DNA of 64,000 nt from NCBI RefSeq assembly GCF_039822205.1, contig NZ_JBAGBW010000007.1:11359-75358 (forward strand), read 5' to 3'. Source of the DNA: Thermodesulfobium sp. 4217-1. GTDB lineage: Bacteria > Thermodesulfobiota > Thermodesulfobiia > Thermodesulfobiales > Thermodesulfobiaceae. This document shows positions 1 through 64,000 of this stretch, one piece after another (position 1 is the stretch's first letter; every line of letters begins with the position of its first letter). The position numbers were made by a program, and so were the translations under genes. The notes under the pieces are model-generated. The model saw only the letters and a list, made by a program, of their open reading frames with translations, was not told the origin of the DNA and did not search any database.

Positions 1-2287
1 CAATCTCCAAAGCTTTGAGCATTTTTTCGTCTTTCATAAAAACATATTCCTGATAAGGCGATGCACTTGGTCTTATAAACAAGTCACCATCTTCGTATTT
101 GCAGTTTGCCAGGGCTTCCTCGTATTGCTCAAGTTCGTAGTATTTGAAAAATCCACCACCTTGATATTCTTTTACTTCTTTTGAAATTCCTGATTTATCA
201 TAAGCCAAAACCTTTTTCATCCTTGGCAAAATCACGCTGTAAAAATGCTCTCCCATCTCCACGCCAATCCACTTTCTTTTAAGTTTATGCGCCACTGCGG
301 TGGTTGTGCCAGAGCCAAGGAAGAAGTCAAGGATTAAATCAGCTTCTCTAAGGGAAGAAGTCCTAATTACTCTTTCAATAACTTTTTCGTTATTTTCAGT
401 AGTAAACCCCCATATTGAAGAGTAACCAACCCAATCGGTCCAATTATCAGTTAATTTTTGAGTTTCTGCTTCTTCGGTTTGTGGTTCTCCTTTCTCATTC
501 AACTTAATTTTTCCTTCTTTTTCTAACTCAAATATTGATTCTTGACTTAATGCCCAATGTCTACCCTCTGGTGGCAATAATTCTTTGCCTAAAATTATTC
601 TTGCTCTCGTAACAAACTTTCCATTCTTCTCTTTTACATTTTCTTTTGAAAACAATTTTACATATTCATTCGGGATAGTCGACCATCGAATACCGGGTAA
701 ATGCATGCCTCTCCATTTTGGTTCTTCTCTTTTCCTTGTTGCTGGTTCAAAATCATAAATATCTGATTTTGTATAGAAGAATAAAGAATCGTGCGCACTA
801 TGATACTTGTTTATTTTTTCGGTTAACTTGGCCGATTTACTCAAAATGATTTCGTTTTTATAATTATTATCGAATATGTTATCCATTATCGGTCTTACAA
901 TCCAGTTTCCATTGTAATCGCATCTTACAAAAATGCTTCCTTTTTCATTCAGCCATTTTTTGGCAAGGCGTAATCGGTTTTCAAGTAATGTTGCCCAGTT
1001 GGCATCTTTGTAATTTGTGCGATATAAAAACTGATCGGAAGAATCCAAATTAAACGGTGGATCAATATAAATCGTCTGCACTTTTTCTTTAAATTTCGGC
1101 AGAATGGTATTTAATGCCTGATAGTTCTCGCTTTTTATTAGCCAGCCGTCCAGAGATTTGTCTAAATCATCAAACTGGTCTAAAATCTCAAGTTCTAAAT
1201 CCTTGAAATACTTTGTATCAATGGGTAAATGCTCGTATTCTTTTTTAATCTGCTTGCCTTCTAAAGTATCTTCAAATAAATCAATTTTGAATTTTGAATT
1301 GTCATTTTGACTTTTGATTTTTGCATTTTGAATTATCCCCAGCTCTTCCCACTCTTTCACCTGTTCGCCAAAATTCTTATGTTTGATAATCTTTTCAATG
1401 ATAGCGGGAGTTATTTTGTCCAGCGTAATTACATAATTTGAATTTTTAACAAACTTTGGCTTATTCCAGATTTTTACTAACTCGTCTTCAAACTGGGAGA
1501 TAAAATCAATTATTTTGAAAGCAATGTCTTTGAGGATTTGCAGTTGATTGACCCTGTCCGCGCCCCACTCTTTCGCCCCCTCCCAGAAATACTGATAACT
1601 CCAAAGCTTAAATTGCTCTTGTAAAAATGCTTTGGCATTTTTGTTAATGAAGAAATCAACCTCGCTTTGTTTTTCAAAAACTCTAAAAGCGCGTTCCAAT
1701 TGTTCTTCCGTAATGCTCAAGCCTTTTCTCTTTATGGCTTTTAATATCTCGTCTTGTTTTGTTTTTGTGCCCCTCTCGGAGTATTGAACGTCAAAGACAA
1801 TTGTTCTGTCTTCTTTAACTTTATCTAATTCAAAAATCAACGAGCGTTTTTCATTGGCTTTTTTATGCTCTAAACTTGAAACATCAAAATAAAATTTAAA
1901 ACCATCGGATTCTATCTCTAAACTTCTGAAAATACGGTCGGTCTTTACATAGTAGAGCATCTGCGTTTTCCAAAAGAGGATGACATCTTTGTTATCAGTG
2001 TAAACCTTTTCGTAGATGTTGTTATGAAATGGCGTTGAGTTGAAATAGATTGAGCCACTTTCTGTAAAATAGCGGCTGAAAAAGGAGTAGAGCTTATCAA
2101 AAAGTTCATTCTTGAATGAGGAATATCTTTCTAATGCTTTTTCTATATCTTCTTTCAGTAATTGTTCGATTTTTCTGTAGTAATTTGATTTTATGCTCAT
2201 CAAATTAACAAAACCGCCAGTGCCTTCAATCCTGGCACCGATAAAAACATCCTGTAAAGCCCTGTAAAATTTCTCTTCTTTAGTCAT
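1..2287 (-). CDS. Site-specific DNA-methyltransferase (adenine-N6, beta class), 3' end beyond window
   Basis: The first ~762 codons read open from ATG at 2287 to the left edge, so the C-terminus lies outside the window. A strong ribosome site (AAGGTGG) sits 5 bases before the ATG. Motif IV (DPPF) is near residue 409 and motif I (DFFLGSGT) near residue 653. This DPPY-first order is that of beta-class amino methyltransferases, including type III Mod subunits. About 400 residues precede the catalytic core, longer than most stand-alone enzymes, so a Mod-like subunit is likely; a Res or other restriction partner would lie left of position 1 and cannot be seen. Arg is often CGN (for example in SRYF, KRSL and ERAF), unlike the AGA-rich housekeeping genes, which suggests transfer. 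Certain as a methyltransferase; restriction-modification type is inferred. Confidence 0.88.
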   Translation of the reverse strand, partial: MTKEEKFYRALQDVFIGARIEGTGGFVNLMSIKSNYYRKIEQLLKEDIEKALERYSSFKNELFDKLYSFFSRYFTESGSIYFNSTPFHNNIYEKVYTDNKDVILFWKTQMLYYVKTDRIFRSLEIESDGFKFYFDVSSLEHKKANEKRSLIFELDKVKEDRTIVFDVQYSERGTKTKQDEILKAIKRKGLSITEEQLERAFRVFEKQSEVDFFINKNAKAFLQEQFKLWSYQYFWEGAKEWGADRVNQLQILKDIAFKIIDFISQFEDELVKIWNKPKFVKNSNYVITLDKITPAIIEKIIKHKNFGEQVKEWEELGIIQNAKIKSQNDNSKFKIDLFEDTLEGKQIKKEYEHLPIDTKYFKDLELEILDQFDDLDKSLDGWLIKSENYQALNTILPKFKEKVQTIYIDPPFNLDSSDQFLYRTNYKDANWATLLENRLRLAKKWLNEKGSIFVRCDYNGNWIVRPIMDNIFDNNYKNEIILSKSAKLTEKINKYHSAHDSLFFYTKSDIYDFEPATRKREEPKWRGMHLPGIRWSTIPNEYVKLFSKENVKEKNGKFVTRARIILGKELLPPEGRHWALSQESIFELEKEGKIKLNEKGEPQTEEAETQKLTDNWTDWVGYSSIWGFTTENNEKVIERVIRTSSLREADLILDFFLGSGTTTAVAHKLKRKWIGVEMGEHFYSVILPRMKKVLAYDKSGISKEVKEYQGGGFFKYYELEQYEEALANCKYEDGDLFIRPSASPYQEYVFMKDEKMLKALEI
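1281..1334 (-). repeat. A-rich low-complexity repeat with TCAAAA-like period inside the methyltransferase gene
   Basis: On the minus strand this stretch repeats short units of the form TCAAAA(n) about every 7-9 bases. It is translated in frame as a polar Lys/Asn/Ser/Gln-rich linker around methyltransferase residues 318-336. Such A-rich phased repeats look like dispersed intergenic elements that have entered a coding region, and no comparable stretch was noticed elsewhere in the window. It may simply be a hydrophilic linker of biased composition. Confidence 0.45.
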
Positions 2288-2490
2288 AATACCACCTTAG
2301 TTATTACAAATCCTTTTATTTTAATATATAAGTTCACCAAAACCCACCCAAAAAAATTTAAGAATAAAATTAGTTTAACTTTCATTAAAGTAATAAGGAT
2401 AATATCATTTTATTCCAATCAAATCAAGGAGCTAATAAGTTTATTTGTTGACAAAATCAGTGTCCGTTAACACACGCTAACACAATGTGC

Positions 2491-2519
2491 TTGACAAAAA
2501 TAAAAAAAATATTTAATCT
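2491..2519 (+). promoter_or_regulatory. Possible promoter of the PAS-GGDEF gene
   Basis: A perfect -35 box TTGACA (2491-2496) is followed after 17 bases by a poor -10 (TAATCT). Just upstream (about 2468-2484) the hexamer TAACAC occurs twice, 4 bases apart, which could be an operator. The whole 2288-2597 interval otherwise holds no gene; a second TTGACA at 2448 has no partner. Confidence 0.35.
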
Positions 2520-2597
2520 AAGTCCAATTTGTTTAATAAGATTATATGTAAGATTTTGAAGCTTTTATTTCATTTTTTTTATATTAGTAAGGAGAAA

Positions 2598-4364
2598 ATG
2601 CAAGAAAATAATAATATACCTTTAGAAAATAAATTTGATACTCTTAAAAATATAATTGATAACTTAGACATACCCATTTTACTTATAGATAAAAATCATA
2701 AAATTATTTTGCAAAATAAGAGCGCTTTTGATTTATTTGGTTCAAAAATAGGCGGACATTGCTGGTATGAATTATGGAATGCTAACTTCCTTCCTAAAGT
2801 TCAAAGGGAGTTTTTTGAAGAAGGGAAAGTTTTACCAACCATGCAATGCTACTTTTGCCTATCCAATATAGAACTTAATTCAAAAAAATATTTGCTTAAA
2901 GAATTATATTTTAAGGATGAATACTGGCAATTGAACTGGATATCATTAGACAAAAACAATATGTACTTGATTTATCTAATAAACTTAACTCACTCCAAAG
3001 AAAAAGAGAAAGGGCTAAAAGAAGAAAAAAATTTTTTAAGAGAAGTCATAGATCTTGTGCCAGATATGGTATGGCTAAAAGATTCTCAAAAAAGATATCT
3101 ACTCGCAAATAAAGCAATATGTAATAAACTCTTACATGCAAAAAATACAAACGAGCCTGTAGGCAAAACTGACCTGTATTTTGCCCAAAGAATAAGAGCC
3201 CAAAAACCAGATGATCCAAACTTTCATACCTTTGGAGAATTGTGTATGGACTCTGATTCAGTAGTACTTGCTACTAAAAAGCGAGGTAGATTCGAAGAAT
3301 ACGGAAACGTAGCAGGAAAGTATCTACACCTTGATGTTATAAAAGTTCCAAGAAAAAACGAAAAAGGAGAAATAACTGCAATACTTGGAGCAGCAAGGGA
3401 TGTAACAGAACAAAAGATAGCAGAAAAACAATTAAAAGAGGCCCAAGAAAGCTTAAAGCACTCACTTGCCTATTATAAAATTCTATTTGAAAAAAATGCG
3501 GCAGGTATGTTAATTATAGATAAAAACTTTACTATAATTGATGCTAATCCAACTATTTGCAAAATGCTTCTATATACCAAAGAAGAACTTATAAACAAAA
3601 ACATAAACCTTATCCATAAAGATGACAAATCAATTGAAAAGTGTAGGAAACTTATCAAGAAACTCTTTAGAAAACCGAACGAAGAAATAACTATAGAACA
3701 AAATTTTAAAAGGAAAGATGGTTCAACTATTTGGATCGAGGCTACAAGTTCCTTGATCGAACTTCCAAATAATGAAAGGGCAATTATCTGGAGTGCAATA
3801 GATACTACAAACCTATATTTACTAAAAGAAAAACTTTATTTCCAGGCACTTCACGATAATCTTACAAAACTACCAAATAGACGTTATTTAAGTTTAGAAC
3901 TTGCAAAGGCAATAGAACGTGTCAAAAGGCATGATCATATCCTGGCAGTTTGCATGATAGATCTGGACGATTTTAAGCCCATAAACGATACTTATGGTCA
4001 CAATATAGGCGATATAGTTTTAAAAACTATAGCTCAGCGTTTAACAAACAGACTAAGAAGGGTTGATTTTGTCGCCAGACTGGGTGGTGATGAGTTTGTA
4101 ATTCTATTAGAATCTATTAAAAATCCAAAGCATTTAGAAAGGATTTTTACAAAAATTGATGAAGCTATTAGCTCGCCTATTAAGATGACAGAAAATATTA
4201 CTGCCAAGGTTGGTGCCAGTATTGGGGTATATCTATATCAAAAGGATGATTCTGCTACTCCCGATGATATCTTGAGATTTATTGATATAGCAATGTATGA
4301 AAGCAAAAAACAAAAGGGAAACAGAGAACATTTTTGGAAAATTTATTCAAATAAAAGCTTTTAA
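2598..4364 (+). CDS. PAS/PAS/PAS-GGDEF diguanylate cyclase
   Basis: Predicted to make c-di-GMP from two GTP in response to PAS-sensed signals. An upstream TTG at 2529 would add 23 residues with a short hydrophobic stretch, but AAGGAG at 2589 directly precedes the ATG at 2598, so I take the 588-residue form. Domains: a Cys-bearing PAS (residues ~15-130; Cys55, and Cys84/Cys87 in a CYFC motif), a second PAS (~145-280), a third PAS (~295-410) and GGDEF (~420-580). The active loop is an intact GGDEF at 496-500, with an I-site RRVD five residues before it, so product inhibition is expected. No strong membrane segment in the short form, hence probably cytoplasmic. Transcribed alone; murI follows after about 100 bases. 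Confidence 0.9.
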   Translation: MQENNNIPLENKFDTLKNIIDNLDIPILLIDKNHKIILQNKSAFDLFGSKIGGHCWYELWNANFLPKVQREFFEEGKVLPTMQCYFCLSNIELNSKKYLLKELYFKDEYWQLNWISLDKNNMYLIYLINLTHSKEKEKGLKEEKNFLREVIDLVPDMVWLKDSQKRYLLANKAICNKLLHAKNTNEPVGKTDLYFAQRIRAQKPDDPNFHTFGELCMDSDSVVLATKKRGRFEEYGNVAGKYLHLDVIKVPRKNEKGEITAILGAARDVTEQKIAEKQLKEAQESLKHSLAYYKILFEKNAAGMLIIDKNFTIIDANPTICKMLLYTKEELINKNINLIHKDDKSIEKCRKLIKKLFRKPNEEITIEQNFKRKDGSTIWIEATSSLIELPNNERAIIWSAIDTTNLYLLKEKLYFQALHDNLTKLPNRRYLSLELAKAIERVKRHDHILAVCMIDLDDFKPINDTYGHNIGDIVLKTIAQRLTNRLRRVDFVARLGGDEFVILLESIKNPKHLERIFTKIDEAISSPIKMTENITAKVGASIGVYLYQKDDSATPDDILRFIDIAMYESKKQKGNREHFWKIYSNKSF

Positions 4365-4467
4365 ATTTAAATAACCCCATTTAAAGTTATATAAAAAACA
4401 CTACTATCTTCATAAAAAATGATAAAATAGTATTTACATTGCTTTAAAATTATGTGGAGGTTTTATC

Positions 4468-5307
4468 TTGAAAATAGGTATTTTTGACTCGGGGTTGGGT
4501 GGAGTAAACATCTTAAACTCTATTATAAATAGCAATTCGCCGCTAATAGACGACATATTCTATGTCGCTGACACCATAAATGTACCTTATGGGAACAAAG
4601 ATACAGAACAGCTCGAATATATAGTAAAAAATATTATTTCCTTTCTGGAGAGTAAGGGCTGCGATTTAATTATCAGCGCTTGTAACACGTCATCATCCAC
4701 AGTTTTAAATAAATTAAAACAAGACACCAGCACCCCTATAATAGGCACCATAGAGCCTACGGTAAGCTTCATAAAAGAAACCTTTCATCACAAAAACCTT
4801 ATACTCCTTGCCACAAAGGCCACAATAGAGAGCCAGACCTTTGAGAGAGCGCTTGCTGCATCTGACTACGACATATATCCAGTAGCCTGTCCACAGCTTG
4901 TCGACGCTATAGAATTAAAAGATCCGTCCTTAGAAATAAAAGATCTTATAAAAAAGTATCTTCAAATAAATATAAACCTGCACGAACCAGTAGGCATATT
5001 ATTGGGCTGTACACACTATCCTATAATAAAAGATGAGATTAACAATGTGGCATCTAAGATATTTTCAAGCAAAATAACAATTTTAGACCCCTGTACAAAG
5101 ATTTCTTTTGAGGCTCTCAGTCTCTTACCGACAAGCAGCATCACAGATAAGCCAAAAAGAATTTTTATATACGACACATTTGACATAAATCTTTTAAAGA
5201 AGAAAATAGAATATTACTTTAGATTTGATAAGGTAAACGTTTATTTTGAAAAAATATCAAACATAACCCCATTAAATGAACTTAAAATCAGCCAACCTCA
5301 ATATTAA
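4468..5307 (+). CDS. murI: Glutamate racemase
   Basis: Interconverts L- and D-glutamate to supply D-Glu for peptidoglycan. The 279-residue protein has the family marks: DSGLGG at residues 7-12, the first catalytic Cys in SACNTS (~residue 72), and the second in GCTHYP (~residue 183). The length is normal for MurI. The start is TTG, 7 bases after GTGGAGG. The gene overlaps the start of glnE by 32 bases, so the two are probably translationally coupled. The pairing with glnE has no obvious functional logic beyond shared glutamate/glutamine chemistry. Confidence 0.95.
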   Translation: MKIGIFDSGLGGVNILNSIINSNSPLIDDIFYVADTINVPYGNKDTEQLEYIVKNIISFLESKGCDLIISACNTSSSTVLNKLKQDTSTPIIGTIEPTVSFIKETFHHKNLILLATKATIESQTFERALAASDYDIYPVACPQLVDAIELKDPSLEIKDLIKKYLQININLHEPVGILLGCTHYPIIKDEINNVASKIFSSKITILDPCTKISFEALSLLPTSSITDKPKRIFIYDTFDINLLKKKIEYYFRFDKVNVYFEKISNITPLNELKISQPQY

Positions 5308-8149
5308 CCCAGAAGCTTTCTTCTCTTCGATTATCGAAAAACACAATCTTAAAATTACCGATATTGAGTTTACCAAAAATAATTTTTTAAGGATACTCGA
5401 TCACTCACCATCCCCATATTTTCTATGCAGCGACCTGGTAAAAAGACCCCTTTTCGCATACAGACTTTTTACGATACTGTCTTCTAGCATTTATCTTACC
5501 AAAATACTTTTGCAGCATCCAAACTATATGGACTTGCTTAGCTCGGTAAATTTTGAGCTAAATCTGGACTTAGAAAGTTATATCCTTGAGGCTAAAAGAA
5601 CTACTGAAATATTTAAAGGTTTTGAAAACAAGATAAATGCTCTTAAGAGGTTAAAGCTAAGAGAACATCTTAGAATTGCGACCAGAGAGATTCAGGGGAG
5701 CTTAGACCTAAAGAATTCCACCCTACAGCTAAGCGCCCTGTATGAGGCACTTTTGAGAGAGATTTTAAATGTATGTCACAGTCATCTTGAAGAAAAGCTT
5801 GATAAGAAAATGTCCCTTTTCACCGTTTTTTCTGGAGGGAAGCTTGGCGGCAGGGAGATAAATTACTGCTCTGACGTAGATCTTGTCTTCGTTTCATCTC
5901 AGGGTATAGAGTACGAAGAGGTTAAATTGCTAAATAAATTGGCAAGATTTTATATAAAGGTTCTCTCAGATTTTACCCAGGATGGCTTTTTCTTCCACGT
6001 GGACATGAATCTTAGGCCAGAAGGACCAGATGGAGCGCTGCTGCCAAAAGAAAATGCCTCAATCGAATATTGGAAAAAATGGGCAGATCCCTGGGAGTGG
6101 CAATCATTGATAAAGTTTAGACCTGTTGCAGGAGACATTAGTCTGGGCAAAGAAATCTTAAAATCTCTAAATAAAATAATATATCCAAATTTCCCATTGG
6201 AAAATAGAATAGATCAGATAATACAAATAAAAGAAAGAATAGAAAGCCAAATCTTAGATGACTCCTCAGAATTAAAAAGATCAGCAGGAGGTATTAGAGA
6301 CGTTGAATTCTTGTGCCAGCTGTTTCAGACTCTTTATGGTCATATATACCCAGAATTACAAGAAGTAAACACAATTAAAGTTTTAGAAAAAATATTGAAA
6401 TTTAGTTTTATATCAGAAGACGAATTTTATAAACTCTATAATGGCTATATCTTTCTAAGAAGGATTGAGCATCTTCTAATGATATACAACAATCAAATTT
6501 CTCACGAGCTCAGCAAGGATTGCGAGCAAAACAATATAATTAGCAAGCTTATGAATTTATATTCTGAAAGAGACCTTATAGAGAGCATAAAAGAGCATAA
6601 AAAAAATATAAGAAGCGTATTTGATAAATATTTTAATAAATATTCCTGGATTAAAAGAAAAAAATTAAACAAAGGCATCTCTCAAATAATCGAATTAGAC
6701 GAAGATGGTTTGGAAGACGTTGAAAAGTTACTAATAGATTTTAACGACGAGATTTCAAAAGGCTTAAACACCTTTTCAGACATAAAAGAATCTTCTAAAT
6801 ATTTACTGTTATTAAAATTAGGCAGCACAAAATTTCAAGAGTCATTGTCCTATCAGCTCGAAGACTTGCTAATAGAAATATGCAAAACAAATCACCCAGA
6901 CTACACCTTAAAAAATCTTTCTCTGTTTCTTTCGAATATGAAAGGAAAAGATACCTTCTTTCAAGTTTTTATGGACAATAAATATCTGAAAAACCTAATT
7001 CTTTCTTTCTCAAATTTTAGCCCATATCTATTGAGCAAAATTATAAATGAGCCAGAGTATCTTGACTATCTGATAGAAACGAAAGAATCTGACTTCGAGA
7101 GCATAAAAGATAGAGAAATCATATTCAACAAGAAAAATATTAGCAGTTCAATCTTTAGAGAGGTTTTAAATTTTTCCCAAAGTTACCTAACAAATATGAG
7201 AAATGAAACCTGGGTTCAAAAAGAGATTTCATACCTTGGCCAAAAGCTATGTGAACACTGTTTTTCCCAAAATGTTCCCGAAAACTACAAGGACAAAATT
7301 GCCCTTCTGGCTCTTGGAAATTTCGCAACTGGCAGATTGACCATAACCTCTGATTTGGATATATTGTTCGTTCACTCAGACCAGGACTCAGACGCAGATC
7401 CCTATACTTTACACAAAAATGCTCAAAAAGCTGTTATAAGCTTCCTAAATACTCACGAAAACACAAGCTTCCCTCTCTACTTCGATCCCAGACTCAGACC
7501 AGAAGGAGACAATGGAGAGGTAATAAGAAGCCTATCGGCTTATAAATTTTATTATGAAAAATATTTGGAGCCCTGGGAAAGAATTGCCTATTCAAAATTA
7601 AAATTTATTTGTGGAAACTTTAATCTCGCAAAATCTTTGATTATGTTAACAAGAGAATTTTGTTACAAACCGTTTTCTAAAGAAGAGTTGGAAGATCTAT
7701 TGAAAATAAGAAATAGAGTAATAAATGAGAGAACAGATAAAAACTTAGATCCAAAAATGGATATAAAACTGGGACCAGGCAGTCTAATGGATATTGATTT
7801 CTTATTACAGGTCTATAGACTGCCTCTGGCAAAAGATTATAAGCCTCTAAGGCTGTCAGATCCCTGGCTAATTCTTAAAAATATGGATAATTTCGCACCA
7901 TGGTCGCCAAAAGAGCACAGCATACTAAAAGATGCGTTCATCTTTTACAACAAGATGATCTTTGCCCTGAAATTCGTAAATGGAAATTCAAACAACATCC
8001 TTTTATCTGAAAGCGAATTATCAATCATAAAAAAAATGATAAAGTATAAGGACACGACCGATATAGTTGAATATTACAAAAACCTAACAACATCTGTAAA
8101 AGAGATATTTGATAAATACTTTATCCAGGCATCAAGTTTTAAAATTTAA
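5276..8149 (+). CDS. glnE: Bifunctional glutamine synthetase adenylyltransferase/deadenylase
   Basis: A 957-residue protein that would adenylylate and deadenylylate glutamine synthetase under nitrogen control. Two nucleotidyltransferase domains are visible. The N-terminal one has the canonical GGKLGGRE followed by SDVDLVFV (near residues 190-206). The C-terminal one has a weaker glycine loop (GNFATGRL) but keeps SDLDILFV (near residues 680-700), and RLRPEG follows each core. Between them lies a helical linker. The family is usually ~900-1000 residues, so it is full length. It starts inside murI (ATG at 5276). No glnA or glnB lies nearby, so the target is assumed from the family. Confidence 0.92.
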   Translation: MNLKSANLNINPEAFFSSIIEKHNLKITDIEFTKNNFLRILDHSPSPYFLCSDLVKRPLFAYRLFTILSSSIYLTKILLQHPNYMDLLSSVNFELNLDLESYILEAKRTTEIFKGFENKINALKRLKLREHLRIATREIQGSLDLKNSTLQLSALYEALLREILNVCHSHLEEKLDKKMSLFTVFSGGKLGGREINYCSDVDLVFVSSQGIEYEEVKLLNKLARFYIKVLSDFTQDGFFFHVDMNLRPEGPDGALLPKENASIEYWKKWADPWEWQSLIKFRPVAGDISLGKEILKSLNKIIYPNFPLENRIDQIIQIKERIESQILDDSSELKRSAGGIRDVEFLCQLFQTLYGHIYPELQEVNTIKVLEKILKFSFISEDEFYKLYNGYIFLRRIEHLLMIYNNQISHELSKDCEQNNIISKLMNLYSERDLIESIKEHKKNIRSVFDKYFNKYSWIKRKKLNKGISQIIELDEDGLEDVEKLLIDFNDEISKGLNTFSDIKESSKYLLLLKLGSTKFQESLSYQLEDLLIEICKTNHPDYTLKNLSLFLSNMKGKDTFFQVFMDNKYLKNLILSFSNFSPYLLSKIINEPEYLDYLIETKESDFESIKDREIIFNKKNISSSIFREVLNFSQSYLTNMRNETWVQKEISYLGQKLCEHCFSQNVPENYKDKIALLALGNFATGRLTITSDLDILFVHSDQDSDADPYTLHKNAQKAVISFLNTHENTSFPLYFDPRLRPEGDNGEVIRSLSAYKFYYEKYLEPWERIAYSKLKFICGNFNLAKSLIMLTREFCYKPFSKEELEDLLKIRNRVINERTDKNLDPKMDIKLGPGSLMDIDFLLQVYRLPLAKDYKPLRLSDPWLILKNMDNFAPWSPKEHSILKDAFIFYNKMIFALKFVNGNSNNILLSESELSIIKKMIKYKDTTDIVEYYKNLTTSVKEIFDKYFIQASSFKI

Positions 8150-8152
8150 AAA

Positions 8153-9502
8153 TTATTTCATAGTCATAAAAGACTTGTATGCCTTATAAGTTTCATACAG
8201 ATCAGCTTTTGACGATATCTCAAAAGGCGAATGCATAGAGATCAAAGCAGGCCCACAATCAAGGGTTTCAATATTGTGCTTTGAAATATACTTCGCAATA
8301 GTGCCGCCTCCGCCCTCATCTACCTTGCCAAGCTCTGCAATCTGCCAAAGTACTTTGTCCTTATTAAAAATATCTCTGATTTTGGCAACAAACTCAGTGT
8401 TTGCGTCATTGGAACTATATTTTCCACCATGTCCTGTAAATTTTGTAATAACTATACCGTTATTTATAAATGCTGCGTTATCAGCTTCATGAACGTCTTT
8501 ATACATTGGGTTGACCGCTGCGCTAACGTCAGCTGATAGGCACTGCGAGTTTTTGAAAAAGTTTAAAATATTTATAAATGTAGGATCCATTCCCTTTCTT
8601 TTCAATATTTCTACAGCTATCTCATATATAAAGCTTGATTGTGCAGATGTATTTCCCTCGGATCCAATTTCTTCCTTGTCCACCATCAAGACTACCTGAG
8701 TTTTGTCAGATGCGTCAATATCGAAAAATGCCTTCAAAGAAGTAAAGGCGCATATCCTGTCATCCTGTCCATAGGCTCCTATCAACCCTCTATCGAATCC
8801 TATGTCGCGCGGTTCAAGGGCAGGCACCGCCTGAATCTCAGCACTTATAAAATCCTCTTCAACGATTTTGTATTTTTCATGCAAGTAATTTAAAATATTT
8901 AATTTAATCTGATCCTTTTCTTCCTCTGAATAAGGCAAAGAGCCACATATTAGATTAAGCTTGTTAGCATCGAATGCCTCTTTTACCAGCTTCTCATCTA
9001 CAGCCTTTTTTGAAAGATGAGGCAAAAGGTCTGGTATTACGAAAACTGGATCGCCATCATCTTCGCCAATGTTTATCTCTACGATATCTCCACCAGGTTT
9101 TATTAAAAATCCGTGCAAAGAAATCGGAATATTTAACCACTGATATTTTTTAATCCCACCATAATAATGAGTATGAAATAAGCCAAAACCGCTATCCTCA
9201 AAAAGTGGATTCTGTTTTAGATCGATTCTTGGCGTGTCAATGTGACTTGTAACCATCCTCATACCAAAACCCTCTGAAAGCCTTACCAAGGCCACACTTT
9301 TATTTCTGTTTACAAGAATAAACTCTCTGTCTCTTTTGTGCTTAAGAAAGTACTCACTTACGAATTTTACAGTTTCTCTCTCAGTTTTACATATATGTAG
9401 AAATTTTTTATATTCTTGAGCAAAATCGAAAATAATTCCCTTATCTGCATTCAGCCATGCGTTCTTTTTCTTCCTAAATAAAGAGTCTTTTAAATCTGAC
9501 AT
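8153..9502 (-). CDS. M18 family zinc aminopeptidase
   Basis: Predicted cytoplasmic metallo-aminopeptidase of the M18 (aspartyl aminopeptidase) family, 449 residues. All metal and catalytic positions expected of M18 are visible: the His in SHIDTPR, the bridging Asp in GQDDR, the Glu pair in DKEEIGSEG, the Asp in HEADN, and the C-terminal His in SMHSPFE. ATG at 9502 follows GGAGG with normal spacing. It lies 49 bases downstream of the radical SAM gene on the same strand and converges on glnE with only 3 bases between stops. Substrate preference (acidic versus other N-terminal residues) cannot be read from sequence alone. Confidence 0.9.
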   Translation of the reverse strand: MSDLKDSLFRKKKNAWLNADKGIIFDFAQEYKKFLHICKTERETVKFVSEYFLKHKRDREFILVNRNKSVALVRLSEGFGMRMVTSHIDTPRIDLKQNPLFEDSGFGLFHTHYYGGIKKYQWLNIPISLHGFLIKPGGDIVEINIGEDDGDPVFVIPDLLPHLSKKAVDEKLVKEAFDANKLNLICGSLPYSEEEKDQIKLNILNYLHEKYKIVEEDFISAEIQAVPALEPRDIGFDRGLIGAYGQDDRICAFTSLKAFFDIDASDKTQVVLMVDKEEIGSEGNTSAQSSFIYEIAVEILKRKGMDPTFINILNFFKNSQCLSADVSAAVNPMYKDVHEADNAAFINNGIVITKFTGHGGKYSSNDANTEFVAKIRDIFNKDKVLWQIAELGKVDEGGGGTIAKYISKHNIETLDCGPALISMHSPFEISSKADLYETYKAYKSFMTMK

Positions 9503-9551
9503 ACCAACCTCCAGATATTTAAATTTTTCAATTTTGATAAAAAGTTAAAAG

Positions 9552-10472
9552 CTATTTTGTGACAATAAAATTCTTTCCCTCATAAACCTTTTGGCTAATT
9601 TTGCCCTCCTTAAACAGCTTATTTAATATTCTTGATATATCTTCATCATTTGCGCCGAACACGTCCATAAGCTCCTCTTTCGAACATGGTCTAATGCTCA
9701 CCATCTTTGCAATAGAGAGCTCGAGAAACTCATGAAAATCCATATTTTTGTCTGCAAAGGGTTTAATCAATTCCGCATTTAGATCTTTGAGCTCAGAATA
9801 GATATGCATAAGCTCATAGTTTGTCAGTCTTTTTATCTCTTCTTCCGCAGGTGGTCTATCAATCGTCCCAATTTGAAACTTGTGAGGATTTATAAACTTT
9901 ACCGCCCTCTTCAGATCTTCAATATCTTTCTGACTATCGTTAAAATCTTTTACAAACAAAACCTCCAGCCATACCTCGCCATTAAACTTGTCCCTAAATT
10001 CTTTTATCCCATTTATAATGTCATCAATCTTCAAACTGCCGTGCGCCCTATTGATTTTTTTAAAGGCTTCCTGATTTGCTGCATCCAAACTTGGTATTAT
10101 TACATCAGCATCCATCAAATCTTCTTGCACATCAGCTAAATTTAAAAGGCTGCCATTCGTGAGCACAGCAATCTTGGCCAGATTAAAGCTCTTCACATAC
10201 CTAATAAACCTGCCAATATCTTTGTTTAGAGTGGGCTCTCCACTGCCAGAAAATGTAATAAAATCAAATTTTCCCATTTTTTCATAATTTTCTTTAAAAT
10301 CTTTTTCAATATCCTCTGGATTGTAAAAAGATCTCCTATCGTTTATAAGGCTTGTTGTCTTACCGACTTCACAGTAAACACAGTTGAAATTACATACCTT
10401 GTGTGGAATTATATTTATCCCAAGGCTCAAGCCAAGCCTTCTTGAGGGCACAGGACCAAATAAAAATTGCAT
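9552..10472 (-). CDS. Radical SAM protein (COG0731-type)
   Basis: A 306-residue radical SAM enzyme with the [4Fe-4S]-binding CNFNCVYC motif (CxxxCxxC) near residues 28-35, preceded by GPVPSRRLG, a signature of the COG0731-like Fe-S oxidoreductases. The glycine-rich SAM site is TFSGSGEPTL. A C-terminal winged-helix-like segment (about the last 70 residues) may bind nucleic acid or protein. An ATG at 10484 is in frame, but its first codons form GGAGGTT, the ribosome site for ATG at 10472, so the shorter start is preferred. The substrate is unknown. It is probably cotranscribed with the M18 peptidase downstream. Confidence 0.85.
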   Translation of the reverse strand: MQFLFGPVPSRRLGLSLGINIIPHKVCNFNCVYCEVGKTTSLINDRRSFYNPEDIEKDFKENYEKMGKFDFITFSGSGEPTLNKDIGRFIRYVKSFNLAKIAVLTNGSLLNLADVQEDLMDADVIIPSLDAANQEAFKKINRAHGSLKIDDIINGIKEFRDKFNGEVWLEVLFVKDFNDSQKDIEDLKRAVKFINPHKFQIGTIDRPPAEEEIKRLTNYELMHIYSELKDLNAELIKPFADKNMDFHEFLELSIAKMVSIRPCSKEELMDVFGANDEDISRILNKLFKEGKISQKVYEGKNFIVTK

Positions 10473-10631
10473 AAGAACCTCCATAAAGATTATGTCTTGC
10501 TTATTTAAATTATATCATCAGACAAAGCGCTAAATTTTAGATTCTTATACCAGCAAAAATTAATATAAAAATAAACCAAAAAATTTAAGGTGTGCTTTTT
10601 ACTGCGTGTGGATTTTTGAAAATAATTAATT

Positions 10632-10637
10632 TATAAT
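10632..10637 (+). promoter_or_regulatory. Possible -10 box before the transaldolase gene
   Basis: A perfect TATAAT sits 30 bases before the transaldolase start and ahead of its ribosome site. No acceptable -35 is seen at the right distance (the nearest TTGAAA is only 10 bases away), so confidence is low. The rest of 10485-10666 shows no gene. Confidence 0.3.
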
Positions 10638-10666
10638 AGTTAAAAAATTTTAAGGAGTGTGTAAAT

Positions 10667-11320
10667 TTGGAATTATATTTAGATACAGCAAAAATAGAAG
10701 AAATAGAAGAAGGAGTAGAGCTTGGTGTTGTTTCAGGCGTAACCACCAACCCATCATTGCTTGCAAAAGCCAATCCGTCAGCCCCTATTGATCACCTAAA
10801 GAAGATTTGCAGCATTGTAAACGGTCCAGTAAGCGCAGAAGTGGTATCTACCAATTTCAAGGATATGATATCAGAAGGCTTAAAAATAGCCAAGATTGCA
10901 GAAAATATAGTTGTTAAGATACCTATAACCGAAGATGGGCTAAAAGCCACAAAAGTGTTATCAAGAGAAAATATCGCAGTTAACATGACGCTTATATTTT
11001 CAGAATCTCAGGCCATCTTAGCATCACTCGTTGGAGCAGCATATATAAGCCCTTTTATAGGCAGATTAGATGATATTTCTTATGACGGGATGAATCTGGT
11101 AAAATCAATATCTGAGATTTTAAACATAACGAATTCAAAGTCAAAAATAATTGCTGCAAGCGTTAGACATCCTCTTCACGTAGTACAGGCTGCCAAAGCA
11201 GGAGCTCACATTGCGACAGTGCCATTTAAAACAATTAAGCAACTTGTACAAAATCCATTGACCGACATTGGACTCGAAAAATTCCTAAAAGACTCAAAGG
11301 GGATATCTATAGTAAATTGA
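10667..11320 (+). CDS. tal: Transaldolase, short TalC/FSA family
   Basis: A 217-residue TIM-barrel aldolase. The Schiff-base Lys lies in VVKIPIT (Lys84), and the N-terminus carries the family DTA and GVTTNPSL motifs. Two positions that separate true transaldolases from fructose-6-phosphate aldolase favour transaldolase: Glu58 in SAEVV (Gln in FSA) and Phe in SPFIGR (Tyr in FSA). It would exchange dihydroxyacetone units in the non-oxidative pentose phosphate pathway. The start is TTG after AAGGAG. It converges with fbp and the aldolase gene, suggesting a carbohydrate-synthesis neighbourhood, though on the opposite strand. Confidence 0.9.
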   Translation: MELYLDTAKIEEIEEGVELGVVSGVTTNPSLLAKANPSAPIDHLKKICSIVNGPVSAEVVSTNFKDMISEGLKIAKIAENIVVKIPITEDGLKATKVLSRENIAVNMTLIFSESQAILASLVGAAYISPFIGRLDDISYDGMNLVKSISEILNITNSKSKIIAASVRHPLHVVQAAKAGAHIATVPFKTIKQLVQNPLTDIGLEKFLKDSKGISIVN

Positions 11321-11363
11321 AGGCAAAAAGATAAAAAAGCTTCATCTATCTGCCCTCTGTTAA

Positions 11364-12329
11364 TTATTTTTTGATATAGCCCATAAGATCGTCTATATCT
11401 TCCTTACTGCCCATAAAAACAGGCGTTCTCTGGTGAAGACTGGTGGCTTTTGTATTCAATATCTCATCATTGCCATCAGTTGCCCTGCCACCAGCCTGTT
11501 CTATGAGCAAGCTCATCGGTGCAGCCTCATAAAGCAGCCTTAATTTGCCGCAGGGATTTCGCTTGTCCCCTGGATAAGCGAAAATGCCGCCTTTAAGTAG
11601 GGTTCTGTGAACGTCTGCTACCATGGAACCAATATACCTTGCAGAATAATTATTGGACTTTATATTTTCAATATACTTTTTCAGAGAATCATCCCAACGC
11701 TGGGAATATCCCTCGTTAATAGAGTAAATTTTGCCTCTTGTAGGCATCTTCAGATTCGGATGAGAGAGAAGATATGAGCCCACCGATGGGTCGAGCGTAA
11801 ACCCATGGGTGCCGTTCTTTGTAGTGTACATCATCATTGTAGAAGAACCATAGACCACATATCCTGCAGCAACCTGCTTATAACACTCCTGAAAAAAATT
11901 CTCTACCCCTTCACAATATTTTTTATATATAGAAAATATTGTCCCAACATTCACATTTACATCAATATTTGATGAGCCATCCAAAGGGTCCAGAGCAATT
12001 ACGTATTTTCCATCTTTCCCCTTTTCTGGAAATATTGCATCGTCTACCTCTTCTGACGCCAGAGCATAGAATTCGCCAGAATCAGATAGGTGCTCAATTA
12101 GCCAGTTATTTGACAGTTGATCTAACTTTTGGACCTCTTCACCCTGAACGTTTATTTTTCCCAATTTGCCCAATATATCCGAGAGCCCAGCCTTTCTAAT
12201 CCTTGAAGATATTATCTTTGTAGCATTTTCAATAGACATCAATGCTAAGCTCAGAGAACCAGTGGCCTGAGGAAATTGCCTTTCTTCTTCCAGAATAAAA
12301 CGATTTAGATCGATGCCAATCTTAGACAA
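11364..12329 (-). CDS. fbp: Fructose-1,6-bisphosphatase, class I
   Basis: Hydrolyses fructose-1,6-bisphosphate to fructose-6-phosphate, the committed gluconeogenic step. The 321-residue protein shows the metal-binding DPLDGSSN motif (about residues 116-123), YIGSMVADVHRTL, the KNG loop, YPGDKRNPCGKLRLLYE and EQAGGRATDG, all class I hallmarks. It starts at TTG 12329, two bases after the stop of the aldolase gene; GAGGGAG lies just inside the end of that gene. The pair probably forms a dicistronic gluconeogenic unit. Length is normal for the family. Confidence 0.94.
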   Translation of the reverse strand: MSKIGIDLNRFILEEERQFPQATGSLSLALMSIENATKIISSRIRKAGLSDILGKLGKINVQGEEVQKLDQLSNNWLIEHLSDSGEFYALASEEVDDAIFPEKGKDGKYVIALDPLDGSSNIDVNVNVGTIFSIYKKYCEGVENFFQECYKQVAAGYVVYGSSTMMMYTTKNGTHGFTLDPSVGSYLLSHPNLKMPTRGKIYSINEGYSQRWDDSLKKYIENIKSNNYSARYIGSMVADVHRTLLKGGIFAYPGDKRNPCGKLRLLYEAAPMSLLIEQAGGRATDGNDEILNTKATSLHQRTPVFMGSKEDIDDLMGYIKK

Positions 12330-12331
12330 TA

Positions 12332-13783
12332 TCAGTCAGCTCCCTCTTCAAGTTTCAAAGAACGAAAATCTACATTTTTATTGGTTAAGTCGGTATTATT
12401 TTTGTACTCCACTTTAACTAATTTGATATATTTATCCGTATATGATTTGGTATCATAAACTTTTAATTGAGAGAAAAGAAAATCAATCTTTTTCTCTAAT
12501 GCATCCAATATCTTATTTTTATCTACTTCGGGCAAATTCCACCACTTATCTTTTAGCGGACCAAATACTTTTTTCCTTGTTTTATAGATAAACTGTTCTT
12601 TTGTCATATTTTCTTTCCAATCTGACTTGAAATTCTCTTCTATAAACTTAAAGTTGTATTCTCTAAATTCTTCAGGAGCATAATCAAACATTATATTTTG
12701 AAACCCTGTAGCTAAGTGTATCTCAGCAGTTTTGTGCTTGGGAAAATTATTAAATAGCTCATCGGGCAGCGTTGAAGCACCATGTTGTACTGCTCCGCCT
12801 ATGCCATATTTTTCTCTTGCGCGCTTTCCAATGGAATCCAAAACGCTAAAATCTAATTTCACGCTTGCTACAGAACCATCAGGCAAAGGAATTCCCCCAT
12901 GGGCAGTGCCTGTTTGAACGCTTATTTTAGAAATTCCAGGCTTGGTATTCAGGTTAGAAAGGTATGCGTCCATAAAAGCTTCAAATTCATCTACTGTAGA
13001 ATTTTTACCGCCAATATGACCGATCTCAGCTCCTACAGAAACATTTATTCCATTCGGCTGAATAGACCTAATAAAATCAGTCATCTTTGCAGTATTTATA
13101 TAATTATGATATTGCTGTTCTACCAAAGTAGCTTTTGAATAGTCCACCAAGGTTGACGGATCGATATCTATATTGTAAAAACCTGCTTCAATAGCCTCCT
13201 GTGTGATTTTCTTTATCTTTTCTAATTCAGAATCCTGATCTGAAAAATAATTTTTGGAACTAAACTGAAAGTGATCTCCCTGAACGAAAATCGGACCCTT
13301 GTATCCTTCTTTAACGGCAGCCGATAAAATACAGGAAATATATTCCAAAGGTCTCTGAAAAGTGTAGTCTATCTCAGACCTTGCAATTTCAAATATCAAG
13401 GGCGATACCTTTCTCTCAAGAGCGACCTTAAATATTCTTCTTGCAAAGTCGTAAGTCAAACACCTAATGTTTATCGCAGGAACGGTAAACTCAAGAGCTT
13501 CTCCTCTTCCCTTTGCCATATACAGATCGTGAATAGATGAAGAAATAGCACCTGTCATATTTGCGTACTCTCTAATCAGAAGAAAACAATAATTTTTTAG
13601 CTCTGGATCTTCAGAAAATATCGCTGTCTTAATAAGGTCATCTATTACATCAGTTCTTAATTTGTCTTCGTTTAAAAAAAGCTTGCCACAACTCATTAGG
13701 CCATTGTCCTCAAGACACTTTATAATTTCTTCCTTCGCTCTAAACAAGCCAATCTCCCCTTTCGCGCTTAAAATCCTTCGCAT
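12332..13783 (-). CDS. Class II fructose-bisphosphate aldolase-like protein, long form
   Basis: A zinc-dependent aldolase-type barrel of about 483 residues. The catalytic Asp and first zinc His are in QGDHFQ, with further ligands in GAEIGH, the His of TGTAHGG and the His of VQHGAST. Typical class II enzymes are ~300-350 residues; here ~90 helical residues precede the barrel and a charged tail follows. ATG 13783 is chosen over TTG 13798, but neither has a clear ribosome site. Coupling to fbp (2-base gap) makes a gluconeogenic fructose-bisphosphate aldolase the best call; a related ketose-bisphosphate aldolase is possible. Confidence 0.85.
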   Translation of the reverse strand: MRRILSAKGEIGLFRAKEEIIKCLEDNGLMSCGKLFLNEDKLRTDVIDDLIKTAIFSEDPELKNYCFLLIREYANMTGAISSSIHDLYMAKGRGEALEFTVPAINIRCLTYDFARRIFKVALERKVSPLIFEIARSEIDYTFQRPLEYISCILSAAVKEGYKGPIFVQGDHFQFSSKNYFSDQDSELEKIKKITQEAIEAGFYNIDIDPSTLVDYSKATLVEQQYHNYINTAKMTDFIRSIQPNGINVSVGAEIGHIGGKNSTVDEFEAFMDAYLSNLNTKPGISKISVQTGTAHGGIPLPDGSVASVKLDFSVLDSIGKRAREKYGIGGAVQHGASTLPDELFNNFPKHKTAEIHLATGFQNIMFDYAPEEFREYNFKFIEENFKSDWKENMTKEQFIYKTRKKVFGPLKDKWWNLPEVDKNKILDALEKKIDFLFSQLKVYDTKSYTDKYIKLVKVEYKNNTDLTNKNVDFRSLKLEEGAD

Positions 13784-13819
13784 ATAAATATAAAACAAAT
13801 ATCAAAAAATATCAAATTT

Positions 13820-14734
13820 TCAGCAGTTCTTATACAGTAAAACGCTGTAAGAAAGGCCAAGCGATAGCCATATCAGATAGAACAAGCTGCCACTAAAAAT
13901 TAATATTGTTAATGACAGGAATAAACATGAAATTACCACGTAGAAGTAATAAGGGATTTCCTTTTTCATAATAAAGTGCAATAGATTTCTAAAAATTGAA
14001 TAAGAAAAAATTGAAATGCCTGGAACGCTTAATATTGACATAATAAATAAAAAGATTACACTTAAAAAAGGTGCTTCTCTTGAAAACCAGAAGATACTCG
14101 GAACTGACAAGAAGATAAAAAATGCAAAAAATATTGCTTTCAATGAAAATTTGTATATATAGTTATATTTGCCGATTATAACCTTTTTAAAAAATAGAAA
14201 GTATATAAAGCACATAAAGAAGATTAACACTGCGAAAAATATCTTAGCCTCAAAGCTGTTTAACAGCGTTCTAAAATCCAAGACAACCGCACCATCGTAT
14301 CTCTTAACAAAAAACGGGCTAACATTTAAAAATGGTGGAGGGGTTCTTTTCGACGAAATCTCTAAAATATCACCTGTTTTAGCTCCACTATCCTTTTTCA
14401 ACGATCCATTGTGAACTATAACCTTTCCATTTACTACAGCAGAATTTTTTAAAATAACATCAGACCTATAGGCTATTAGATCGCCGTTTATCGTTCCAGC
14501 TAACCTTAAAATTGCATCGTGAACGATAAAATCCCCACTAATCACCTGGCCCTGTTCAATGTTAATCTCTTTTTTTATCTGATCTTTTTTTAAATATCTC
14601 TCTTCATTAGGCTGATTTCCAAAACCTTGCTGACCTTGGGGCATCATTGGATTTTGTGCTTGGGCACAAGCAAGAGAAATTGATAAAAAAGATAATGTTA
14701 TAAAAGCAAAAAATAAAAATATACTCTTTTTCAA
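13820..14734 (-). CDS. Secreted/membrane protein with bactofilin-like beta-helix and C-terminal TM helices
   Basis: 304 residues. The N-terminus is a signal peptide (KK then a hydrophobic run ending near ACAQA). Residues ~55-135 form repeating short beta segments (QGQVISGDFIVHD, AGTINGDLIAY, VVNGKVIVHN) typical of polymer-forming bactofilin-like beta-helices. From about residue 165 on there are 4-5 hydrophobic membrane helices. Its ATG overlaps the stop of the anti-sigma gene, so it is the third gene of a sigma/anti-sigma operon and probably an envelope component or co-sensor of that stress circuit. The specific function is unknown. Confidence 0.75.
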   Translation of the reverse strand: MKKSIFLFFAFITLSFLSISLACAQAQNPMMPQGQQGFGNQPNEERYLKKDQIKKEINIEQGQVISGDFIVHDAILRLAGTINGDLIAYRSDVILKNSAVVNGKVIVHNGSLKKDSGAKTGDILEISSKRTPPPFLNVSPFFVKRYDGAVVLDFRTLLNSFEAKIFFAVLIFFMCFIYFLFFKKVIIGKYNYIYKFSLKAIFFAFFIFLSVPSIFWFSREAPFLSVIFLFIMSILSVPGISIFSYSIFRNLLHFIMKKEIPYYFYVVISCLFLSLTILIFSGSLFYLIWLSLGLSYSVLLYKNC

Positions 14735-15198
14735 CTTAACAGTTCCTTTCTTTTTTTATAGACAGAAAATGCGATAAACATAAAAAAGCTGGTCATTATA
14801 AGATAGACCAAAGAAATATTGTTATACAAAACTGTCCATATAACTTCAAAAATATAGAAAACACTTTCTTCTATATCTACAGAAAATACCGAGTAATCAA
14901 TGTTGCTCATAAAAATTGAGCCGATCAAGAACACAAAGAGCATAAAAGAGGCAAACATTATAGAATTTTTTATAAATGCTTCCTTTTCAATCCTATATAT
15001 TATCAACGAAAAGAGGTCATCAGGAGCACTAAGAATTGGAAGGCTTTTTAGAGATGATGTCATCATTTGTGAAGTCTGTCTTAGATAAAGACAATCAGGA
15101 CATTCCCCAACATGCGCCTCCAGTTCGTATAGCTGCTTTGATGTGATCATTCCAAGCTCTTCTAACCTTATAAGCTCTCTACATTCATCACAGCTCAT
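14731..15198 (-). CDS. Zinc-finger anti-sigma factor, membrane bound
   Basis: 155 residues. The N-terminus has the ZAS/zf-HC2 signature HVGECPDC (HxxxCxxC, near residues 29-36) with extra cysteines at positions 3 and 6. Two hydrophobic membrane segments follow (about residues 78-100 and 120-147). Such proteins hold an ECF sigma factor at the membrane until a signal releases it. The gene overlaps the sigma gene by 11 bases and is itself overlapped by the beta-helix protein, a classic coupled arrangement. Partner assignment is inferred from adjacency. Confidence 0.85.
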   Translation of the reverse strand: MSCDECRELIRLEELGMITSKQLYELEAHVGECPDCLYLRQTSQMMTSSLKSLPILSAPDDLFSLIIYRIEKEAFIKNSIMFASFMLFVFLIGSIFMSNIDYSVFSVDIEESVFYIFEVIWTVLYNNISLVYLIMTSFFMFIAFSVYKKRKELLS

Positions 15199-15742
15199 AA
15201 TCGCTCAACTCCTTATAAAGTTTTTTTCTACCTCTTGAAATTCTCATTTTAACTGTTCCCTCATCAACTGATAAAATATTTGAAATTTCCTTTATACTCA
15301 GGTCTTCTTGATAAAAAAGAACTATAGCTACCCTATAAATTTCAGGAATCTTTAATAGTGCTTTCTCTACAGCTTCCTTATTTTCATATCTTACAACCAT
15401 ATCTTCAGGTAACATAGATTCGTCAACTGGATCGAAACTCCTATCATCGTCCTCTGAGGTCAGGTCTTCAAAGGATGTGTATTCTTTCTTTACTCTTTTT
15501 TTATCTATATATAAATTTGTCAGCACTTTCTTAGACCACGGTATAAAAGGATAATTCGTGTCAAATTTATCCACGCTATTGTAAAACCTAATAAAGAACT
15601 CCTGTACGAGATCCTTTGCCTCTTCGGCAGATCCAGATAACCTATAAGAGAGTGTATAAATATAACTACTATACTTATTATAAAGATCTCTAAAAGCAAC
15701 TTGATCTCCCGACTTTATCTTTAAAATTAAGTCTGAATCCAT
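15188..15742 (-). CDS. ECF-family RNA polymerase sigma factor
   Basis: 184 residues with sigma region 2 (LYNKYSSYIYTLSYRL then AEEAKDLVQEFFIRFY) and region 4 (IPEIYRVAIVLFYQEDLS followed by the helix-turn-helix IKEISNILSVDEGTVKMRISRGRKKL). The linker of ~55 residues is acidic. It starts at ATG 15742. It is the first gene of the operon with the anti-sigma factor and beta-helix protein, and so probably autoregulated. The regulon cannot be deduced from this window. Confidence 0.92.
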   Translation of the reverse strand: MDSDLILKIKSGDQVAFRDLYNKYSSYIYTLSYRLSGSAEEAKDLVQEFFIRFYNSVDKFDTNYPFIPWSKKVLTNLYIDKKRVKKEYTSFEDLTSEDDDRSFDPVDESMLPEDMVVRYENKEAVEKALLKIPEIYRVAIVLFYQEDLSIKEISNILSVDEGTVKMRISRGRKKLYKELSDYEL

Positions 15743-15848
15743 ATTTTAGAAAGCACCTCATACAATCACCTTTATTCTATTTATATAAGTATATAACATT
15801 TACCAATGCTAAATAGAATACGATTTTAATATTAAAAAAGAAACAAAA

Positions 15849-15874
15849 AAAGGGAGCAAACATCTGCTCCCTTT
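15849..15874 (-). terminator. Rho-independent terminator of the ferritin-like gene
   Basis: A 10-bp perfect stem (AAAGGGAGCA paired with TGCTCCCTTT) with a 6-base loop. On the minus strand it is followed by a run of T residues broken by a G. It lies about 20 bases after the ferritin-like stop and upstream of the sigma operon, so it isolates the two units. Confidence 0.85.
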
Positions 15875-15894
15875 AAGAAAATTTAAGCTTAATA

Positions 15895-16326
15895 TTAATC
15901 CAAAAGATAGTTCTCAAATGACTGAAGATGTTCCATTTCTTCCAACAAGATTTTCTCAAAGAGCCTTTTGGTAGCCAGATCGTCTTGCTTCTTAGCAAAA
16001 TTAATTATCTCTTTATAAAGCTTTATGGCTTCTTCTTCGGCCTTGATATCAAACTCAAGCATATCTTTCAGAGAAGAGCCCACTTCGATAGCATTTGGTT
16101 TAGTAGTAGGAGTTCCGCCAAGTGCGAAAAGATGTTCAGCAATGTCTTCAGCGTGTTTCATCTCAGTGATAGATATTTTTTTCATATCTTCACCAACAAT
16201 CTTGCCTTTAAATCCCTTAGCCTGTATATGCTGCCACATATACTGAATACTAACCTGGATCTCACGAGCAATAGCCTGGTTTAACATTTCAAAAAGCTGT
16301 TCTTTTGCAGCCTTTTTCTCTGGCAT
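15895..16326 (-). CDS. Ferritin-like/bacterioferritin-type di-iron protein
   Basis: A 143-residue four-helix bundle with the di-iron ligand pattern: Glu in AREIQVSIQY, ExxH in TEMKHAEDIAEHL, Glu in AEEEAIKLYKEI, and ExxH in LEEMEHLQSF. Close to bacterioferritin in length, but no clear heme-ligand Met could be assigned. Likely iron storage or peroxide detoxification. ATG follows AAGGAGG with good spacing. It is a single gene bounded by a terminator downstream and an AT-rich palindrome upstream that may be a Fur/PerR-type operator. Confidence 0.88.
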   Translation of the reverse strand: MPEKKAAKEQLFEMLNQAIAREIQVSIQYMWQHIQAKGFKGKIVGEDMKKISITEMKHAEDIAEHLFALGGTPTTKPNAIEVGSSLKDMLEFDIKAEEEAIKLYKEIINFAKKQDDLATKRLFEKILLEEMEHLQSFENYLLD

Positions 16327-16346
16327 CTTATTACCTCCTTGAATTC

Positions 16347-16364
16347 AATATAATATATTATATT
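16347..16364 (-). promoter_or_regulatory. AT-rich 18-bp palindrome, candidate metal/peroxide regulator operator
   Basis: A perfect inverted repeat (AATATAATA/TATTATATT) 21-38 bases upstream of the ferritin-like start. It contains the likely -10 TATAAT on the minus strand. Position and AT-rich dyad resemble Fur/PerR-type operators, but palindromes can arise by chance at this base composition. Confidence 0.45.
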
Positions 16365-16391
16365 ACAAAATTCATAAAGTAATAATAGAAA

Positions 16392-16937
16392 TTATTTTAG
16401 AAATTCTTCTTTAAAAGACTTTAATTTTTCATCCTGGGGCGAAATAATTGGCGTTTCCACTGGCCAGGGTATGGCTAAGAACTGATCGTTATATATCACG
16501 CCGCTGGAATTTTCGGGGGAATATTCTGAAGAAGTTTTATAAAGTACTATCGCAAAATCGCTCAACACACAAAATCCATGTAAAAATCCATCAGGTACAA
16601 AAAATAGATAATCATCGCTGTCGTGCAAAATAATAGTAAAATATTTGCCAAAGGTTTTTGATTCTCTTCTAACATCTACAACAGCATCAAATATACTTCC
16701 AGAAACGCATTTTACAAGCTTTGCCTGACCGTATGGCGCTTTTTGATAGTGCATTCCTCTTATAACGTCTTTTTTAGAAAAAGACAGGTTATCCTGAGAA
16801 AACTCCAGCTCGATTCCCATTTCCTTAAAATCAGAACTCTTGAAAGTCTCCTGAAAATATCCTCTATTATCAAAGAACTTTTTTGATTTTATTATCAGAA
16901 GGTCTTCGATCCCTGTTTCGATTTTTTCAAATGGCAT
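16392..16937 (-). CDS. rfbC: dTDP-4-dehydrorhamnose 3,5-epimerase
   Basis: A 181-residue cupin of the RmlC family. The early FFDNRGYFQETF motif, the catalytic His in RGMHYQ, the VxGSIFDAVVDVR strand and PDGFLHGFCVLSD are all conserved, as is the YSPENSSGVIYND region. It converts dTDP-4-keto-6-deoxyglucose to the rhamnose precursor for surface polysaccharide. Start ATG 16937 follows GGGGAG. The other rml genes are not adjacent; galU some 3 kb away is the only other sugar-nucleotide gene. It is divergent from leuC. Confidence 0.93.
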   Translation of the reverse strand: MPFEKIETGIEDLLIIKSKKFFDNRGYFQETFKSSDFKEMGIELEFSQDNLSFSKKDVIRGMHYQKAPYGQAKLVKCVSGSIFDAVVDVRRESKTFGKYFTIILHDSDDYLFFVPDGFLHGFCVLSDFAIVLYKTSSEYSPENSSGVIYNDQFLAIPWPVETPIISPQDEKLKSFKEEFLK

Positions 16938-16970
16938 TTTTCTCCCCTATTTAAATTATTTTTTTCATTT

Positions 16971-16976
16971 TATAAT
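16971..16976 (+). promoter_or_regulatory. Probable -10 box of the leuCDB operon
   Basis: TATAAT 44 bases upstream of the chosen leuC start, in the rfbC-leuC divergent gap. No good -35 is seen at 17 bases, so another element may compensate. Confidence 0.4.
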
Positions 16977-17019
16977 AAAAGTGGATTTTATAAAAGCATA
17001 TTTAAGAAGGGAGTTAAAA

Positions 17020-18279
17020 ATGGGCAAAACAGTTGCGGAAAAAATTTTTTCAAAGCACTCAAACAAAGACGTAAAATCAGGTGATTATACCCTTGCTAAA
17101 GTCGATATTGTTCTCGTAAACGATATTACAGGTCCTCTTAGCGTGATGGAGTTTCAAAAATTAGGCAATACAAAGGTTTTCGATAAGGAGAAGATAGCTA
17201 TAATATGCGATCACTTCACTCCAAACAAAGATATTAAATCAGCTCAAAACGTTAAGATGCTTAGAAATTTTGCAAAGGATCAAAATATAAAGCACTTCTA
17301 TGAGCCAGGGCACGTAGGCATAGAACACGTGATGGTTCCAGAATTGGGACTGGCCCGTCCTGGATATTTGATAATCGGAGCAGACTCACACACTTGTACT
17401 TACGGCGCACTAAACGCCTTTTCTACAGGAGTAGGCTCTACCGATGCTGGCATGGCAATGGCTACAGGAGACACATGGTTTAGAGTGCCGCCATCTTTTA
17501 AGGTAGAAATAGTAGGCAAACAAAAGAAATGGATTAGCGGGAAAGACGTAGTGCTTCACCTTATAGGAAAAATTGGCGTAGAAGGAGCAAACTATTTTGC
17601 TCTTGAATTTTGCGGTGAAGGGTTAAAGAATCTTTCTATAGACGACAGGTTTACCATCTCAAATATGGCAATTGAGTGTGGAGGTAAGGCTGGCATTTTT
17701 AATTACGACAGTGTAACAGAACAGTATTTGAATGATTTGGGCATAAAAGCACCCGATTACGTTGAAGCAGATAAAGATGCAAAATATGAAAATAGCATCA
17801 CAATAGACTTAGGCAGCTTAGACTACACTGTTTCTCTTCCATTTTCTCCTGATAATACTACCAATATAAACAAGTTAGAAAAAACTTATGTGGATCAAGT
17901 AGTAATCGGTTCTTGTACAAATGGCAGAATTTCAGATCTAAGAATTGCAGCAGAAATAATTTCTAACAACAAAGTGAAGGATGGCCTCAGAGTAATCGTC
18001 TTGCCAGGAAGTCCAAAGGTCTATCTTGAAGCTCTAAGAGAAGGTTTGATAGAAAAGTTTATTTTAGCTGGCGCAGCAGTTTCTACGCCAACATGTGGTC
18101 CTTGTTTGGGCGGGCATATGGGCATCCTTGCAGAAGATGAAGTGTGCGTCTCCACCACCAATAGAAATTTCATAGGCAGAATGGGACACCCAAAGAGCAA
18201 GGTAGTTCTCGCTTCGCCTGCTGTTGCAGCGGCGTCTGCCCTAACTGGATACATAACTTCACCAGAGGAGGTAATATAA
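17020..18279 (+). CDS. leuC: 3-isopropylmalate dehydratase large subunit (archaeal/thermophile type)
   Basis: About 419 residues, the short HACN-type LeuC. The [4Fe-4S] ligands are the Cys in GSCTNGR and the two in PTCGPC. DHFTPNKD, GADSHTCTYGA and NRNFIGRMGHP are further aconitase-fold motifs. A GTG at 16981 is in frame, but GAAGGGAG (17006-17013) precedes ATG 17020, so the shorter start is chosen. It isomerises 2- to 3-isopropylmalate with LeuD, which follows without a gap. No leuA is in the window; a homoaconitase or citramalate-pathway role is possible for this subfamily. Confidence 0.93.
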   Translation: MGKTVAEKIFSKHSNKDVKSGDYTLAKVDIVLVNDITGPLSVMEFQKLGNTKVFDKEKIAIICDHFTPNKDIKSAQNVKMLRNFAKDQNIKHFYEPGHVGIEHVMVPELGLARPGYLIIGADSHTCTYGALNAFSTGVGSTDAGMAMATGDTWFRVPPSFKVEIVGKQKKWISGKDVVLHLIGKIGVEGANYFALEFCGEGLKNLSIDDRFTISNMAIECGGKAGIFNYDSVTEQYLNDLGIKAPDYVEADKDAKYENSITIDLGSLDYTVSLPFSPDNTTNINKLEKTYVDQVVIGSCTNGRISDLRIAAEIISNNKVKDGLRVIVLPGSPKVYLEALREGLIEKFILAGAAVSTPTCGPCLGGHMGILAEDEVCVSTTNRNFIGRMGHPKSKVVLASPAVAAASALTGYITSPEEVI

Positions 18280-18789
18280 ATGATTTTAGAAGGCGCGGCA
18301 AGACTTTTTGGAAACAATATCGATACAGATTTGATAATAGCAGCAAGATATTTAGCAGAAACCGATCAGACAGAGCTTGGTAAGAATTTATTTAGAGATC
18401 TTAGGCCAAATTTTCTAAATGAAATGAAAAAAGGCGACATAATAGTAGCAGGGAATAATTTTGGCTGTGGATCTTCAAGAGAGCACGCGCCATTGGCCAT
18501 CAAAGGTGCTGGAATTAGCGCAGTCGTTGCCAATTCTTTTGCAAGAATATTTTTCAGAAATGCCATAAATGTGGGCCTGCCAATTTTTGTCACAAGTGAG
18601 AATTTAGACTCCATAGAAGAAGGAAACGTAATCTCAGTAAACGCATTAGAGGGCACGTTGATAAATAAGACGAAAAACAAGACATATAAATTCGACCCCT
18701 ATCCAGAGTTCTTATTAAACCTTGTTGAAATTGGCGGACTCTTCAATTTCACGAAAAATCGTTTAGAGGCAGGTGCAAAAAATGCATAA
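18280..18789 (+). CDS. leuD: 3-isopropylmalate dehydratase small subunit
   Basis: The swivel-domain subunit (169 residues) that pairs with LeuC. FGNNIDTDLIIAARYL at the N-terminus and NNFGCGSSREHAPLAIK with the substrate-binding loop are characteristic, and NSFARIFFRNAIN follows. The gene starts the base after the leuC stop, behind GAGGAGG, and overlaps leuB. The length is that of the short archaeal/thermophile form, matching its partner. Confidence 0.95.
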   Translation: MILEGAARLFGNNIDTDLIIAARYLAETDQTELGKNLFRDLRPNFLNEMKKGDIIVAGNNFGCGSSREHAPLAIKGAGISAVVANSFARIFFRNAINVGLPIFVTSENLDSIEEGNVISVNALEGTLINKTKNKTYKFDPYPEFLLNLVEIGGLFNFTKNRLEAGAKNA

Positions 18790-19849
18790 AGTAGCATTCT
18801 TACCGGGAGATGGAATTGGTCAGGATTTAAAAGAAATTGTTAAACTATTTAGAGATAAGATTGAAGAAAAATACAGTTTTTCTTTTACGTTAAACGAGCT
18901 GCCAATAGGAGGAAACGCCATTGATTCTTTTGGGGATCCTTTGCCATCTGATACCCTGAAGGAGTGCAAGAACTCTGATGCAGTTTTATTAATCGCTGTT
19001 GGAGGCCCAAAGTGGGACAACAATCCTCCAAACCTTAGACCAGAAGCAGGACTATTGAAATTAAGAAAAAGTCTGGATGTTTTTTGCAATATCAGACCCA
19101 TAAAGCTTTCAAAGCATCTAATACACCTGTCCTGTTTAAAATGTGAAACGGTAGACAAGGGCTTAGATATAGTTATATTGAGAGAGCTAACCGAGGGACT
19201 TTATTTTGGCGAACCAAGAGGAATTTATACTCAGCCAGATGGTTCAAAGGTTGCAATAAATACCATGTCCTACAGTTCTACTACAATCGAAAAGTTTGCT
19301 AAGATAGGCTTCAATCTCGCATCCTCAAGAAGAAAAAACCTAACTTCGATAGACAAAGCGAATGTTCTTGAGAATTCAAGACTCTGGCGCGAAGTAGTAG
19401 AAAATCTGTCAAAGTCTTACCCAGAAATAAGGCTAAACCACTTATACGTAGACAACGCTGCGCTTCAAATGATATACGATCCAAACCAATTTGACGTAAT
19501 TATCACCGAAAATCTGTTTGGAGACATCCTTAGTGATGAGGGAGCTGCCCTGGTAGGCTCACTTGGACTTTTGCCATCTGCAAGCATAGGAGACAAAAAA
19601 CCATTTCTCTATGAACCAGTTCACGGATCTGCGCCATCCATAGCAGGCAAAAACTTAGCTAACCCTATAGCTACTATATTCTCAATTGCCCTAATGTTTA
19701 GACTTAGCTTTGAGAGAGAGGATATCGCTCTTGACTTAGAAAATGCTGTCGAAAAGGTCTTAGAAATGAAACTTGGCACTGCAGATCTAAAAATGAAAAA
19801 CACCGTCGGCACGAAAGAATTTGCAAACGAGGTTCTGAAAAATCTATAA
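18782..19849 (+). CDS. leuB: 3-isopropylmalate dehydrogenase
   Basis: NAD-dependent oxidative decarboxylation of 3-isopropylmalate. LPGDGIG opens the protein, LRKSLDVFCNIRP and LRELTEGLYFGEPRG carry the substrate-binding residues, and DNAALQMI, ENLFGDILSDEGA and EPVHGSAPSIAGK are conserved in the family. GTG 18773 would add three residues; ATG 18782 (355 residues) is preferred. It overlaps leuD by 8 bases and converges on galU with a 6-base overlap of the stops. Confidence 0.95.
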   Translation: MHKVAFLPGDGIGQDLKEIVKLFRDKIEEKYSFSFTLNELPIGGNAIDSFGDPLPSDTLKECKNSDAVLLIAVGGPKWDNNPPNLRPEAGLLKLRKSLDVFCNIRPIKLSKHLIHLSCLKCETVDKGLDIVILRELTEGLYFGEPRGIYTQPDGSKVAINTMSYSSTTIEKFAKIGFNLASSRRKNLTSIDKANVLENSRLWREVVENLSKSYPEIRLNHLYVDNAALQMIYDPNQFDVIITENLFGDILSDEGAALVGSLGLLPSASIGDKKPFLYEPVHGSAPSIAGKNLANPIATIFSIALMFRLSFEREDIALDLENAVEKVLEMKLGTADLKMKNTVGTKEFANEVLKNL

Positions 19850-20716
19850 ATCTACACAAATTTCTTTTAGATGTTTTTTCATATCATCCTTAAACTCAGG
19901 GTGTTGAAGTGCAAAATCGACTGTGGCTTTTAGATATCCAATCTTTGAGCCGCAGTCATACCTCTTACCTTTAACCTCAACCCCTAACACCAACCTTCTC
20001 TCGCACAAAGTTCGAAGAGCATCGGTTAGCTGAATTTCGCCGCCCCTACCAGGTTTAGTCTCTTTTAAAATATCAAAAATTTCAGGAACAAGAATATATC
20101 TTCCAATTACCGCATAGTTTGATGGAGACTCATGAATCTCAGGTTTTTCAACTAAATCAGTAATTTTAAATACTCCGTCATCATCGGGAATTGGCTTTGC
20201 AACAGCTATCCCATAGCTGCTGACTTCTTCTTCTGGCACCCTTTCAAGGGCTAAGACTGGACTATGATATCTTTCATAAACGCTAATAAGTTGCTTCATA
20301 GCAGGAATTTCAGAACTTATAATGTCATCGCCAAGGACCACAGCAAAGGGCTCGTTGTCGATTACGGCAGATGACATAAGAACTGCATGCCCCAAACCCA
20401 ATGGCTTTGGCTGTCGAACATAAATAAATTCGGCATCATCACGAATCTTGTCTACATCGGCAAGAAGGCTTGATTTGTCCTGGTCTTTCAATATAGACTC
20501 GAGCTCCCACGAGGCATCAAAGTAATCCTCGATAGGCCTTTTGTTTCTACCAGTAACGAAAATCATATATTTAACCCCAGATTCCAAAACCTCTTCTACT
20601 ACATATTGAATCAAGGGTCTGTCTACAAGTGGAAGCATTTCCTTTGGAGACGCTTTTGTAGCAGGTAAAAATCTTGTTCCCATCCCGGCAACAGGAAAAA
20701 CAGCTTTTCTAATCAT
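19844..20716 (-). CDS. galU: UTP-glucose-1-phosphate uridylyltransferase
   Basis: Makes UDP-glucose from UTP and glucose-1-phosphate. The nucleotide loop GMGTRFLPATKASPKEMLP, VTGRNKRPIEDYFD, LGDDI and GRYILVPEIFD are conserved. An in-frame ATG at 20749 would add 11 residues, but GGAGG lies just upstream of ATG 20716, giving 290 residues, the normal bacterial length. Divergent from the HEAT-like gene across 75 bases. It provides precursors for polysaccharide together with rfbC. Confidence 0.95.
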   Translation of the reverse strand: MIRKAVFPVAGMGTRFLPATKASPKEMLPLVDRPLIQYVVEEVLESGVKYMIFVTGRNKRPIEDYFDASWELESILKDQDKSSLLADVDKIRDDAEFIYVRQPKPLGLGHAVLMSSAVIDNEPFAVVLGDDIISSEIPAMKQLISVYERYHSPVLALERVPEEEVSSYGIAVAKPIPDDDGVFKITDLVEKPEIHESPSNYAVIGRYILVPEIFDILKETKPGRGGEIQLTDALRTLCERRLVLGVEVKGKRYDCGSKIGYLKATVDFALQHPEFKDDMKKHLKEICVDL

Positions 20717-20791
20717 AAAAAAACCTCCATCTTTATAAGTTTTATGCATAAAGTTATATTAAATATGTTAAAATAAAGCTCAGTAATATTA

Positions 20792-21445
20792 ATGATAACA
20801 TCAATGGAAATAATTTTAGAACTATTAAAAAATAGAAACTATGAAAAAATCGTCTTGCTTTGTAATGAAGAAAGACGATTTTGGTCTTTTTTAAAATCGC
20901 GACTCTATGATCCTGATATCCTAATAAAATATAGAGCAGTTGAGGCTATTGGTATATATATGAATAATTTATGGAATAAAAATGAAGAAAAAGTTAGAAC
21001 TTTTATAAGAACTCTTCTGTGGTCACTGAATGACGAATCTGGAGGGATTGGATGGAGTTCTGCGCCAGCAATAGCACAGATAATTATCCACATCCCATCT
21101 TTAAAAGATCCGTATCTCTCAATGGCTATGAACGCTCTTGACGAAGAGCTTCTGAAAAAGCCAATTTTGTGGGCTGTCGCAAAAGTGGGCAAAAGAGCTT
21201 GGGATGATGTAGAATTTCACAAAGACAATTTTCTTAAAACCTTTTGTGCGACAGATATGGAAACAGTTGGTTATGCCACGATTGCAGCAATAAAAACTGG
21301 CTATCAAGAATCAATTGAGCATATTTTAAATTTTCAAAAAAGCGTTAAAAATCTTAATTTTCAGTTTCCTTATTTTGTGGACGGTTTTTTTGTCGAACAA
21401 GATTTGAATAGCTTAATAAATGACGCCGTCTCCCAACTCAGATGA
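20792..21445 (+). CDS. HEAT-repeat-like protein (resembles DVU0298 family)
   Basis: 217 residues, all helical in appearance, without catalytic motifs. Helix pairs such as IKYRAVEAIG, the conserved loop DESGGIGWSSAPAIAQI and GYATIAAIKTGY resemble PBS-lyase/HEAT-like repeats. The DESGGIGW motif recalls a family annotated in sulfate-reducing bacteria as DVU0298-like; this is from memory, not a search. No strong ribosome site is seen; an ATG at 20804 is an alternative. It overlaps the next gene by ATGA, so it is likely translated together with the YkgJ-type and HAD proteins. Confidence 0.65.
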   Translation: MITSMEIILELLKNRNYEKIVLLCNEERRFWSFLKSRLYDPDILIKYRAVEAIGIYMNNLWNKNEEKVRTFIRTLLWSLNDESGGIGWSSAPAIAQIIIHIPSLKDPYLSMAMNALDEELLKKPILWAVAKVGKRAWDDVEFHKDNFLKTFCATDMETVGYATIAAIKTGYQESIEHILNFQKSVKNLNFQFPYFVDGFFVEQDLNSLINDAVSQLR

Positions 21446-22020
21446 ATAAAATATTAGATAGCTTAGAAAAACTTTATGAAGACGTAGAAAATGAATTTTC
21501 TACAATTGGCAAAAATTACGATTTTAACTGCTCTGGTTGTGCTACAAACTGTTGCACTACTCTTTTCTACCACTATACTTTTGTTGAGGAATATATGTTG
21601 CGATTCGGGTTATCGAAAGTTGATAGCGACATTAGATCGTCAATAATTGAAAACTCAAAAAGATATATATTTAAAAAGGAAAATTTTTCTGGAAAGGGTA
21701 AGTTTAAAATGATGTGTCCGGCCAATAAAGATGGCCTTTGTATAATATATAAATATAGGCCTATGATATGCAGAATACACGGCGTTCCATCAAAGCTCGC
21801 CTTTCCAAATGGCAGGGTTGATTTTTATAAAGGCTGTGAGGTTATGGCTTCCAAATTTTTTGAATTTCCTTATTTTTTAGACAGGACAAGGTTCTTCCAG
21901 AATTTAAGTTTAATAGAACAAAAATTCAGAAAAGAATTCGGCAAGCCCCTTGGTTACAAATTCAAAAAAACTATAGCACAGATGATTTTGAGCAAAGACT
22001 TAGATAATTTAGATGTATAA
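21442..22020 (+). CDS. YkgJ-family cysteine-cluster protein
   Basis: 192 residues with the cysteine pattern of the YkgJ/zinc-iron-chelating family: CSGCATNCC near residues 30-38, then MCPANKDGLCIIYKYRPMICR around residues 92-112, and a last Cys in KGCEVM. These clusters are believed to bind metal, possibly an Fe-S centre. Role unknown. The gene is overlapped at both ends (ATGA with the HEAT-like gene, 8 bases with the HAD gene), so the three form one unit. Confidence 0.82.
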   Translation: MNKILDSLEKLYEDVENEFSTIGKNYDFNCSGCATNCCTTLFYHYTFVEEYMLRFGLSKVDSDIRSSIIENSKRYIFKKENFSGKGKFKMMCPANKDGLCIIYKYRPMICRIHGVPSKLAFPNGRVDFYKGCEVMASKFFEFPYFLDRTRFFQNLSLIEQKFRKEFGKPLGYKFKKTIAQMILSKDLDNLDV

Positions 22021-22663
22021 AAGTATTTTTAGAAAAAACGTTGACAACGTTTTCTTAGACTTTGATGGGACTTTGGTTCACAAGGAATTCGATCGCTACT
22101 TTTGGTCTGAATATGTCCCATTGCAGTATTCAATAAAAAATAATTTTTCAATAGAAGATTCAAAAGAAAAACTTTATTGCCTTTACAATAGCTATAAGGG
22201 ACAGCTTTGTTGGTCTGATATAGATTTTTGGTCTTCAAAGTTAAACCTTGACATAGAGAAGCTCACAATGTCCATTTCAGATCTCATAAAACCATCAAAA
22301 GGACTTTATCAATTTTTTTCTTTTGCAAAGAAACACAACAAAAAAATTTATATATTAACAAACGCACATAAAAAAACAATAAATATTAAGCTTACAAAGA
22401 TTCATATTGAAAAACAAATTGATAGGATTATAACCTGTTTTGATTTGGGATACCCAAAAGAAAATATTGAATTTTGGAAAAAGCTTAAGCTAAGAATTGA
22501 ATTCGATCCAGAAAAATCTGTTTTCATCGATGACCTGGAAGAGAACTTGATACAAGCAAAGAAAATAGGCATAAAAAATGTCTGGCTGAAGGTGGAAAAA
22601 GAGGAAATAAGCGATATTTCCTCAAGCTTTTTTTACTTTGATTCATTTGAAAATTTATTATAA
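22013..22663 (+). CDS. HAD-superfamily nucleotidase (YrfG-like)
   Basis: 216 residues with HAD motif I LDFDGTLV near residues 16-23, motif II ILTNA, and motif III/IV Lys in YPKE and FIDDLEEN. The segment after motif I (FDRYFWSEYVP) resembles E. coli YrfG, a GMP/IMP 5'-nucleotidase, so a nucleotide phosphatase is the best guess. Last gene of the three-gene overlapping unit; a promoter-like TATAAT for argC lies over its stop. Confidence 0.75.
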   Translation: MYKSIFRKNVDNVFLDFDGTLVHKEFDRYFWSEYVPLQYSIKNNFSIEDSKEKLYCLYNSYKGQLCWSDIDFWSSKLNLDIEKLTMSISDLIKPSKGLYQFFSFAKKHNKKIYILTNAHKKTINIKLTKIHIEKQIDRIITCFDLGYPKENIEFWKKLKLRIEFDPEKSVFIDDLEENLIQAKKIGIKNVWLKVEKEEISDISSSFFYFDSFENLL

Positions 22664-22664
22664 T
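22638..22664 (+). promoter_or_regulatory. Possible promoter of the arg operon
   Basis: TTGATT (22638-22643) and a perfect TATAAT (22659-22664) separated by 15 bases, about 50 bases before argC. The spacing is short and the element overlaps the HAD gene end. No ARG-box-like dyad was recognised. Confidence 0.35.
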
Positions 22665-22712
22665 CAAATATAGAATTTATAAGTCTTTAAATACCTTAAA
22701 CAAGGAGGCTGT

Positions 22713-23753
22713 ATGAAAAAGATTAAAGTTGGCATATTTGGCGCAACTGGATACGCTGGTTTAAATATATTTAGAATTTTATCAAATCACCCTTTTGTCG
22801 AGCTTAAGTTTTTATCATCACACTCCAATAGCGGCGAAAGCTATAAGAAATTGTTTCCATCCTTCGATACAAACATAGTGCTCGGACCCACCGATCCAGA
22901 GGCAGCAAAAGACTTAGACGCTTGTTTCATAGCGCTGCCAGCAGGAGAAACGTCAAAGTTTATACCAAAATTAATTCATTCGAACAAAGACATAGTAATT
23001 ATCGACCTTGGAGCAGATTTTAGGTTTCAAGACAAAGAAATTTATGAAAAAACCTATTGTATAGAGCATAACTGTCCAGATGTGCTGCAGAATTCAGTTT
23101 ATGGCCTGCCAGAAGTAAACAGGGAAAAGATTAAAACTGCAAAACTTATTGGAAACCCGGGCTGCTACCCTACCAGCGTGATTTTAGGACTATATCCAAT
23201 AGTTGATTACTTTGGGGGAGACATAGGGACCATAATCGCTGACTCAAAATCAGGTGTAAGCGGAGCTGGCAGAAAAATTTCTAAAGATTTCCTTTTCTGC
23301 GAGGTAAACGAGAGCGTAAAACCCTATGGAGCCAAGTTCCACAGACATCAACCAGAAATGAACGACCAAATAAAGCTAATTTCAAAAGATGCTCCAGAAT
23401 TAATCTTTACGCCGCACCTTATCCCAATGCAAAGAGGAATACTCTCGACAATTTATGTGCTCTTCAACAAAGAGATACCAGATGAAAAGACTATAAAAGA
23501 GCTTTTTTATGAAAAATACAAAAATGAAAAGTTCGTTCAAATACTTGACAATGACCTGCCAAATACGTCAATGGTAAGGTCTAGCAACCTGTGTGCGATA
23601 AATATTTGTAAAACCTCAGATAATACTGTAAAAATTTTTAGCGCGATTGATAACCTGATAAAAGGCGCCGCAGGTCAAGCAGTCCAAAACCTAAATATTA
23701 TTTTTGACTTCCCCGAAGAATTGTCCTTAACTAATGTCCCGGAGGTAATATAA
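22713..23753 (+). CDS. argC: N-acetyl-gamma-glutamyl-phosphate reductase
   Basis: 346 residues. The Rossmann GATGYAGLN loop is at the N-terminus, and the catalytic Cys lies in GNPGCYPTS (near residue 149) with the His of the second active-site segment in PHLIPMQRG. It reduces N-acetylglutamyl phosphate in arginine synthesis. ATG follows AAGGAGG. First gene of a tightly packed run argC-argJ-argB (1-base gap to argJ). Confidence 0.96.
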   Translation: MKKIKVGIFGATGYAGLNIFRILSNHPFVELKFLSSHSNSGESYKKLFPSFDTNIVLGPTDPEAAKDLDACFIALPAGETSKFIPKLIHSNKDIVIIDLGADFRFQDKEIYEKTYCIEHNCPDVLQNSVYGLPEVNREKIKTAKLIGNPGCYPTSVILGLYPIVDYFGGDIGTIIADSKSGVSGAGRKISKDFLFCEVNESVKPYGAKFHRHQPEMNDQIKLISKDAPELIFTPHLIPMQRGILSTIYVLFNKEIPDEKTIKELFYEKYKNEKFVQILDNDLPNTSMVRSSNLCAINICKTSDNTVKIFSAIDNLIKGAAGQAVQNLNIIFDFPEELSLTNVPEVI

Positions 23754-23754
23754 A

Positions 23755-24945
23755 TTGTCAAATTTCCCCGAAAATTTTAATTTTGCAGGAATTCGTTGCG
23801 GGCTAAAGCTGTCAGGCAGAAAAGACCTTGGCGCTATTGTATGCAAGAAAGGGGCGCTGACCTTTGCAGTATTTACTCAAAATAGCGTTGCAGCAGCTCC
23901 TGTAAAAATTTCCAAAGAAAGACTGAGCAAAAACAAGCTCATAAAGGCTATCCTTATTAATTCAGGCAATGCAAATGCAGCCACAGGAATTGACGGCTAC
24001 AACGACGCCATAGAAATATCAAAGAAATTTTCACAACTGCTAAATATCAAAGAAGAAGAGATATTGTTAGCATCCACAGGTATAATTGGCGTAAGACTTG
24101 ACAAAGACAAGATAATAAACAAGATGCCAGAGTTAGCGGCAAGCTTAGACAACAATAATCATAAAGATTTTATAGAGTCGATAATGACCACTGATAGCTT
24201 TGAAAAAGAATATTTTGAAACGATACCCTCAGCAGAGTCAGGTGACATACACATAAGGGCTTACGCCAAAGGCTGCGGTATGATTTGCCCAAATCTTGCC
24301 ACAATGCTGGTTTTTATCACATCAGACATCAATGCTGACGAAGATATATTGAAAGAAATATTTACTGACTGTGTAAATAGAAGTTTCAACGCAATATCAG
24401 TAGATGGTGACACATCTACCAATGACTCAGTTTTTTTTATGACAGACATGCTATATCCGAAGAATAAAATAAACAACAAAAACGATGAATTGATGTTAGC
24501 TTTTGAAAAAGCTCTAAATAGATGCTGCACAAAGTTAGCAAACGACATAGTAAGAGATGGAGAAGGATCTACAAAAATCCTTGAAGTTAGAGCCACTGGT
24601 TTTGCCAACGAAAAGGATGCAAAAAAAGTTGCCTCAAATATTGCAAAATCAACCCTTGTGAAATGCGCCTTTTTTGGCTCTGATCCGAATTGGGGCAGAA
24701 TACTATGTGCTGCAGGAAACACAAATCTGATCGATGAAGACTCTGTTTCAATAAAGATTTTTGACACTGAGGTATACAACAGAAAACCTATTGAATTTAA
24801 AAAAGATGAGCTTAGCAAAGAGATTTCAGCAAATGAAAGGGTTATAATAGAAATTCATAATAACAGTGGAGATAAAAGTTTTACTTTCTATGGTTGCGAT
24901 CTAACCTTTGATTATGTTAAGTTAAATTCAGAATACTCAACGTGA
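23755..24945 (+). CDS. argJ: Bifunctional ornithine acetyltransferase/N-acetylglutamate synthase
   Basis: 396 residues, starting at TTG behind GGAGG in the end of argC. ArgJ self-cleaves before a Thr in the ATMLVF segment; here it is in NLATMLVFITSD (near residue 181). NSGNANAATG and FGSDPNWGR are further family motifs. It recycles the acetyl group, so the cyclic arginine pathway is indicated. The stop overlaps the GTG upstream of argB. Confidence 0.96.
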   Translation: MSNFPENFNFAGIRCGLKLSGRKDLGAIVCKKGALTFAVFTQNSVAAAPVKISKERLSKNKLIKAILINSGNANAATGIDGYNDAIEISKKFSQLLNIKEEEILLASTGIIGVRLDKDKIINKMPELAASLDNNNHKDFIESIMTTDSFEKEYFETIPSAESGDIHIRAYAKGCGMICPNLATMLVFITSDINADEDILKEIFTDCVNRSFNAISVDGDTSTNDSVFFMTDMLYPKNKINNKNDELMLAFEKALNRCCTKLANDIVRDGEGSTKILEVRATGFANEKDAKKVASNIAKSTLVKCAFFGSDPNWGRILCAAGNTNLIDEDSVSIKIFDTEVYNRKPIEFKKDELSKEISANERVIIEIHNNSGDKSFTFYGCDLTFDYVKLNSEYST

Positions 24946-24953
24946 GGTGTAAA

Positions 24954-25820
24954 TTGTTTGACAAAAAAAATCAAGCAAAAATAATTATTGACGCACTGCC
25001 CTATTTTAAACAGTTCAACAACCAGATAATCGTAATTAAATACGGCGGTTCTATTTTGGAATCTGAGGACGTAAACGATGCGCTCTTCCAGGACATCGTA
25101 CTGCTCAGCTATCTGGGCGTAAAAATTGTACTTATTCACGGCGGAGGCCCAGAGATTTCAAGATGGCAAAAAATTCTTAATATAGAAACCAAATTTATCG
25201 AAGGACTAAGGGTCACAGATTCAAAAACTATGGAAATTACCGAGATGATACTGTCTGGTAAGGTAAATAAAAATATAGTAGCCAAGATTCAAAATTATGG
25301 CGGCAAAGCAGTGGGAATATGCGGCAAAGACGGCGGAACGATAATGGCTAAGAAGAAATCGGAAAAATACGGCTTTGTTGGAGAAATTGTGAACATAAAT
25401 CCATCTCTACTGTCTGCCCTTGTAAACTCAAACTATGTGCCAGTTATGTCGCCAATCGCTTATGATGAGGATGGTATCTCTCTAAACATAAATGCCGACT
25501 TTGTCGCAGGAAAGATCGCGTCATCGCTTGGTGCAAAGAGGCTTTTGTATCTGACAGACGTACCAGGGATACTACTAAACAAAGACGATCCATCTACAAT
25601 TTTGTCCAAAGTAAAGACATCAGAAATAGACAATCTAATAGAGGAGGGAGTCCTCTCCAAGGGCATGATACCAAAAACCTTGTCTGCAAAAGAGGCGATA
25701 GAATCTGGAATTGAAGCAGTTCACGTTATCGATGGCAGAGAACCTCACTCGCTCTTGCTCGAAGTCCTTACCCCTGAGGGAGTGGGAACCATGATAGTAG
25801 GTGAAAATTATGACAAATAA
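24954..25820 (+). CDS. argB: Acetylglutamate kinase
   Basis: Phosphorylates N-acetylglutamate. The IKYGGSIL phosphate loop, the substrate loop IHGGGPEI, the N-terminal helix ending in PYFKQF and ADFVAGKIASSLGA plus KGMIPK near the C-terminus are conserved. The long N-terminal helix is of the type found in arginine-inhibited hexameric enzymes. Two starts are possible: GTG 24942, overlapping the argJ stop, or TTG 24954 just after GAGGTG; the latter is chosen. It overlaps the next small gene by 11 bases. Confidence 0.95.
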   Translation: MFDKKNQAKIIIDALPYFKQFNNQIIVIKYGGSILESEDVNDALFQDIVLLSYLGVKIVLIHGGGPEISRWQKILNIETKFIEGLRVTDSKTMEITEMILSGKVNKNIVAKIQNYGGKAVGICGKDGGTIMAKKKSEKYGFVGEIVNINPSLLSALVNSNYVPVMSPIAYDEDGISLNINADFVAGKIASSLGAKRLLYLTDVPGILLNKDDPSTILSKVKTSEIDNLIEEGVLSKGMIPKTLSAKEAIESGIEAVHVIDGREPHSLLLEVLTPEGVGTMIVGENYDK

Positions 25821-26067
25821 ACCTGTGCTTTATACCTATCCTGGAAATAAATACTGCCAAATCTTAGAAAGATATATAAATGATAAAGGCTTAGGCGTAG
25901 AGATAGTATCTGTATACGATATGTACTGCATGAATCAAAATCAGAAAGATATAAAAACAATTTTCAAAAAAGTTGGGCTTGAAACCTTGCCTATCTTAAA
26001 GTTTGAAAACAAATATTTTGCTGACTTTGATGAAATAGAAAGGATATTGAATAAAATTGACAATTAG
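25810..26067 (+). CDS. Glutaredoxin-like small protein lacking the nucleophilic Cys
   Basis: 85 residues with a thioredoxin-like pattern: beta strand VLYTYP, an active-site position reading NKYC, a helix, the cis-Pro segment TLPILKF and a terminal helix. In glutaredoxins the first Cys of CxxC/CxxS is the nucleophile; here Asn occupies it and only the second Cys remains, plus one Cys further on (DMYCMN). It may be a redox-inactive or unusual monothiol member. ATG 25810 follows AGGTGA and lies inside argB; the gene overlaps groES by 11 bases. Confidence 0.65.
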   Translation: MTNKPVLYTYPGNKYCQILERYINDKGLGVEIVSVYDMYCMNQNQKDIKTIFKKVGLETLPILKFENKYFADFDEIERILNKIDN

Positions 26068-26320
26068 ACCCTTAGACAATATGATACTTGTGCGGGCAAT
26101 GAGCCCAAGCGATAGGACATCCTCAGGAATACTCATACCAGAAACTGTTAAAGAAAGTCCAAAGGAAGGTCTTGTGATAGCAATAGGTGACTCATCAGAA
26201 ATCAAAGTAAAAGTAGGCGATCAAGTAATATTTTCAAAAGATATGGGTTTCGAAATAACTTTCGAGGGGAATTCCTATCTTATTTTGCCAAACAAAGCTA
26301 TTCTTGCGGTAATTGAATAA
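26057..26320 (+). CDS. groES: GroES-type co-chaperonin, without adjacent groEL
   Basis: 87 residues, TTG start inside the preceding gene. It has the Cpn10 N-terminus IRPLDNMILVRAM, a mobile loop of normal size with the GroEL-binding hydrophobic tripeptide region SSGILIPET, the GLVIAIG strand and VKVGDQVIF, and ends with LPNKAILAVIE. This is a complete Cpn10, slightly short. groEL is not beside it; the flanking genes are argB/glutaredoxin-like and miaA. It may be a second groES or a relocated sole copy. Confidence 0.88.
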   Translation: MTIRPLDNMILVRAMSPSDRTSSGILIPETVKESPKEGLVIAIGDSSEIKVKVGDQVIFSKDMGFEITFEGNSYLILPNKAILAVIE

Positions 26321-26325
26321 CAATT

Positions 26326-27237
26326 GTGAATAAAGTTTTTATTTTACTTGGACAAACCTGTACTGGAAAAACAAATATTTCTGTAGAAGTTGCGCAAGAA
26401 TTGCCAATAGAAATTATATCCGCTGATTCCAGACAAGTATATAAACATATGGATATTGGAACCGCAAAGCCCACAAAAGAGGAAATGAGAGGGATAGCGC
26501 ATTATCTTGTTGATATAATATATCCAACAGAAGAATTTAATGCATACATTTTTCAAACAAAGGCATTAGAGTTAATTGAAGATATAATAAATAGATCGAA
26601 GATACCCCTGATAGTAGGTGGAACTGCCCTTTACTTAAAGGGATTAATTGAAGGTTACAACTTTGCTTGCGGAACCAAAGACAAAGAATTACGAAATAGG
26701 TTAAAAGAAATAGGAACAGAAAAAGGCTTTGAATACCTTTACCAAAGACTTTTGGAAATAGACCCAGATTATGCCCGATCTATTTCCCCTATTGATGAAA
26801 TAAGAATAATAAGGGCATTGGAAGTTTACGAGGTCTCAGGAGAAATTTTTTCAAAATCAGCAAATATATCAGAAAAGAAGTATGATTATAAAGTTTTTGG
26901 CTTAAAACTTGATAGAGGGTTGCTTTACGAAAGAATAAACAAGCGTGTCGACGTAATGATTGAACAAAACCTAATAGATGAAGTAAAATTTCTTATTGAT
27001 AAGTATGATATAAATACTATGGCTTTTCAAACTTATGGATATAAGGAAATAATAGATTATCTTGTAAACAACTTGCCCCTTGAAGAGGCAATTGAACTTA
27101 TAAAGAAGAACACAAGGAATTTTGCAAAAAGACAGATGACATGGTTTAAAAAAATAAATACAGAATGGATTGAAAACATAGATTATAATATTAGTGCAAA
27201 TTGCTTATTAAAAAAAATTAAGGAGGAATTGGATTAG
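26326..27237 (+). CDS. miaA: tRNA dimethylallyltransferase
   Basis: 303 residues. The P-loop is GQTCTGKT, a variant of the usual GPTASGKS/T, followed by ISADSRQVYKHMDIGTAKPT and VGGTALYLKGLIEG, all diagnostic. It prenylates A37 of tRNAs reading UNN codons. GTG start, 5 bases after groES; its stop overlaps the dapF start by one base. The C-terminal TRNFAKRQMTWF motif is present, so the protein is complete. Confidence 0.95.
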   Translation: MNKVFILLGQTCTGKTNISVEVAQELPIEIISADSRQVYKHMDIGTAKPTKEEMRGIAHYLVDIIYPTEEFNAYIFQTKALELIEDIINRSKIPLIVGGTALYLKGLIEGYNFACGTKDKELRNRLKEIGTEKGFEYLYQRLLEIDPDYARSISPIDEIRIIRALEVYEVSGEIFSKSANISEKKYDYKVFGLKLDRGLLYERINKRVDVMIEQNLIDEVKFLIDKYDINTMAFQTYGYKEIIDYLVNNLPLEEAIELIKKNTRNFAKRQMTWFKKINTEWIENIDYNISANCLLKKIKEELD

Positions 27238-28085
27238 TGAAGTTTTACAAAATGCAAGGAGCTGGTAACGATTTTGTTATGCTTTTACCAGAAGAATCCA
27301 AATACGTAGAGTCAAACGATCCTGCTGAAATTTCTGAAAAGCTGTGCGATAGACATTTTGGGATTGGCGCCGATGGCTTGATCCTTATGCTGCCGTCAGA
27401 TACAGCTGATTTAAAAATGAGAATTTTCAATGCAGATGGCAGTGAAGCCGAAATGTGCGGAAACGGAATAAGATGTTTTGCTAAATTAGCAAAAGATATG
27501 AAGATAGTAAACAAGGACAAAATAAAGGTAGAAACGCTTGCTGGCATCATTGTGCCAGAAGTTGTAAAGTTCGATGGCAGAAAATCACTAGTTCGAGTAG
27601 ATATGGGTACTCCAAATTTAAAGCCAGAATCAATTCCAATTTTGGGCTTTGAGGGAAAAGATGCTGTTATAAATGAAAAAATTCAAATAAATGATAAGAC
27701 ATTTTTAAATGTAACCTGTGTTTCAATGGGGAACCCTCATACAGTAATTTTTATGGATTATGATATAAAGAGTTTCCCAATAGAAGGCATTGCGCCTGAA
27801 GTAGAACATTCAGCATGGTTTCCGAAAAAAACTAATGTAGAATTTGCAAAGGTAATATCGAAAAATGATATAGAGCTCAGGGTTTGGGAAAGAGGAGTAG
27901 GAGAGACTTTGGCTTGTGGAACTGGAGCCTGTGCTACTGCTGTCGCTGCAAAATTAAATGGCTTAGTAGATTGCAACGTAAACATTCACCTTCCAGGTGG
28001 AGTGCTCTACATAGAATACAACACAGTCAATGTGTTTATGACTGCCAACGCAACCATGGTATTCGAAGGCGAAATTGAAATATAA
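27237..28085 (+). CDS. dapF: Diaminopimelate epimerase
   Basis: 282 residues. Both catalytic Cys positions are visible, in EMCGNGIRCFAK (near residue 78) and ACGTGACA (near residue 223), together with the N-terminal GAGNDFVML. It converts LL- to meso-diaminopimelate for lysine and peptidoglycan. It starts at GTG overlapping the miaA stop; AAGGAGG lies 12-18 bases upstream inside miaA. Confidence 0.96.
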   Translation: MKFYKMQGAGNDFVMLLPEESKYVESNDPAEISEKLCDRHFGIGADGLILMLPSDTADLKMRIFNADGSEAEMCGNGIRCFAKLAKDMKIVNKDKIKVETLAGIIVPEVVKFDGRKSLVRVDMGTPNLKPESIPILGFEGKDAVINEKIQINDKTFLNVTCVSMGNPHTVIFMDYDIKSFPIEGIAPEVEHSAWFPKKTNVEFAKVISKNDIELRVWERGVGETLACGTGACATAVAAKLNGLVDCNVNIHLPGGVLYIEYNTVNVFMTANATMVFEGEIEI

Positions 28086-28112
28086 ATATAAATATAAATT
28101 AGGAGGATAAAA

Positions 28113-29474
28113 TTGGACTATTCAAAGACATATGAATCAACAACAAAAGTTGAGTTTGATGTAATATTTCCAAAAGAGGAAGTAGCAAGCGAATGGAAAC
28201 AGACATTTAACGCCCTCGCAAATAGAACAAGCATAGCAGGATTTAGAAAGGGCAAGGTGCCAAAAAATATATTAGAAAAGGTAATACAAGATGAAGAGAT
28301 AGTAGAGAACCTCAAAGAAATGCTATTGAGAAAGTCATTTAACCAGATAAAGAATGAACATAGCGATGAGCATCTTTACAACGTTTTAAAAGAAGACGAA
28401 TCAGAGATCCAAAAAGATAAAGACTATAAGTTTAAGATGGTATTTGAATACTGGCCAGACCCAGAATTGGGAGATTATAGATCGATAAGTATAAAAGCCA
28501 ATGAAGTAGCAGTCTCTGATGAAGAGGTCGAAGAACAATTAAACTTAATACTCCAAAGCTTTGCAAAGTGGAATAACGTCGAAGAGGGAGAGATTCAGTT
28601 AAAAGATGTCGTAGAGATAACTATGGACACAAAAGACGAGAACAACGAAGATGTAAAAGAATATACTGGAGAATCAGCCATTTCTATCAATCCAGATATC
28701 AAAGATAGACTGAAACCTCTCAGGGACGTCTTAATAGGGAAAAAAGTTGGCGATGAAGTCGAATGTGATATAGAGTTAGAGTCAGAAGAAGCAAAAAAAA
28801 CTGCCCATATAAAGGCAAAGATTGATTCCATAAGAAGAAAAGAGCTATCAAATTGGTCTGATATTGATTTACAAGCGAATTTTCAAGTAGACAGCATGGA
28901 TGACCTTAAAGATCAACAAAAAAATATGATTCTTATGAACAAACTCCAGCAAGAAATTGAAAATCAGAAAAATGCAATATTAGATAAGATTAGAGAAATG
29001 AGCAAGATATACATTCCAGAAACTGCCCTGCAATTAGAAAGGCAACAGTATATAAGCGATCTGGAAAAGAGACTGAAAAATAGACAGGTTTCAAAAGAAG
29101 AGGTGGAAGCCTTAAATAGCGGCAAGGATGAATTCTCAGAATTTGCAGATGCGACGGTAAAGAAGTCAATAGAGGAGCTTCTAATAATTGAAAAGGTCTC
29201 AAAAGATTTGGGCATAATAATAGAAGATGCTGAAATTGAACAAAGGTTGAGAGCCTACAGAAAAGATATTGGAGAAGAAGATTTAGAAAAGTGGATCTTA
29301 GAGCTTAAAAATGACAAAAGGACCTGGGGACAAATAATGGCTGATGTCAGAAGAGAAAGGGTTTTCTCTGCCCTGTTGACAATGTGCATCGAAAGAGAAT
29401 CCGAAGACAAAGCCACTGATAGCGCTGAGGAGGCTTCCAAGTCTGAAGGCTCAGAAAGTGAATTAAAGAGTTAA
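28113..29474 (+). CDS. tig: Trigger factor, ribosome-associated chaperone/prolyl isomerase
   Basis: 453 residues. The N-terminal ribosome-binding signature appears as [10 protein letters not shown] (near residues 43-52). A PPIase-like middle segment (about 150-230) follows, then a long charged helical C-terminal chaperone domain and an acidic Ser/Glu tail. The PPIase part is divergent. TTG start behind AGGAGG. It precedes clpP and clpX in the conserved tig-clpP-clpX order, which supports the call. Confidence 0.93.
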
Positions 29475-29503
29475 ATCAAATTAACCTTAGGATGGTGAAG
29501 AAG

Positions 29504-30103
29504 ATGAATATTTCAAATAGTATTCTGATACCAACAGTTACTGAAAGAACTTCCCATGGGGAAAGAGTTTACGATATATTTTCGAAGCTATTAAACGATA
29601 GGATTATATTTTTAGGCACTGCAATAAATGAAGATGTAGCAAATCTTGTGGTAGCGCAAATGCTCTTCTTAGAAGCAGACGACCCACAAAGAGATATCTT
29701 TCTTTACATAAATAGCCCTGGAGGTGTGGTATCTGCAGGACTTGCTATCTATGACACTATGCAATATGTAAAATCAAAAGTTAACACGATTTGTTTCGGA
29801 CAGGCTGCCAGCATGGCTGCAGTCATACTTGCAGCAGGCGAAAAGGGCAAGAGGTATTGCCTTCCAAACGCAAGAGTCCTTATCCATCAGCCTTTGGGCG
29901 GAGCAGAGGGACAGGCAACTGATATTGCCATCCAGGCAAAAGAGATCTTGAAGATAAAGGATGCACTGAACTTAATATTATCCAATCACACTGGAAAAAA
30001 TATATCGAAAATCAAGAACGATACAGAGAGAGATTTTTATATGGATGCCAAGCAGGCAAAAGAATATGGAATTATTGATGAAATTCTGGAAAAGAGAGAA
30101 TAA
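29504..30103 (+). CDS. clpP: ATP-dependent Clp protease proteolytic subunit
   Basis: About 199 residues. The catalytic triad is visible: Ser in GQAASMAA, His in VLIHQPLGG and Asp in [20 protein letters not shown] and INSPGG are family motifs. ATG 29492 is also in frame, but TTAGG abuts it directly; ATG 29504 has AGGATGG at a better distance. ClpP forms a tetradecamer capped by ClpX, encoded 8 bases downstream. Confidence 0.96.
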
Positions 30104-30111
30104 TCGAAGAT

Positions 30112-31353
30112 ATGGACAATGAAAATTTACAGAAATGTTCTTTTTGCGGCAAGAACTCGAAAGAAGTCGATAAGTTTTTCTCTGGAAAAAATGGCTCTTT
30201 GATATGCAGCGATTGCATAAAAATTGCAAACAAGATACTTGAAAAAGAAGAGGAAGAAAAACTTCTTGAAAATTATAACAACACCATAAATAAGCTAAAA
30301 CCAAAAGAGATATTTTCAAAGCTATCAGAATATGTGATAGGTCAAGAAGATGTAAAAAAGGTTTTATCAGTGGCAGTTTACAATCACTACAAGAGAATAA
30401 TGCAAGAAAAGAGCGATAACGACGTCGAGATTTTAAAAAGCAATATCTTATTGATTGGACCGACTGGAACAGGCAAAACCCTGCTGGCCCAGACACTTGC
30501 AAAGATATTAAACGTTCCGTTTGCAATAGCTGATGCCACTACCCTTACAGAGGCAGGCTATGTGGGTGAAGACGTCGAAAATGTTCTCTTAAGGCTTATT
30601 CAGGCCGCTAATTATGATATTCATGCTGCTGAAAAAGGCATTATTTACATAGATGAGATAGACAAGATCGGCAGAAAATCTGAAAATACATCCATTACCA
30701 GAGATGTATCAGGAGAAGGTGTCCAACAGGCATTGTTAAAAATTCTTGAAGGCACGGTTGCGAATGTCCCACCCCAGGGCGGCAGAAAACACCCTCAACA
30801 AGAGTTTATACAGATAAACACTGAAAATATACTATTTATTTGCGGCGGTTCCTTCGAAAAGGTTGAAGAGATAGTATATTCAAGAATTGGCAAGAAAAAT
30901 ATCGGCTTTATATCCAAGAGCAATAAAGATGGAGACATCAAGCAAGAAGAGCAAAAGTGGAAGATATTACAGGAAAACATTCTGCCAGAAGACCTCATAC
31001 ACTTTGGACTTATTCCTGAATTGGTCGGTCGCTTGCCTATCATATCAGTTTTGAGCCCTCTTGATGAGGCTTTATTAAAAAAGATTTTAACAGAGCCAAA
31101 AAATGCGATCCTAAAACAGTACAAGAAACTTATGGATATGGACAATATATCTCTAAATTTCGACGATGCATCTTTGGACTTTATTGTAAAAGAAGCGATA
31201 AAAAGAAATACAGGCGCCAGAGGTCTAAGATCTATAATGGAGACTATCATGTTAGACATTATGTTTGAAACGTCTTCGTTTACAAAAGATAGCACGCTCG
31301 ACATTGATGAGGGATTTGTAAAAGATAAGCTAACCCCTAAAAAAGTTGGTTAA
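30112..31353 (+). CDS. clpX: ATP-dependent Clp protease ATP-binding subunit
   Basis: 413 residues. The N-terminal zinc-binding domain has CSFC (Cys9/Cys12) and ICSDC. The AAA+ core has Walker A GPTGTGKT, Walker [10 protein letters not shown], and [10 protein letters not shown] with sensor 2. The ClpP-contacting IGF loop is represented by NIGFIS. It unfolds tagged proteins for ClpP. It ends the long plus-strand run that starts at argC and is followed by two strong palindromes. Confidence 0.96.
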
Positions 31354-31354
31354 T

Positions 31355-31372
31355 GATAATATACGTATTATC
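31355..31372. repeat. Inverted repeat after clpX (first of two)
   Basis: GATAAT and ATTATC arms around a 6-base centre, starting just after the clpX stop. It directly precedes a longer perfect palindrome; together they may form the end of the clpX transcript. Confidence 0.5.
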
Positions 31373-31376
31373 GCTT

Positions 31377-31404
31377 GCAGCCGTTAAGATATCTTAACGG
31401 CTGC
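31377..31404. terminator. Perfect 28-bp palindrome, probable bidirectional terminator
   Basis: A perfect palindrome of 14-base arms (GCAGCCGTTAAGAT and its complement) lies between convergent clpX and the small gene at 31417. On the plus strand it is followed by GATAAAAAGG and then T-rich DNA 10 bases later, so it is not a textbook U-tract terminator. The absence of a spacer means a hairpin would need to open its centre. A protein-binding site is an alternative. Confidence 0.55.
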
Positions 31405-31416
31405 GATAAAAAGGAT

Positions 31417-31674
31417 TTATTTTTTGTTTTCTTCGTCAAAAATGCTCAAATATTGATCAATAATAAACTCTAAATATATGCACTTTTCGCCTTCAATACA
31501 AGAATCAGCATCAGACTTGTCCAGATATGCATATCTCTTAAAATTTCCCTTAAAGAAATTTATCAACCAAGCGTTTTTGTCTTCTTCGAATACGACACTG
31601 AAATTCAGTTTGTTTTCTCCCAAATTTGGGTATATCTCTCTTAACTTGTTTGCTAAGCCTACCGCAGTATACAT
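31417..31674 (-). CDS. Small conserved-looking protein of unknown function
   Basis: 85 residues, charged and soluble, with no signal peptide. An excellent ribosome site (AAGGAGG, 5 bases before the ATG) supports it as real. A pair of Cys (SCIEGEKC) lies near residues 60-66. I do not recognise the family. It is transcribed toward clpX and lies just downstream of the frameshifted TPR gene on the same strand. Confidence 0.6.
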   Translation of the reverse strand: MYTAVGLANKLREIYPNLGENKLNFSVVFEEDKNAWLINFFKGNFKRYAYLDKSDADSCIEGEKCIYLEFIIDQYLSIFDEENKK

Positions 31675-31717
31675 TGGCCCTCCTTAAATTTTGATATTTT
31701 TATCAAATATATCAAAT

Positions 31718-32349
31718 TTAGTTATTGCTATCAAGCCTTCTCGCATTAGCAGAATCTCTTTCTGAGTTTGTATAGTCACCCAATGCATAATATGCACTTG
31801 CTCTATTAAAATATGCCACAGACATATTTGAGTTAATGTCTATTGCGCTGCTATATGCAACGACTGCCTTATTAAATTCACGCGAATCATAATAGCTAAC
31901 CCCCAGATTGTTATAATAGCTTGCATTTTTCGGGTTTAAGTCTATTGCCTTTTGGTAGTCTCTTATCGAAAGATCGTAGTTTTTTGTTTTATAGTATGAT
32001 ATTCCCCTGCCCTCATACGCATCAGCGTTTTTTGGGTTTAGCTCTATTGCCTTTGAAAAATCTTGAATTGCTTTGTCGTATTCGTGCAATTTGAAATATG
32101 AGTTTGCCCTATTACATAAGCATCAACCAGTTTTGGATTTGACTCTATAGCCATATTATAAAATGATATAGCCTTGAAATACTCTTTCTTATCAAAAAAT
32201 GAATTTGCCGAATTTAAATACCCCCTATCACTTCCATTGAAAAATAGAAGTGGAAATAAAAATATCAAAAACAACACAAAAACGCTGATAATAAAAAATT
32301 TTTTAACTGTTAACTCTACCCCTCTGTCAAATTTTACATCTAAAATCAA
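31718..32349 (-). pseudogene. TPR-repeat protein interrupted by a frameshift
   Basis: Two overlapping reading frames encode one TPR protein. The first (from TTG 32349) has a membrane anchor (VKKFFIISVFVLFLIFLFPLLFF) and a TPR up to NPKLVDAY. The second continues RANSYFKLHEYDKAIQDF and three more TPRs, to 31718. One extra A/T near 32111-32114 (ATTAC to ATTTAC on the plus strand) would join them as VNRANSYF, giving ~210 residues. Either a real disruption or a sequencing error. It starts right after the diguanylate cyclase stop, so the two are probably coupled. Likely a membrane-anchored scaffold. Confidence 0.8.
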
Positions 32350-32351
32350 CC

Positions 32352-34016
32352 TTACTCTTCATAACGTACACAATTTTTTCCAACGGCTTTAGCCTCATAC
32401 ATCAGATTATCGGCTCTTTCTATCAATGAGTCAACGCTGTCCCATTGGCGAGATCCTGCAATGCCGCAGCTTACAGTAATGCCATTAATGTCCTCAATTT
32501 TTAAATTACTCAATCTAACCCTAATCTCTTCTGCTAATATTGAAGCTTTTTGTGGAGTGGTTTCAGGGAGCAATATTACAAATTCCTCGCCGCCCCAGCG
32601 TGCAAATATATCAATTTTTCTTATTCTATCTTTTATCGTCTCAGATAAACTTTTTAAAACTAAATCCCCTGCATTGTGACCGAACTTGTCGTTTATGCTC
32701 TTGAAATTGTCAATATCGAGCATTATTACAGAAAATTTAGAACTCGTCCTCTTTATCCTCTCTATTTCTTCATCCAATCTTTCAAGAAAATATCGACGGT
32801 TATATATGCTTGTCAAAGGATCTGTAACTGACAGAAGATAGAGCTCTTTTTCTATATTTTTATACGCAGTAACGTCATTGGCATAATGAAGGTATATGTC
32901 ACCTCCTAATGGTATCCACCAGGTATCCCATACTTTGTCTTCAAGCTCCACTTCAATGTTTATCGATTCATTTCTTAACAATGCCTCATCAGCCTTACAA
33001 AAATAGCACTTTGTATCAGGCAAAGGCACGCTTGTATTTTCATATACATCTCTATTTGTTTTCTGTATGTAAATATTTTTGTGAATTTCTTCCCAGCAAT
33101 AGCCATTAACCTTAGTATGAAATAACTTTTCAGCCATCTTGTTTTGTGCAAGAATTTTTTTGTTCTTTGTAATCAGCCAGGCAGGGGTAGGCAAACCCCC
33201 CAGCATTAATCTGGGTCGATCTTCCTTAATCTTGTTTTCTTCTTCCAACTTCTTTTGTTCACTAATATCCCTTGCAATCCCTACTGAATACCAATTATCC
33301 TTAAAATTAAAAATTGATAAAGAAACTTCTATAAAGACCTCTCTTCCATCTTTATTTCTTGCTTTCATTTCTACTGCCCTATCTAAGGAATTTCCTTTTC
33401 CTTCTAAAAAGTTATGCTTTATCGTCCCAATATGGGGCTTATAATAACTACCAGGAACGAGAAATTGATCCAATTTCTTCCAAATAACTTCTTCCCAAGA
33501 ATAGCCAAAGAGCTTTTCTGCAGCTTTATTCCAAAAGGTTACTCTATCTTGATCGTCGATTATTACAATAGCATCCCAAACTGAGTTAATGACCACATCA
33601 AATTTTAGTTGGGCCTCTTGCATCTCATCTTCTATTAGAACTCTTTCTGTAATGTCAGAGATAAAGGCAATGCATAGGTTTTTGCCCCTGTAGCTAATAA
33701 GCTGCAAGTTCACCTCTACAGGATAAAGAGTGCCGTCTTTTCGGCGATGCTTAGTTTGAAAAGAAATACTCCCTTTTTCACCCTTTATCAAGGGTTCAAG
33801 CAGCCTCTTAAAGCGATCCACGCTCATCTCTGGATTCAAGTCAACTGGGGTCATATTACTTAAATCTTCCGATGAGAATCCTAAATTCTTCCTGGCAGCC
33901 TGATTTACAGCAAAAAATTTTAAACTCTTTGGATGGAAAATATATATCTCATTAATAGATTTCTCAAAAAGCTGTCTCAAAAAACTCTTTTTTCTCAAGT
34001 CAATTCTGAAATCCAA
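32352..34016 (-). CDS. PAS/PAS/PAS-GGDEF diguanylate cyclase
   Basis: 554 residues, TTG start behind GGAG. Three PAS domains: ~10-130, ~135-265 and a Cys-bearing one ~270-385 with Cys307 (YCWEE) and Cys337/Cys340 (CYFC). The GGDEF domain (~390-550) has an intact GGEEF at 475-479 and an I-site RKID five residues before, so it should be active and product-inhibited. No membrane segment, so cytoplasmic. It follows the EAL sensor gene by 44 bases on the same strand, pairing a cyclase with a phosphodiesterase. The Cys-PAS resembles the one in the 2598 cyclase. Confidence 0.9.
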   Translation of the reverse strand: MDFRIDLRKKSFLRQLFEKSINEIYIFHPKSLKFFAVNQAARKNLGFSSEDLSNMTPVDLNPEMSVDRFKRLLEPLIKGEKGSISFQTKHRRKDGTLYPVEVNLQLISYRGKNLCIAFISDITERVLIEDEMQEAQLKFDVVINSVWDAIVIIDDQDRVTFWNKAAEKLFGYSWEEVIWKKLDQFLVPGSYYKPHIGTIKHNFLEGKGNSLDRAVEMKARNKDGREVFIEVSLSIFNFKDNWYSVGIARDISEQKKLEEENKIKEDRPRLMLGGLPTPAWLITKNKKILAQNKMAEKLFHTKVNGYCWEEIHKNIYIQKTNRDVYENTSVPLPDTKCYFCKADEALLRNESINIEVELEDKVWDTWWIPLGGDIYLHYANDVTAYKNIEKELYLLSVTDPLTSIYNRRYFLERLDEEIERIKRTSSKFSVIMLDIDNFKSINDKFGHNAGDLVLKSLSETIKDRIRKIDIFARWGGEEFVILLPETTPQKASILAEEIRVRLSNLKIEDINGITVSCGIAGSRQWDSVDSLIERADNLMYEAKAVGKNCVRYEE

Positions 34017-34060
34017 CCTATTCTCCAGATTAAAGTCTCCAAAAAATTTATTTATAACCC

Positions 34061-37000
34061 TTAAATGTTACCTAAAATTTCACCAAGCTCATCTCTTGGC
34101 ATCGGCCTATAGAACAAATATCCCTGAAAGTAATCACAATTCATAGATTTTAGAATATCAAACTGCTCTACAGTTTCTACTCCTTCTGCAATTGTCTTTA
34201 TATTTAGCGAATGTGCAAGAAAAATAATGGAATTTATAATGTTTCTTGTTTTAGAGTTTTCTATACCTCTTATGAAAGATATATCTATCTTTAGCGTCTC
34301 AATGTCAAGCATTGACAGGTAAGACAAGGAGGAAAATCCAGTGCCAAAGTCATCCAAAGAAAAATATATGCCATATTTTTTTAACTCTCTAATAAGATCT
34401 GAAATATAATCAAAGCTGTTTATAAATGCTCTTTCAACAATCTCTATTTTCAATAAATCCATTTGCAGGTGATGAAATTTTAGTTTAGAAAATAAATCAT
34501 CCCTCAAACTCCTTTGCATCAAACTTTTAGAAGAAAGGTTAATTGATATAGGAATCGTTTTTTTAAAGGATTGCAAGTCATCAAGGACATTCTCTATGAG
34601 TTGGTGTTCTGCATCTATTATAAGAGGGGTTTTTTCTAAATATTCTATAAAATCAATTGGAGGAATTATTTTACCATCTTTATTCCAGCGCATTAAAGCC
34701 TCTGCCCCAACAATTTTTCTATCTTTATTTACATAAGGTTGATAAAAGGCAATAAATTCTTTGTTTGCTACCGCAAGATCTAAATCTAACTTTAGTCTTA
34801 AAGCTTTTGTAGCCTCTATTTCTAAATCCTGCCTGAAAAAACCTATCTGGTTTTCTCCTTTTTCTTTGGCATCTGCAAGAGCTATCATGGCTTTATTTAG
34901 TAAATCTTCAGAAGTATTAGCATCCCTAGGAAACAGGCTAAGTCCTATGTTAAATGAAACAGAAATATTTTTATTCAACATCTCATAGGGTTCTATAATA
35001 TCACTTAAGATCTTTGAAACTACTATAAGTATGTCCTCTTCCGCTTTTAAATCTTTAACTAGAATGCCAAATCTGTCAGATTCAAGCTTCGCTATAACAT
35101 CGTATGCCTTTAGATTGTCCTTCAACCTCTGAGCTATTTTTTTTAGCATATAATCTCCAACTTCAAAACCATAGGCTTCGTTTATTCTTTTAAAGTTTAG
35201 AGGATTTATTATAGCTACTGAAAAAATCTGGTTTTCAGATTTCGCTCTTTCTAAAAGTTTTTCTAACTCCATTTTAAATGAGTTTAAATTAATTAATCCA
35301 GTTGTGCCATCATAATTAACTAATCTGTCTAATTCTCTTAAAAGCTCATCATCTTTCTCAATTTCTTTGCCTACTACTATATAATGCGTAATATTTGAAC
35401 CCTCAAAAAAAGGCGTTATATTGACATAAAAATCCTTTAATAAGCCATTTTTAATTCTATATTTAATTAATCCTGAGTAAGTATTTCCAGATTTCAGAAT
35501 TTTGTAAAATTTTTTTGAAAACTCTTTTGTATGCGTTCTTGGAGAAAATATAGAGTGGTGTTTACCTATAATCTCATCTTTCGAATAACCAAATATTCTA
35601 AGAGCTCTATCATTTACATATACTATGTTAAAATTACTGTCAGTAACTGCTACAAACTCAAAACCAGCATCCAAAGCACTAAGAGTTATCTTTGAGAACT
35701 TTTCATCTTCCAGTTTATTCAGGATAAATTCAATTTGTTGCTGAATTACTTTAAATAAGTTAAATATCTCATTATTGAAAAGACTTTTAGTAAAAATTAG
35801 AACAAGAGAACCAATAATATCTTCTTTAAAGGATATGCTTAGCGCAATACAAGAATTAAACCCATAAGAGCAAACAAATTCTCTAAATGGGCAAATATCC
35901 TGTGAGCAAATGTCTTCTAATAAATATATACCTTTACTGTTTAGACTCTTTATTAGAGGTTCATCTGATTGTAAAAACTTATTATTTGTAAATAGGCGAC
36001 CTACCATTTTCGCCTTATCTAAATATCCTTGAAATCTATCATCTTTAGCTGAAAAGTAGACAACTTCAAAATTTTTATTACTTTTTAAAAGTACATAAGA
36101 CACTTCCATACCCAGATTTTCAACTAAAAGCATGGGTAAGGACGATAAAAATTCTTCCTTTGTTTTTATTTTCAGAGATAAATTGCTAATTTCATACAAG
36201 GTATTATAAATCCTTGATTTCAACTCTAATCGATCTTCATATTCTACAAGTTTTGTAACATCCATTGATAGATCAACAAAACGATAAACTTCACCATCTT
36301 GCATAACAGGTATTATTATTGAATCAAGATAAAAAATTGAACCATCCTTTGCTTTGTTTACAAACCTACAAGTACAAGACTCTCCTGACAAGATCTTTTT
36401 CCAAAGCTTTTCATAAAAAGTTTTATCATGATGCCCTGACTTAAATATTCTTGGATTATTGCCAATGAGCGCCTCTTTAGGGTAACCTGATATATCAGAA
36501 ACAGCCTTGTTTGCGTCTATTATAGTGCCATCTCTATCTGTGATTACCGCCCACTCGTGAGACACAGAGATAGCCTGGTTTAAAACAAGAATATTTTTCT
36601 GGGATTCTATCTTTTCCAAAGCAAAAGATAGATCTAACTGCATCTCATCCAAAAGGTGTAAATGATCTTCGTCACAAGAATTTTTTACATTATCATGGAT
36701 TGACAAAATATATTCTACCTTATTATTTTTTAATATTGGAATAGAGCAAGCAGACTGGATATCGTATTTATTGTAAAAATCATGCCAATAGAAAGTAGTT
36801 TGAAGTTTCGAGATTTGCGGGACCATGCTCACCTTTCTTGTATGATAAGCTTTGGATACAGAACCTCTCCCATAAGGGGTAGACTCATCTACGCCTTCTA
36901 TATTATTTTTAATATCATCTTGTAACTCTTTTGTTTTTGCCCTTGTATAGATTTTTTTAAAGAGATTATCTTTATCCACGTAGCCTATTGCACAATCTAA

Positions 37001-37480
37001 ATACCCCACCTCATCGACTATTATGTCACAAGCCTTTTCCAACAAATCCTGCTCATTATCTACTCTTACTATTAGTTGATTTATTTGGCTTAGAGTGAAA
37101 AAAAGCTTTTCGTATGACTTTTCCTTAGTTCTGTCTAAAATAAGCACCAAGCCAGAGGGTTTGTTTTCATACTCTATAGTATAAGCAAATAAGGCTACAG
37201 GAACAAATGTGTTTGATTTTGATAAAAGAAAGTGTTGAGAATACTCTACAGTAAAAAATTCTCCCTTTGTACGTCTTATTAGATTTACTTTTATTTCTTC
37301 TTTAATCGTTCTCATAGCAATATCCAATATGCTCTTACCAATAAGCTCATCTGGGCTCTCATAACCTAAAATTTCAGCAATACGTTTATTTGCAAAAACT
37401 ATCCTGCCATCTTCTCCCTGGTTTATATAAACGCCAAACAAAGAAGAGCGCAATATTGCTTCAAAAAAATCTAAACTCAT
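34061..37480 (-). CDS. Multidomain PAS/GAF sensor with degenerate GGDEF and intact EAL domain
   Basis: 1139 residues. Order: PAS (~5-120), GAF-like (~125-290), PAS (~300-410), GAF-like (~420-590), PAS (~600-720), GGDEF-like (~725-890), EAL (~895-1135). The cyclase loop reads ESDRF (800-804) instead of GGDEF, so that domain is probably a regulatory GTP sensor. The EAL domain keeps EAL at 927-929, DDFGTG from 1043 and AEGVET, so c-di-GMP hydrolysis is expected. The second GAF has several Cys (DICSQDICPF). No membrane helix. First gene of the minus-strand unit with the diguanylate cyclase and the TPR gene. Confidence 0.9.
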   Translation of the reverse strand: MSLDFFEAILRSSLFGVYINQGEDGRIVFANKRIAEILGYESPDELIGKSILDIAMRTIKEEIKVNLIRRTKGEFFTVEYSQHFLLSKSNTFVPVALFAYTIEYENKPSGLVLILDRTKEKSYEKLFFTLSQINQLIVRVDNEQDLLEKACDIIVDEVGYLDCAIGYVDKDNLFKKIYTRAKTKELQDDIKNNIEGVDESTPYGRGSVSKAYHTRKVSMVPQISKLQTTFYWHDFYNKYDIQSACSIPILKNNKVEYILSIHDNVKNSCDEDHLHLLDEMQLDLSFALEKIESQKNILVLNQAISVSHEWAVITDRDGTIIDANKAVSDISGYPKEALIGNNPRIFKSGHHDKTFYEKLWKKILSGESCTCRFVNKAKDGSIFYLDSIIIPVMQDGEVYRFVDLSMDVTKLVEYEDRLELKSRIYNTLYEISNLSLKIKTKEEFLSSLPMLLVENLGMEVSYVLLKSNKNFEVVYFSAKDDRFQGYLDKAKMVGRLFTNNKFLQSDEPLIKSLNSKGIYLLEDICSQDICPFREFVCSYGFNSCIALSISFKEDIIGSLVLIFTKSLFNNEIFNLFKVIQQQIEFILNKLEDEKFSKITLSALDAGFEFVAVTDSNFNIVYVNDRALRIFGYSKDEIIGKHHSIFSPRTHTKEFSKKFYKILKSGNTYSGLIKYRIKNGLLKDFYVNITPFFEGSNITHYIVVGKEIEKDDELLRELDRLVNYDGTTGLINLNSFKMELEKLLERAKSENQIFSVAIINPLNFKRINEAYGFEVGDYMLKKIAQRLKDNLKAYDVIAKLESDRFGILVKDLKAEEDILIVVSKILSDIIEPYEMLNKNISVSFNIGLSLFPRDANTSEDLLNKAMIALADAKEKGENQIGFFRQDLEIEATKALRLKLDLDLAVANKEFIAFYQPYVNKDRKIVGAEALMRWNKDGKIIPPIDFIEYLEKTPLIIDAEHQLIENVLDDLQSFKKTIPISINLSSKSLMQRSLRDDLFSKLKFHHLQMDLLKIEIVERAFINSFDYISDLIRELKKYGIYFSLDDFGTGFSSLSYLSMLDIETLKIDISFIRGIENSKTRNIINSIIFLAHSLNIKTIAEGVETVEQFDILKSMNCDYFQGYLFYRPMPRDELGEILGNI

Positions 37481-37914
37481 AAATATTACCCCTAATTAAA
37501 TAAAAATTTTAGCTTTCTACAAGCAGCAAAATTTAAAGAGTATAGTTTGGAATTATAACATATATAATTATCAATAAGATCAATAAATAAAAACATTCTA
37601 TAACATTTAACTATTAGAATCAAATTTAACTTCTGCCACCAAAAATCAACCAAAAAATATAAGAAATATGATCGCAAGCTCTGCACCTTTAAAAAAGGAG
37701 TAGTTAGAGCAAAACCATCGCAAAAGTAGTTTTATTTTTATCATGAGATGTATATGATTATTTTTAGCAGGCGCTATCAGTGACAGTTTCAGATTTAAGA
37801 GTTTATAATTATCTTATCGAGATTTTTGAATATTTAAAATACCAAGCTTTTTAGAATTAGAGATTTCAAATGACTAAGTTTAACGCTTGATAAATTATGA
37901 CTGGAGGAAATGCG
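37481..37914. other. 434-bp intergenic region, no gene seen
   Basis: An AT-rich gap between divergent genes. One minus-strand frame of 64 codons (37492-37686) is aromatic/AT-biased with no ribosome site and is dismissed. The right half holds the candidate promoter of the hydrolase. It marks the left border of the accessory island. Confidence 0.6.
37780..37809 (+). promoter_or_regulatory. Promoter candidate of the alpha/beta hydrolase
   Basis: GTGACA (37780-37785, five of six matches to consensus) and a perfect TATAAT (37804-37809) with an 18-base spacer. It would give a leader of about 100 bases before the hydrolase ATG. Confidence 0.55.
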
Positions 37915-38733
37915 ATGGCAAACTTTAAGACGAACGACGGGGTAGAAATTTATTATGATATACAGGGCGAAGGAAAGCCTCTCTTCATGCTGCCTGGCTG
38001 GACATGTACCACGCGTTTCTGGAAGAAAAATATACCCGAGCTTTCCAAAAAGTTTAAAGTAATCAGTATGGATATGCGTGGCCACGGCGAATCAGAAAAG
38101 GTTATGCACAGTCATCGCATTTCTCGCTATGCAATGGACGTAAAAAACTTATTTGATCATTTAGATATCAATAATATTACTGTACTTGGATGGTCAATGG
38201 GCGCCTCTGTTTTGTGGAGCTATATAGAACTGTTTGGAAATTACAGACTTAAAGGCCTTATATGTGTAGATCAATCGCCTGCACAATATACAGGTCCAGA
38301 TTGGGTTTGGGGGCAGAAGGGCTGTTATGATGTAGAAATGTTTATTCATCTTTGTTGCAATATAAAATTTGACCCACGTGGTTGTGCAGAAGGATTGGCA
38401 TTCGCCTGCCTTAATCATAAGCCATCTGCTGAAGAAGCTAAATATATCGCAGATGAAATTTCCAAATGTCCACCTTATGTCCGAATAGAAATTATGCGCG
38501 ACCATACAAATTTAGATTGGCGCGATTTTATTCCACACATCGAGCTTCCCACGCTTGTTTGTGTAGCAAGAAATAGTATGGTTTTTCCCTGGCAAGGCAG
38601 TGCATGGGTAGGAGAAAATATACCCAATTCACAAATAGAATTCTTCGAAAATTCAGGACATATGTTGTTCTGGGAAGAGCCTGAAAAATTTAACAAAGTT
38701 GTGCGCGATTTTGTAGAAAAAATTAATAAATAG
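37915..38733 (+). CDS. Alpha/beta-hydrolase fold protein, probably acquired by transfer
   Basis: 272 residues. The nucleophile elbow is GWSMGA (Ser near residue 90), and the catalytic His lies in SGHMLFWEEP near the C-terminus. The oxyanion region LPGWTCT and the MRGHGES motif resemble the epoxide hydrolase/esterase/haloperoxidase group; the substrate is unknown. ATG 37915 follows TGGAGG, so an in-frame ATG at 37897 is rejected. Arg is mostly CGT/CGC (for example MRGHG, HRISRY, WRDF), unlike AGA-rich neighbours, which indicates foreign origin. Single gene with its own promoter. Confidence 0.85.
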   Translation: MANFKTNDGVEIYYDIQGEGKPLFMLPGWTCTTRFWKKNIPELSKKFKVISMDMRGHGESEKVMHSHRISRYAMDVKNLFDHLDINNITVLGWSMGASVLWSYIELFGNYRLKGLICVDQSPAQYTGPDWVWGQKGCYDVEMFIHLCCNIKFDPRGCAEGLAFACLNHKPSAEEAKYIADEISKCPPYVRIEIMRDHTNLDWRDFIPHIELPTLVCVARNSMVFPWQGSAWVGENIPNSQIEFFENSGHMLFWEEPEKFNKVVRDFVEKINK

Positions 38734-38820
38734 ACTTCTTTACTCACCCATTCTTTCAGAAAAAGATTTTGATTTATTCATATCGTTTAATTCCTAAAAT
38801 ATTTAAATTTAGAAATAACT

Positions 38821-39516
38821 TTAATCATTGTCTCCCTCTAATATTCTGTCAAAATAATCTTTTATCTTTATAAATATCTCTTCTTGTTCGTCAATATTAT
38901 CAACAATTTGTCTTATATATTTATGCTTATCTTGTTCTACGTTGCGCAAATTTTTCGATTCTATATAAAGAAGAATGCTTAATTTTCTTTTACCATATTT
39001 TGTAACAGAATTTAATCTACTTTTATGAAATTTACAAATAAATGACCCTAAAAACTCCCCAATTTCATTAATTTTCTCTTTATTTTTACCTTTAAGCTTG
39101 CTGCATACATAGTCTTCTATTTCGTCGCCATCTTGAGATTCGCTTGGGATTAAACAAAAGTCAAAATTCTTTAAATCTAAATTGTTTTTTTCGTTAATCT
39201 TCTTCTTAAAACCTTCTATCTCTGCAGATGCATCTTTATCCAGTATCAAAAGAAGTGATTTTAGATTATCAAAATAAGGAACATTCGGTAATTGATTAAT
39301 ATAATTCTTTCCATTTAATAAATACAAATCACAAACACACTTATTATCAAAGTATACACACTTGTCCCTATCATTATCTACATTTTCTTTAATAACATAA
39401 TTATTATTTAATTTTTTTATAAGAGACTCAACTAAACAATTAATACTTTTATCCTCAACTGCGATAAGGTGTTGAGTGTTTAAATATTTAAGGAATAATT
39501 CATTCTGCTTTTTCAT
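38821..39516 (-). CDS. TOPRIM-like protein (DUF3226/DUF4435-like), partner of the adjacent ATPase
   Basis: 231 residues. An early acidic residue (AVED, Glu21), the strand-turn LLILDKDAS (Asp93 and Asp95), and PSESQDGDEIEDY after it fit the E...DxD layout of TOPRIM nuclease folds, as in DUF3226 or DUF4435 proteins paired with ATPases. The call rests on motif layout only. Its start is 3 bases from the ATPase stop, so the two are cotranscribed. ATPase + TOPRIM pairs of this kind (split OLD, AbiL-like, PARIS) are anti-phage systems; that function is inferred here. Confidence 0.6.
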   Translation of the reverse strand: MKKQNELFLKYLNTQHLIAVEDKSINCLVESLIKKLNNNYVIKENVDNDRDKCVYFDNKCVCDLYLLNGKNYINQLPNVPYFDNLKSLLLILDKDASAEIEGFKKKINEKNNLDLKNFDFCLIPSESQDGDEIEDYVCSKLKGKNKEKINEIGEFLGSFICKFHKSRLNSVTKYGKRKLSILLYIESKNLRNVEQDKHKYIRQIVDNIDEQEEIFIKIKDYFDRILEGDND

Positions 39517-39519
39517 AAT

Positions 39520-40602
39520 TTATCTAAATTCCATATCTCCTTCTACCATCTCTTTTAGATCCTGTCCGCTAATAAGAGTAGGATAAATCTTCCCATCGTA
39601 CTTTTTATTTATTCTTGTTGCACCTATAGAATCTATATCGTTATCTTTCATAGCCTTAAAGGCTTCCTGTACAAATTCCAGGCTGTGTGTGGCTATAAAA
39701 TATTGAATATTAAGATCCTTAGATAGTCTTAAGATGTATCCAAAAATTTTCTTTTGAATAGACCAGTGAAGGCCGTTCTCTATTTCATCTATAAGAATAA
39801 TTCCATCCATTCGTGTTATAGAAACACCTATAATATAAAATATCTTTAAGAAACCTTCTCCCATTTGGTTAATAGGCACAGAAACATTTTTTCTTTTAAC
39901 AATGACAGTTTGCAAACCAGTTGAAATAAGATCAATATCTTCAATATCGTCTTCAACTATTTTCAGTATATCGATTAATTCTTTTTTCTTATTGGACATA
40001 ACAACTTCACTATAAATTGCATTTATGTGGGTCGAGTTAAACATAAACATTGAAGGTATATAATAAAAACTTAATTTTTTATTAATAGTCGTTTGTGATG
40101 GTAGTACATCAAATGATAGAAAAGGATTTCTATTCATCATATTGCTGTTATCTATTATGCTATGCTGCTGCATCTGGGGTTCTTTACTTTTTTTATCTAT
40201 ATATTCCCATTTAAAAACTACTTCTCGAGAACTATAATCTTTATTAAAATCTCTAAATATTAACAAAGACAATTTATCTTTACCCTCTAAGTCGAATGAT
40301 AATATCATATCCATATTCAAATTTTTAAATATTGTATTCCACAAATCGTCAAATTTTAGCAATGTGGTTCCTAAAAGAGGATTTAAATAAGATTGATAAT
40401 GCAACACCATTTGAAAATTAGCGCTTAGAACTCTGACATCAGGTTCTGAGTAACACAGAAGTAAATATATAGCTTCTAACAAAGACGTCTTGCCTACACC
40501 GTTTTCTCCATACACAAAGTTAATCCTTTTATTTAGAGATTTAACTTCCAAATCATCAAAAGTTTTAAAATTTTTAATCCTAATATTTGAAATCCTACTC
40601 AT
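39520..40602 (-). CDS. ABC/SMC-like AAA ATPase (AAA_15/AAA_21, OLD-type)
   Basis: 360 residues. Walker A is GENGVGKT (32-39). Before Walker B lies a signature-like NQMGEG segment, then Walker B IILIDEIENG with Asp272/Glu273 and a switch His in ATHS. This is the ABC-type ATPase layout of OLD-family and RloA/AbiL-like proteins, with an inserted helical middle region. It starts 'IRIKNFKTFDDLEV', typical of the group. No fused nuclease domain is present; the TOPRIM-like protein 3 bases downstream would supply it. Confidence 0.85.
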   Translation of the reverse strand: MSRISNIRIKNFKTFDDLEVKSLNKRINFVYGENGVGKTSLLEAIYLLLCYSEPDVRVLSANFQMVLHYQSYLNPLLGTTLLKFDDLWNTIFKNLNMDMILSFDLEGKDKLSLLIFRDFNKDYSSREVVFKWEYIDKKSKEPQMQQHSIIDNSNMMNRNPFLSFDVLPSQTTINKKLSFYYIPSMFMFNSTHINAIYSEVVMSNKKKELIDILKIVEDDIEDIDLISTGLQTVIVKRKNVSVPINQMGEGFLKIFYIIGVSITRMDGIILIDEIENGLHWSIQKKIFGYILRLSKDLNIQYFIATHSLEFVQEAFKAMKDNDIDSIGATRINKKYDGKIYPTLISGQDLKEMVEGDMEFR

Positions 40603-40839
40603 AATTTCCTCACACTAAAAAGATTGAAACTACAAAAATCTATCATAAAAAAGCCCCCTAAATAACAATCATAAATCTAATTGATAAAAACTAATTATCT
40701 AGATTATACTTATTAATAGCTCACTGTCAAATAATATATTTTAGGTAAAATTAGTGCCAAAAAATACATTGGTATATCAAGCTAAAAGTTTTAGATTAAG
40801 ACAAAAATTATATATTATTAAATATTTGAGGAGGAGATT

Positions 40840-41016
40840 ATGGAAAAGATCATAAACATAAAAATAGAGAGATTACCAGAAGGGCTTTATCTTGCAACGT
40901 CTGAAGATATTCAGGGCCTTATTGCGCAAGGAAGAACAATAGAAGAAACTACTGAAATAGCCAGAGACGTAGCCAAAAACTTAATTGAGCTTCAAAATAG
41001 ATCACTCTCTTCCTAA
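40840..41016 (+). CDS. HicB/DUF1902-like small protein, orphan antitoxin-like
   Basis: A 58-residue protein with a strong ribosome site (GAGGAGG) 5 bases before its ATG. The single-domain sequence has the HicB-like pattern: EGLYLATSEDIQGL followed by the QGRTIEETTEIARDVAKNL helix, as in DUF1902/HicB antitoxins. No HicA-type toxin is seen in the ~235 bases upstream or just downstream. The stop overlaps priA's end by 4 bases on the opposite strand. Either a solitary regulator or the remnant of a toxin-antitoxin pair beside the defence-like island. Confidence 0.75.
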   Translation: MEKIINIKIERLPEGLYLATSEDIQGLIAQGRTIEETTEIARDVAKNLIELQNRSLSS

Positions 41017-43208
41017 AAATAATACAAAGGATCTACGTCTACAATAAATATTTTCTTATCCTTTGGAGAATATCTCTTCAGCAGTATTTCAAGAAAGTCT
41101 TTTCTTGTGGCCTTATCCTTAAATCTGATCAAAGAATACATCCTATAATTTCCATGTAGTCTTAAAATTGGACAAAACTTTGGTGGAGTTACTTTTATTT
41201 CCCTATTGTCAAAAAGGTTATATACCTCTTTTAAAATTTCTCTAAATTTTTTCGCCTCGTCCTTTACCTCTGTCAATTTTCCATTCCACCTAAATATCAC
41301 TTCATAGCTAAAAGGAGGGCAAGACATATCCTTTCTTAACTCCAATTCTTCCAATAAAAAATCCCAATAGCTTATCGTCGTATACTTACGAATAATAGGT
41401 ACCTGATCTTCGCTCGCCTGAATTACCACCTTACCTCCCATAGAATATCTCCCTGCCCTACCTGTTACCTGAACCAGCAATTGATATAGCTTTTCAAACG
41501 ATCTAAAATCTGGCATCGATGTTAAGGGTTCCAGAAAGGGTATGCCCACAAAGTTTATTTTCGGAAAATTTAAACCCTTTGTAATTATCTGAGTGCCAAC
41601 CAAGAAGTCTATCTTGCCATCCAATATATCTTTAAGCACAGCTTTTAGCTTTGAGTAGGTATTTACGCTGTCAGAGTCTATCCTCTCCACATTAGCATCT
41701 GGAAAAAGGTTTTTTAACTCTTCGGTAATCTTTTGTGATCCAGCGCCATATTGTTTGAAATTTAAGCCCGAGCACTTCTTGCACACAGGGTCTGTAGTGA
41801 ACTTATAGCCGCAATGGTGGCATACATATACCCTTTTCCCTTTTATCATGTGAACGCACATCGGCACATCACAATTTTTACACTTTACTAACTCTCCGCA
41901 GTCAGCACAACTAACGAATGGATAAAATCCCCTTCTTGGCACGAAAACAATAGCTTGCTCTTTTTTTTCTCTTACTTCTTTCAAAGAGTTTATAAATTCT
42001 TCACTAAACGATCCATAAAAGCTCTGTCTTTTAACAATATTTATTTTTGGCAGGCTAAAATCTCCAAACCTTTTAGAAAGAAAATAAGAAGAAACCTTCC
42101 CATCCAGGATTTTTCTGCCCAGATTTACGCTTGGGGTGGCGCTTACATACAAAACTGGACAATTGTTATACTCTGCCCTCTCCCTTGCAAGGATTCTTGC
42201 ATCGTATCTTATAAAGTCGTCTTGCTTGTAGTTCTCGCTTTGCTCTTCGTCTACTATAATTAGCCCTATATCGTTTATAGGGAGAAAGATCAATGACCTT
42301 GGTCCGACAAATATCTTCTCAGTCAGATTTGGAATGATATTCAAAAGTTTGTTTCTTTCAGACTTACCCAACTGACTGTGCCACACATATATAAGATTGG
42401 GAAATCTCTTTTCCAGCATATCTACAAAGTGCGTCGCAAGAGTAATCTCTGGCAAAAGAAGCACTGCATTCTTCCCATTTTGCAAAACTTCCATTATCAG
42501 CTTCAGATAGACCTCAGTCTTGCCGCTCCCGGTAGTCCCTACTAAAGAGAGCTCACTGTACCCATTTAGATGTCCCCTGAAGTATTTAAAAGCTCTATCC
42601 TGTTCATCGTTTAGAATTGCTAAGTTTTTGCATTTCTCAATCTCATCAGTCTTTTCGCACAGATCAAAATTAGCCTTATCATTTTTTGCAGTAGTTTCAT
42701 TAACTATATCTATCAGTTTCTCAGATAGAGCGTATCTAAAAGTATCCTTGTACTTACTTTTTATATATGAAAGATCATATTCTCTCTTGCTTAGCAGCTC
42801 TAAGAAGCCTTTCAGATCATCAGAAATTAGCAAAGAGTAATCTAAGACTTCCTTGCCCCTTTCAGCAATCTTAACCTTATTTTTGCTTGATAGCTTTATG
42901 TTAAATGATGGAAAAAGTCCAAGCGCACTATTAGGCATAACAAAATAATATTCGCAAACAAATTTGTATAATTTATACAGGTCATCATTAAAAAATCTCT
43001 TCTCGTAAATCGAATTAACGAATTTGAGCTCTGAAGAGTCATCTCCTTCTGCGGCCTCTTTTACGGTTTCGACCACTCCCAAGAAATTTTTCCCACTTAC
43101 TGGAACGTCTACAATGTACCCATTATCAATATCTACGTCAGATTTGATATAATAACTCAGTCTCTTATTTATATTTGGCAGTTGAACGTCTAAAATATAT
43201 TTTTTCAT
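41013..43208 (-). CDS. priA: Primosomal protein N' (replication restart helicase)
   Basis: 731 residues. Walker A VGTTGSGKTEVYLKLI, a Walker B-type motif reading DEEQ (the family norm is DEEH), eight zinc-binding Cys between about residues 430 and 475 (CADC, CKNC, CHHC, CKKC), GTQIITKGLNF and QVTGRAGR. It unwinds stalled forks for DnaB reloading. The N-terminal DNA-binding domain is intact. GAGGAT ribosome site. Divergent from xth over 31 bases. Confidence 0.95.
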   Translation of the reverse strand: MKKYILDVQLPNINKRLSYYIKSDVDIDNGYIVDVPVSGKNFLGVVETVKEAAEGDDSSELKFVNSIYEKRFFNDDLYKLYKFVCEYYFVMPNSALGLFPSFNIKLSSKNKVKIAERGKEVLDYSLLISDDLKGFLELLSKREYDLSYIKSKYKDTFRYALSEKLIDIVNETTAKNDKANFDLCEKTDEIEKCKNLAILNDEQDRAFKYFRGHLNGYSELSLVGTTGSGKTEVYLKLIMEVLQNGKNAVLLLPEITLATHFVDMLEKRFPNLIYVWHSQLGKSERNKLLNIIPNLTEKIFVGPRSLIFLPINDIGLIIVDEEQSENYKQDDFIRYDARILARERAEYNNCPVLYVSATPSVNLGRKILDGKVSSYFLSKRFGDFSLPKINIVKRQSFYGSFSEEFINSLKEVREKKEQAIVFVPRRGFYPFVSCADCGELVKCKNCDVPMCVHMIKGKRVYVCHHCGYKFTTDPVCKKCSGLNFKQYGAGSQKITEELKNLFPDANVERIDSDSVNTYSKLKAVLKDILDGKIDFLVGTQIITKGLNFPKINFVGIPFLEPLTSMPDFRSFEKLYQLLVQVTGRAGRYSMGGKVVIQASEDQVPIIRKYTTISYWDFLLEELELRKDMSCPPFSYEVIFRWNGKLTEVKDEAKKFREILKEVYNLFDNREIKVTPPKFCPILRLHGNYRMYSLIRFKDKATRKDFLEILLKRYSPKDKKIFIVDVDPLYYF

Positions 43209-43239
43209 AATATCCTCAATTCTTCAAAAGGAGATTAAA

Positions 43240-44004
43240 TTGATTATAACTACTTTTAATGTAAATTCTATAAGAAGCAGAACTGATATTGTCAGCTTAC
43301 TTATAGAAAAGCACAATCCAGAAATAATAGCACTTCAAGAAATAAAGTGCACTCCAGATCTCTTTCCAGAACTAATATTTCCCGACTACAAGTGTTTAGT
43401 GTCAGGCGAAAAGTCATACAATGGAGTTGCAATTTGCACAAAACTTGACTCGATTCATTTTGAAAACGAATTTCAAGACTCTCTGGATCAGAAAAGATCC
43501 CTATTTGTAAAATTTGAAAACTTTACTCTTATGAACATATACTTTCCTCACGGCGATCTTAGAAACAACGATAAATTTTATTATAAATTAACTTTCTATA
43601 AAAAATTACTTAAATTTCTAAACGAAAACTTTACTCCTGATGACCCAATAGTTATGCTTGGAGACTTCAACGTAGCCTTAACAGATTTTGACGTATACGA
43701 TCCAGAGCTCTTAAAGGACACTATCGGCACGATGCCCGAAGAGAGAGACGCATTAAGAGAGCTTCTAAGTTTCGGATTCGTAGACACATACAGGCACTTT
43801 CATCCGACCGATCCAGGCTTTACCTGGTTTAGTTATATAGGCGGCGAAATATGGAAAAACAACGGTATGAGAATAGATTATATATTGGTGACCAGGCCGC
43901 TTTTAGATAAAGTAAAGAGAGTAGAAGTGGACTTTTCTCTCAGAAGAAGAAGAACGCCAAAGCCATCCGATCACGCCCCTCTACTTATGGAGATTGACCT
44001 CTAA
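43240..44004 (+). CDS. xth: Exodeoxyribonuclease III / AP endonuclease
   Basis: 254 residues. TFNVNSIRSR opens the protein; the metal Glu is in LQEIKC, the catalytic Asp/Asn in GDFNVA, and the His in SDHAPL. It acts on abasic sites and 3' ends in base excision repair. TTG start behind AAAAGGAG. Its stop is 11 bases from rsmA's, convergent. Sharing a divergent promoter region with priA joins two DNA repair/restart genes. Confidence 0.94.
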   Translation: MIITTFNVNSIRSRTDIVSLLIEKHNPEIIALQEIKCTPDLFPELIFPDYKCLVSGEKSYNGVAICTKLDSIHFENEFQDSLDQKRSLFVKFENFTLMNIYFPHGDLRNNDKFYYKLTFYKKLLKFLNENFTPDDPIVMLGDFNVALTDFDVYDPELLKDTIGTMPEERDALRELLSFGFVDTYRHFHPTDPGFTWFSYIGGEIWKNNGMRIDYILVTRPLLDKVKRVEVDFSLRRRRTPKPSDHAPLLMEIDL

Positions 44005-44015
44005 ATACTGTATCT

Positions 44016-44798
44016 CTAAGACCTATGGAATCTAAATATTTCCCAATAAGTCTCTGGATCTATCTGACCAGGTCTCTTCTGCAACAGATCACTGTATATT
44101 TCAGAAAATACTCTTATGTACTCTTCACTTAACACATTTTTTAAAATCTTTCTTGGCTGAGAAAAAATTCTTCTCAAGAAGTTTTCAAAGTCCTCACAAT
44201 ATGGCTTTTTTTCGTAGAAATCATTTTTTGGAGTCAGCTTTATCACCACAGACTTTACCTTCGGCTTAGGATAAAAGCACCCTTCTGAAACCTCAAAAAG
44301 CACCCTGCCGTCAAAAAGGTTTTGAATAAGGACGCTTAGCCTTCCATAATCCTTGATGCCTGGTGGAGCGAAGAGCCTTTGTGCCATTTCTTTTTGAATC
44401 ATCAAAGTCATACCCTTCAGCCTGATATTCTCTTTTATCATCTTTACGATTATTAAAGACGCAATATTATATGGCAGGTTTGCAATTACGTTCACTCTCT
44501 TGTCTATAAATCCAAAATCAGTCCTAAGCGCATCAGATAGTAGAATGTTTTTGTTTGCCAGAGTTAAATCCTTCTCGTAATCCTCGCTCAAAAGCTCGAA
44601 GAGCCCCCTGTCGACCTCTATTCCTAAGTAATCGTTTGGAATCCGTAAAAGATATGTTGTCAGAGCACCTTTTCCAGGCCCAATCTCAATTACAAAGTCA
44701 TCCTCTTCTATCATTGCAGACTCTATAATCTTCTTGGATACGTTCTGATCTACCAGAAAATTTTGACCATATCTCTTTAAAGGTGCAAGATTTTTCAT
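44016..44798 (-). CDS. rsmA: 16S rRNA (A1518/A1519) dimethyltransferase
   Basis: 260 residues. The RYGQNFLVD start, SAM loop IEIGPGKGALT and the catalytic NLPYNIAS motif identify KsgA/RsmA. It dimethylates two adenines near the 3' end of 16S rRNA. It is last in the minus-strand series, 15 bases after pdxA, an association (pdxA-rsmA) seen in many bacteria. No good ribosome site; probably coupled to pdxA. Confidence 0.95.
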   Translation of the reverse strand: MKNLAPLKRYGQNFLVDQNVSKKIIESAMIEEDDFVIEIGPGKGALTTYLLRIPNDYLGIEVDRGLFELLSEDYEKDLTLANKNILLSDALRTDFGFIDKRVNVIANLPYNIASLIIVKMIKENIRLKGMTLMIQKEMAQRLFAPPGIKDYGRLSVLIQNLFDGRVLFEVSEGCFYPKPKVKSVVIKLTPKNDFYEKKPYCEDFENFLRRIFSQPRKILKNVLSEEYIRVFSEIYSDLLQKRPGQIDPETYWEIFRFHRS

Positions 44799-44813
44799 TA
44801 TTTATGTAATATT

Positions 44814-45839
44814 TTAATAGCTATTGTTCTTAAAGGTGACAAACTTTTCATAGAAATCAAATGCCAGTTTTAGCCCGCCCTCGTCTACCATTTGAGGATT
44901 GTTTGCTATGGAATATCCCACTCCGTGAGCCAGGGTACATCTTAAAAAGGGCAGCCCGGTATTTATCTCAATTATCCTTGGGAAGGAGAGCGCCTTCATA
45001 ATAGACAGAAACTGATCGTGATAAAGAGATATCACAGACCTGATATCAAGATTTTTTAAATTAAAATATATTGAATCGGGCGCAAGAGGACCAAAGATCT
45101 CAGCATAAGAGCAGCTTGATCTTGCATATTCAATAAATGGCTTAATAATAGACTCTTCTTCGCCTCCAATGCTTCCCTCTTCGCCAGCGTGAGGATTAAG
45201 GCCAGATATAGCAATCTTCAATGGCTTTATGTCTAAAATATTTGCAAGATATATGATCGACTGCAGAGAGAGATTTAGCCTTTCAAATGTAACCTGTTTT
45301 GGCACTTCACAAATGGGTATATGGTGGGAAAGAAGATTTAAGAGATAGAATCCGTCAAAGAAATTCATGCTTACATCTTTCGAATATCTCTCTTCAAGGA
45401 AGGCAGTGTGTCCTAAGAAATTTCTATTTATAGACTTTGATATCAAACTCTTATTTATTGGCAAGGTTAAATAAAACTTACAATTTTCCTCTTCTACGAA
45501 TTTTAACGACTCCACAAAACACTGATATGAAAATCTCCCCACTCTCTCATCTGGCTTGCCCAGAACCTCTATTCCAAAACCAGAGTCAAGGTCTACAATC
45601 CCAAAGCCATTATCTTTATTATAGATGGGCATATGAACTTCAGAGCCCATAAAATGGCACAAATCATCAAAAAATGCCTTGTTTGTAAAGAGTATGACTT
45701 TTTTATCCTTATTTTTTTCCAAATATTTTATCAAAGAAATCAAGCTAATCCCAGATAGATCCCCACAGGATACCACAGGAAGGCAATCTATATCGTCAGG
45801 ACAGCCTGCGCCATTATGAGAGTTATTTATATTGTTCAC
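44814..45839 (-). CDS. pdxA: 4-hydroxythreonine-4-phosphate dehydrogenase, divergent
   Basis: 341 residues, GTG start after GAAGG. Zinc-binding His positions are visible: GHTAFLEE, YHDQFL and the AHGVGYSIANN segment. GLNPHAGEEGSIGGEE is strongly conserved. The N-terminal family motif GDPAGIGPE is altered to GDLSGISLI, and several other segments are looser than usual. It would oxidise the pyridoxal phosphate precursor. The pdxA-rsmA order supports the name; a PdxA2/DenD-like kinase-pathway function is possible given the drift. Confidence 0.85.
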   Translation of the reverse strand: MNNINNSHNGAGCPDDIDCLPVVSCGDLSGISLISLIKYLEKNKDKKVILFTNKAFFDDLCHFMGSEVHMPIYNKDNGFGIVDLDSGFGIEVLGKPDERVGRFSYQCFVESLKFVEEENCKFYLTLPINKSLISKSINRNFLGHTAFLEERYSKDVSMNFFDGFYLLNLLSHHIPICEVPKQVTFERLNLSLQSIIYLANILDIKPLKIAISGLNPHAGEEGSIGGEEESIIKPFIEYARSSCSYAEIFGPLAPDSIYFNLKNLDIRSVISLYHDQFLSIMKALSFPRIIEINTGLPFLRCTLAHGVGYSIANNPQMVDEGGLKLAFDFYEKFVTFKNNSY

Positions 45840-45871
45840 AGAAGGGTGCCTTCACAAATAGTCATAAAAAT

Positions 45872-46348
45872 TCACTCCTTAACTTTAAACCTTACGTCAA
45901 TTTTAAAGATTCTCTTGGCAGGAAGCTCCACCAGGCTTATAATGCCCTCTTCTTTTCTTAGATCGTCGATAAATGCGTCAATTTCTTCTTTAGAAGGCAT
46001 TATCAAAGTAAACCAGAGGTTATATTCATGATCCCTTAGATAATTATGAGAAACTCCATGACACTTGTTAATTCTTTCTACTACATTTTCAATGTGATCG
46101 TTGTCAACCTTAAGTCCCACAAGGGTTCCCTTGAAGCCTAATTTTCTTGGGTCAAATACCCCGCCTATCAATCTAATTATGCCCTCTGATTTTAACTTCT
46201 GAAGAATTTTTATTACTTCTTGTCCACTTATTCCCAATTGAGCGCCCAGCTCATCAAAGGGCTTTTCTACAATAGGAAAGTTGTGCTGAATTTTCTCTAA
46301 AAGAGTCTCTTCTACTTCGGTTAGCTTTATTGTTTTCTCATCAGGCAC
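45872..46348 (-). CDS. Siroheme decarboxylase subunit (AhbA/AhbB, Lrp/AsnC-like)
   Basis: 158 residues. An N-terminal winged helix-turn-helix (FDELGAQLGISGQEVIKILQKL) is followed by the RAM-like domain with the active-site stretch GVSHNYLRDHEYNLWFTL, typical of AhbA/AhbB/NirD/NirH. These remove two carboxylates from siroheme. AhbA and AhbB normally work as a pair; only one is in the window. GTG start; GGAGAAGAG precedes it, and it overlaps ahbD by 22 bases, so it is coupled. Which of AhbA or AhbB cannot be decided. Confidence 0.88.
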   Translation of the reverse strand: MPDEKTIKLTEVEETLLEKIQHNFPIVEKPFDELGAQLGISGQEVIKILQKLKSEGIIRLIGGVFDPRKLGFKGTLVGLKVDNDHIENVVERINKCHGVSHNYLRDHEYNLWFTLIMPSKEEIDAFIDDLRKEEGIISLVELPAKRIFKIDVRFKVKE

Positions 46349-47334
46349 CAGGGCTCTTCTCCTAAATAGTCTCCATTATAAAAAAGGGCTCTTGCTCTAC
46401 AGCCACCGCAGATCTCATTAAAGCCGCACTTTCCACAGCTTCCCTTAAGGTTTCCCTCTCTTAATTCTTTAAATAAGGTGGCATCTCTCCAAATTTCAGA
46501 AAATTTTTCAGTCTTCACATTTCCCACTTTTATGGGCATATATGGGCATGGCCAAATGTCGCCTTCAGGGGTGATTGAACAGTATCCTGTGCCAGCAAGA
46601 CAGCCCTTTGTAAATCTTGTCTCTATGCCCAGAGTCTTTGCAATTCTCATATATTGAGGCGCACAAGTGGGCTTAAGCTCTATATTTACAGTTTTTGATT
46701 TCAAGAGTATCTTTTTCAACAAGTCTTCATAATCGCGTGCGTTCAAACTCTCTATCTCAATATCTACTGCCCTGCCAGTAGGCACCAAAAAAAATATGTG
46801 ATGGGCGTCAGCGCCAATTTCAACAGCGAAATCAGTAATATCTAAAATTTCATCAATATTTCTCCTGGTTACAGTAGTGTTTATCTGAAATGACAAGCCG
46901 ATATCTTTAAGTATCTTCATAGCCTCCACAGCCCTTGACCAGGCTCCCTCTACACCTCTAAACTTATCGTGTTGCATTTGGTTTAGGCTATCCAAGCTGA
47001 TGCTTATCCTTGCAGCGCCTGAGGCCTTCAGCCTCAAAGCCATTTCTCTATCAATAAGAGTTCCGTTCGTACCAAACACAGGCCTTAGCCCAATACTACT
47101 CGCATATTCAGTTAATTCAAATATATCCTTCCTCAGCAGAGGCTCTCCCCCGCTAAACACCATAATCTTGAATCCTGCTTTTTTTATCTCATCGAGCAAT
47201 GATTTCCCTTGTTCCGTAGTAAGCTCATTATATTTTTTATCGCCTGCATCGCGGTAGCAGTGAACACATTTCAAGTTACACTCCTGCGTCGTATTCCAGG
47301 AACACAAAATTGGTTGATTGTTATCCGACTTCAA
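46327..47334 (-). CDS. ahbD: AhbD-type radical SAM heme synthase
   Basis: 335 residues. The radical SAM CNLKCVHC motif is near residues 19-26, and the SPASM-like C-terminus has CxxC-rich GCLAGTGYC, WPCPY, CGKCGFNEICGGCRAR. The KPTCAPQYMR stretch is characteristic of AhbD/NirJ2 rather than peptide-modifying SPASM enzymes. It would oxidatively decarboxylate Fe-coproporphyrin III propionates to heme. TTG start behind GAAGGGAG. Third gene in the ahbC-hemB-ahbD-ahbA/B series. Confidence 0.88.
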   Translation of the reverse strand: MKSDNNQPILCSWNTTQECNLKCVHCYRDAGDKKYNELTTEQGKSLLDEIKKAGFKIMVFSGGEPLLRKDIFELTEYASSIGLRPVFGTNGTLIDREMALRLKASGAARISISLDSLNQMQHDKFRGVEGAWSRAVEAMKILKDIGLSFQINTTVTRRNIDEILDITDFAVEIGADAHHIFFLVPTGRAVDIEIESLNARDYEDLLKKILLKSKTVNIELKPTCAPQYMRIAKTLGIETRFTKGCLAGTGYCSITPEGDIWPCPYMPIKVGNVKTEKFSEIWRDATLFKELREGNLKGSCGKCGFNEICGGCRARALFYNGDYLGEEPWCLMRKQ

Positions 47335-47380
47335 TAGGAAGCTCCCTTCTGAAGAAGTTTAAATAAATTTTCCAAAACAC

Positions 47381-48361
47381 TTATTTATTGCTGCCAGCTA
47401 ACCACTTCGCATAATCGAGTGAATGATACGATATGATTATGTCTGCTCCTGCCCTTGTAAAGGCATAGAAAATCTCTGAAATGGTGCTCATCTCATCTAT
47501 CCAGCCATTTATCCCAGCCGCTTTTACCATAGAGTACTCACCGCTCACGTTATAGACTGCTACCGGCAGAAGAACCTTCTCTTTTACAGTCTTCAAAACG
47601 TCCAGATATGCAAGACCCGGTTTGACCATTAGTATATCAGCGCATTCATCTACGTCTATAAGAGACTCCTTCACGGCTTCGTTATAACCAAAATATGGGC
47701 TCATTTGATGAGTCTTTCTATTGCCAAATTTTGGTGCAGACTCCGCAGCATCTCTAAATGGCCCGTAAAAACATGAAGAATATTTAACAGAGTAGCTCAT
47801 TATAATCGTGTTATAGAATCCCTTGCTGTCAAGCGCATCCCTAATGGACATGACCATTCCATCCATCATACCCGATGGAGCAATTATATCTGCGCCGCTC
47901 TCAGCATACGAAATTGCGACCTCATTAAGGACCTCCAGGGTTTCATCGTTTAAAATTTCCCCTTCTCTTACGATACCGCAATGTCCGTGATCGGTATACT
48001 CACATAGACAGGTATCTGCAGCAACTGTCATCTCAGGAAATTCCTTTTTCACCAGTCGAATGGCTTTTTGAACTTCTCCCTCACTGTTCGATGCCCAGCT
48101 CCCTATTGGGTCTTTTACATCTGAGATACCAAAAAATATTATTGATTTTATACCACTTTTCACCGCATCTTCCACAAAGGCTAAAACCTTATCGGTCGTA
48201 TACCTATATACTCCAGGCATACTGCATATCTCTTCGACCTTATCTGACCCAGGCATTACAAATATTGGCAGCATAAGCTTTTTTACTTCTACTAAAGAAT
48301 CATCCAATATCTCCCTTATTCCATCTTGCCTTATTCTTCTCGCTCTATATATAGGAAACAT
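47381..48361 (-). CDS. hemB: Porphobilinogen synthase (zinc type)
   Basis: 326 residues. The zinc-binding segment reads DTCLCEYTDHGHCG with three Cys, so it is a zinc enzyme rather than Mg-only. The Schiff-base lysines lie in MSYSVKYSSCFYGPFR and VKPGLAYLD. It condenses two 5-aminolevulinates. AAGGGG precedes its ATG. It sits between ahbC and ahbD, linking general tetrapyrrole synthesis with the siroheme branch. Confidence 0.96.
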   Translation of the reverse strand: MFPIYRARRIRQDGIREILDDSLVEVKKLMLPIFVMPGSDKVEEICSMPGVYRYTTDKVLAFVEDAVKSGIKSIIFFGISDVKDPIGSWASNSEGEVQKAIRLVKKEFPEMTVAADTCLCEYTDHGHCGIVREGEILNDETLEVLNEVAISYAESGADIIAPSGMMDGMVMSIRDALDSKGFYNTIIMSYSVKYSSCFYGPFRDAAESAPKFGNRKTHQMSPYFGYNEAVKESLIDVDECADILMVKPGLAYLDVLKTVKEKVLLPVAVYNVSGEYSMVKAAGINGWIDEMSTISEIFYAFTRAGADIIISYHSLDYAKWLAGSNK

Positions 48362-48393
48362 AAACTTCCCCTTTCAAACGAATAAATTAAATA

Positions 48394-49566
48394 TCAAAAT
48401 TCCAATTTATCTATATAACAGGCAGGGTCCTCTTGCATAATATCGCCATGAACCACCTCGGCTCTTATTCTGCAGCCTCCGCAAAGATAATTGTATTTGC
48501 ACTCACCGCATATTCCTTTTAGATATTTTTCTTTATTTCGAAGCTTTTTCAAGAGAGGCTCGTTTTCATCTGTCCAGATCTGTGAGAATGGTCTCTCCCT
48601 GATATTCCCAAGGTTATAATGAAGCCAGAACTGGCAGGGGTGAACGTTCCCCTCATTGTCAATATTTGCAAATTTCGTGCCAGCTGAGCATCCGCCGTGC
48701 ATCTTTAAGAGCTCCTTTATCTCGTCAGCCCTATCTGGCTCATTTGATGTAAGGTACAGATAAAGTGCAATACCATCAGCGTGATTGTCAGTAGTCAAGA
48801 TTTCCAGATCTACCCCTTTTTTGTCAAACTCCTTTGTCTTCTTTACAAGAATATCAAAAAGCTCTACATTTTGATCTTTCGTCAGATCCAGCTCCAGCAT
48901 CTCTTTGCCTCTTCCAGAGTAGACCAGATGATACATGCAAAATCTTGGGATATTATTTTCAGCCACGAAATCAAGCACATCGGGCAAATCTTGGAAATTC
49001 ATCTGGTTAACGGTAAATCTGACACCAGATTTTAGATCTATCTCCAGACAATTTTTTATGCCTTCAATAGATTTTCTAAAAGAGCCCTCTACACCTCGAA
49101 AATCGTCATGAACCTCTTCCAAACCGTCTAAGCTAATGCCTACATATTGAAAATGGCTATCTTTCAGCCTTTTAGCAACATCTTTTGTTATAAGTGTCCC
49201 ATTTGAAGACAGAACTGGTCTTATGCCCTTAGAAAAGGCATATTCAGCCAATTCAAATATGTCTTCTCTCAATAATGGCTCTCCGCCAGAGAACAGTAAC
49301 ACAGGGGTTCCCAGAGTTGCTAAATCGTCTATCAAAACCTTTGCCTCTTCTGTGGTCAGCTCGTTTGAGGTCTTTTCGCCTGCGTTTATATAGCAGTGCT
49401 TACACTTTAGGTTACAAGCCTTTGTCACATTCCAGACGACCAAGGGTCTATTCTCAGTAGTAAACTGAAGAAGCTTGGGATCTTTTACGCCGCTTTCTTT
49501 ATCTCTTTCTTTTATAACGTCAGAAACAGTAGCTTTTCCACAAAGGAGCTTGGTAAAACCAATCAT
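48394..49566 (-). CDS. ahbC: AhbC-type radical SAM deacetylase
   Basis: 390 residues. The radical SAM motif CNLKCKHC is near residues 51-58. HLVYSGRG and the TTDNHADG stretch are shared with AhbC/NirJ1. The SPASM-like end has CQFW, CGECKYNYLCGGCRIRAE. AhbC removes two acetate side chains from 12,18-didecarboxysiroheme to give Fe-coproporphyrin III. ATG after AAGGGGA. First ahb gene, 36 bases downstream of mrp, so an Fe-S carrier lies immediately upstream of two radical SAM enzymes. Confidence 0.88.
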   Translation of the reverse strand: MIGFTKLLCGKATVSDVIKERDKESGVKDPKLLQFTTENRPLVVWNVTKACNLKCKHCYINAGEKTSNELTTEEAKVLIDDLATLGTPVLLFSGGEPLLREDIFELAEYAFSKGIRPVLSSNGTLITKDVAKRLKDSHFQYVGISLDGLEEVHDDFRGVEGSFRKSIEGIKNCLEIDLKSGVRFTVNQMNFQDLPDVLDFVAENNIPRFCMYHLVYSGRGKEMLELDLTKDQNVELFDILVKKTKEFDKKGVDLEILTTDNHADGIALYLYLTSNEPDRADEIKELLKMHGGCSAGTKFANIDNEGNVHPCQFWLHYNLGNIRERPFSQIWTDENEPLLKKLRNKEKYLKGICGECKYNYLCGGCRIRAEVVHGDIMQEDPACYIDKLEF

Positions 49567-49602
49567 AACTCTTCCCCTTTCAATGTTAACAAATCAACAA
49601 AA

Positions 49603-50376
49603 TTATATTTTTAAGTGTGAAAAGATCTCTTTTGAATAGCCTTCAATTTTGCCATCATCGGCCATTTGAACCATTACAGGGTCAATAGGCACTTTTGCCA
49701 GAACTTCTATACCATATTCCATAGCAATCTTCTCAACCTTGGAGGCACCAAATATATAATATTCCTTTTGATTGTCAGGACACACAAAATAACTCATATT
49801 CTCAACAATGCCAAAGAGCTTTCCATTCTTCACTCTTTTTACCATCTTCATACTCTTTTTTACTATTAGAGAAGCTAAGTCTTGAGGAGTAGTCACCACA
49901 ATTGCGCCGTCCACAGGAATTGACTGAAAAACTGTGATAAGAACATCAGAAGTTCCAGGCGGCAAGTCTATAAACAGATAATCTAAATCTCCCCAATCAA
50001 CCTGTTCCCAAAATTCTTTGATAACCTTTGAGAGCATTGGACCACGCCAGATTACAGGATCGTCCTCTGAAGGCAAAAGCAAATTAAGAGATATTACCTT
50101 TATACCCGTTTTTGTGGTAGCTGGCTGCAATTTATCGTTTTTAACCTCTAACTTCTTATTAACGCCAAATAGCTTTGGTATGCTAGGTCCCGTCACATCA
50201 GCATCCAATATTCCCACCTTAAAGTTTCTTCTTGCGAACTCACACGCTAAAAGTGAAGTAGTAGTGCTCTTTCCTACTCCGCCCTTCCCGCTCAATATTG
50301 CAACAACTTTTTTTACATTTGGCAAAACTAAGGGTTCCATAATACCCGGATTGTTTTCCTGAGCTTTATCTGACAT
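49603..50376 (-). CDS. Mrp/NBP35-family P-loop ATPase (Fe-S carrier), second Cys missing
   Basis: 257 residues. Deviant Walker A GKGGVGKST (near residue 30), the GPSIPKLFG motif, IDLPPGTSD and VENMSYFVCP. Family members bind a bridging [4Fe-4S] cluster through CPxC; here the second position is Asn (CPDN), leaving a single Cys at that site. Cluster binding may therefore be lost or use another residue. AAGGAGG ribosome site. Part of the minus-strand run between the FAD protein and ahbC. Confidence 0.88.
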   Translation of the reverse strand: MSDKAQENNPGIMEPLVLPNVKKVVAILSGKGGVGKSTTTSLLACEFARRNFKVGILDADVTGPSIPKLFGVNKKLEVKNDKLQPATTKTGIKVISLNLLLPSEDDPVIWRGPMLSKVIKEFWEQVDWGDLDYLFIDLPPGTSDVLITVFQSIPVDGAIVVTTPQDLASLIVKKSMKMVKRVKNGKLFGIVENMSYFVCPDNQKEYYIFGASKVEKIAMEYGIEVLAKVPIDPVMVQMADDGKIEGYSKEIFSHLKI

Positions 50377-50391
50377 AATTGTCCTCCTTAA

Positions 50392-51777
50392 TTAATTTTT
50401 TATCTTATTTATAATGCTCTTTGCTGCCAGCACACCAGATGCAGAAGCCTGTATTAGACCTCTTGTCACTCCGACTCCATCACCTGCTCCATACAATCCC
50501 TCAATCGGTGTCATCAGTTCGACATTTAATTTCAACCTTGAGGAATAGTATTTAACCTCGACAGCATAGAGTAAAGTATAGCGAGAATAAACTCCAGGTG
50601 CAAGTTTATCCAATGCCTGAAGCATTTCTATAATGCTCTTCAGATGTCTATAAGGCAATACCAAACTTATATCGCCAGGGGTAGCACCTTTTAATGTAGG
50701 AGAAACCACAGATTTTAGAAGTCTTTCTTTGGTGGATCTTCTCCCTTCCAGGAGGTCTCCCAATCTTTGAACCATCACGCCGCCGCCCAAAAGGTTTGCC
50801 AGCCTTGCAATGTATTTCCCATAAGAGATAGGATCCTTAAAGGGCTCTGTAAAAGATTTGCTGACAAGCAAGGCGAAATTTGTATTTTCGGTCTTTCTAT
50901 CAGCATAGCTGTGACCATTTACGGTAATTACCCCATCGCTTTGTTCACTCACAACCTCGCCATAAGGATTCATACAAAATGTTCTTATTTTATCTTCAAA
51001 GAGCTTAGAGTAATATACTAACTTTATTTCATAGGTTATTTTTGTTAGCTCTTCCATGATAGTAGCAGGAAGCTCTACCCTCACGCCAATGTCTACAGGG
51101 TTGTTTTGCACTTCAATGCCCAATCTCTTGGCTTCATTAAAAATCCAGTCTGCCCCATCGCGGCCAGGAGAAACTATGACATACGAACTTTTATAAACAG
51201 ATCCATCTGACATCTTGATACCCTTAACGCAATTGTCTTTTACTATGATCTCGTCCACAGTGGACGATGTAAGAATATCAATCTTTTTTTCTAAATCGTC
51301 TTTCATATTCTGTAATATAACGGGAGATTTATCTGTACCCAGATGTCTAACCCGAAATGGTATATACTTCAAATCAGCTAAGATAGATCTCTTTTTTAAT
51401 TCTGTCTCTTCTTCTTGATTTGGAGAAAATACTTGCTCTGTTCCGCCAAAATCTACCCATATTTTGTCCACATAAGACACCAGATTGCTTAAGCTTTCTT
51501 CGCCTATAATATCAGCAAGATTTCCGCCAATATCAGTAGATAACGTTAGTTTTCCATCGCTAAATGCACCTGCACCGCCCCATCCACTCATCAGAGCACA
51601 AGGAGAGCAATTCAAACACTGAGTCTTCCTATCCCTCATTGGACAGTGCCTGTTGGATATATCATGTCCCTTTTCCACTATTAATACTCTGCTATTTTCA
51701 AGCCTTTTTGTAAGCTCCAATGCGGCAAAAATTCCCGCAGGACCTGCACCCACAATTATTACGTCATACTCTTTCAT
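50392..51777 (-). CDS. FAD-dependent dehydrogenase-like protein (COG2509 type)
   Basis: 461 residues. The dinucleotide loop VGAGPAGIFAAL is at the N-terminus; GWGGAGAFSDGKL and ADWIFNEAKRLGIEVQ are family features, and the C-terminus has LYGAGDGVG, the second FAD contact. Several Cys (CPMRDRKTQCLNCSPC) near residue 45 suggest a metal or cluster site. The substrate is unknown. GGAGG ribosome site. It leads the mrp-ahb series after the pyk terminator, with 15 bases to mrp. Confidence 0.83.
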   Translation of the reverse strand: MKEYDVIIVGAGPAGIFAALELTKRLENSRVLIVEKGHDISNRHCPMRDRKTQCLNCSPCALMSGWGGAGAFSDGKLTLSTDIGGNLADIIGEESLSNLVSYVDKIWVDFGGTEQVFSPNQEEETELKKRSILADLKYIPFRVRHLGTDKSPVILQNMKDDLEKKIDILTSSTVDEIIVKDNCVKGIKMSDGSVYKSSYVIVSPGRDGADWIFNEAKRLGIEVQNNPVDIGVRVELPATIMEELTKITYEIKLVYYSKLFEDKIRTFCMNPYGEVVSEQSDGVITVNGHSYADRKTENTNFALLVSKSFTEPFKDPISYGKYIARLANLLGGGVMVQRLGDLLEGRRSTKERLLKSVVSPTLKGATPGDISLVLPYRHLKSIIEMLQALDKLAPGVYSRYTLLYAVEVKYYSSRLKLNVELMTPIEGLYGAGDGVGVTRGLIQASASGVLAAKSIINKIKN

Positions 51778-51804
51778 ATCAAACCTCCTGCTTTCTCATA
51801 AAAA

Positions 51805-51827
51805 TACCCTGGCCAAAAACCAGGGTA
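51805..51827 (-). terminator. Rho-independent terminator after pyk
   Basis: An 8-bp stem TACCCTGG/CCAGGGTA with a 7-base loop, followed on the minus strand by TTTTTATG. It lies between the pyk stop and the FAD-protein start and separates the two units. Confidence 0.8.
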
Positions 51828-51888
51828 ATGTGTTCAACAAATATTTTAAACTTCGTTATACTTTATATTTTAACATAAAATTTTAAAT

Positions 51889-53640
51889 TTATCTTACGTT
51901 TATCTCCCCTTGATAGACCAATCCCCTTTCAGCATCTACCGTTATCACAAGGCCATCTTTCAGCGTTTCCACCGCGCCATCGACTCCTATCACCACAGGA
52001 ATTCCGAAGTTTATGCCCAATATCACAGCATTGGAAGTAAGACCTCCCTCTTCTACTATTAGCGCACCCGCATCAGTAGTATATTTTGCAGATTCTTCAT
52101 CAATACGTTTTGCGACCACAATGCTTCCTGGCTTCATCTTCTCCTTGAAATCTTTCAAAGTATTTGCAATACACACTTGACCAGTAAATGAGGTATGCCC
52201 CACACCGATACCCCTTAGTAAAATATTGCCTACTACGTGAACCCTCACCATATTTGTAGTGCCAGTAGCGCCAATAGGCACTCCAGCAGTAATGACTATT
52301 AGATCTCCCTCATTTATAAGCTTGGTGGCATTCGATCTGCTAATGGCTTCTAAAACCATCTCTTCAATATTATTTGTTCTGCTACAAATTATAGGATAAA
52401 CCCCCCAAATCAATTTCATCTTTCTGACCATTTTAATATCAGAAGAAACGCCTATTATAAAAGCATTTGGTCTATATTTTGATACCATTTTAGCAGTATA
52501 GCCGCTTTGGGTAATGCTTATTATTGCAGCAGCATCGAGTTCGTGAGAAATCTGAACTGTAGCATGGCTTATAGCGTCAGTAGTTGTTTTTTGATTTAGA
52601 CCTTTTGACAAAAATATTGTCTTATAATCTAATGAAGTCTCAGTTTTCACCGATATCCTTGCCATCATCTCCATAGCTTCCAGTGGATAATTCCCTGCAG
52701 CCGTCTCACCGCTCAACATTATTGCATCCGTACCATCCAGAATTGCATTTGCCACATCACTAGCCTCTGCTCTGGTAGGATGAGGGTTATTTATCATAGA
52801 CTCGAGCATCTGTGTAGCAGTAATCACAGGTTTGCCCACTTTATTGGCTTTTTTTATAAGCTCTTTTTGGATCAGTGGAACGTCTTCATTTGGTATCTCA
52901 ATTCCCATATCTCCCCTTGCCACCATAATGCCATCGGCAGCTTTAAGGATCTCATCAATATTATCAATACCAAATTTATTTTCAATCTTCGCGATAATGT
53001 CAATATTGGAATTATTCTCTTCTAATACCCTTCTGATTTCTAAAATATTGGCTGCATTTTGGACGAAAGATGCAGCAATAAAGTCCATCTCATGTTCCAC
53101 CCCAAACTTTATATCGTTTATATCTTTTTCAGACAAAAATTGCATATCCAAAAAAACTCCTGGAACAGCTACCCTCTTGTGATCCTTTAAGACACCGTTG
53201 TTCATCACTGTAGTATAAATATTCTTATCATCAGTCTCATCCACCAAAAGCGAGATAAGACCATCAGACAGAACAATTACGTTGCCTTTCTTTACCCTTG
53301 AGACCAGATCGGGATATGTAAGACTTACTATTCCTTCATCTCCATCAACCTCTTTAGCAGTCAGAATAAATTTTTGACCCTTGTTAAGCTGAGCAGACCC
53401 TGTCTTAAATTTTCCGACTCGAATCTCAGGACCCTTTGTGTCTAACATAAGAGCCACTTCTTTCTTCAGCTTTTTAGAAGCCTCTCTCACCATTTGAATC
53501 CTTCTAAAGTGATCCTCGTAATCTCCGTGAGAAAAATTAAACCTGGCAACGTCCATACCCTTTTCTACGAAGCTATATAGAATGTCAGGATCGTCCGTGC
53601 TAGGTCCCAAAGTACAAATAATTTTAGTTTTTCTAAACAT
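51889..53640 (-). CDS. pyk: Pyruvate kinase with C-terminal PEP-utilising-like domain
   Basis: 583 residues. The PK core (1-~475) has FNFSHGDYEDH, the catalytic Lys in IAKIENKFG, GIMVARGDMGIEI and ATQMLESM. An extra domain (~475-583) resembles the swivel domain of PEP-utilising enzymes, as in Bacillus-type pyruvate kinases, but the usual TSH motif reads TSN, so no phospho-His is expected. ATG preceded by AAGGGGG. Its own promoter and terminator make it monocistronic. Confidence 0.95.
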   Translation of the reverse strand: MFRKTKIICTLGPSTDDPDILYSFVEKGMDVARFNFSHGDYEDHFRRIQMVREASKKLKKEVALMLDTKGPEIRVGKFKTGSAQLNKGQKFILTAKEVDGDEGIVSLTYPDLVSRVKKGNVIVLSDGLISLLVDETDDKNIYTTVMNNGVLKDHKRVAVPGVFLDMQFLSEKDINDIKFGVEHEMDFIAASFVQNAANILEIRRVLEENNSNIDIIAKIENKFGIDNIDEILKAADGIMVARGDMGIEIPNEDVPLIQKELIKKANKVGKPVITATQMLESMINNPHPTRAEASDVANAILDGTDAIMLSGETAAGNYPLEAMEMMARISVKTETSLDYKTIFLSKGLNQKTTTDAISHATVQISHELDAAAIISITQSGYTAKMVSKYRPNAFIIGVSSDIKMVRKMKLIWGVYPIICSRTNNIEEMVLEAISRSNATKLINEGDLIVITAGVPIGATGTTNMVRVHVVGNILLRGIGVGHTSFTGQVCIANTLKDFKEKMKPGSIVVAKRIDEESAKYTTDAGALIVEEGGLTSNAVILGINFGIPVVIGVDGAVETLKDGLVITVDAERGLVYQGEINVR

Positions 53641-53658
53641 ATTTCCCCCTTTTCTATA

Positions 53659-53687
53659 ATTATAAATTTATTGAATTTGTTTTTCAC
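53659..53687 (-). promoter_or_regulatory. Probable pyk promoter
   Basis: On the minus strand GTGAAA (-35, four of six) and a perfect TATAAT (-10, 53664-53659) are 17 bases apart, just upstream of the AAGGGGG ribosome site. The same gap also contains a TATAAT on the plus strand (53759) that could serve the WD40 gene. Confidence 0.5.
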
Positions 53688-53795
53688 AATAATTATAACA
53701 GTAATTTGAAAACAGTCATTTAATTTTATGTTAAAAATATATTAATAAAAGTTTACTGTATAATAAATTATCTATTAAGATGAAAAATTAAACCA

Positions 53796-56564
53796 GTGGA
53801 TAAAAAAACATTAAATTTTATTTTTGAAAAGGAAATAAATATCCCTCAGTCAGGCAATTTTGCTGAAGGCAATTTTCCAATTTTAACTGGCTATCTTATT
53901 GATAAATTAAGAAAGAGAAGAGACTGGATATTTATAACTGCATTTTCTCCCGATGGAATTCACTTTGCTTCCGGGGGATTTAACTCTTCCATACTTTTAT
54001 GGAATATCTTCAAAGATAAGCCTATAGAAAGCTTAAGCGGCCACGAAGATTGGATACTTGCGCTGACCTTTTCTCATGATGGAAAATATCTGCTATCGGG
54101 CAGCAGAGACAACTTAATAATACTGTGGTCTGTTCAGGATAAAAAAATAATAAATAAATTTGAGGGCCATCAAAACAGAATTTCTTCGCTTGCATTTTCA
54201 TCAGACGACACCCAGATTGCATCAGGCGGATATGATTCTACCATAAAAATTTGGAACATAGATTCCAAGAATCCTATCAATGTGATAGACACATCTCCTT
54301 TATGGCCTACGTCTATTTGTTATGCGAATAGCTTTGATAATTTGATTGTAGGTTTCAACGATGGCACAATAAACATATATGATTTAAATAGCTCTGCCCC
54401 TATAAATACCATAAACATATTTCAAAGTTGGGTAGACACGATAAAGTGCAGCAAGGATGAAACCCTTTTTTATAGCTCAAACACAGATGGCTTTATAAAA
54501 ATTACAGACATAAAAACTAACAAATTAATTTTTAACAAGCAAATACCTTTCAAAGCGTCACAGTTTCCATACAACGAAAGAAGCTTAAATTTTATAGACT
54601 CTCTCAGTATTTATATAATGTTAAACGAAAGAAGCCCAGAACATTTTCTAAACAATATGAGAAATTTTAACCAAAATATTAAAAGCTTAGAACACAAAAT
54701 TTTTATAGAAGATCACAAAGATTTCTGTTTTGATTTCTCGAAAAACCTTGATATCATAGCTTACTCAGAAAAATCAAATTATATTTACACAATAGATTTG
54801 AACACTCAAGAATCATTAAAAATCGGGACTCTAAACTCATGGGCAAAAACAATATCAATATCCAATGATAATAGCCTATTATCTGTCGGAGGCTATGATG
54901 GAGAAATAAAAATATTTTCCCTAAAAACTGGCTATTTAATTAATTCAATAATAGATCATGCCTCCTGGATAAACTCAATAAAATTTTCAAATGATAGCAA
55001 ACTGATAGCAGCAGGGCTACATGACGGAACTATTTTGATTATTAAAATTAAAAATATGGAGATTATTGAAAAGTTCAACCTACATTCGAGCATATATAGA
55101 GTAGACTTCGCAAATGACAATAAATTTATCCTTGCCTCTACTTTAGACGGTGAATTGTTTCAAATAGATCTTAAAACAAAAGAGATAGATCTGATTCAAA
55201 AATTGGAAAATTCTTGGATTTCAAATTTTGTATTCTTAGATGACACAAAATCTATTATTACAGCCTCCAGCGAAGGGTATATTTATTTGATAAAAGACAA
55301 AATAATTTTAAATAGCAACAAAGTCCATGAGTCAGAGATCTTAATGCTTTCAGTTTTAGATGAAAATAGTTTGATTACTGGCTCTTTTGATTTATTTTTA
55401 AAACAAATAGACCCAAACGACTTGAGCATAACTTTTGAAAAAAGATTCGACGGATTGCCTCTTGCATACAATAGAAATTTAAATAAACTCTTTATATCAC
55501 ACTTTAGAAACATATCAGTATATAAAAAAGCAGATTCATTTCCAGAGTTAGATGTTTCAAGCCTTGATAAGCCAGAATTAGAATTTCAATTCGACTTTAA
55601 TTCAAAATCTTTTAGTTTGTCGAAAAATTTTGAGAATTTATTCGTAATAAAAAGATCCAACCAGGTTGAAATGATATCTTTATGTGATCACAACTCAACA
55701 TCTAAAATAAATCCACAGTCGCCAATAACAGCTTTTTGTACCAACGCCAATTCAAACAAACTGATAACAGGCCACAATAATTCAGAAATAAAAGTTTATG
55801 ACATTGAAAAAAACACACTTATAAAAGAATTATCTTCTTACGATGGTGAGATATCATCTCTTAGCCTATCAATAGATGAAAATTTTTTAATATCTGGTTT
55901 TGAAGATGGAACTCTTGAACTATGGCTTTTTAACGAGGGGAAAAATCTTTGGTGTATAAAAAACAATCTTGAGCCAGTTAGCGAATTGATTTTCAGCTAC
56001 AATAAGATGTTTTTTACATCTAAGAACAAGTACAGCTTTGACACCGACTTATGGTCTACCATCGAAGGCACAAAACTTGGAACATTTTCAAACAAAAGAT
56101 TTTGTTTCAAAAATTTTGAGTTCTCACCTGACGGAGAATCAGTATTGTATCTAAATGACAAAAACCAGTTATTGGTATGGTTTTTAAAAGAAGGCAGAGA
56201 GGTATCAATACCTGAAAGAAGTGATTTTTTTATAACGTATTTTTCCTATTCCACAGATTCTTCCAAGGTTATATTGGGCTACAATGACGGCACCTTAATG
56301 ATATTTTCATCAGAAGGCGATTTTATAAGAGAAGAAGTCGGCAAAAGCAGCCCCATAACCTTTATAGCCTTTAAAGACGATAAACATTTCTTTACATCCC
56401 ATTTGGACGGGACCATAAGATCTCGTTCACTAAAGGAATCTGAGGACTCAAGGCTTATTGCTGCCCATCACTCATCAATAGATTTTCTGAACTGCAATGC
56501 TGAAAAAAATCTTTTAGCATCGTACTCTTCAATAGAGCACATTTTAAAAATATGGAATGCATAA
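53796..56564 (+). CDS. Large WD40-repeat protein
   Basis: 922 residues made almost wholly of WD40-like repeats: GHEDWILALTFSHDGKYLLSG, then ILWSV, IKIWNI, and many weaker copies to the C-terminal KIWNA. I count at least a dozen, many beginning with a W (DW or SW) and ending in [IL]W or a related pair, enough for two propellers. No signal peptide, membrane helix, kinase, caspase or NACHT domain is present, so it is likely a cytoplasmic scaffold. GTG start; a weak TATAAT at 53759. It converges with the EamA gene 26 bases away. Function unknown. Confidence 0.85.
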   Translation: MDKKTLNFIFEKEINIPQSGNFAEGNFPILTGYLIDKLRKRRDWIFITAFSPDGIHFASGGFNSSILLWNIFKDKPIESLSGHEDWILALTFSHDGKYLLSGSRDNLIILWSVQDKKIINKFEGHQNRISSLAFSSDDTQIASGGYDSTIKIWNIDSKNPINVIDTSPLWPTSICYANSFDNLIVGFNDGTINIYDLNSSAPINTINIFQSWVDTIKCSKDETLFYSSNTDGFIKITDIKTNKLIFNKQIPFKASQFPYNERSLNFIDSLSIYIMLNERSPEHFLNNMRNFNQNIKSLEHKIFIEDHKDFCFDFSKNLDIIAYSEKSNYIYTIDLNTQESLKIGTLNSWAKTISISNDNSLLSVGGYDGEIKIFSLKTGYLINSIIDHASWINSIKFSNDSKLIAAGLHDGTILIIKIKNMEIIEKFNLHSSIYRVDFANDNKFILASTLDGELFQIDLKTKEIDLIQKLENSWISNFVFLDDTKSIITASSEGYIYLIKDKIILNSNKVHESEILMLSVLDENSLITGSFDLFLKQIDPNDLSITFEKRFDGLPLAYNRNLNKLFISHFRNISVYKKADSFPELDVSSLDKPELEFQFDFNSKSFSLSKNFENLFVIKRSNQVEMISLCDHNSTSKINPQSPITAFCTNANSNKLITGHNNSEIKVYDIEKNTLIKELSSYDGEISSLSLSIDENFLISGFEDGTLELWLFNEGKNLWCIKNNLEPVSELIFSYNKMFFTSKNKYSFDTDLWSTIEGTKLGTFSNKRFCFKNFEFSPDGESVLYLNDKNQLLVWFLKEGREVSIPERSDFFITYFSYSTDSSKVILGYNDGTLMIFSSEGDFIREEVGKSSPITFIAFKDDKHFFTSHLDGTIRSRSLKESEDSRLIAAHHSSIDFLNCNAEKNLLASYSSIEHILKIWNA

Positions 56565-56590
56565 AAATTAATTCAGTAAATTCAAACTGA

Positions 56591-57475
56591 TTATTTTTTG
56601 TTCTTGTTAAATTGATCTTTAAAAACTCCCAATATGCCTAAAATTATCAGCAAAGCTCCAATGATAGTAAACTTATTTATTTCTTCATTTAAAACAATAT
56701 GCCCTAAAAATAGAGCAAGGACAGGGTTTACATACGCATAGGTCATAGATATATTTATAGGCAATAGCTTTACAGCATTTATATATGCAGTAAAGGCAAA
56801 TACAGAGCCAAATATCACAAGATACCACAATGCCAGGACAGCGTTATAGCTTGGCATTGCGTAGCTTTCATGAAAAACAAGGCTGAGCAAGAAAAATCCT
56901 ATGGAGGCAAATAGACTCTGATAAAAGCTCATTGTCAAAACCGACATATTTAGGCTATTGTTTCTTTGAATAATCGCCCCAACAGCCCAGCAAAAAGCTG
57001 AAATAAACACCAGTGAATAAGAAAATATGTCTATAAGAGAAAAATTAGATATCTTCGGAATAAACAAGCAAAATACACCAACAAATCCAAGCAATAAAGA
57101 AAATACAGATATCAATGACGGCATTTTTTTGGTAAAAATTGAGTCCAAAAAAGATGCTAATATAGGCGTGACCCCTAAGATCAAGGCTGTCAGACCAGAG
57201 GCTGCATTTTGTTCAGCCCACATAATCAGACCATTCCCCAAAACCCACATCAGCATACTGGTAGAAAATATTATCTTAAATTCGTAGAAATTCAGCCTTA
57301 AATTCATCCTTTTTATGATTAATACAATGAACAATATCAAACCAGCAAAAAATAGTCTTACTGCCCCAAGCGTAAATGGCTCAAATCCACCTGTCACAGC
57401 AATTCTTATTGCCAGATAAGTGCTGCTCCATACAATATAAACTACAAATAGGTTTAAGAGACCAAAAACAGACAT
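56591..57475 (-). CDS. EamA/DMT-family transporter
   Basis: About 294 residues with ten hydrophobic helices in two repeated EamA halves: VVYIVWSSTYLAIRIAV begins the first, FISAFCWAVGAII the second. This is the drug/metabolite transporter superfamily, YedA/RhaT-like, probably exporting amino acids or small metabolites. The upstream TTG (57493) is possible, but ATG 57475 aligns better with relatives. Single gene. Confidence 0.85.
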   Translation of the reverse strand: MSVFGLLNLFVVYIVWSSTYLAIRIAVTGGFEPFTLGAVRLFFAGLILFIVLIIKRMNLRLNFYEFKIIFSTSMLMWVLGNGLIMWAEQNAASGLTALILGVTPILASFLDSIFTKKMPSLISVFSLLLGFVGVFCLFIPKISNFSLIDIFSYSLVFISAFCWAVGAIIQRNNSLNMSVLTMSFYQSLFASIGFFLLSLVFHESYAMPSYNAVLALWYLVIFGSVFAFTAYINAVKLLPINISMTYAYVNPVLALFLGHIVLNEEINKFTIIGALLIILGILGVFKDQFNKNKK

Positions 57476-57665
57476 TTTAGATAAATAGACCAATCCTTCA
57501 TAGATTTAGACAATATTTTTAAAGCCCCATAAAGATAAAAAAACCAAACAAACATATATTATAATCTAATTTATCCAAAATGAATCTAACTATTTCACTA
57601 CAAATTCGTAATTTATTACAATTTATAAAAAATTATTTTCTCCCAAAAATACAAAAATAAGCATA

Positions 57666-58082
57666 TTACCTTACAACCTTATGAGATGTCTTTTGAAAAC
57701 CCAGCTTTTCCATAACCTCGCTCATTTTTTTTATATTGAGTGGTTTTGCAGCATAAGCTGTACACCCCAATTTAAGGGCTTCATTCACGTATTCGGTATC
57801 TGAAAGAGCGGTAGTCATCATTACTTTAGATCTTTTGCTTATCTCAACTCCCTTTTTATCCTCATAGTCCTTTATAGCCTTCAAAACCTTAATGCCATCA
57901 ACCTTTGGCATCATTATGTCAAGACAGATTAGATCGTATAATTCATTTTCTTTAACTGATATAAGATAAGCATCCAATGCCTCCAAACCATCTACTACCA
58001 TATCCACATCCCCATAATCAGATAAAAATTTAGATAAAAATTTCCTGCTCGGCATGTCGTCTTCAGCAACCAGAATTTTCAC
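57666..58082 (-). CDS. Single-domain response regulator
   Basis: 138 residues, a lone receiver domain. The acidic pair is EDD near residue 7, the phospho-acceptor is the Asp in CLDIMMPKVDG (near residue 55), with the Thr in MMTTALSD and the Lys in AAKPLN. GTG start behind GGAGG, overlapping the hybrid kinase stop by one base. It probably takes phosphate from that kinase or its HPt-like tail, CheY-style. The final ~20 residues add a basic tail. Confidence 0.92.
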   Translation of the reverse strand: MKILVAEDDMPSRKFLSKFLSDYGDVDMVVDGLEALDAYLISVKENELYDLICLDIMMPKVDGIKVLKAIKDYEDKKGVEISKRSKVMMTTALSDTEYVNEALKLGCTAYAAKPLNIKKMSEVMEKLGFQKTSHKVVR

Positions 58083-60781
58083 TATAAACCTCCAATATTA
58101 AGTAATTTTTTAAAAGTATTAAATCTGTCTTCTAGCTCAGTTACTTTATTCGCTACTGTCTTCATCTTACTATTCCTTGCAGCGAGCTCCAGTTTAAAGG
58201 CACATACCTTTAAGTCATCATCCAAATCTGCAAATTCTTCTTTTAGCCTATGAGAAATTGCCTCTATCTCATAAAGATCGCCTGCTTGAAAATTAATCTT
58301 TAGATTTTTAATTTCTTCATCAATCTTTTTTAAATCTTTAGTATTAGAAGAATCATATTTCTTTACCGTGTCACCAAAAATAATCTCACCATTTTCGCTG
58401 ATTCTCACATCTCCTTTGTTATTAAAAGACACAGTATCCTTGAATCTCCTTAACACATAGTCAATCTTACTATATAGATCGTTTAAACCTACTGGTTTTG
58501 AAAGATATTCATCCATACCCAATGAAAGAAGCCTCTCTCTGTCGCCCTTTAGTGCATTTGCCGTTAAAGCTATGACTGGAATATGATTTTTGTCTCCCTC
58601 AATCTCACGAATTTTTTTTGTAGCCTCTATTCCGTCTAAAATTGGCATTTGAATGTCCATAAGTATTAGATCGAACTTATTGTTTTTAAAAAGATCTACT
58701 GCCTCAAGGCCATTTCTCGCTGAATCAAAAGAATAGCCCCAATTATGTAGCATCAATCCTATGACCTTAGCATTTACCATATCGTCATCAACCAAAAGTA
58801 TTCTAATTTGTGTTTTAATCTTTTTAAAATCATTGCCGTCTAAAAGCGTATCAGATCTTCTCCCCTTAGACTTCTTAAAGTTTAAATAAAATTCAAATTT
58901 TGTCCCTTTGCCCTTTTCGCTCTCTACCGTAATATGACCGCCCAACATCTCTATTAGCCTTTTTGAAATTACAAGCCCCAATCCAGTTCCACCAAAATTT
59001 CTTGTTATCGATCCATCTATTTGATTAAAAGCGGTAAAAAGTTTTTTCTGATCCTCTTTTGCTATGCCTATTCCTGAGTCTTTTACTGTAAATTTTACCT
59101 TGTAGCTATCACCATCATATTTTTCTATTGCAGCAGAGAGCATAACTTCTCCAGAATCAGTAAATTTAATAGCATTAGACAATAGATTGTTCAAAACCTG
59201 TTTAAGCTTCACAGGATCTCCCGTAACAATTCCTTGAATAGAAGAAGAAATATCACACTTAAAAGTCAAATTCTTTTCTTTTGCTTTAAATGAGTGTATC
59301 TGACACGTCTCATCTATGACTTTTTTTAGATCAAAATCAATATGTTCCACCTGCATACGATTTGCCTCAATCTTTGAAAAATCAAGAACCTGATTAATTA
59401 CATTTAGAAGATTATTAGAGCAAAGCTTAATCGTCTGGGCATAGTCTTTTTGCTCAGAATCAAGCTTTGTTATTAGCAAAAGATCTATCAAACCTATAAT
59501 ACCGTTTAAGGGAGTTCTGATTTCATGGCTCATATTGGCCAAAAATTCGCTCTTCGCTTTGTTTGCGCTCTCAGCAATCTCCTTTGCCTTAATCAAATCT
59601 TCTTCTGCCTTCATTAAATCAGTAATATCATTTGAAATTGTAGCGACATATCCTTCCTCTGGTATATACGCATTCCCAACATACCATCTATTTAAAGCAG
59701 GGCTAAAATAAGTTCCAATTTCAAAACTCAATCCCTTCTGAACAGCTCTATTGTTTAAATTTTCTATAATTCTCTCGTTTAGTTCAAAATTAATTTCAGA
59801 GAGTTTTTTGCCAAGAAAATCTGATATCCTGCCACCCACCTTATCTTCAAAAAACTTATTTACCTCTAGGTATATGAGCTCAGATGGCTTAGCTTCATTG
59901 TCATATTCAATTTTAAATAGAACATAATTTCCAATTATATTGTTAAAGAGTTCGACATATTTGCTGTTGGTTTCTTCCAGCATTTTTTGTATTCTCTTTA
60001 TCTCGGTAATGTCTATCACTACGCCCGTATGACCTGCAAACTGCTCCCTAATAAAATATGGCTTTCCAATAATCAAACAATCTCTGATTTCTCCGTTAGC
60101 GTCAACTCTTTGTTGTTCCAACTTAAAAGGCTCAGGCTTTAAGCATGAGTCTCTAAGAGTTTCAAAATCTTCAATCTTAGAATCTGGGCTAAACCTTTCT
60201 GACCATCCAAATTTTAAAGCCTCATCTAAGCTAAATCCAAAAAAATCCAGATATTCTTGATTTGCAAAAATTACCTCTCCAGCAGTATTGGTTCTCCAAA
60301 ACATCGATGGAAAATTGTCAATCATATCAAGATAATAGTCATTTATTGATTCAAGAGACTTTTCTTTTTCTTTTTTCTCAGTGATATCGGTCATACTTAA
60401 AACAATATAATTTTTTTCAGATATTTTAGTTTGGTTTATATTTACCAAAAACCAGAACGTCCTTCTCTTTGAACCTTGAATAAATGTTTTATTAATCTCC
60501 TTGTTTATGATAGGCTTTTTTGTCTTTAAGCTTTGCTTAATTATTTTATTCAGTTCACATGTTTTGCAGCTCTCCCCAAAGCCACAACCAAGCGCATTCT
60601 CCAGGCTGCCTTCACACAGCAGGGCACTCCCAATTCTTAAGCTCTCAATCTTTTCGAGTCTTTTATCAAATTGCGATAATACAGCGTTACTAGCCCAAAC
60701 AACCTTCGCCTGATCGTCTAATATCAAAATCTCAACAGGACTAAATTTTAAAACATCGTTAAGCTCTTTAAAATAATCCAT
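58082..60781 (-). CDS. Hybrid histidine kinase: PAS x3, HisKA, HATPase, receiver, HPt-like tail
   Basis: About 899 residues. TTG 60799 is rejected since AAGGAGG lies within its first codons and leads to ATG 60781. The first PAS carries Cys56, Cys66, Cys72 and Cys75 (GCG..SCKTC). Two more PAS domains follow (~140-270, ~275-395). The phospho-His is His419 in [14 protein letters not shown]-binding boxes include NAIKF and GTGLGLVI, and the receiver Asp is 709 (LMDIQMP). A helical C-terminal region has AISHRLKEE, resembling an HPt domain but with changes around the His. No membrane segment. Confidence 0.92.
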
Positions 60782-60799
60782 CTCTTCCTCCTTAACCAA

Positions 60800-61828
60800 T
60801 TAAGGATGGCTTTCAGATAACAGTCTATAAATCTCAACAGGAATCTGATCAAGCGAAGCTTGTTTTTCTACAGCGCCTAAATCAAAAGCGACCTTTGGCA
60901 TTCCATAGACCACACAGCTTGATTCATCCTGACCAATAGTTCTTGCACCCTTCCTCCTCATAGCTAAAAGTCCCTTTGCGCCATCGTAGCCCATACCGGT
61001 TAATATGACTCCTATAGCTTTTTTTCCTGCCTCTTTTGCAACGCTTTCGAAAAGTATATCTACAGATGGCCTATGACCATTTACTTTTTCGCCATAATTA
61101 CACTCTATTCCATATCCTTCATTAGCGCTTACGATCTTCATATGTTGGTCTCCTGGGGCCAAAATTGCCATACCAGGAAGAAGGATATCTCCTGTTTTCG
61201 CCTCTTTGACATTTAAGTTGGTTGAATTGTTTAGCCTTTCAGCAAACATTTTTGAAAAAACTGGAGGTATGTGTTGGGTTATCACAATTCCAGGCATCTG
61301 AGATGGGAAGTCTTGCAATATTCTAAATATTGCCTCTGTACCACCCGTTGACGCGCCAATTGCTATAATTTTCCTCTCAAAAGATTGTTTATTTAGATTG
61401 GTTAAATTTTTTTGTTGGCCCTTAGACTCCTTGAATACCTTAGCCTTGGAGGCTATTTTCACCTTGTTTATAAGCTCATCCAAAAAATCTTTTACCAGGC
61501 TTACTGAGCTAATATCTGGTTTACTCACAAAATCAACAGCTCCCGCTTTAAGAGCATCAATTACTGAGTTGCTAATAGAGCTCACCACAACTACAGGTAT
61601 AGGATATTGAGGAATAAGTTTTCTAATAAATTCTATTCCATCCATTTTTGGCATTTGAACGTCACAAGTCATAACATCTGGATGAAATTGAACAATTTTC
61701 TCACTCGCATCAAAAGGATCTATCGCCTGCGCGACAACCTCTATATCGGGATCTGTACTTATGCCCCTTATGAGTAACATTCTAAAAACAGCAGAGTCAT
61801 CTACCACCATAACTCTAATTTTTTTCAT
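60800..61828 (-). CDS. cheB: CheB: chemotaxis response regulator/protein-glutamate methylesterase
   Basis: About 342 residues. Receiver Asp in MTCDVQMPKMDG (near residue 57), then the methylesterase catalytic triad Ser in GASTGGTEAI, His in TQHIPP, and Asp in GMGYDGAKG. It demethylates MCP glutamates. An ATG at 61837 overlaps the cheR stop, but GGAAGGA has better spacing to ATG 61828. It lies between cheR and the hybrid kinase on the same strand. Confidence 0.95.
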   Translation of the reverse strand: MKKIRVMVVDDSAVFRMLLIRGISTDPDIEVVAQAIDPFDASEKIVQFHPDVMTCDVQMPKMDGIEFIRKLIPQYPIPVVVVSSISNSVIDALKAGAVDFVSKPDISSVSLVKDFLDELINKVKIASKAKVFKESKGQQKNLTNLNKQSFERKIIAIGASTGGTEAIFRILQDFPSQMPGIVITQHIPPVFSKMFAERLNNSTNLNVKEAKTGDILLPGMAILAPGDQHMKIVSANEGYGIECNYGEKVNGHRPSVDILFESVAKEAGKKAIGVILTGMGYDGAKGLLAMRRKGARTIGQDESSCVVYGMPKVAFDLGAVEKQASLDQIPVEIYRLLSESHP

Positions 61829-61833
61829 GATAT

Positions 61834-62649
61834 TCATTCCTTCCTGTATACCGATGGAATTACGTTTTTGTATTTCGTGATAGTCCGATTAATAGACTCT
61901 GAATGCCCAATAAAAAGATATCCACCAAGATTGGTATTATCAAAAAATCTTTGTACAAGCATATTTTTCGTTTTTTCATCGAAATATATCATTACATTCC
62001 TACAAAAAATAACGTCAAATTTCTTTTTAAATGGGAAGACCTTTTCCATTAGATTGAAACTCCTAAATATAACCTCTTCCCTAATCTTCTCAGAAACAAC
62101 CAAGTTTGATTTATCATAAATTTTAAAATAATTAACCCTCCAGGCATTTGGCAAATCAGAAAGCTTATCCAATGGATATACTCCTTTTCTTGCGGTTGAC
62201 AGAACTTCCTCTGAAATGTCGGTTGCAAGAATTTTAGTGTCCCAATTTTCTTTTTGCCCGTGAAAAAATTCATCTATTATCATAGCTAGTGTATAAGGCT
62301 CTTCTCCAGAAGAACAGCCAGCGGACCAAATTCTCATATCCTTATTACTATTTTTAGCTTTTAAGTAAGGAAGGACCGTATCCCTAAAATACTTGAAGTG
62401 CTCCGATTCTCTCATAAAAAAGGTGTAATTTGTAGTGATTTTATTTACCAAAGTCGTTAATGCCTCTTTGTTCTCACTTTTTTTCAAAAAATCAAGATAT
62501 TCTCTAAAAGAATAAAAGTTGTTATCCATCATATAGCGTTGAAATCTACTTAGAACGAGCGCTTTTTTTTCATCCCTAAGAAATATTCCATAATTTTCAT
62601 GAACAAAATCCCTTAGTTCTTTAAATTCCTCATCGGAAATTCTATACAT
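61834..62649 (-). CDS. cheR: CheR: MCP methyltransferase
   Basis: About 271 residues from ATG 62649 (an upstream TTG at 62697 would include the hairpin). The N-terminal helical domain (ISDEEFKELRDFVHENYGI) is followed by the SAM-binding IWSAGCSSGEEPYT and FCRNVMIYFD. It methylates glutamates of MCPs with CheB as counterpart. No ribosome site precedes the ATG; a TATAAT ends 7 bases before it, so a leaderless transcript is conceivable. Confidence 0.94.
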   Translation of the reverse strand: MYRISDEEFKELRDFVHENYGIFLRDEKKALVLSRFQRYMMDNNFYSFREYLDFLKKSENKEALTTLVNKITTNYTFFMRESEHFKYFRDTVLPYLKAKNSNKDMRIWSAGCSSGEEPYTLAMIIDEFFHGQKENWDTKILATDISEEVLSTARKGVYPLDKLSDLPNAWRVNYFKIYDKSNLVVSEKIREEVIFRSFNLMEKVFPFKKKFDVIFCRNVMIYFDEKTKNMLVQRFFDNTNLGGYLFIGHSESINRTITKYKNVIPSVYRKE

Positions 62650-62662
62650 TTTAGCTATTATA

Positions 62663-62693
62663 TTAGAAGAGCCCGATAGATGGGCTCTTCTAA
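62663..62693 (-). terminator. Strong hairpin between the MCP and cheR genes
   Basis: A perfect 12-bp stem (TTAGAAGAGCCC/GGGCTCTTCTAA) with a 7-base loop, 11 bases after the MCP stop. On the minus strand it is followed by TATAATAG rather than a T run, so partial termination, transcript processing or a promoter-proximal element are all possible. Confidence 0.55.
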
Positions 62694-62703
62694 ACAATTA
62701 TTT

Positions 62704-64000
62704 TTAGTACTTACCAAAATCATGATCGTTTAAGTCAATTTTTGGTTTCTTGCTAGTATTTTTTTTGCGTTCATCTTGCCCGCTCAGACTATTTCCTGAC
62801 TTCTTGGCCTTGTTCATTGATTGAATAAGTTGCAATACGTCATCTGGGAGATCGCCTATCTCACTGTACGAGACCTTCTTAGACTTTTTAAGTTTAAAAC
62901 GATTCGCCTGTTCTTTCAATATCTCTGACTGTGAAGATAGCTCTTCGCTCGAAGCAGCAATCTCTTCAGAAGTTGCAGAATTATTTTGCACAACTATAGA
63001 AACCTGTTGTATGCCCTGATTCACTTGATTTACAGCTTGAGCTTGCTCATTTGAGGCTGTTGCAATGCTGCTAACCAAAGATGCAGCCTTAGAAACGCCT
63101 TCTACAATCTTATTTAGTGCGTCTGCAGTTTCTTTGGCTATTTTTGTGCCAACTTCTACTTTTTTAATTGAGCCCTCTATAAGAAGTGTGGTCTCTTTAG
63201 CGGCATTAGCGCTTCTTGTGGCAAGATTTCTAACCTCTTCTGCTACAACCGCAAAGCCCTTACCGTGTTGTCCAGCACGAGCAGCCTCAACTGCTGCGTT
63301 TAAAGCAAGGGTGTTTGTCTGGAAAGCAATTTCATCAATTACCTTGATTATCTTGGAAATATTATTTGAAGATTCGTTAATCTCATCCATCGACTTTAAC
63401 ATCTCTTGCATCTGACCGTTACCTAAAACTGCATCGTTCTTTGCCTCTGTAGCCAAGTTATTTGCTACAACTGCATCGTCAGAATTCTTTTTCGTCTGAC
63501 CTGAAATCTCTTCAAGAGATGCTGTCAGCTCTTCTATGGCACTGGCCTGTTCTGTAGCCCCCTGTGAAAGAGACTGGGCTGAGCTTGCCACTTGGTTAGA
63601 ACCAGATGACACCTGAGAGGCTGCATTGTTGATATCTCCAATAACTTCATTTAGAGAATCTAAAATATTATTTATAGAGTCCTTTATCGCTGAAAAATCT
63701 CCTCTATAGTCGACTTTTATCTCAAGATCAAGGTTTCCTTGTGCAATCTGGGTTAGCACGTCTGATATTTCTTTTATATAGGACGATAAGGCACTGATAG
63801 TGTCATTCAAAGAGTTTTTGATCTTTGCATTATCACCCTTATATTCACCCTTAACCATTACACTTAAATTGCCCTTTGACATCTCAGCAAGCACCTCTGC
63901 TGCCTCTTTAATAGGCTCTATAATGGCCTCAATCAAATCATTTACTCCGCCTATTAACTGGCCCCAACCGCCTGTAAATGCTGCTGCATTGCCTCTTGTA
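62704..64000 (-). CDS. Methyl-accepting chemotaxis protein, N-terminus beyond window
   Basis: The C-terminal ~430 residues are present, in frame to the right edge, so the sensor domain is not seen. Two HAMP-like repeats occur in tandem ([18 protein letters not shown] and [13 protein letters not shown]), followed by a coiled-coil signalling domain with methylation-type Glu/Gln heptads and the conserved tip [22 protein letters not shown] basic, Ser/Lys-rich tail ends it; no CheR-tethering NWETF peptide is visible. It would feed a CheA kinase, which is not in the window. First gene of the cheR-cheB-kinase-regulator run. Confidence 0.92.

What the first reader, a model, noticed from the sequence alone, without database searches (positions are those of the whole stretch)
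38821..40602. Two-gene ATPase plus TOPRIM-like module: candidate anti-phage system
An OLD/ABC-type ATPase (Walker A 32-39, Asp272/Glu273) is followed 3 bases later by a protein with Glu21 and a DxD (93/95) TOPRIM-like layout. Paired ATPase + TOPRIM genes act as defence systems in known families (class 2 OLD/Gabija-type, AbiL-like, PARIS), but this pairing with a small stand-alone TOPRIM-like protein is not one I can match to a named type. It sits beside a foreign-codon hydrolase and an orphan antitoxin-like gene, as defence islands do.
Basis: partly seen in the sequence, partly recalled or inferred. Interest (0 to 1): 0.65.

Follow-up and report, generated by a model that had tools for sequence, protein, structure and literature searches.

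The report
Divergent two-gene AbiL-like phage-defence pair
Two adjacent genes in this bacterium encode an ATP-driven sensor and a small nuclease-like partner, a divergent example of an already catalogued type of anti-phage gene pair rather than a new kind of system.

Summary
In detail: on the minus strand a 360-aa OLD/ABC-type ATPase (40602-39520) is followed 3 bases later by a 231-aa protein (39516-38821) with the Glu21 / Asp93-x-Asp95 layout. But the pairing can be matched to a named type. The ATPase hits PADLOC AbiLi (1.2e-52) and PDC-M38A (2.4e-47) over its whole length. In 22 of 26 other AbiLi-model loci from sampled genomes a small DUF3226-type TOPRIM protein (PADLOC PDC-M38B) follows directly, and this genome has two more such pairs. 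The window's own second protein is so divergent that no family model finds it, yet it aligns end to end with the DUF3226 profile (none of 200 shuffles reaches the score), and its predicted structure best matches 2p62 (Z 12.7), then OLD TOPRIM domains. The pair lies in an accessory slot that is empty in one sister genome and holds another gene in a second. Some relatives sit inside Hma operons or beside restriction genes, but the window neighbourhood is not a defence island. Most likely: an ATPase sensor restraining a toxic TOPRIM nuclease (abortive infection, PARIS/AbiL-like). No phage activity is shown.

The parts
39520..40602 (-). OLD/ABC-type ATPase, AbiLi / PDC-M38A family, 360 aa; predicted sensor and restraint of the partner. 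Walker A residues 32-39, signature-like MGEG 247-250, Walker B D272/E273, H306-S307, C-terminal DMEFR
38821..39516 (-). Divergent small TOPRIM-like protein, 231 aa; predicted effector (nuclease). E21, D93/D95, G130/E134
   Evidence: no family model matches
37635..40763 (.). Accessory segment (alpha/beta hydrolase gene plus the pair) between conserved flanks; missing from sister genome G003 and replaced by about 1.6 kb holding a chemoreceptor-like gene in G001

Best explanation
The two genes form one co-transcribed defence module of the AbiL / PDC-M38 kind (AbiLi-type ATPase + DUF3226-type TOPRIM protein). The ATPase assembles into a complex that holds the TOPRIM protein inactive and senses a sign of phage infection; on triggering, the TOPRIM protein is freed or switched on and cuts nucleic acid (host RNA or DNA) with metal ions held by Glu21 and Asp93/Asp95, stopping the infected cell. 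Shown here: gene pair, ATPase family, conserved pairing across many genomes, accessory location. Supported but not proved: TOPRIM fold of the partner. Inferred from PARIS and from AAA/TOPRIM toxin-antitoxin pairs in the literature: complex formation, sensing, toxicity, nucleic-acid cutting.
For: ATPase: PADLOC AbiLi 1.2e-52 and PDC-M38A 2.4e-47, full length; catalytic residues invariant in the family alignment. Pairing: 20 of 386 sampled genomes carry AbiLi-model ATPases; in 22 of the 26 loci other than the window the next gene, overlapping or within about 10 bases, is a small protein with the E...DxD layout; of the partners tested, eight hit Pfam DUF3226 (3e-14 to 8e-69) and a ninth hits PADLOC PDC-M38B (2.5e-59). 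Two further pairs in the same genome. Partner: end-to-end alignment to the DUF3226 profile, residues 12-227, score 24.7 against mean 12.5, s.d. 2.3, maximum 22.8 for 200 shuffles; predicted structure (pLDDT 67, core about 80) matches 2p62 (PH0156) Z 12.7, rmsd 3.4, over 194 residues, then OLD TOPRIM domains 6njx/6nk8 Z 8.1-8.4. Accessory slot. Relatives lie between HmaA and HmaB in two genomes and beside a type IIG restriction enzyme or a DpdE/ZorD-like helicase in two others, while control places gave only methyltransferase, SspA, DndA and similar hits. Literature: the AriA hexamer sequesters AriB, a TOPRIM tRNase (PMC12409363); AAA ATPases neutralise TOPRIM_OLD toxins in E. coli, and AbiL is described as abortive infection through AbiLii (PMC10440598); F. 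nucleatum AbiLii is toxic in E. coli (PMC3985639).
Against: No HMM finds the partner as DUF3226, PDC-M38B or AbiLii. The structure was predicted from an alignment that contains DUF3226 proteins, so it is not independent; without an alignment the model is uninformative (pLDDT 39). In a plain hmmsearch one shuffle of 500 nearly equals the window protein. The window neighbourhood holds no other defence gene. No activity of any kind is shown, and L. lactis AbiLii itself was not toxic in E. coli (PMC3985639).
Confidence: 0.66

Rival explanations
1. The pair is a toxin-antitoxin or genome-maintenance element: the TOPRIM protein is a toxin neutralised by the ATPase, kept by addiction rather than by phage pressure.
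For: AAA/TOPRIM_OLD pairs behave as toxin-antitoxin pairs in E. coli, and one AAA-neutralised pair (with a different toxin) gave no phage protection in a screen (PMC10440598). Relatives occur on small plasmids.
Against: Relatives lie inside Hma operons and beside restriction genes; addiction and abortive infection are not mutually exclusive. At some loci the ATPase remains while the partner is broken or missing, which fits either view.
Confidence: 0.17
2. The second protein is not a TOPRIM protein; an unrelated small effector follows an AbiLi-type ATPase, as happens with other toxin folds (AarT in Acinetobacter guerrae).
For: No family model matches the partner; AAA ATPases of this broad type do take other partners (PMC10440598; the Methanobrevibacter relative L007 has a DUF4276 partner).
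Against: Glu, DxD and G-E motifs in the right order and spacing: the stricter regular expression matches 0 of 103 proteins of similar size from neighbour and control places and 90 of 100,000 shuffles (the expression was written after seeing the alignment); full-length profile alignment; predicted fold.
Confidence: 0.1
3. The pair has a housekeeping DNA-maintenance or cell-cycle role, like the OLD-family ATPase Cran1 of Sulfolobales, which is apparently not antiviral.
For: An OLD-family ATPase-nuclease with an essential cell-cycle role is known (PMC12796447).
Against: Patchy distribution (20 of 386 genomes; two of three sister genomes have no AbiLi-model match), accessory slot, several divergent copies in one genome.
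Confidence: 0.06

Closest known systems
PADLOC PDC-M38 (M38A ATPase + M38B DUF3226 protein)
   Same: Full-length M38A match of the ATPase; same gene order, spacing and partner size; TOPRIM-like partner
   Different: The partner is not detected by any PDC-M38B model
AbiL of Lactococcus lactis (AbiLi + AbiLii)
   Same: AbiLi is the best PADLOC hit of the ATPase; two-gene operon; AbiLii described as a TOPRIM_OLD effector
   Different: AbiLii is described as RloB-type (PMC10440598); the AbiLii model finds nothing in this genome
PARIS (AriA + AriB), proposed class 4 OLD
   Same: ABC ATPase and TOPRIM nuclease encoded by adjacent genes; likely the same working principle
   Different: AriA matches much more weakly (9.8e-25); the partner does not match AriB or DUF4435
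Class 1 and class 2 OLD proteins (P2 Old, GajA of Gabija)
   Same: ATPase and TOPRIM domains of the same folds
   Different: Fused in one chain in those classes; no helicase partner here
Hma-embedded candidates (HEC)
   Same: Two relatives lie between HmaA and HmaB, the position that defines HEC systems
   Different: The window pair is not near an Hma system; the HEC-02A match is weak (1.7e-15)

Membership tests
PDC-M38 (PADLOC) | ATPase matches PDC-M38A | tested here: met
   2.4e-47, residues 4-360
PDC-M38 (PADLOC) | Adjacent protein matches PDC-M38B / Pfam DUF3226 | tested here: not met
   No hit at E <= 1; only profile alignment with shuffles and predicted fold connect it, so it is not filed as a formal member
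AbiL | ATPase matches AbiLi | tested here: met
   1.2e-52 over the full model
AbiL | Partner matches AbiLii | tested here: not met
   No hit; AbiLii model PDLC02337 has no match in the genome at E <= 10
PARIS | ATPase AriA with AriB (DUF4435) partner | tested here: not met
   AriA 9.8e-25, far below AbiLi; no AriB or DUF4435 hit of the partner
Two-gene OLD-like ATPase + separate TOPRIM protein (broad kind) | ABC/OLD ATPase with intact Walker A and B | tested here: met
Two-gene OLD-like ATPase + separate TOPRIM protein (broad kind) | Adjacent gene encodes a TOPRIM fold | tested here: inconclusive
   Predicted model matches 2p62 Z 12.7 and OLD TOPRIM domains Z 8.1-8.4, but the model used DUF3226 rows and the single-sequence model is poor
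Two-gene OLD-like ATPase + separate TOPRIM protein (broad kind) | Conserved pairing across genomes | tested here: met
   22 of 26 other loci
Any anti-phage system | Protects against phage | not testable with these tools
   Needs plaque assays

The most novel reading that the evidence does not exclude
The second protein belongs to a TOPRIM-like effector subfamily that lies outside every current model, with its own substrate or trigger, so that present defence finders miss this branch of AbiLi-partnered systems.
Probability: 0.3. Interest if true: 0.4.

Novelty: new member of a known kind. Interest (0 to 1): 0.27.

Why it matters
It shows that AbiLi-type ATPases carry effectors too divergent for present models, so defence-finding tools see only half of the pair. 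It also gives one genome with three different ATPase/TOPRIM pairs, useful for asking how such pairs divide triggers or targets. It does not reveal a new kind of system.

Tried and rejected
Pfam, PADLOC, NCBIfam and PHROGs for the partner: nothing significant; the Csm6 and CobN hits at 0.025 and 0.003 cover unrelated parts and are taken as chance. PDB by sequence for the partner: only ubiquitin chance hits. tblastn of the partner in plasmids and phages: none. Scans with the ATPase: one distant Methanobrevibacter relative with a DUF4276 partner in genome contigs, none in viral contigs. Partner searched in 98 and 244 genomes: only itself and chance hits inside long frames. Single-sequence structure: uninformative. 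PARIS rejected as the family because AriA and AriB fit worse. A tree of the ATPases puts the window weakly (80/80) with the G025 and G053 copies, on long branches, so it is not relied on. No paper in the library mentions DUF3226.

Full report
What is there. The window is part of contig 7 of a 2.0-Mb genome whose genus has four held genomes; from genome sizes and the lack of other close relatives I infer a Thermodesulfobium-like bacterium, which was not tested. On the minus strand an ORF of 360 aa (40602-39520) is followed after 3 bases by an ORF of 231 aa (39516-38821). G+C falls to 28% over 39-41 kb against about 35% around it.

The ATPase. Pfam gives AAA_15 and AAA_21 at 5e-21. PADLOC gives AbiLi at 1.2e-52 over residues 4-360 and PDC-M38A at 2.4e-47; AriA (PARIS) is much weaker at 9.8e-25. 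Walker A, the G-x-G of the signature region, Asp272-Glu273, His306-Ser307 and the C-terminal arginine are invariant in the eleven aligned sequences. This is an intact ATPase of a catalogued family.

The partner. No model in Pfam, PADLOC, NCBIfam or PHROGs recognises it, nor does tblastn find it in plasmids or phages. But the slot it fills is occupied in relatives by DUF3226 proteins, called PDC-M38B in PADLOC. Aligned with these, Glu21 falls on the invariant Glu of the LLVEG motif, Asp93-x-Asp95 on the DAD motif, and G130/E134 on the G-x-LED motif. hhalign against a profile of 22 partners aligns residues 12-227 with score 24.7; 200 shuffles average 12.5 with maximum 22.8. Among 103 proteins of similar size from neighbour and control places, one scored 87.8 over 162 columns (probably itself a family member, not looked into), one scored 25.7 over only 22 columns, and the rest 20.3 or less; the window protein aligns over 191 columns. 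A plain hmmsearch is weaker: one of 500 shuffles nearly equals the window protein. The AlphaFold model built on the alignment has pLDDT 67 (about 80 in the core), and its best match among solved structures is PH0156 (2p62), Z 12.7 over 194 residues; that PH0156 is a DUF3226 protein is from my own knowledge. OLD TOPRIM domains follow at Z 8.1-8.4. Foldseek itself put 2p62 first at E 0.006, nothing below 0.001. Because the alignment contained DUF3226 rows this is not independent evidence, and the single-sequence model is uninformative.

Conservation of the pair. The AbiLi model was run over 386 genomes: 20 have matches at 1e-25 or better, 27 loci in all. Besides the window, 22 loci have a small E...DxD protein directly downstream; the G025 partner is broken by stops, two G050 copies have no partner, one is truncated. 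Nine partners from these and plasmid loci were tested against Pfam and PADLOC and recognised (a tenth, of the Methanobrevibacter relative L007, is DUF4276-like); the rest were judged by motif and by inclusion in the profile. The window genome has two more pairs, on contigs 31 and 38, both with recognisable DUF3226 partners; the contig-38 pair is shared with sister genome G001.

Context. In sister genome G003 the flanks of the segment are about 105 bases apart; in G001 a 1.64-kb stretch with a chemoreceptor-like gene (458 aa) sits there instead. So the hydrolase and the pair occupy an accessory slot between conserved genes. The HicB-like ORF at 40840 is not clearly part of it: 69 bases just upstream of it are conserved in G001, where the ORF itself is missing. 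The window has no other defence gene near the pair. Around relatives, 123 neighbour proteins matched 82 PADLOC families at 1e-20, against 23 families for 124 control proteins, the latter mostly methyltransferase models plus SspA, DndA and a few others. Attribution of the large neighbours shows the pair lying between HmaA and HmaB in G027 and G094, beside a type IIG restriction enzyme in G244, and near a DpdE/ZorD-like helicase in G098. That is at least 4 of 18 places: an association, not a rule. Only 18 large neighbours were attributed one by one.

How it most likely works. In PARIS the AriA ATPase hexamer holds AriB inactive; a phage protein releases AriB, a TOPRIM nuclease that cuts tRNA (PMC12409363). 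AAA ATPases paired with TOPRIM_OLD proteins neutralise their toxicity in E. coli, and AbiL is taken to act by abortive infection through AbiLii (PMC10440598). An AbiLii of Fusobacterium nucleatum is toxic in E. coli, that of L. lactis is not (PMC3985639). By analogy the ATPase here is the sensor and restraint and the 231-aa protein the nuclease effector. The trigger, the target and any protection are unknown.

Verdict. Real and well spotted, but an already catalogued type of pair with an unusually divergent second protein. By the strict test it is not filed as formal PDC-M38 or AbiL, since neither partner model is met; most likely it works like both.

Noticed in passing
L014 3580-5300 and L015 5149-3385 (contigs 31 and 38 of the same genome): Two further ATPase + DUF3226 pairs; the contig-31 pair is followed by a DNA adenine methyltransferase gene and preceded by a broken-looking second AAA ATPase gene.
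   Followed up: partly
L038 702-2078 (sister genome G001): The slot that holds the pair in the window holds a chemoreceptor-like gene of 458 aa in G001 and is empty in G003: a variable site next to priA.
   Followed up: partly
window 40763-41016: Bases 40763-40831 are 94% conserved in G001 while the 58-aa HicB/DUF1902-like ORF at 40840-41016 is missing there; its end overlaps the end of priA.
   Followed up: no
L107 / L055 (G025): The TOPRIM partner of this pair is interrupted by three stop codons while the ATPase stays open, as would fit a costly effector.
   Followed up: no
L078 and L080: ATPase + DUF3226 pairs lie between HmaA and HmaB, i.e. in the Hma-embedded position.
   Followed up: yes
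L007 5995-7739: Methanobrevibacter ATPase of a related type followed by a DUF4276 (HEC-01B-like) protein: another ATPase + small-protein pairing.
   Followed up: no
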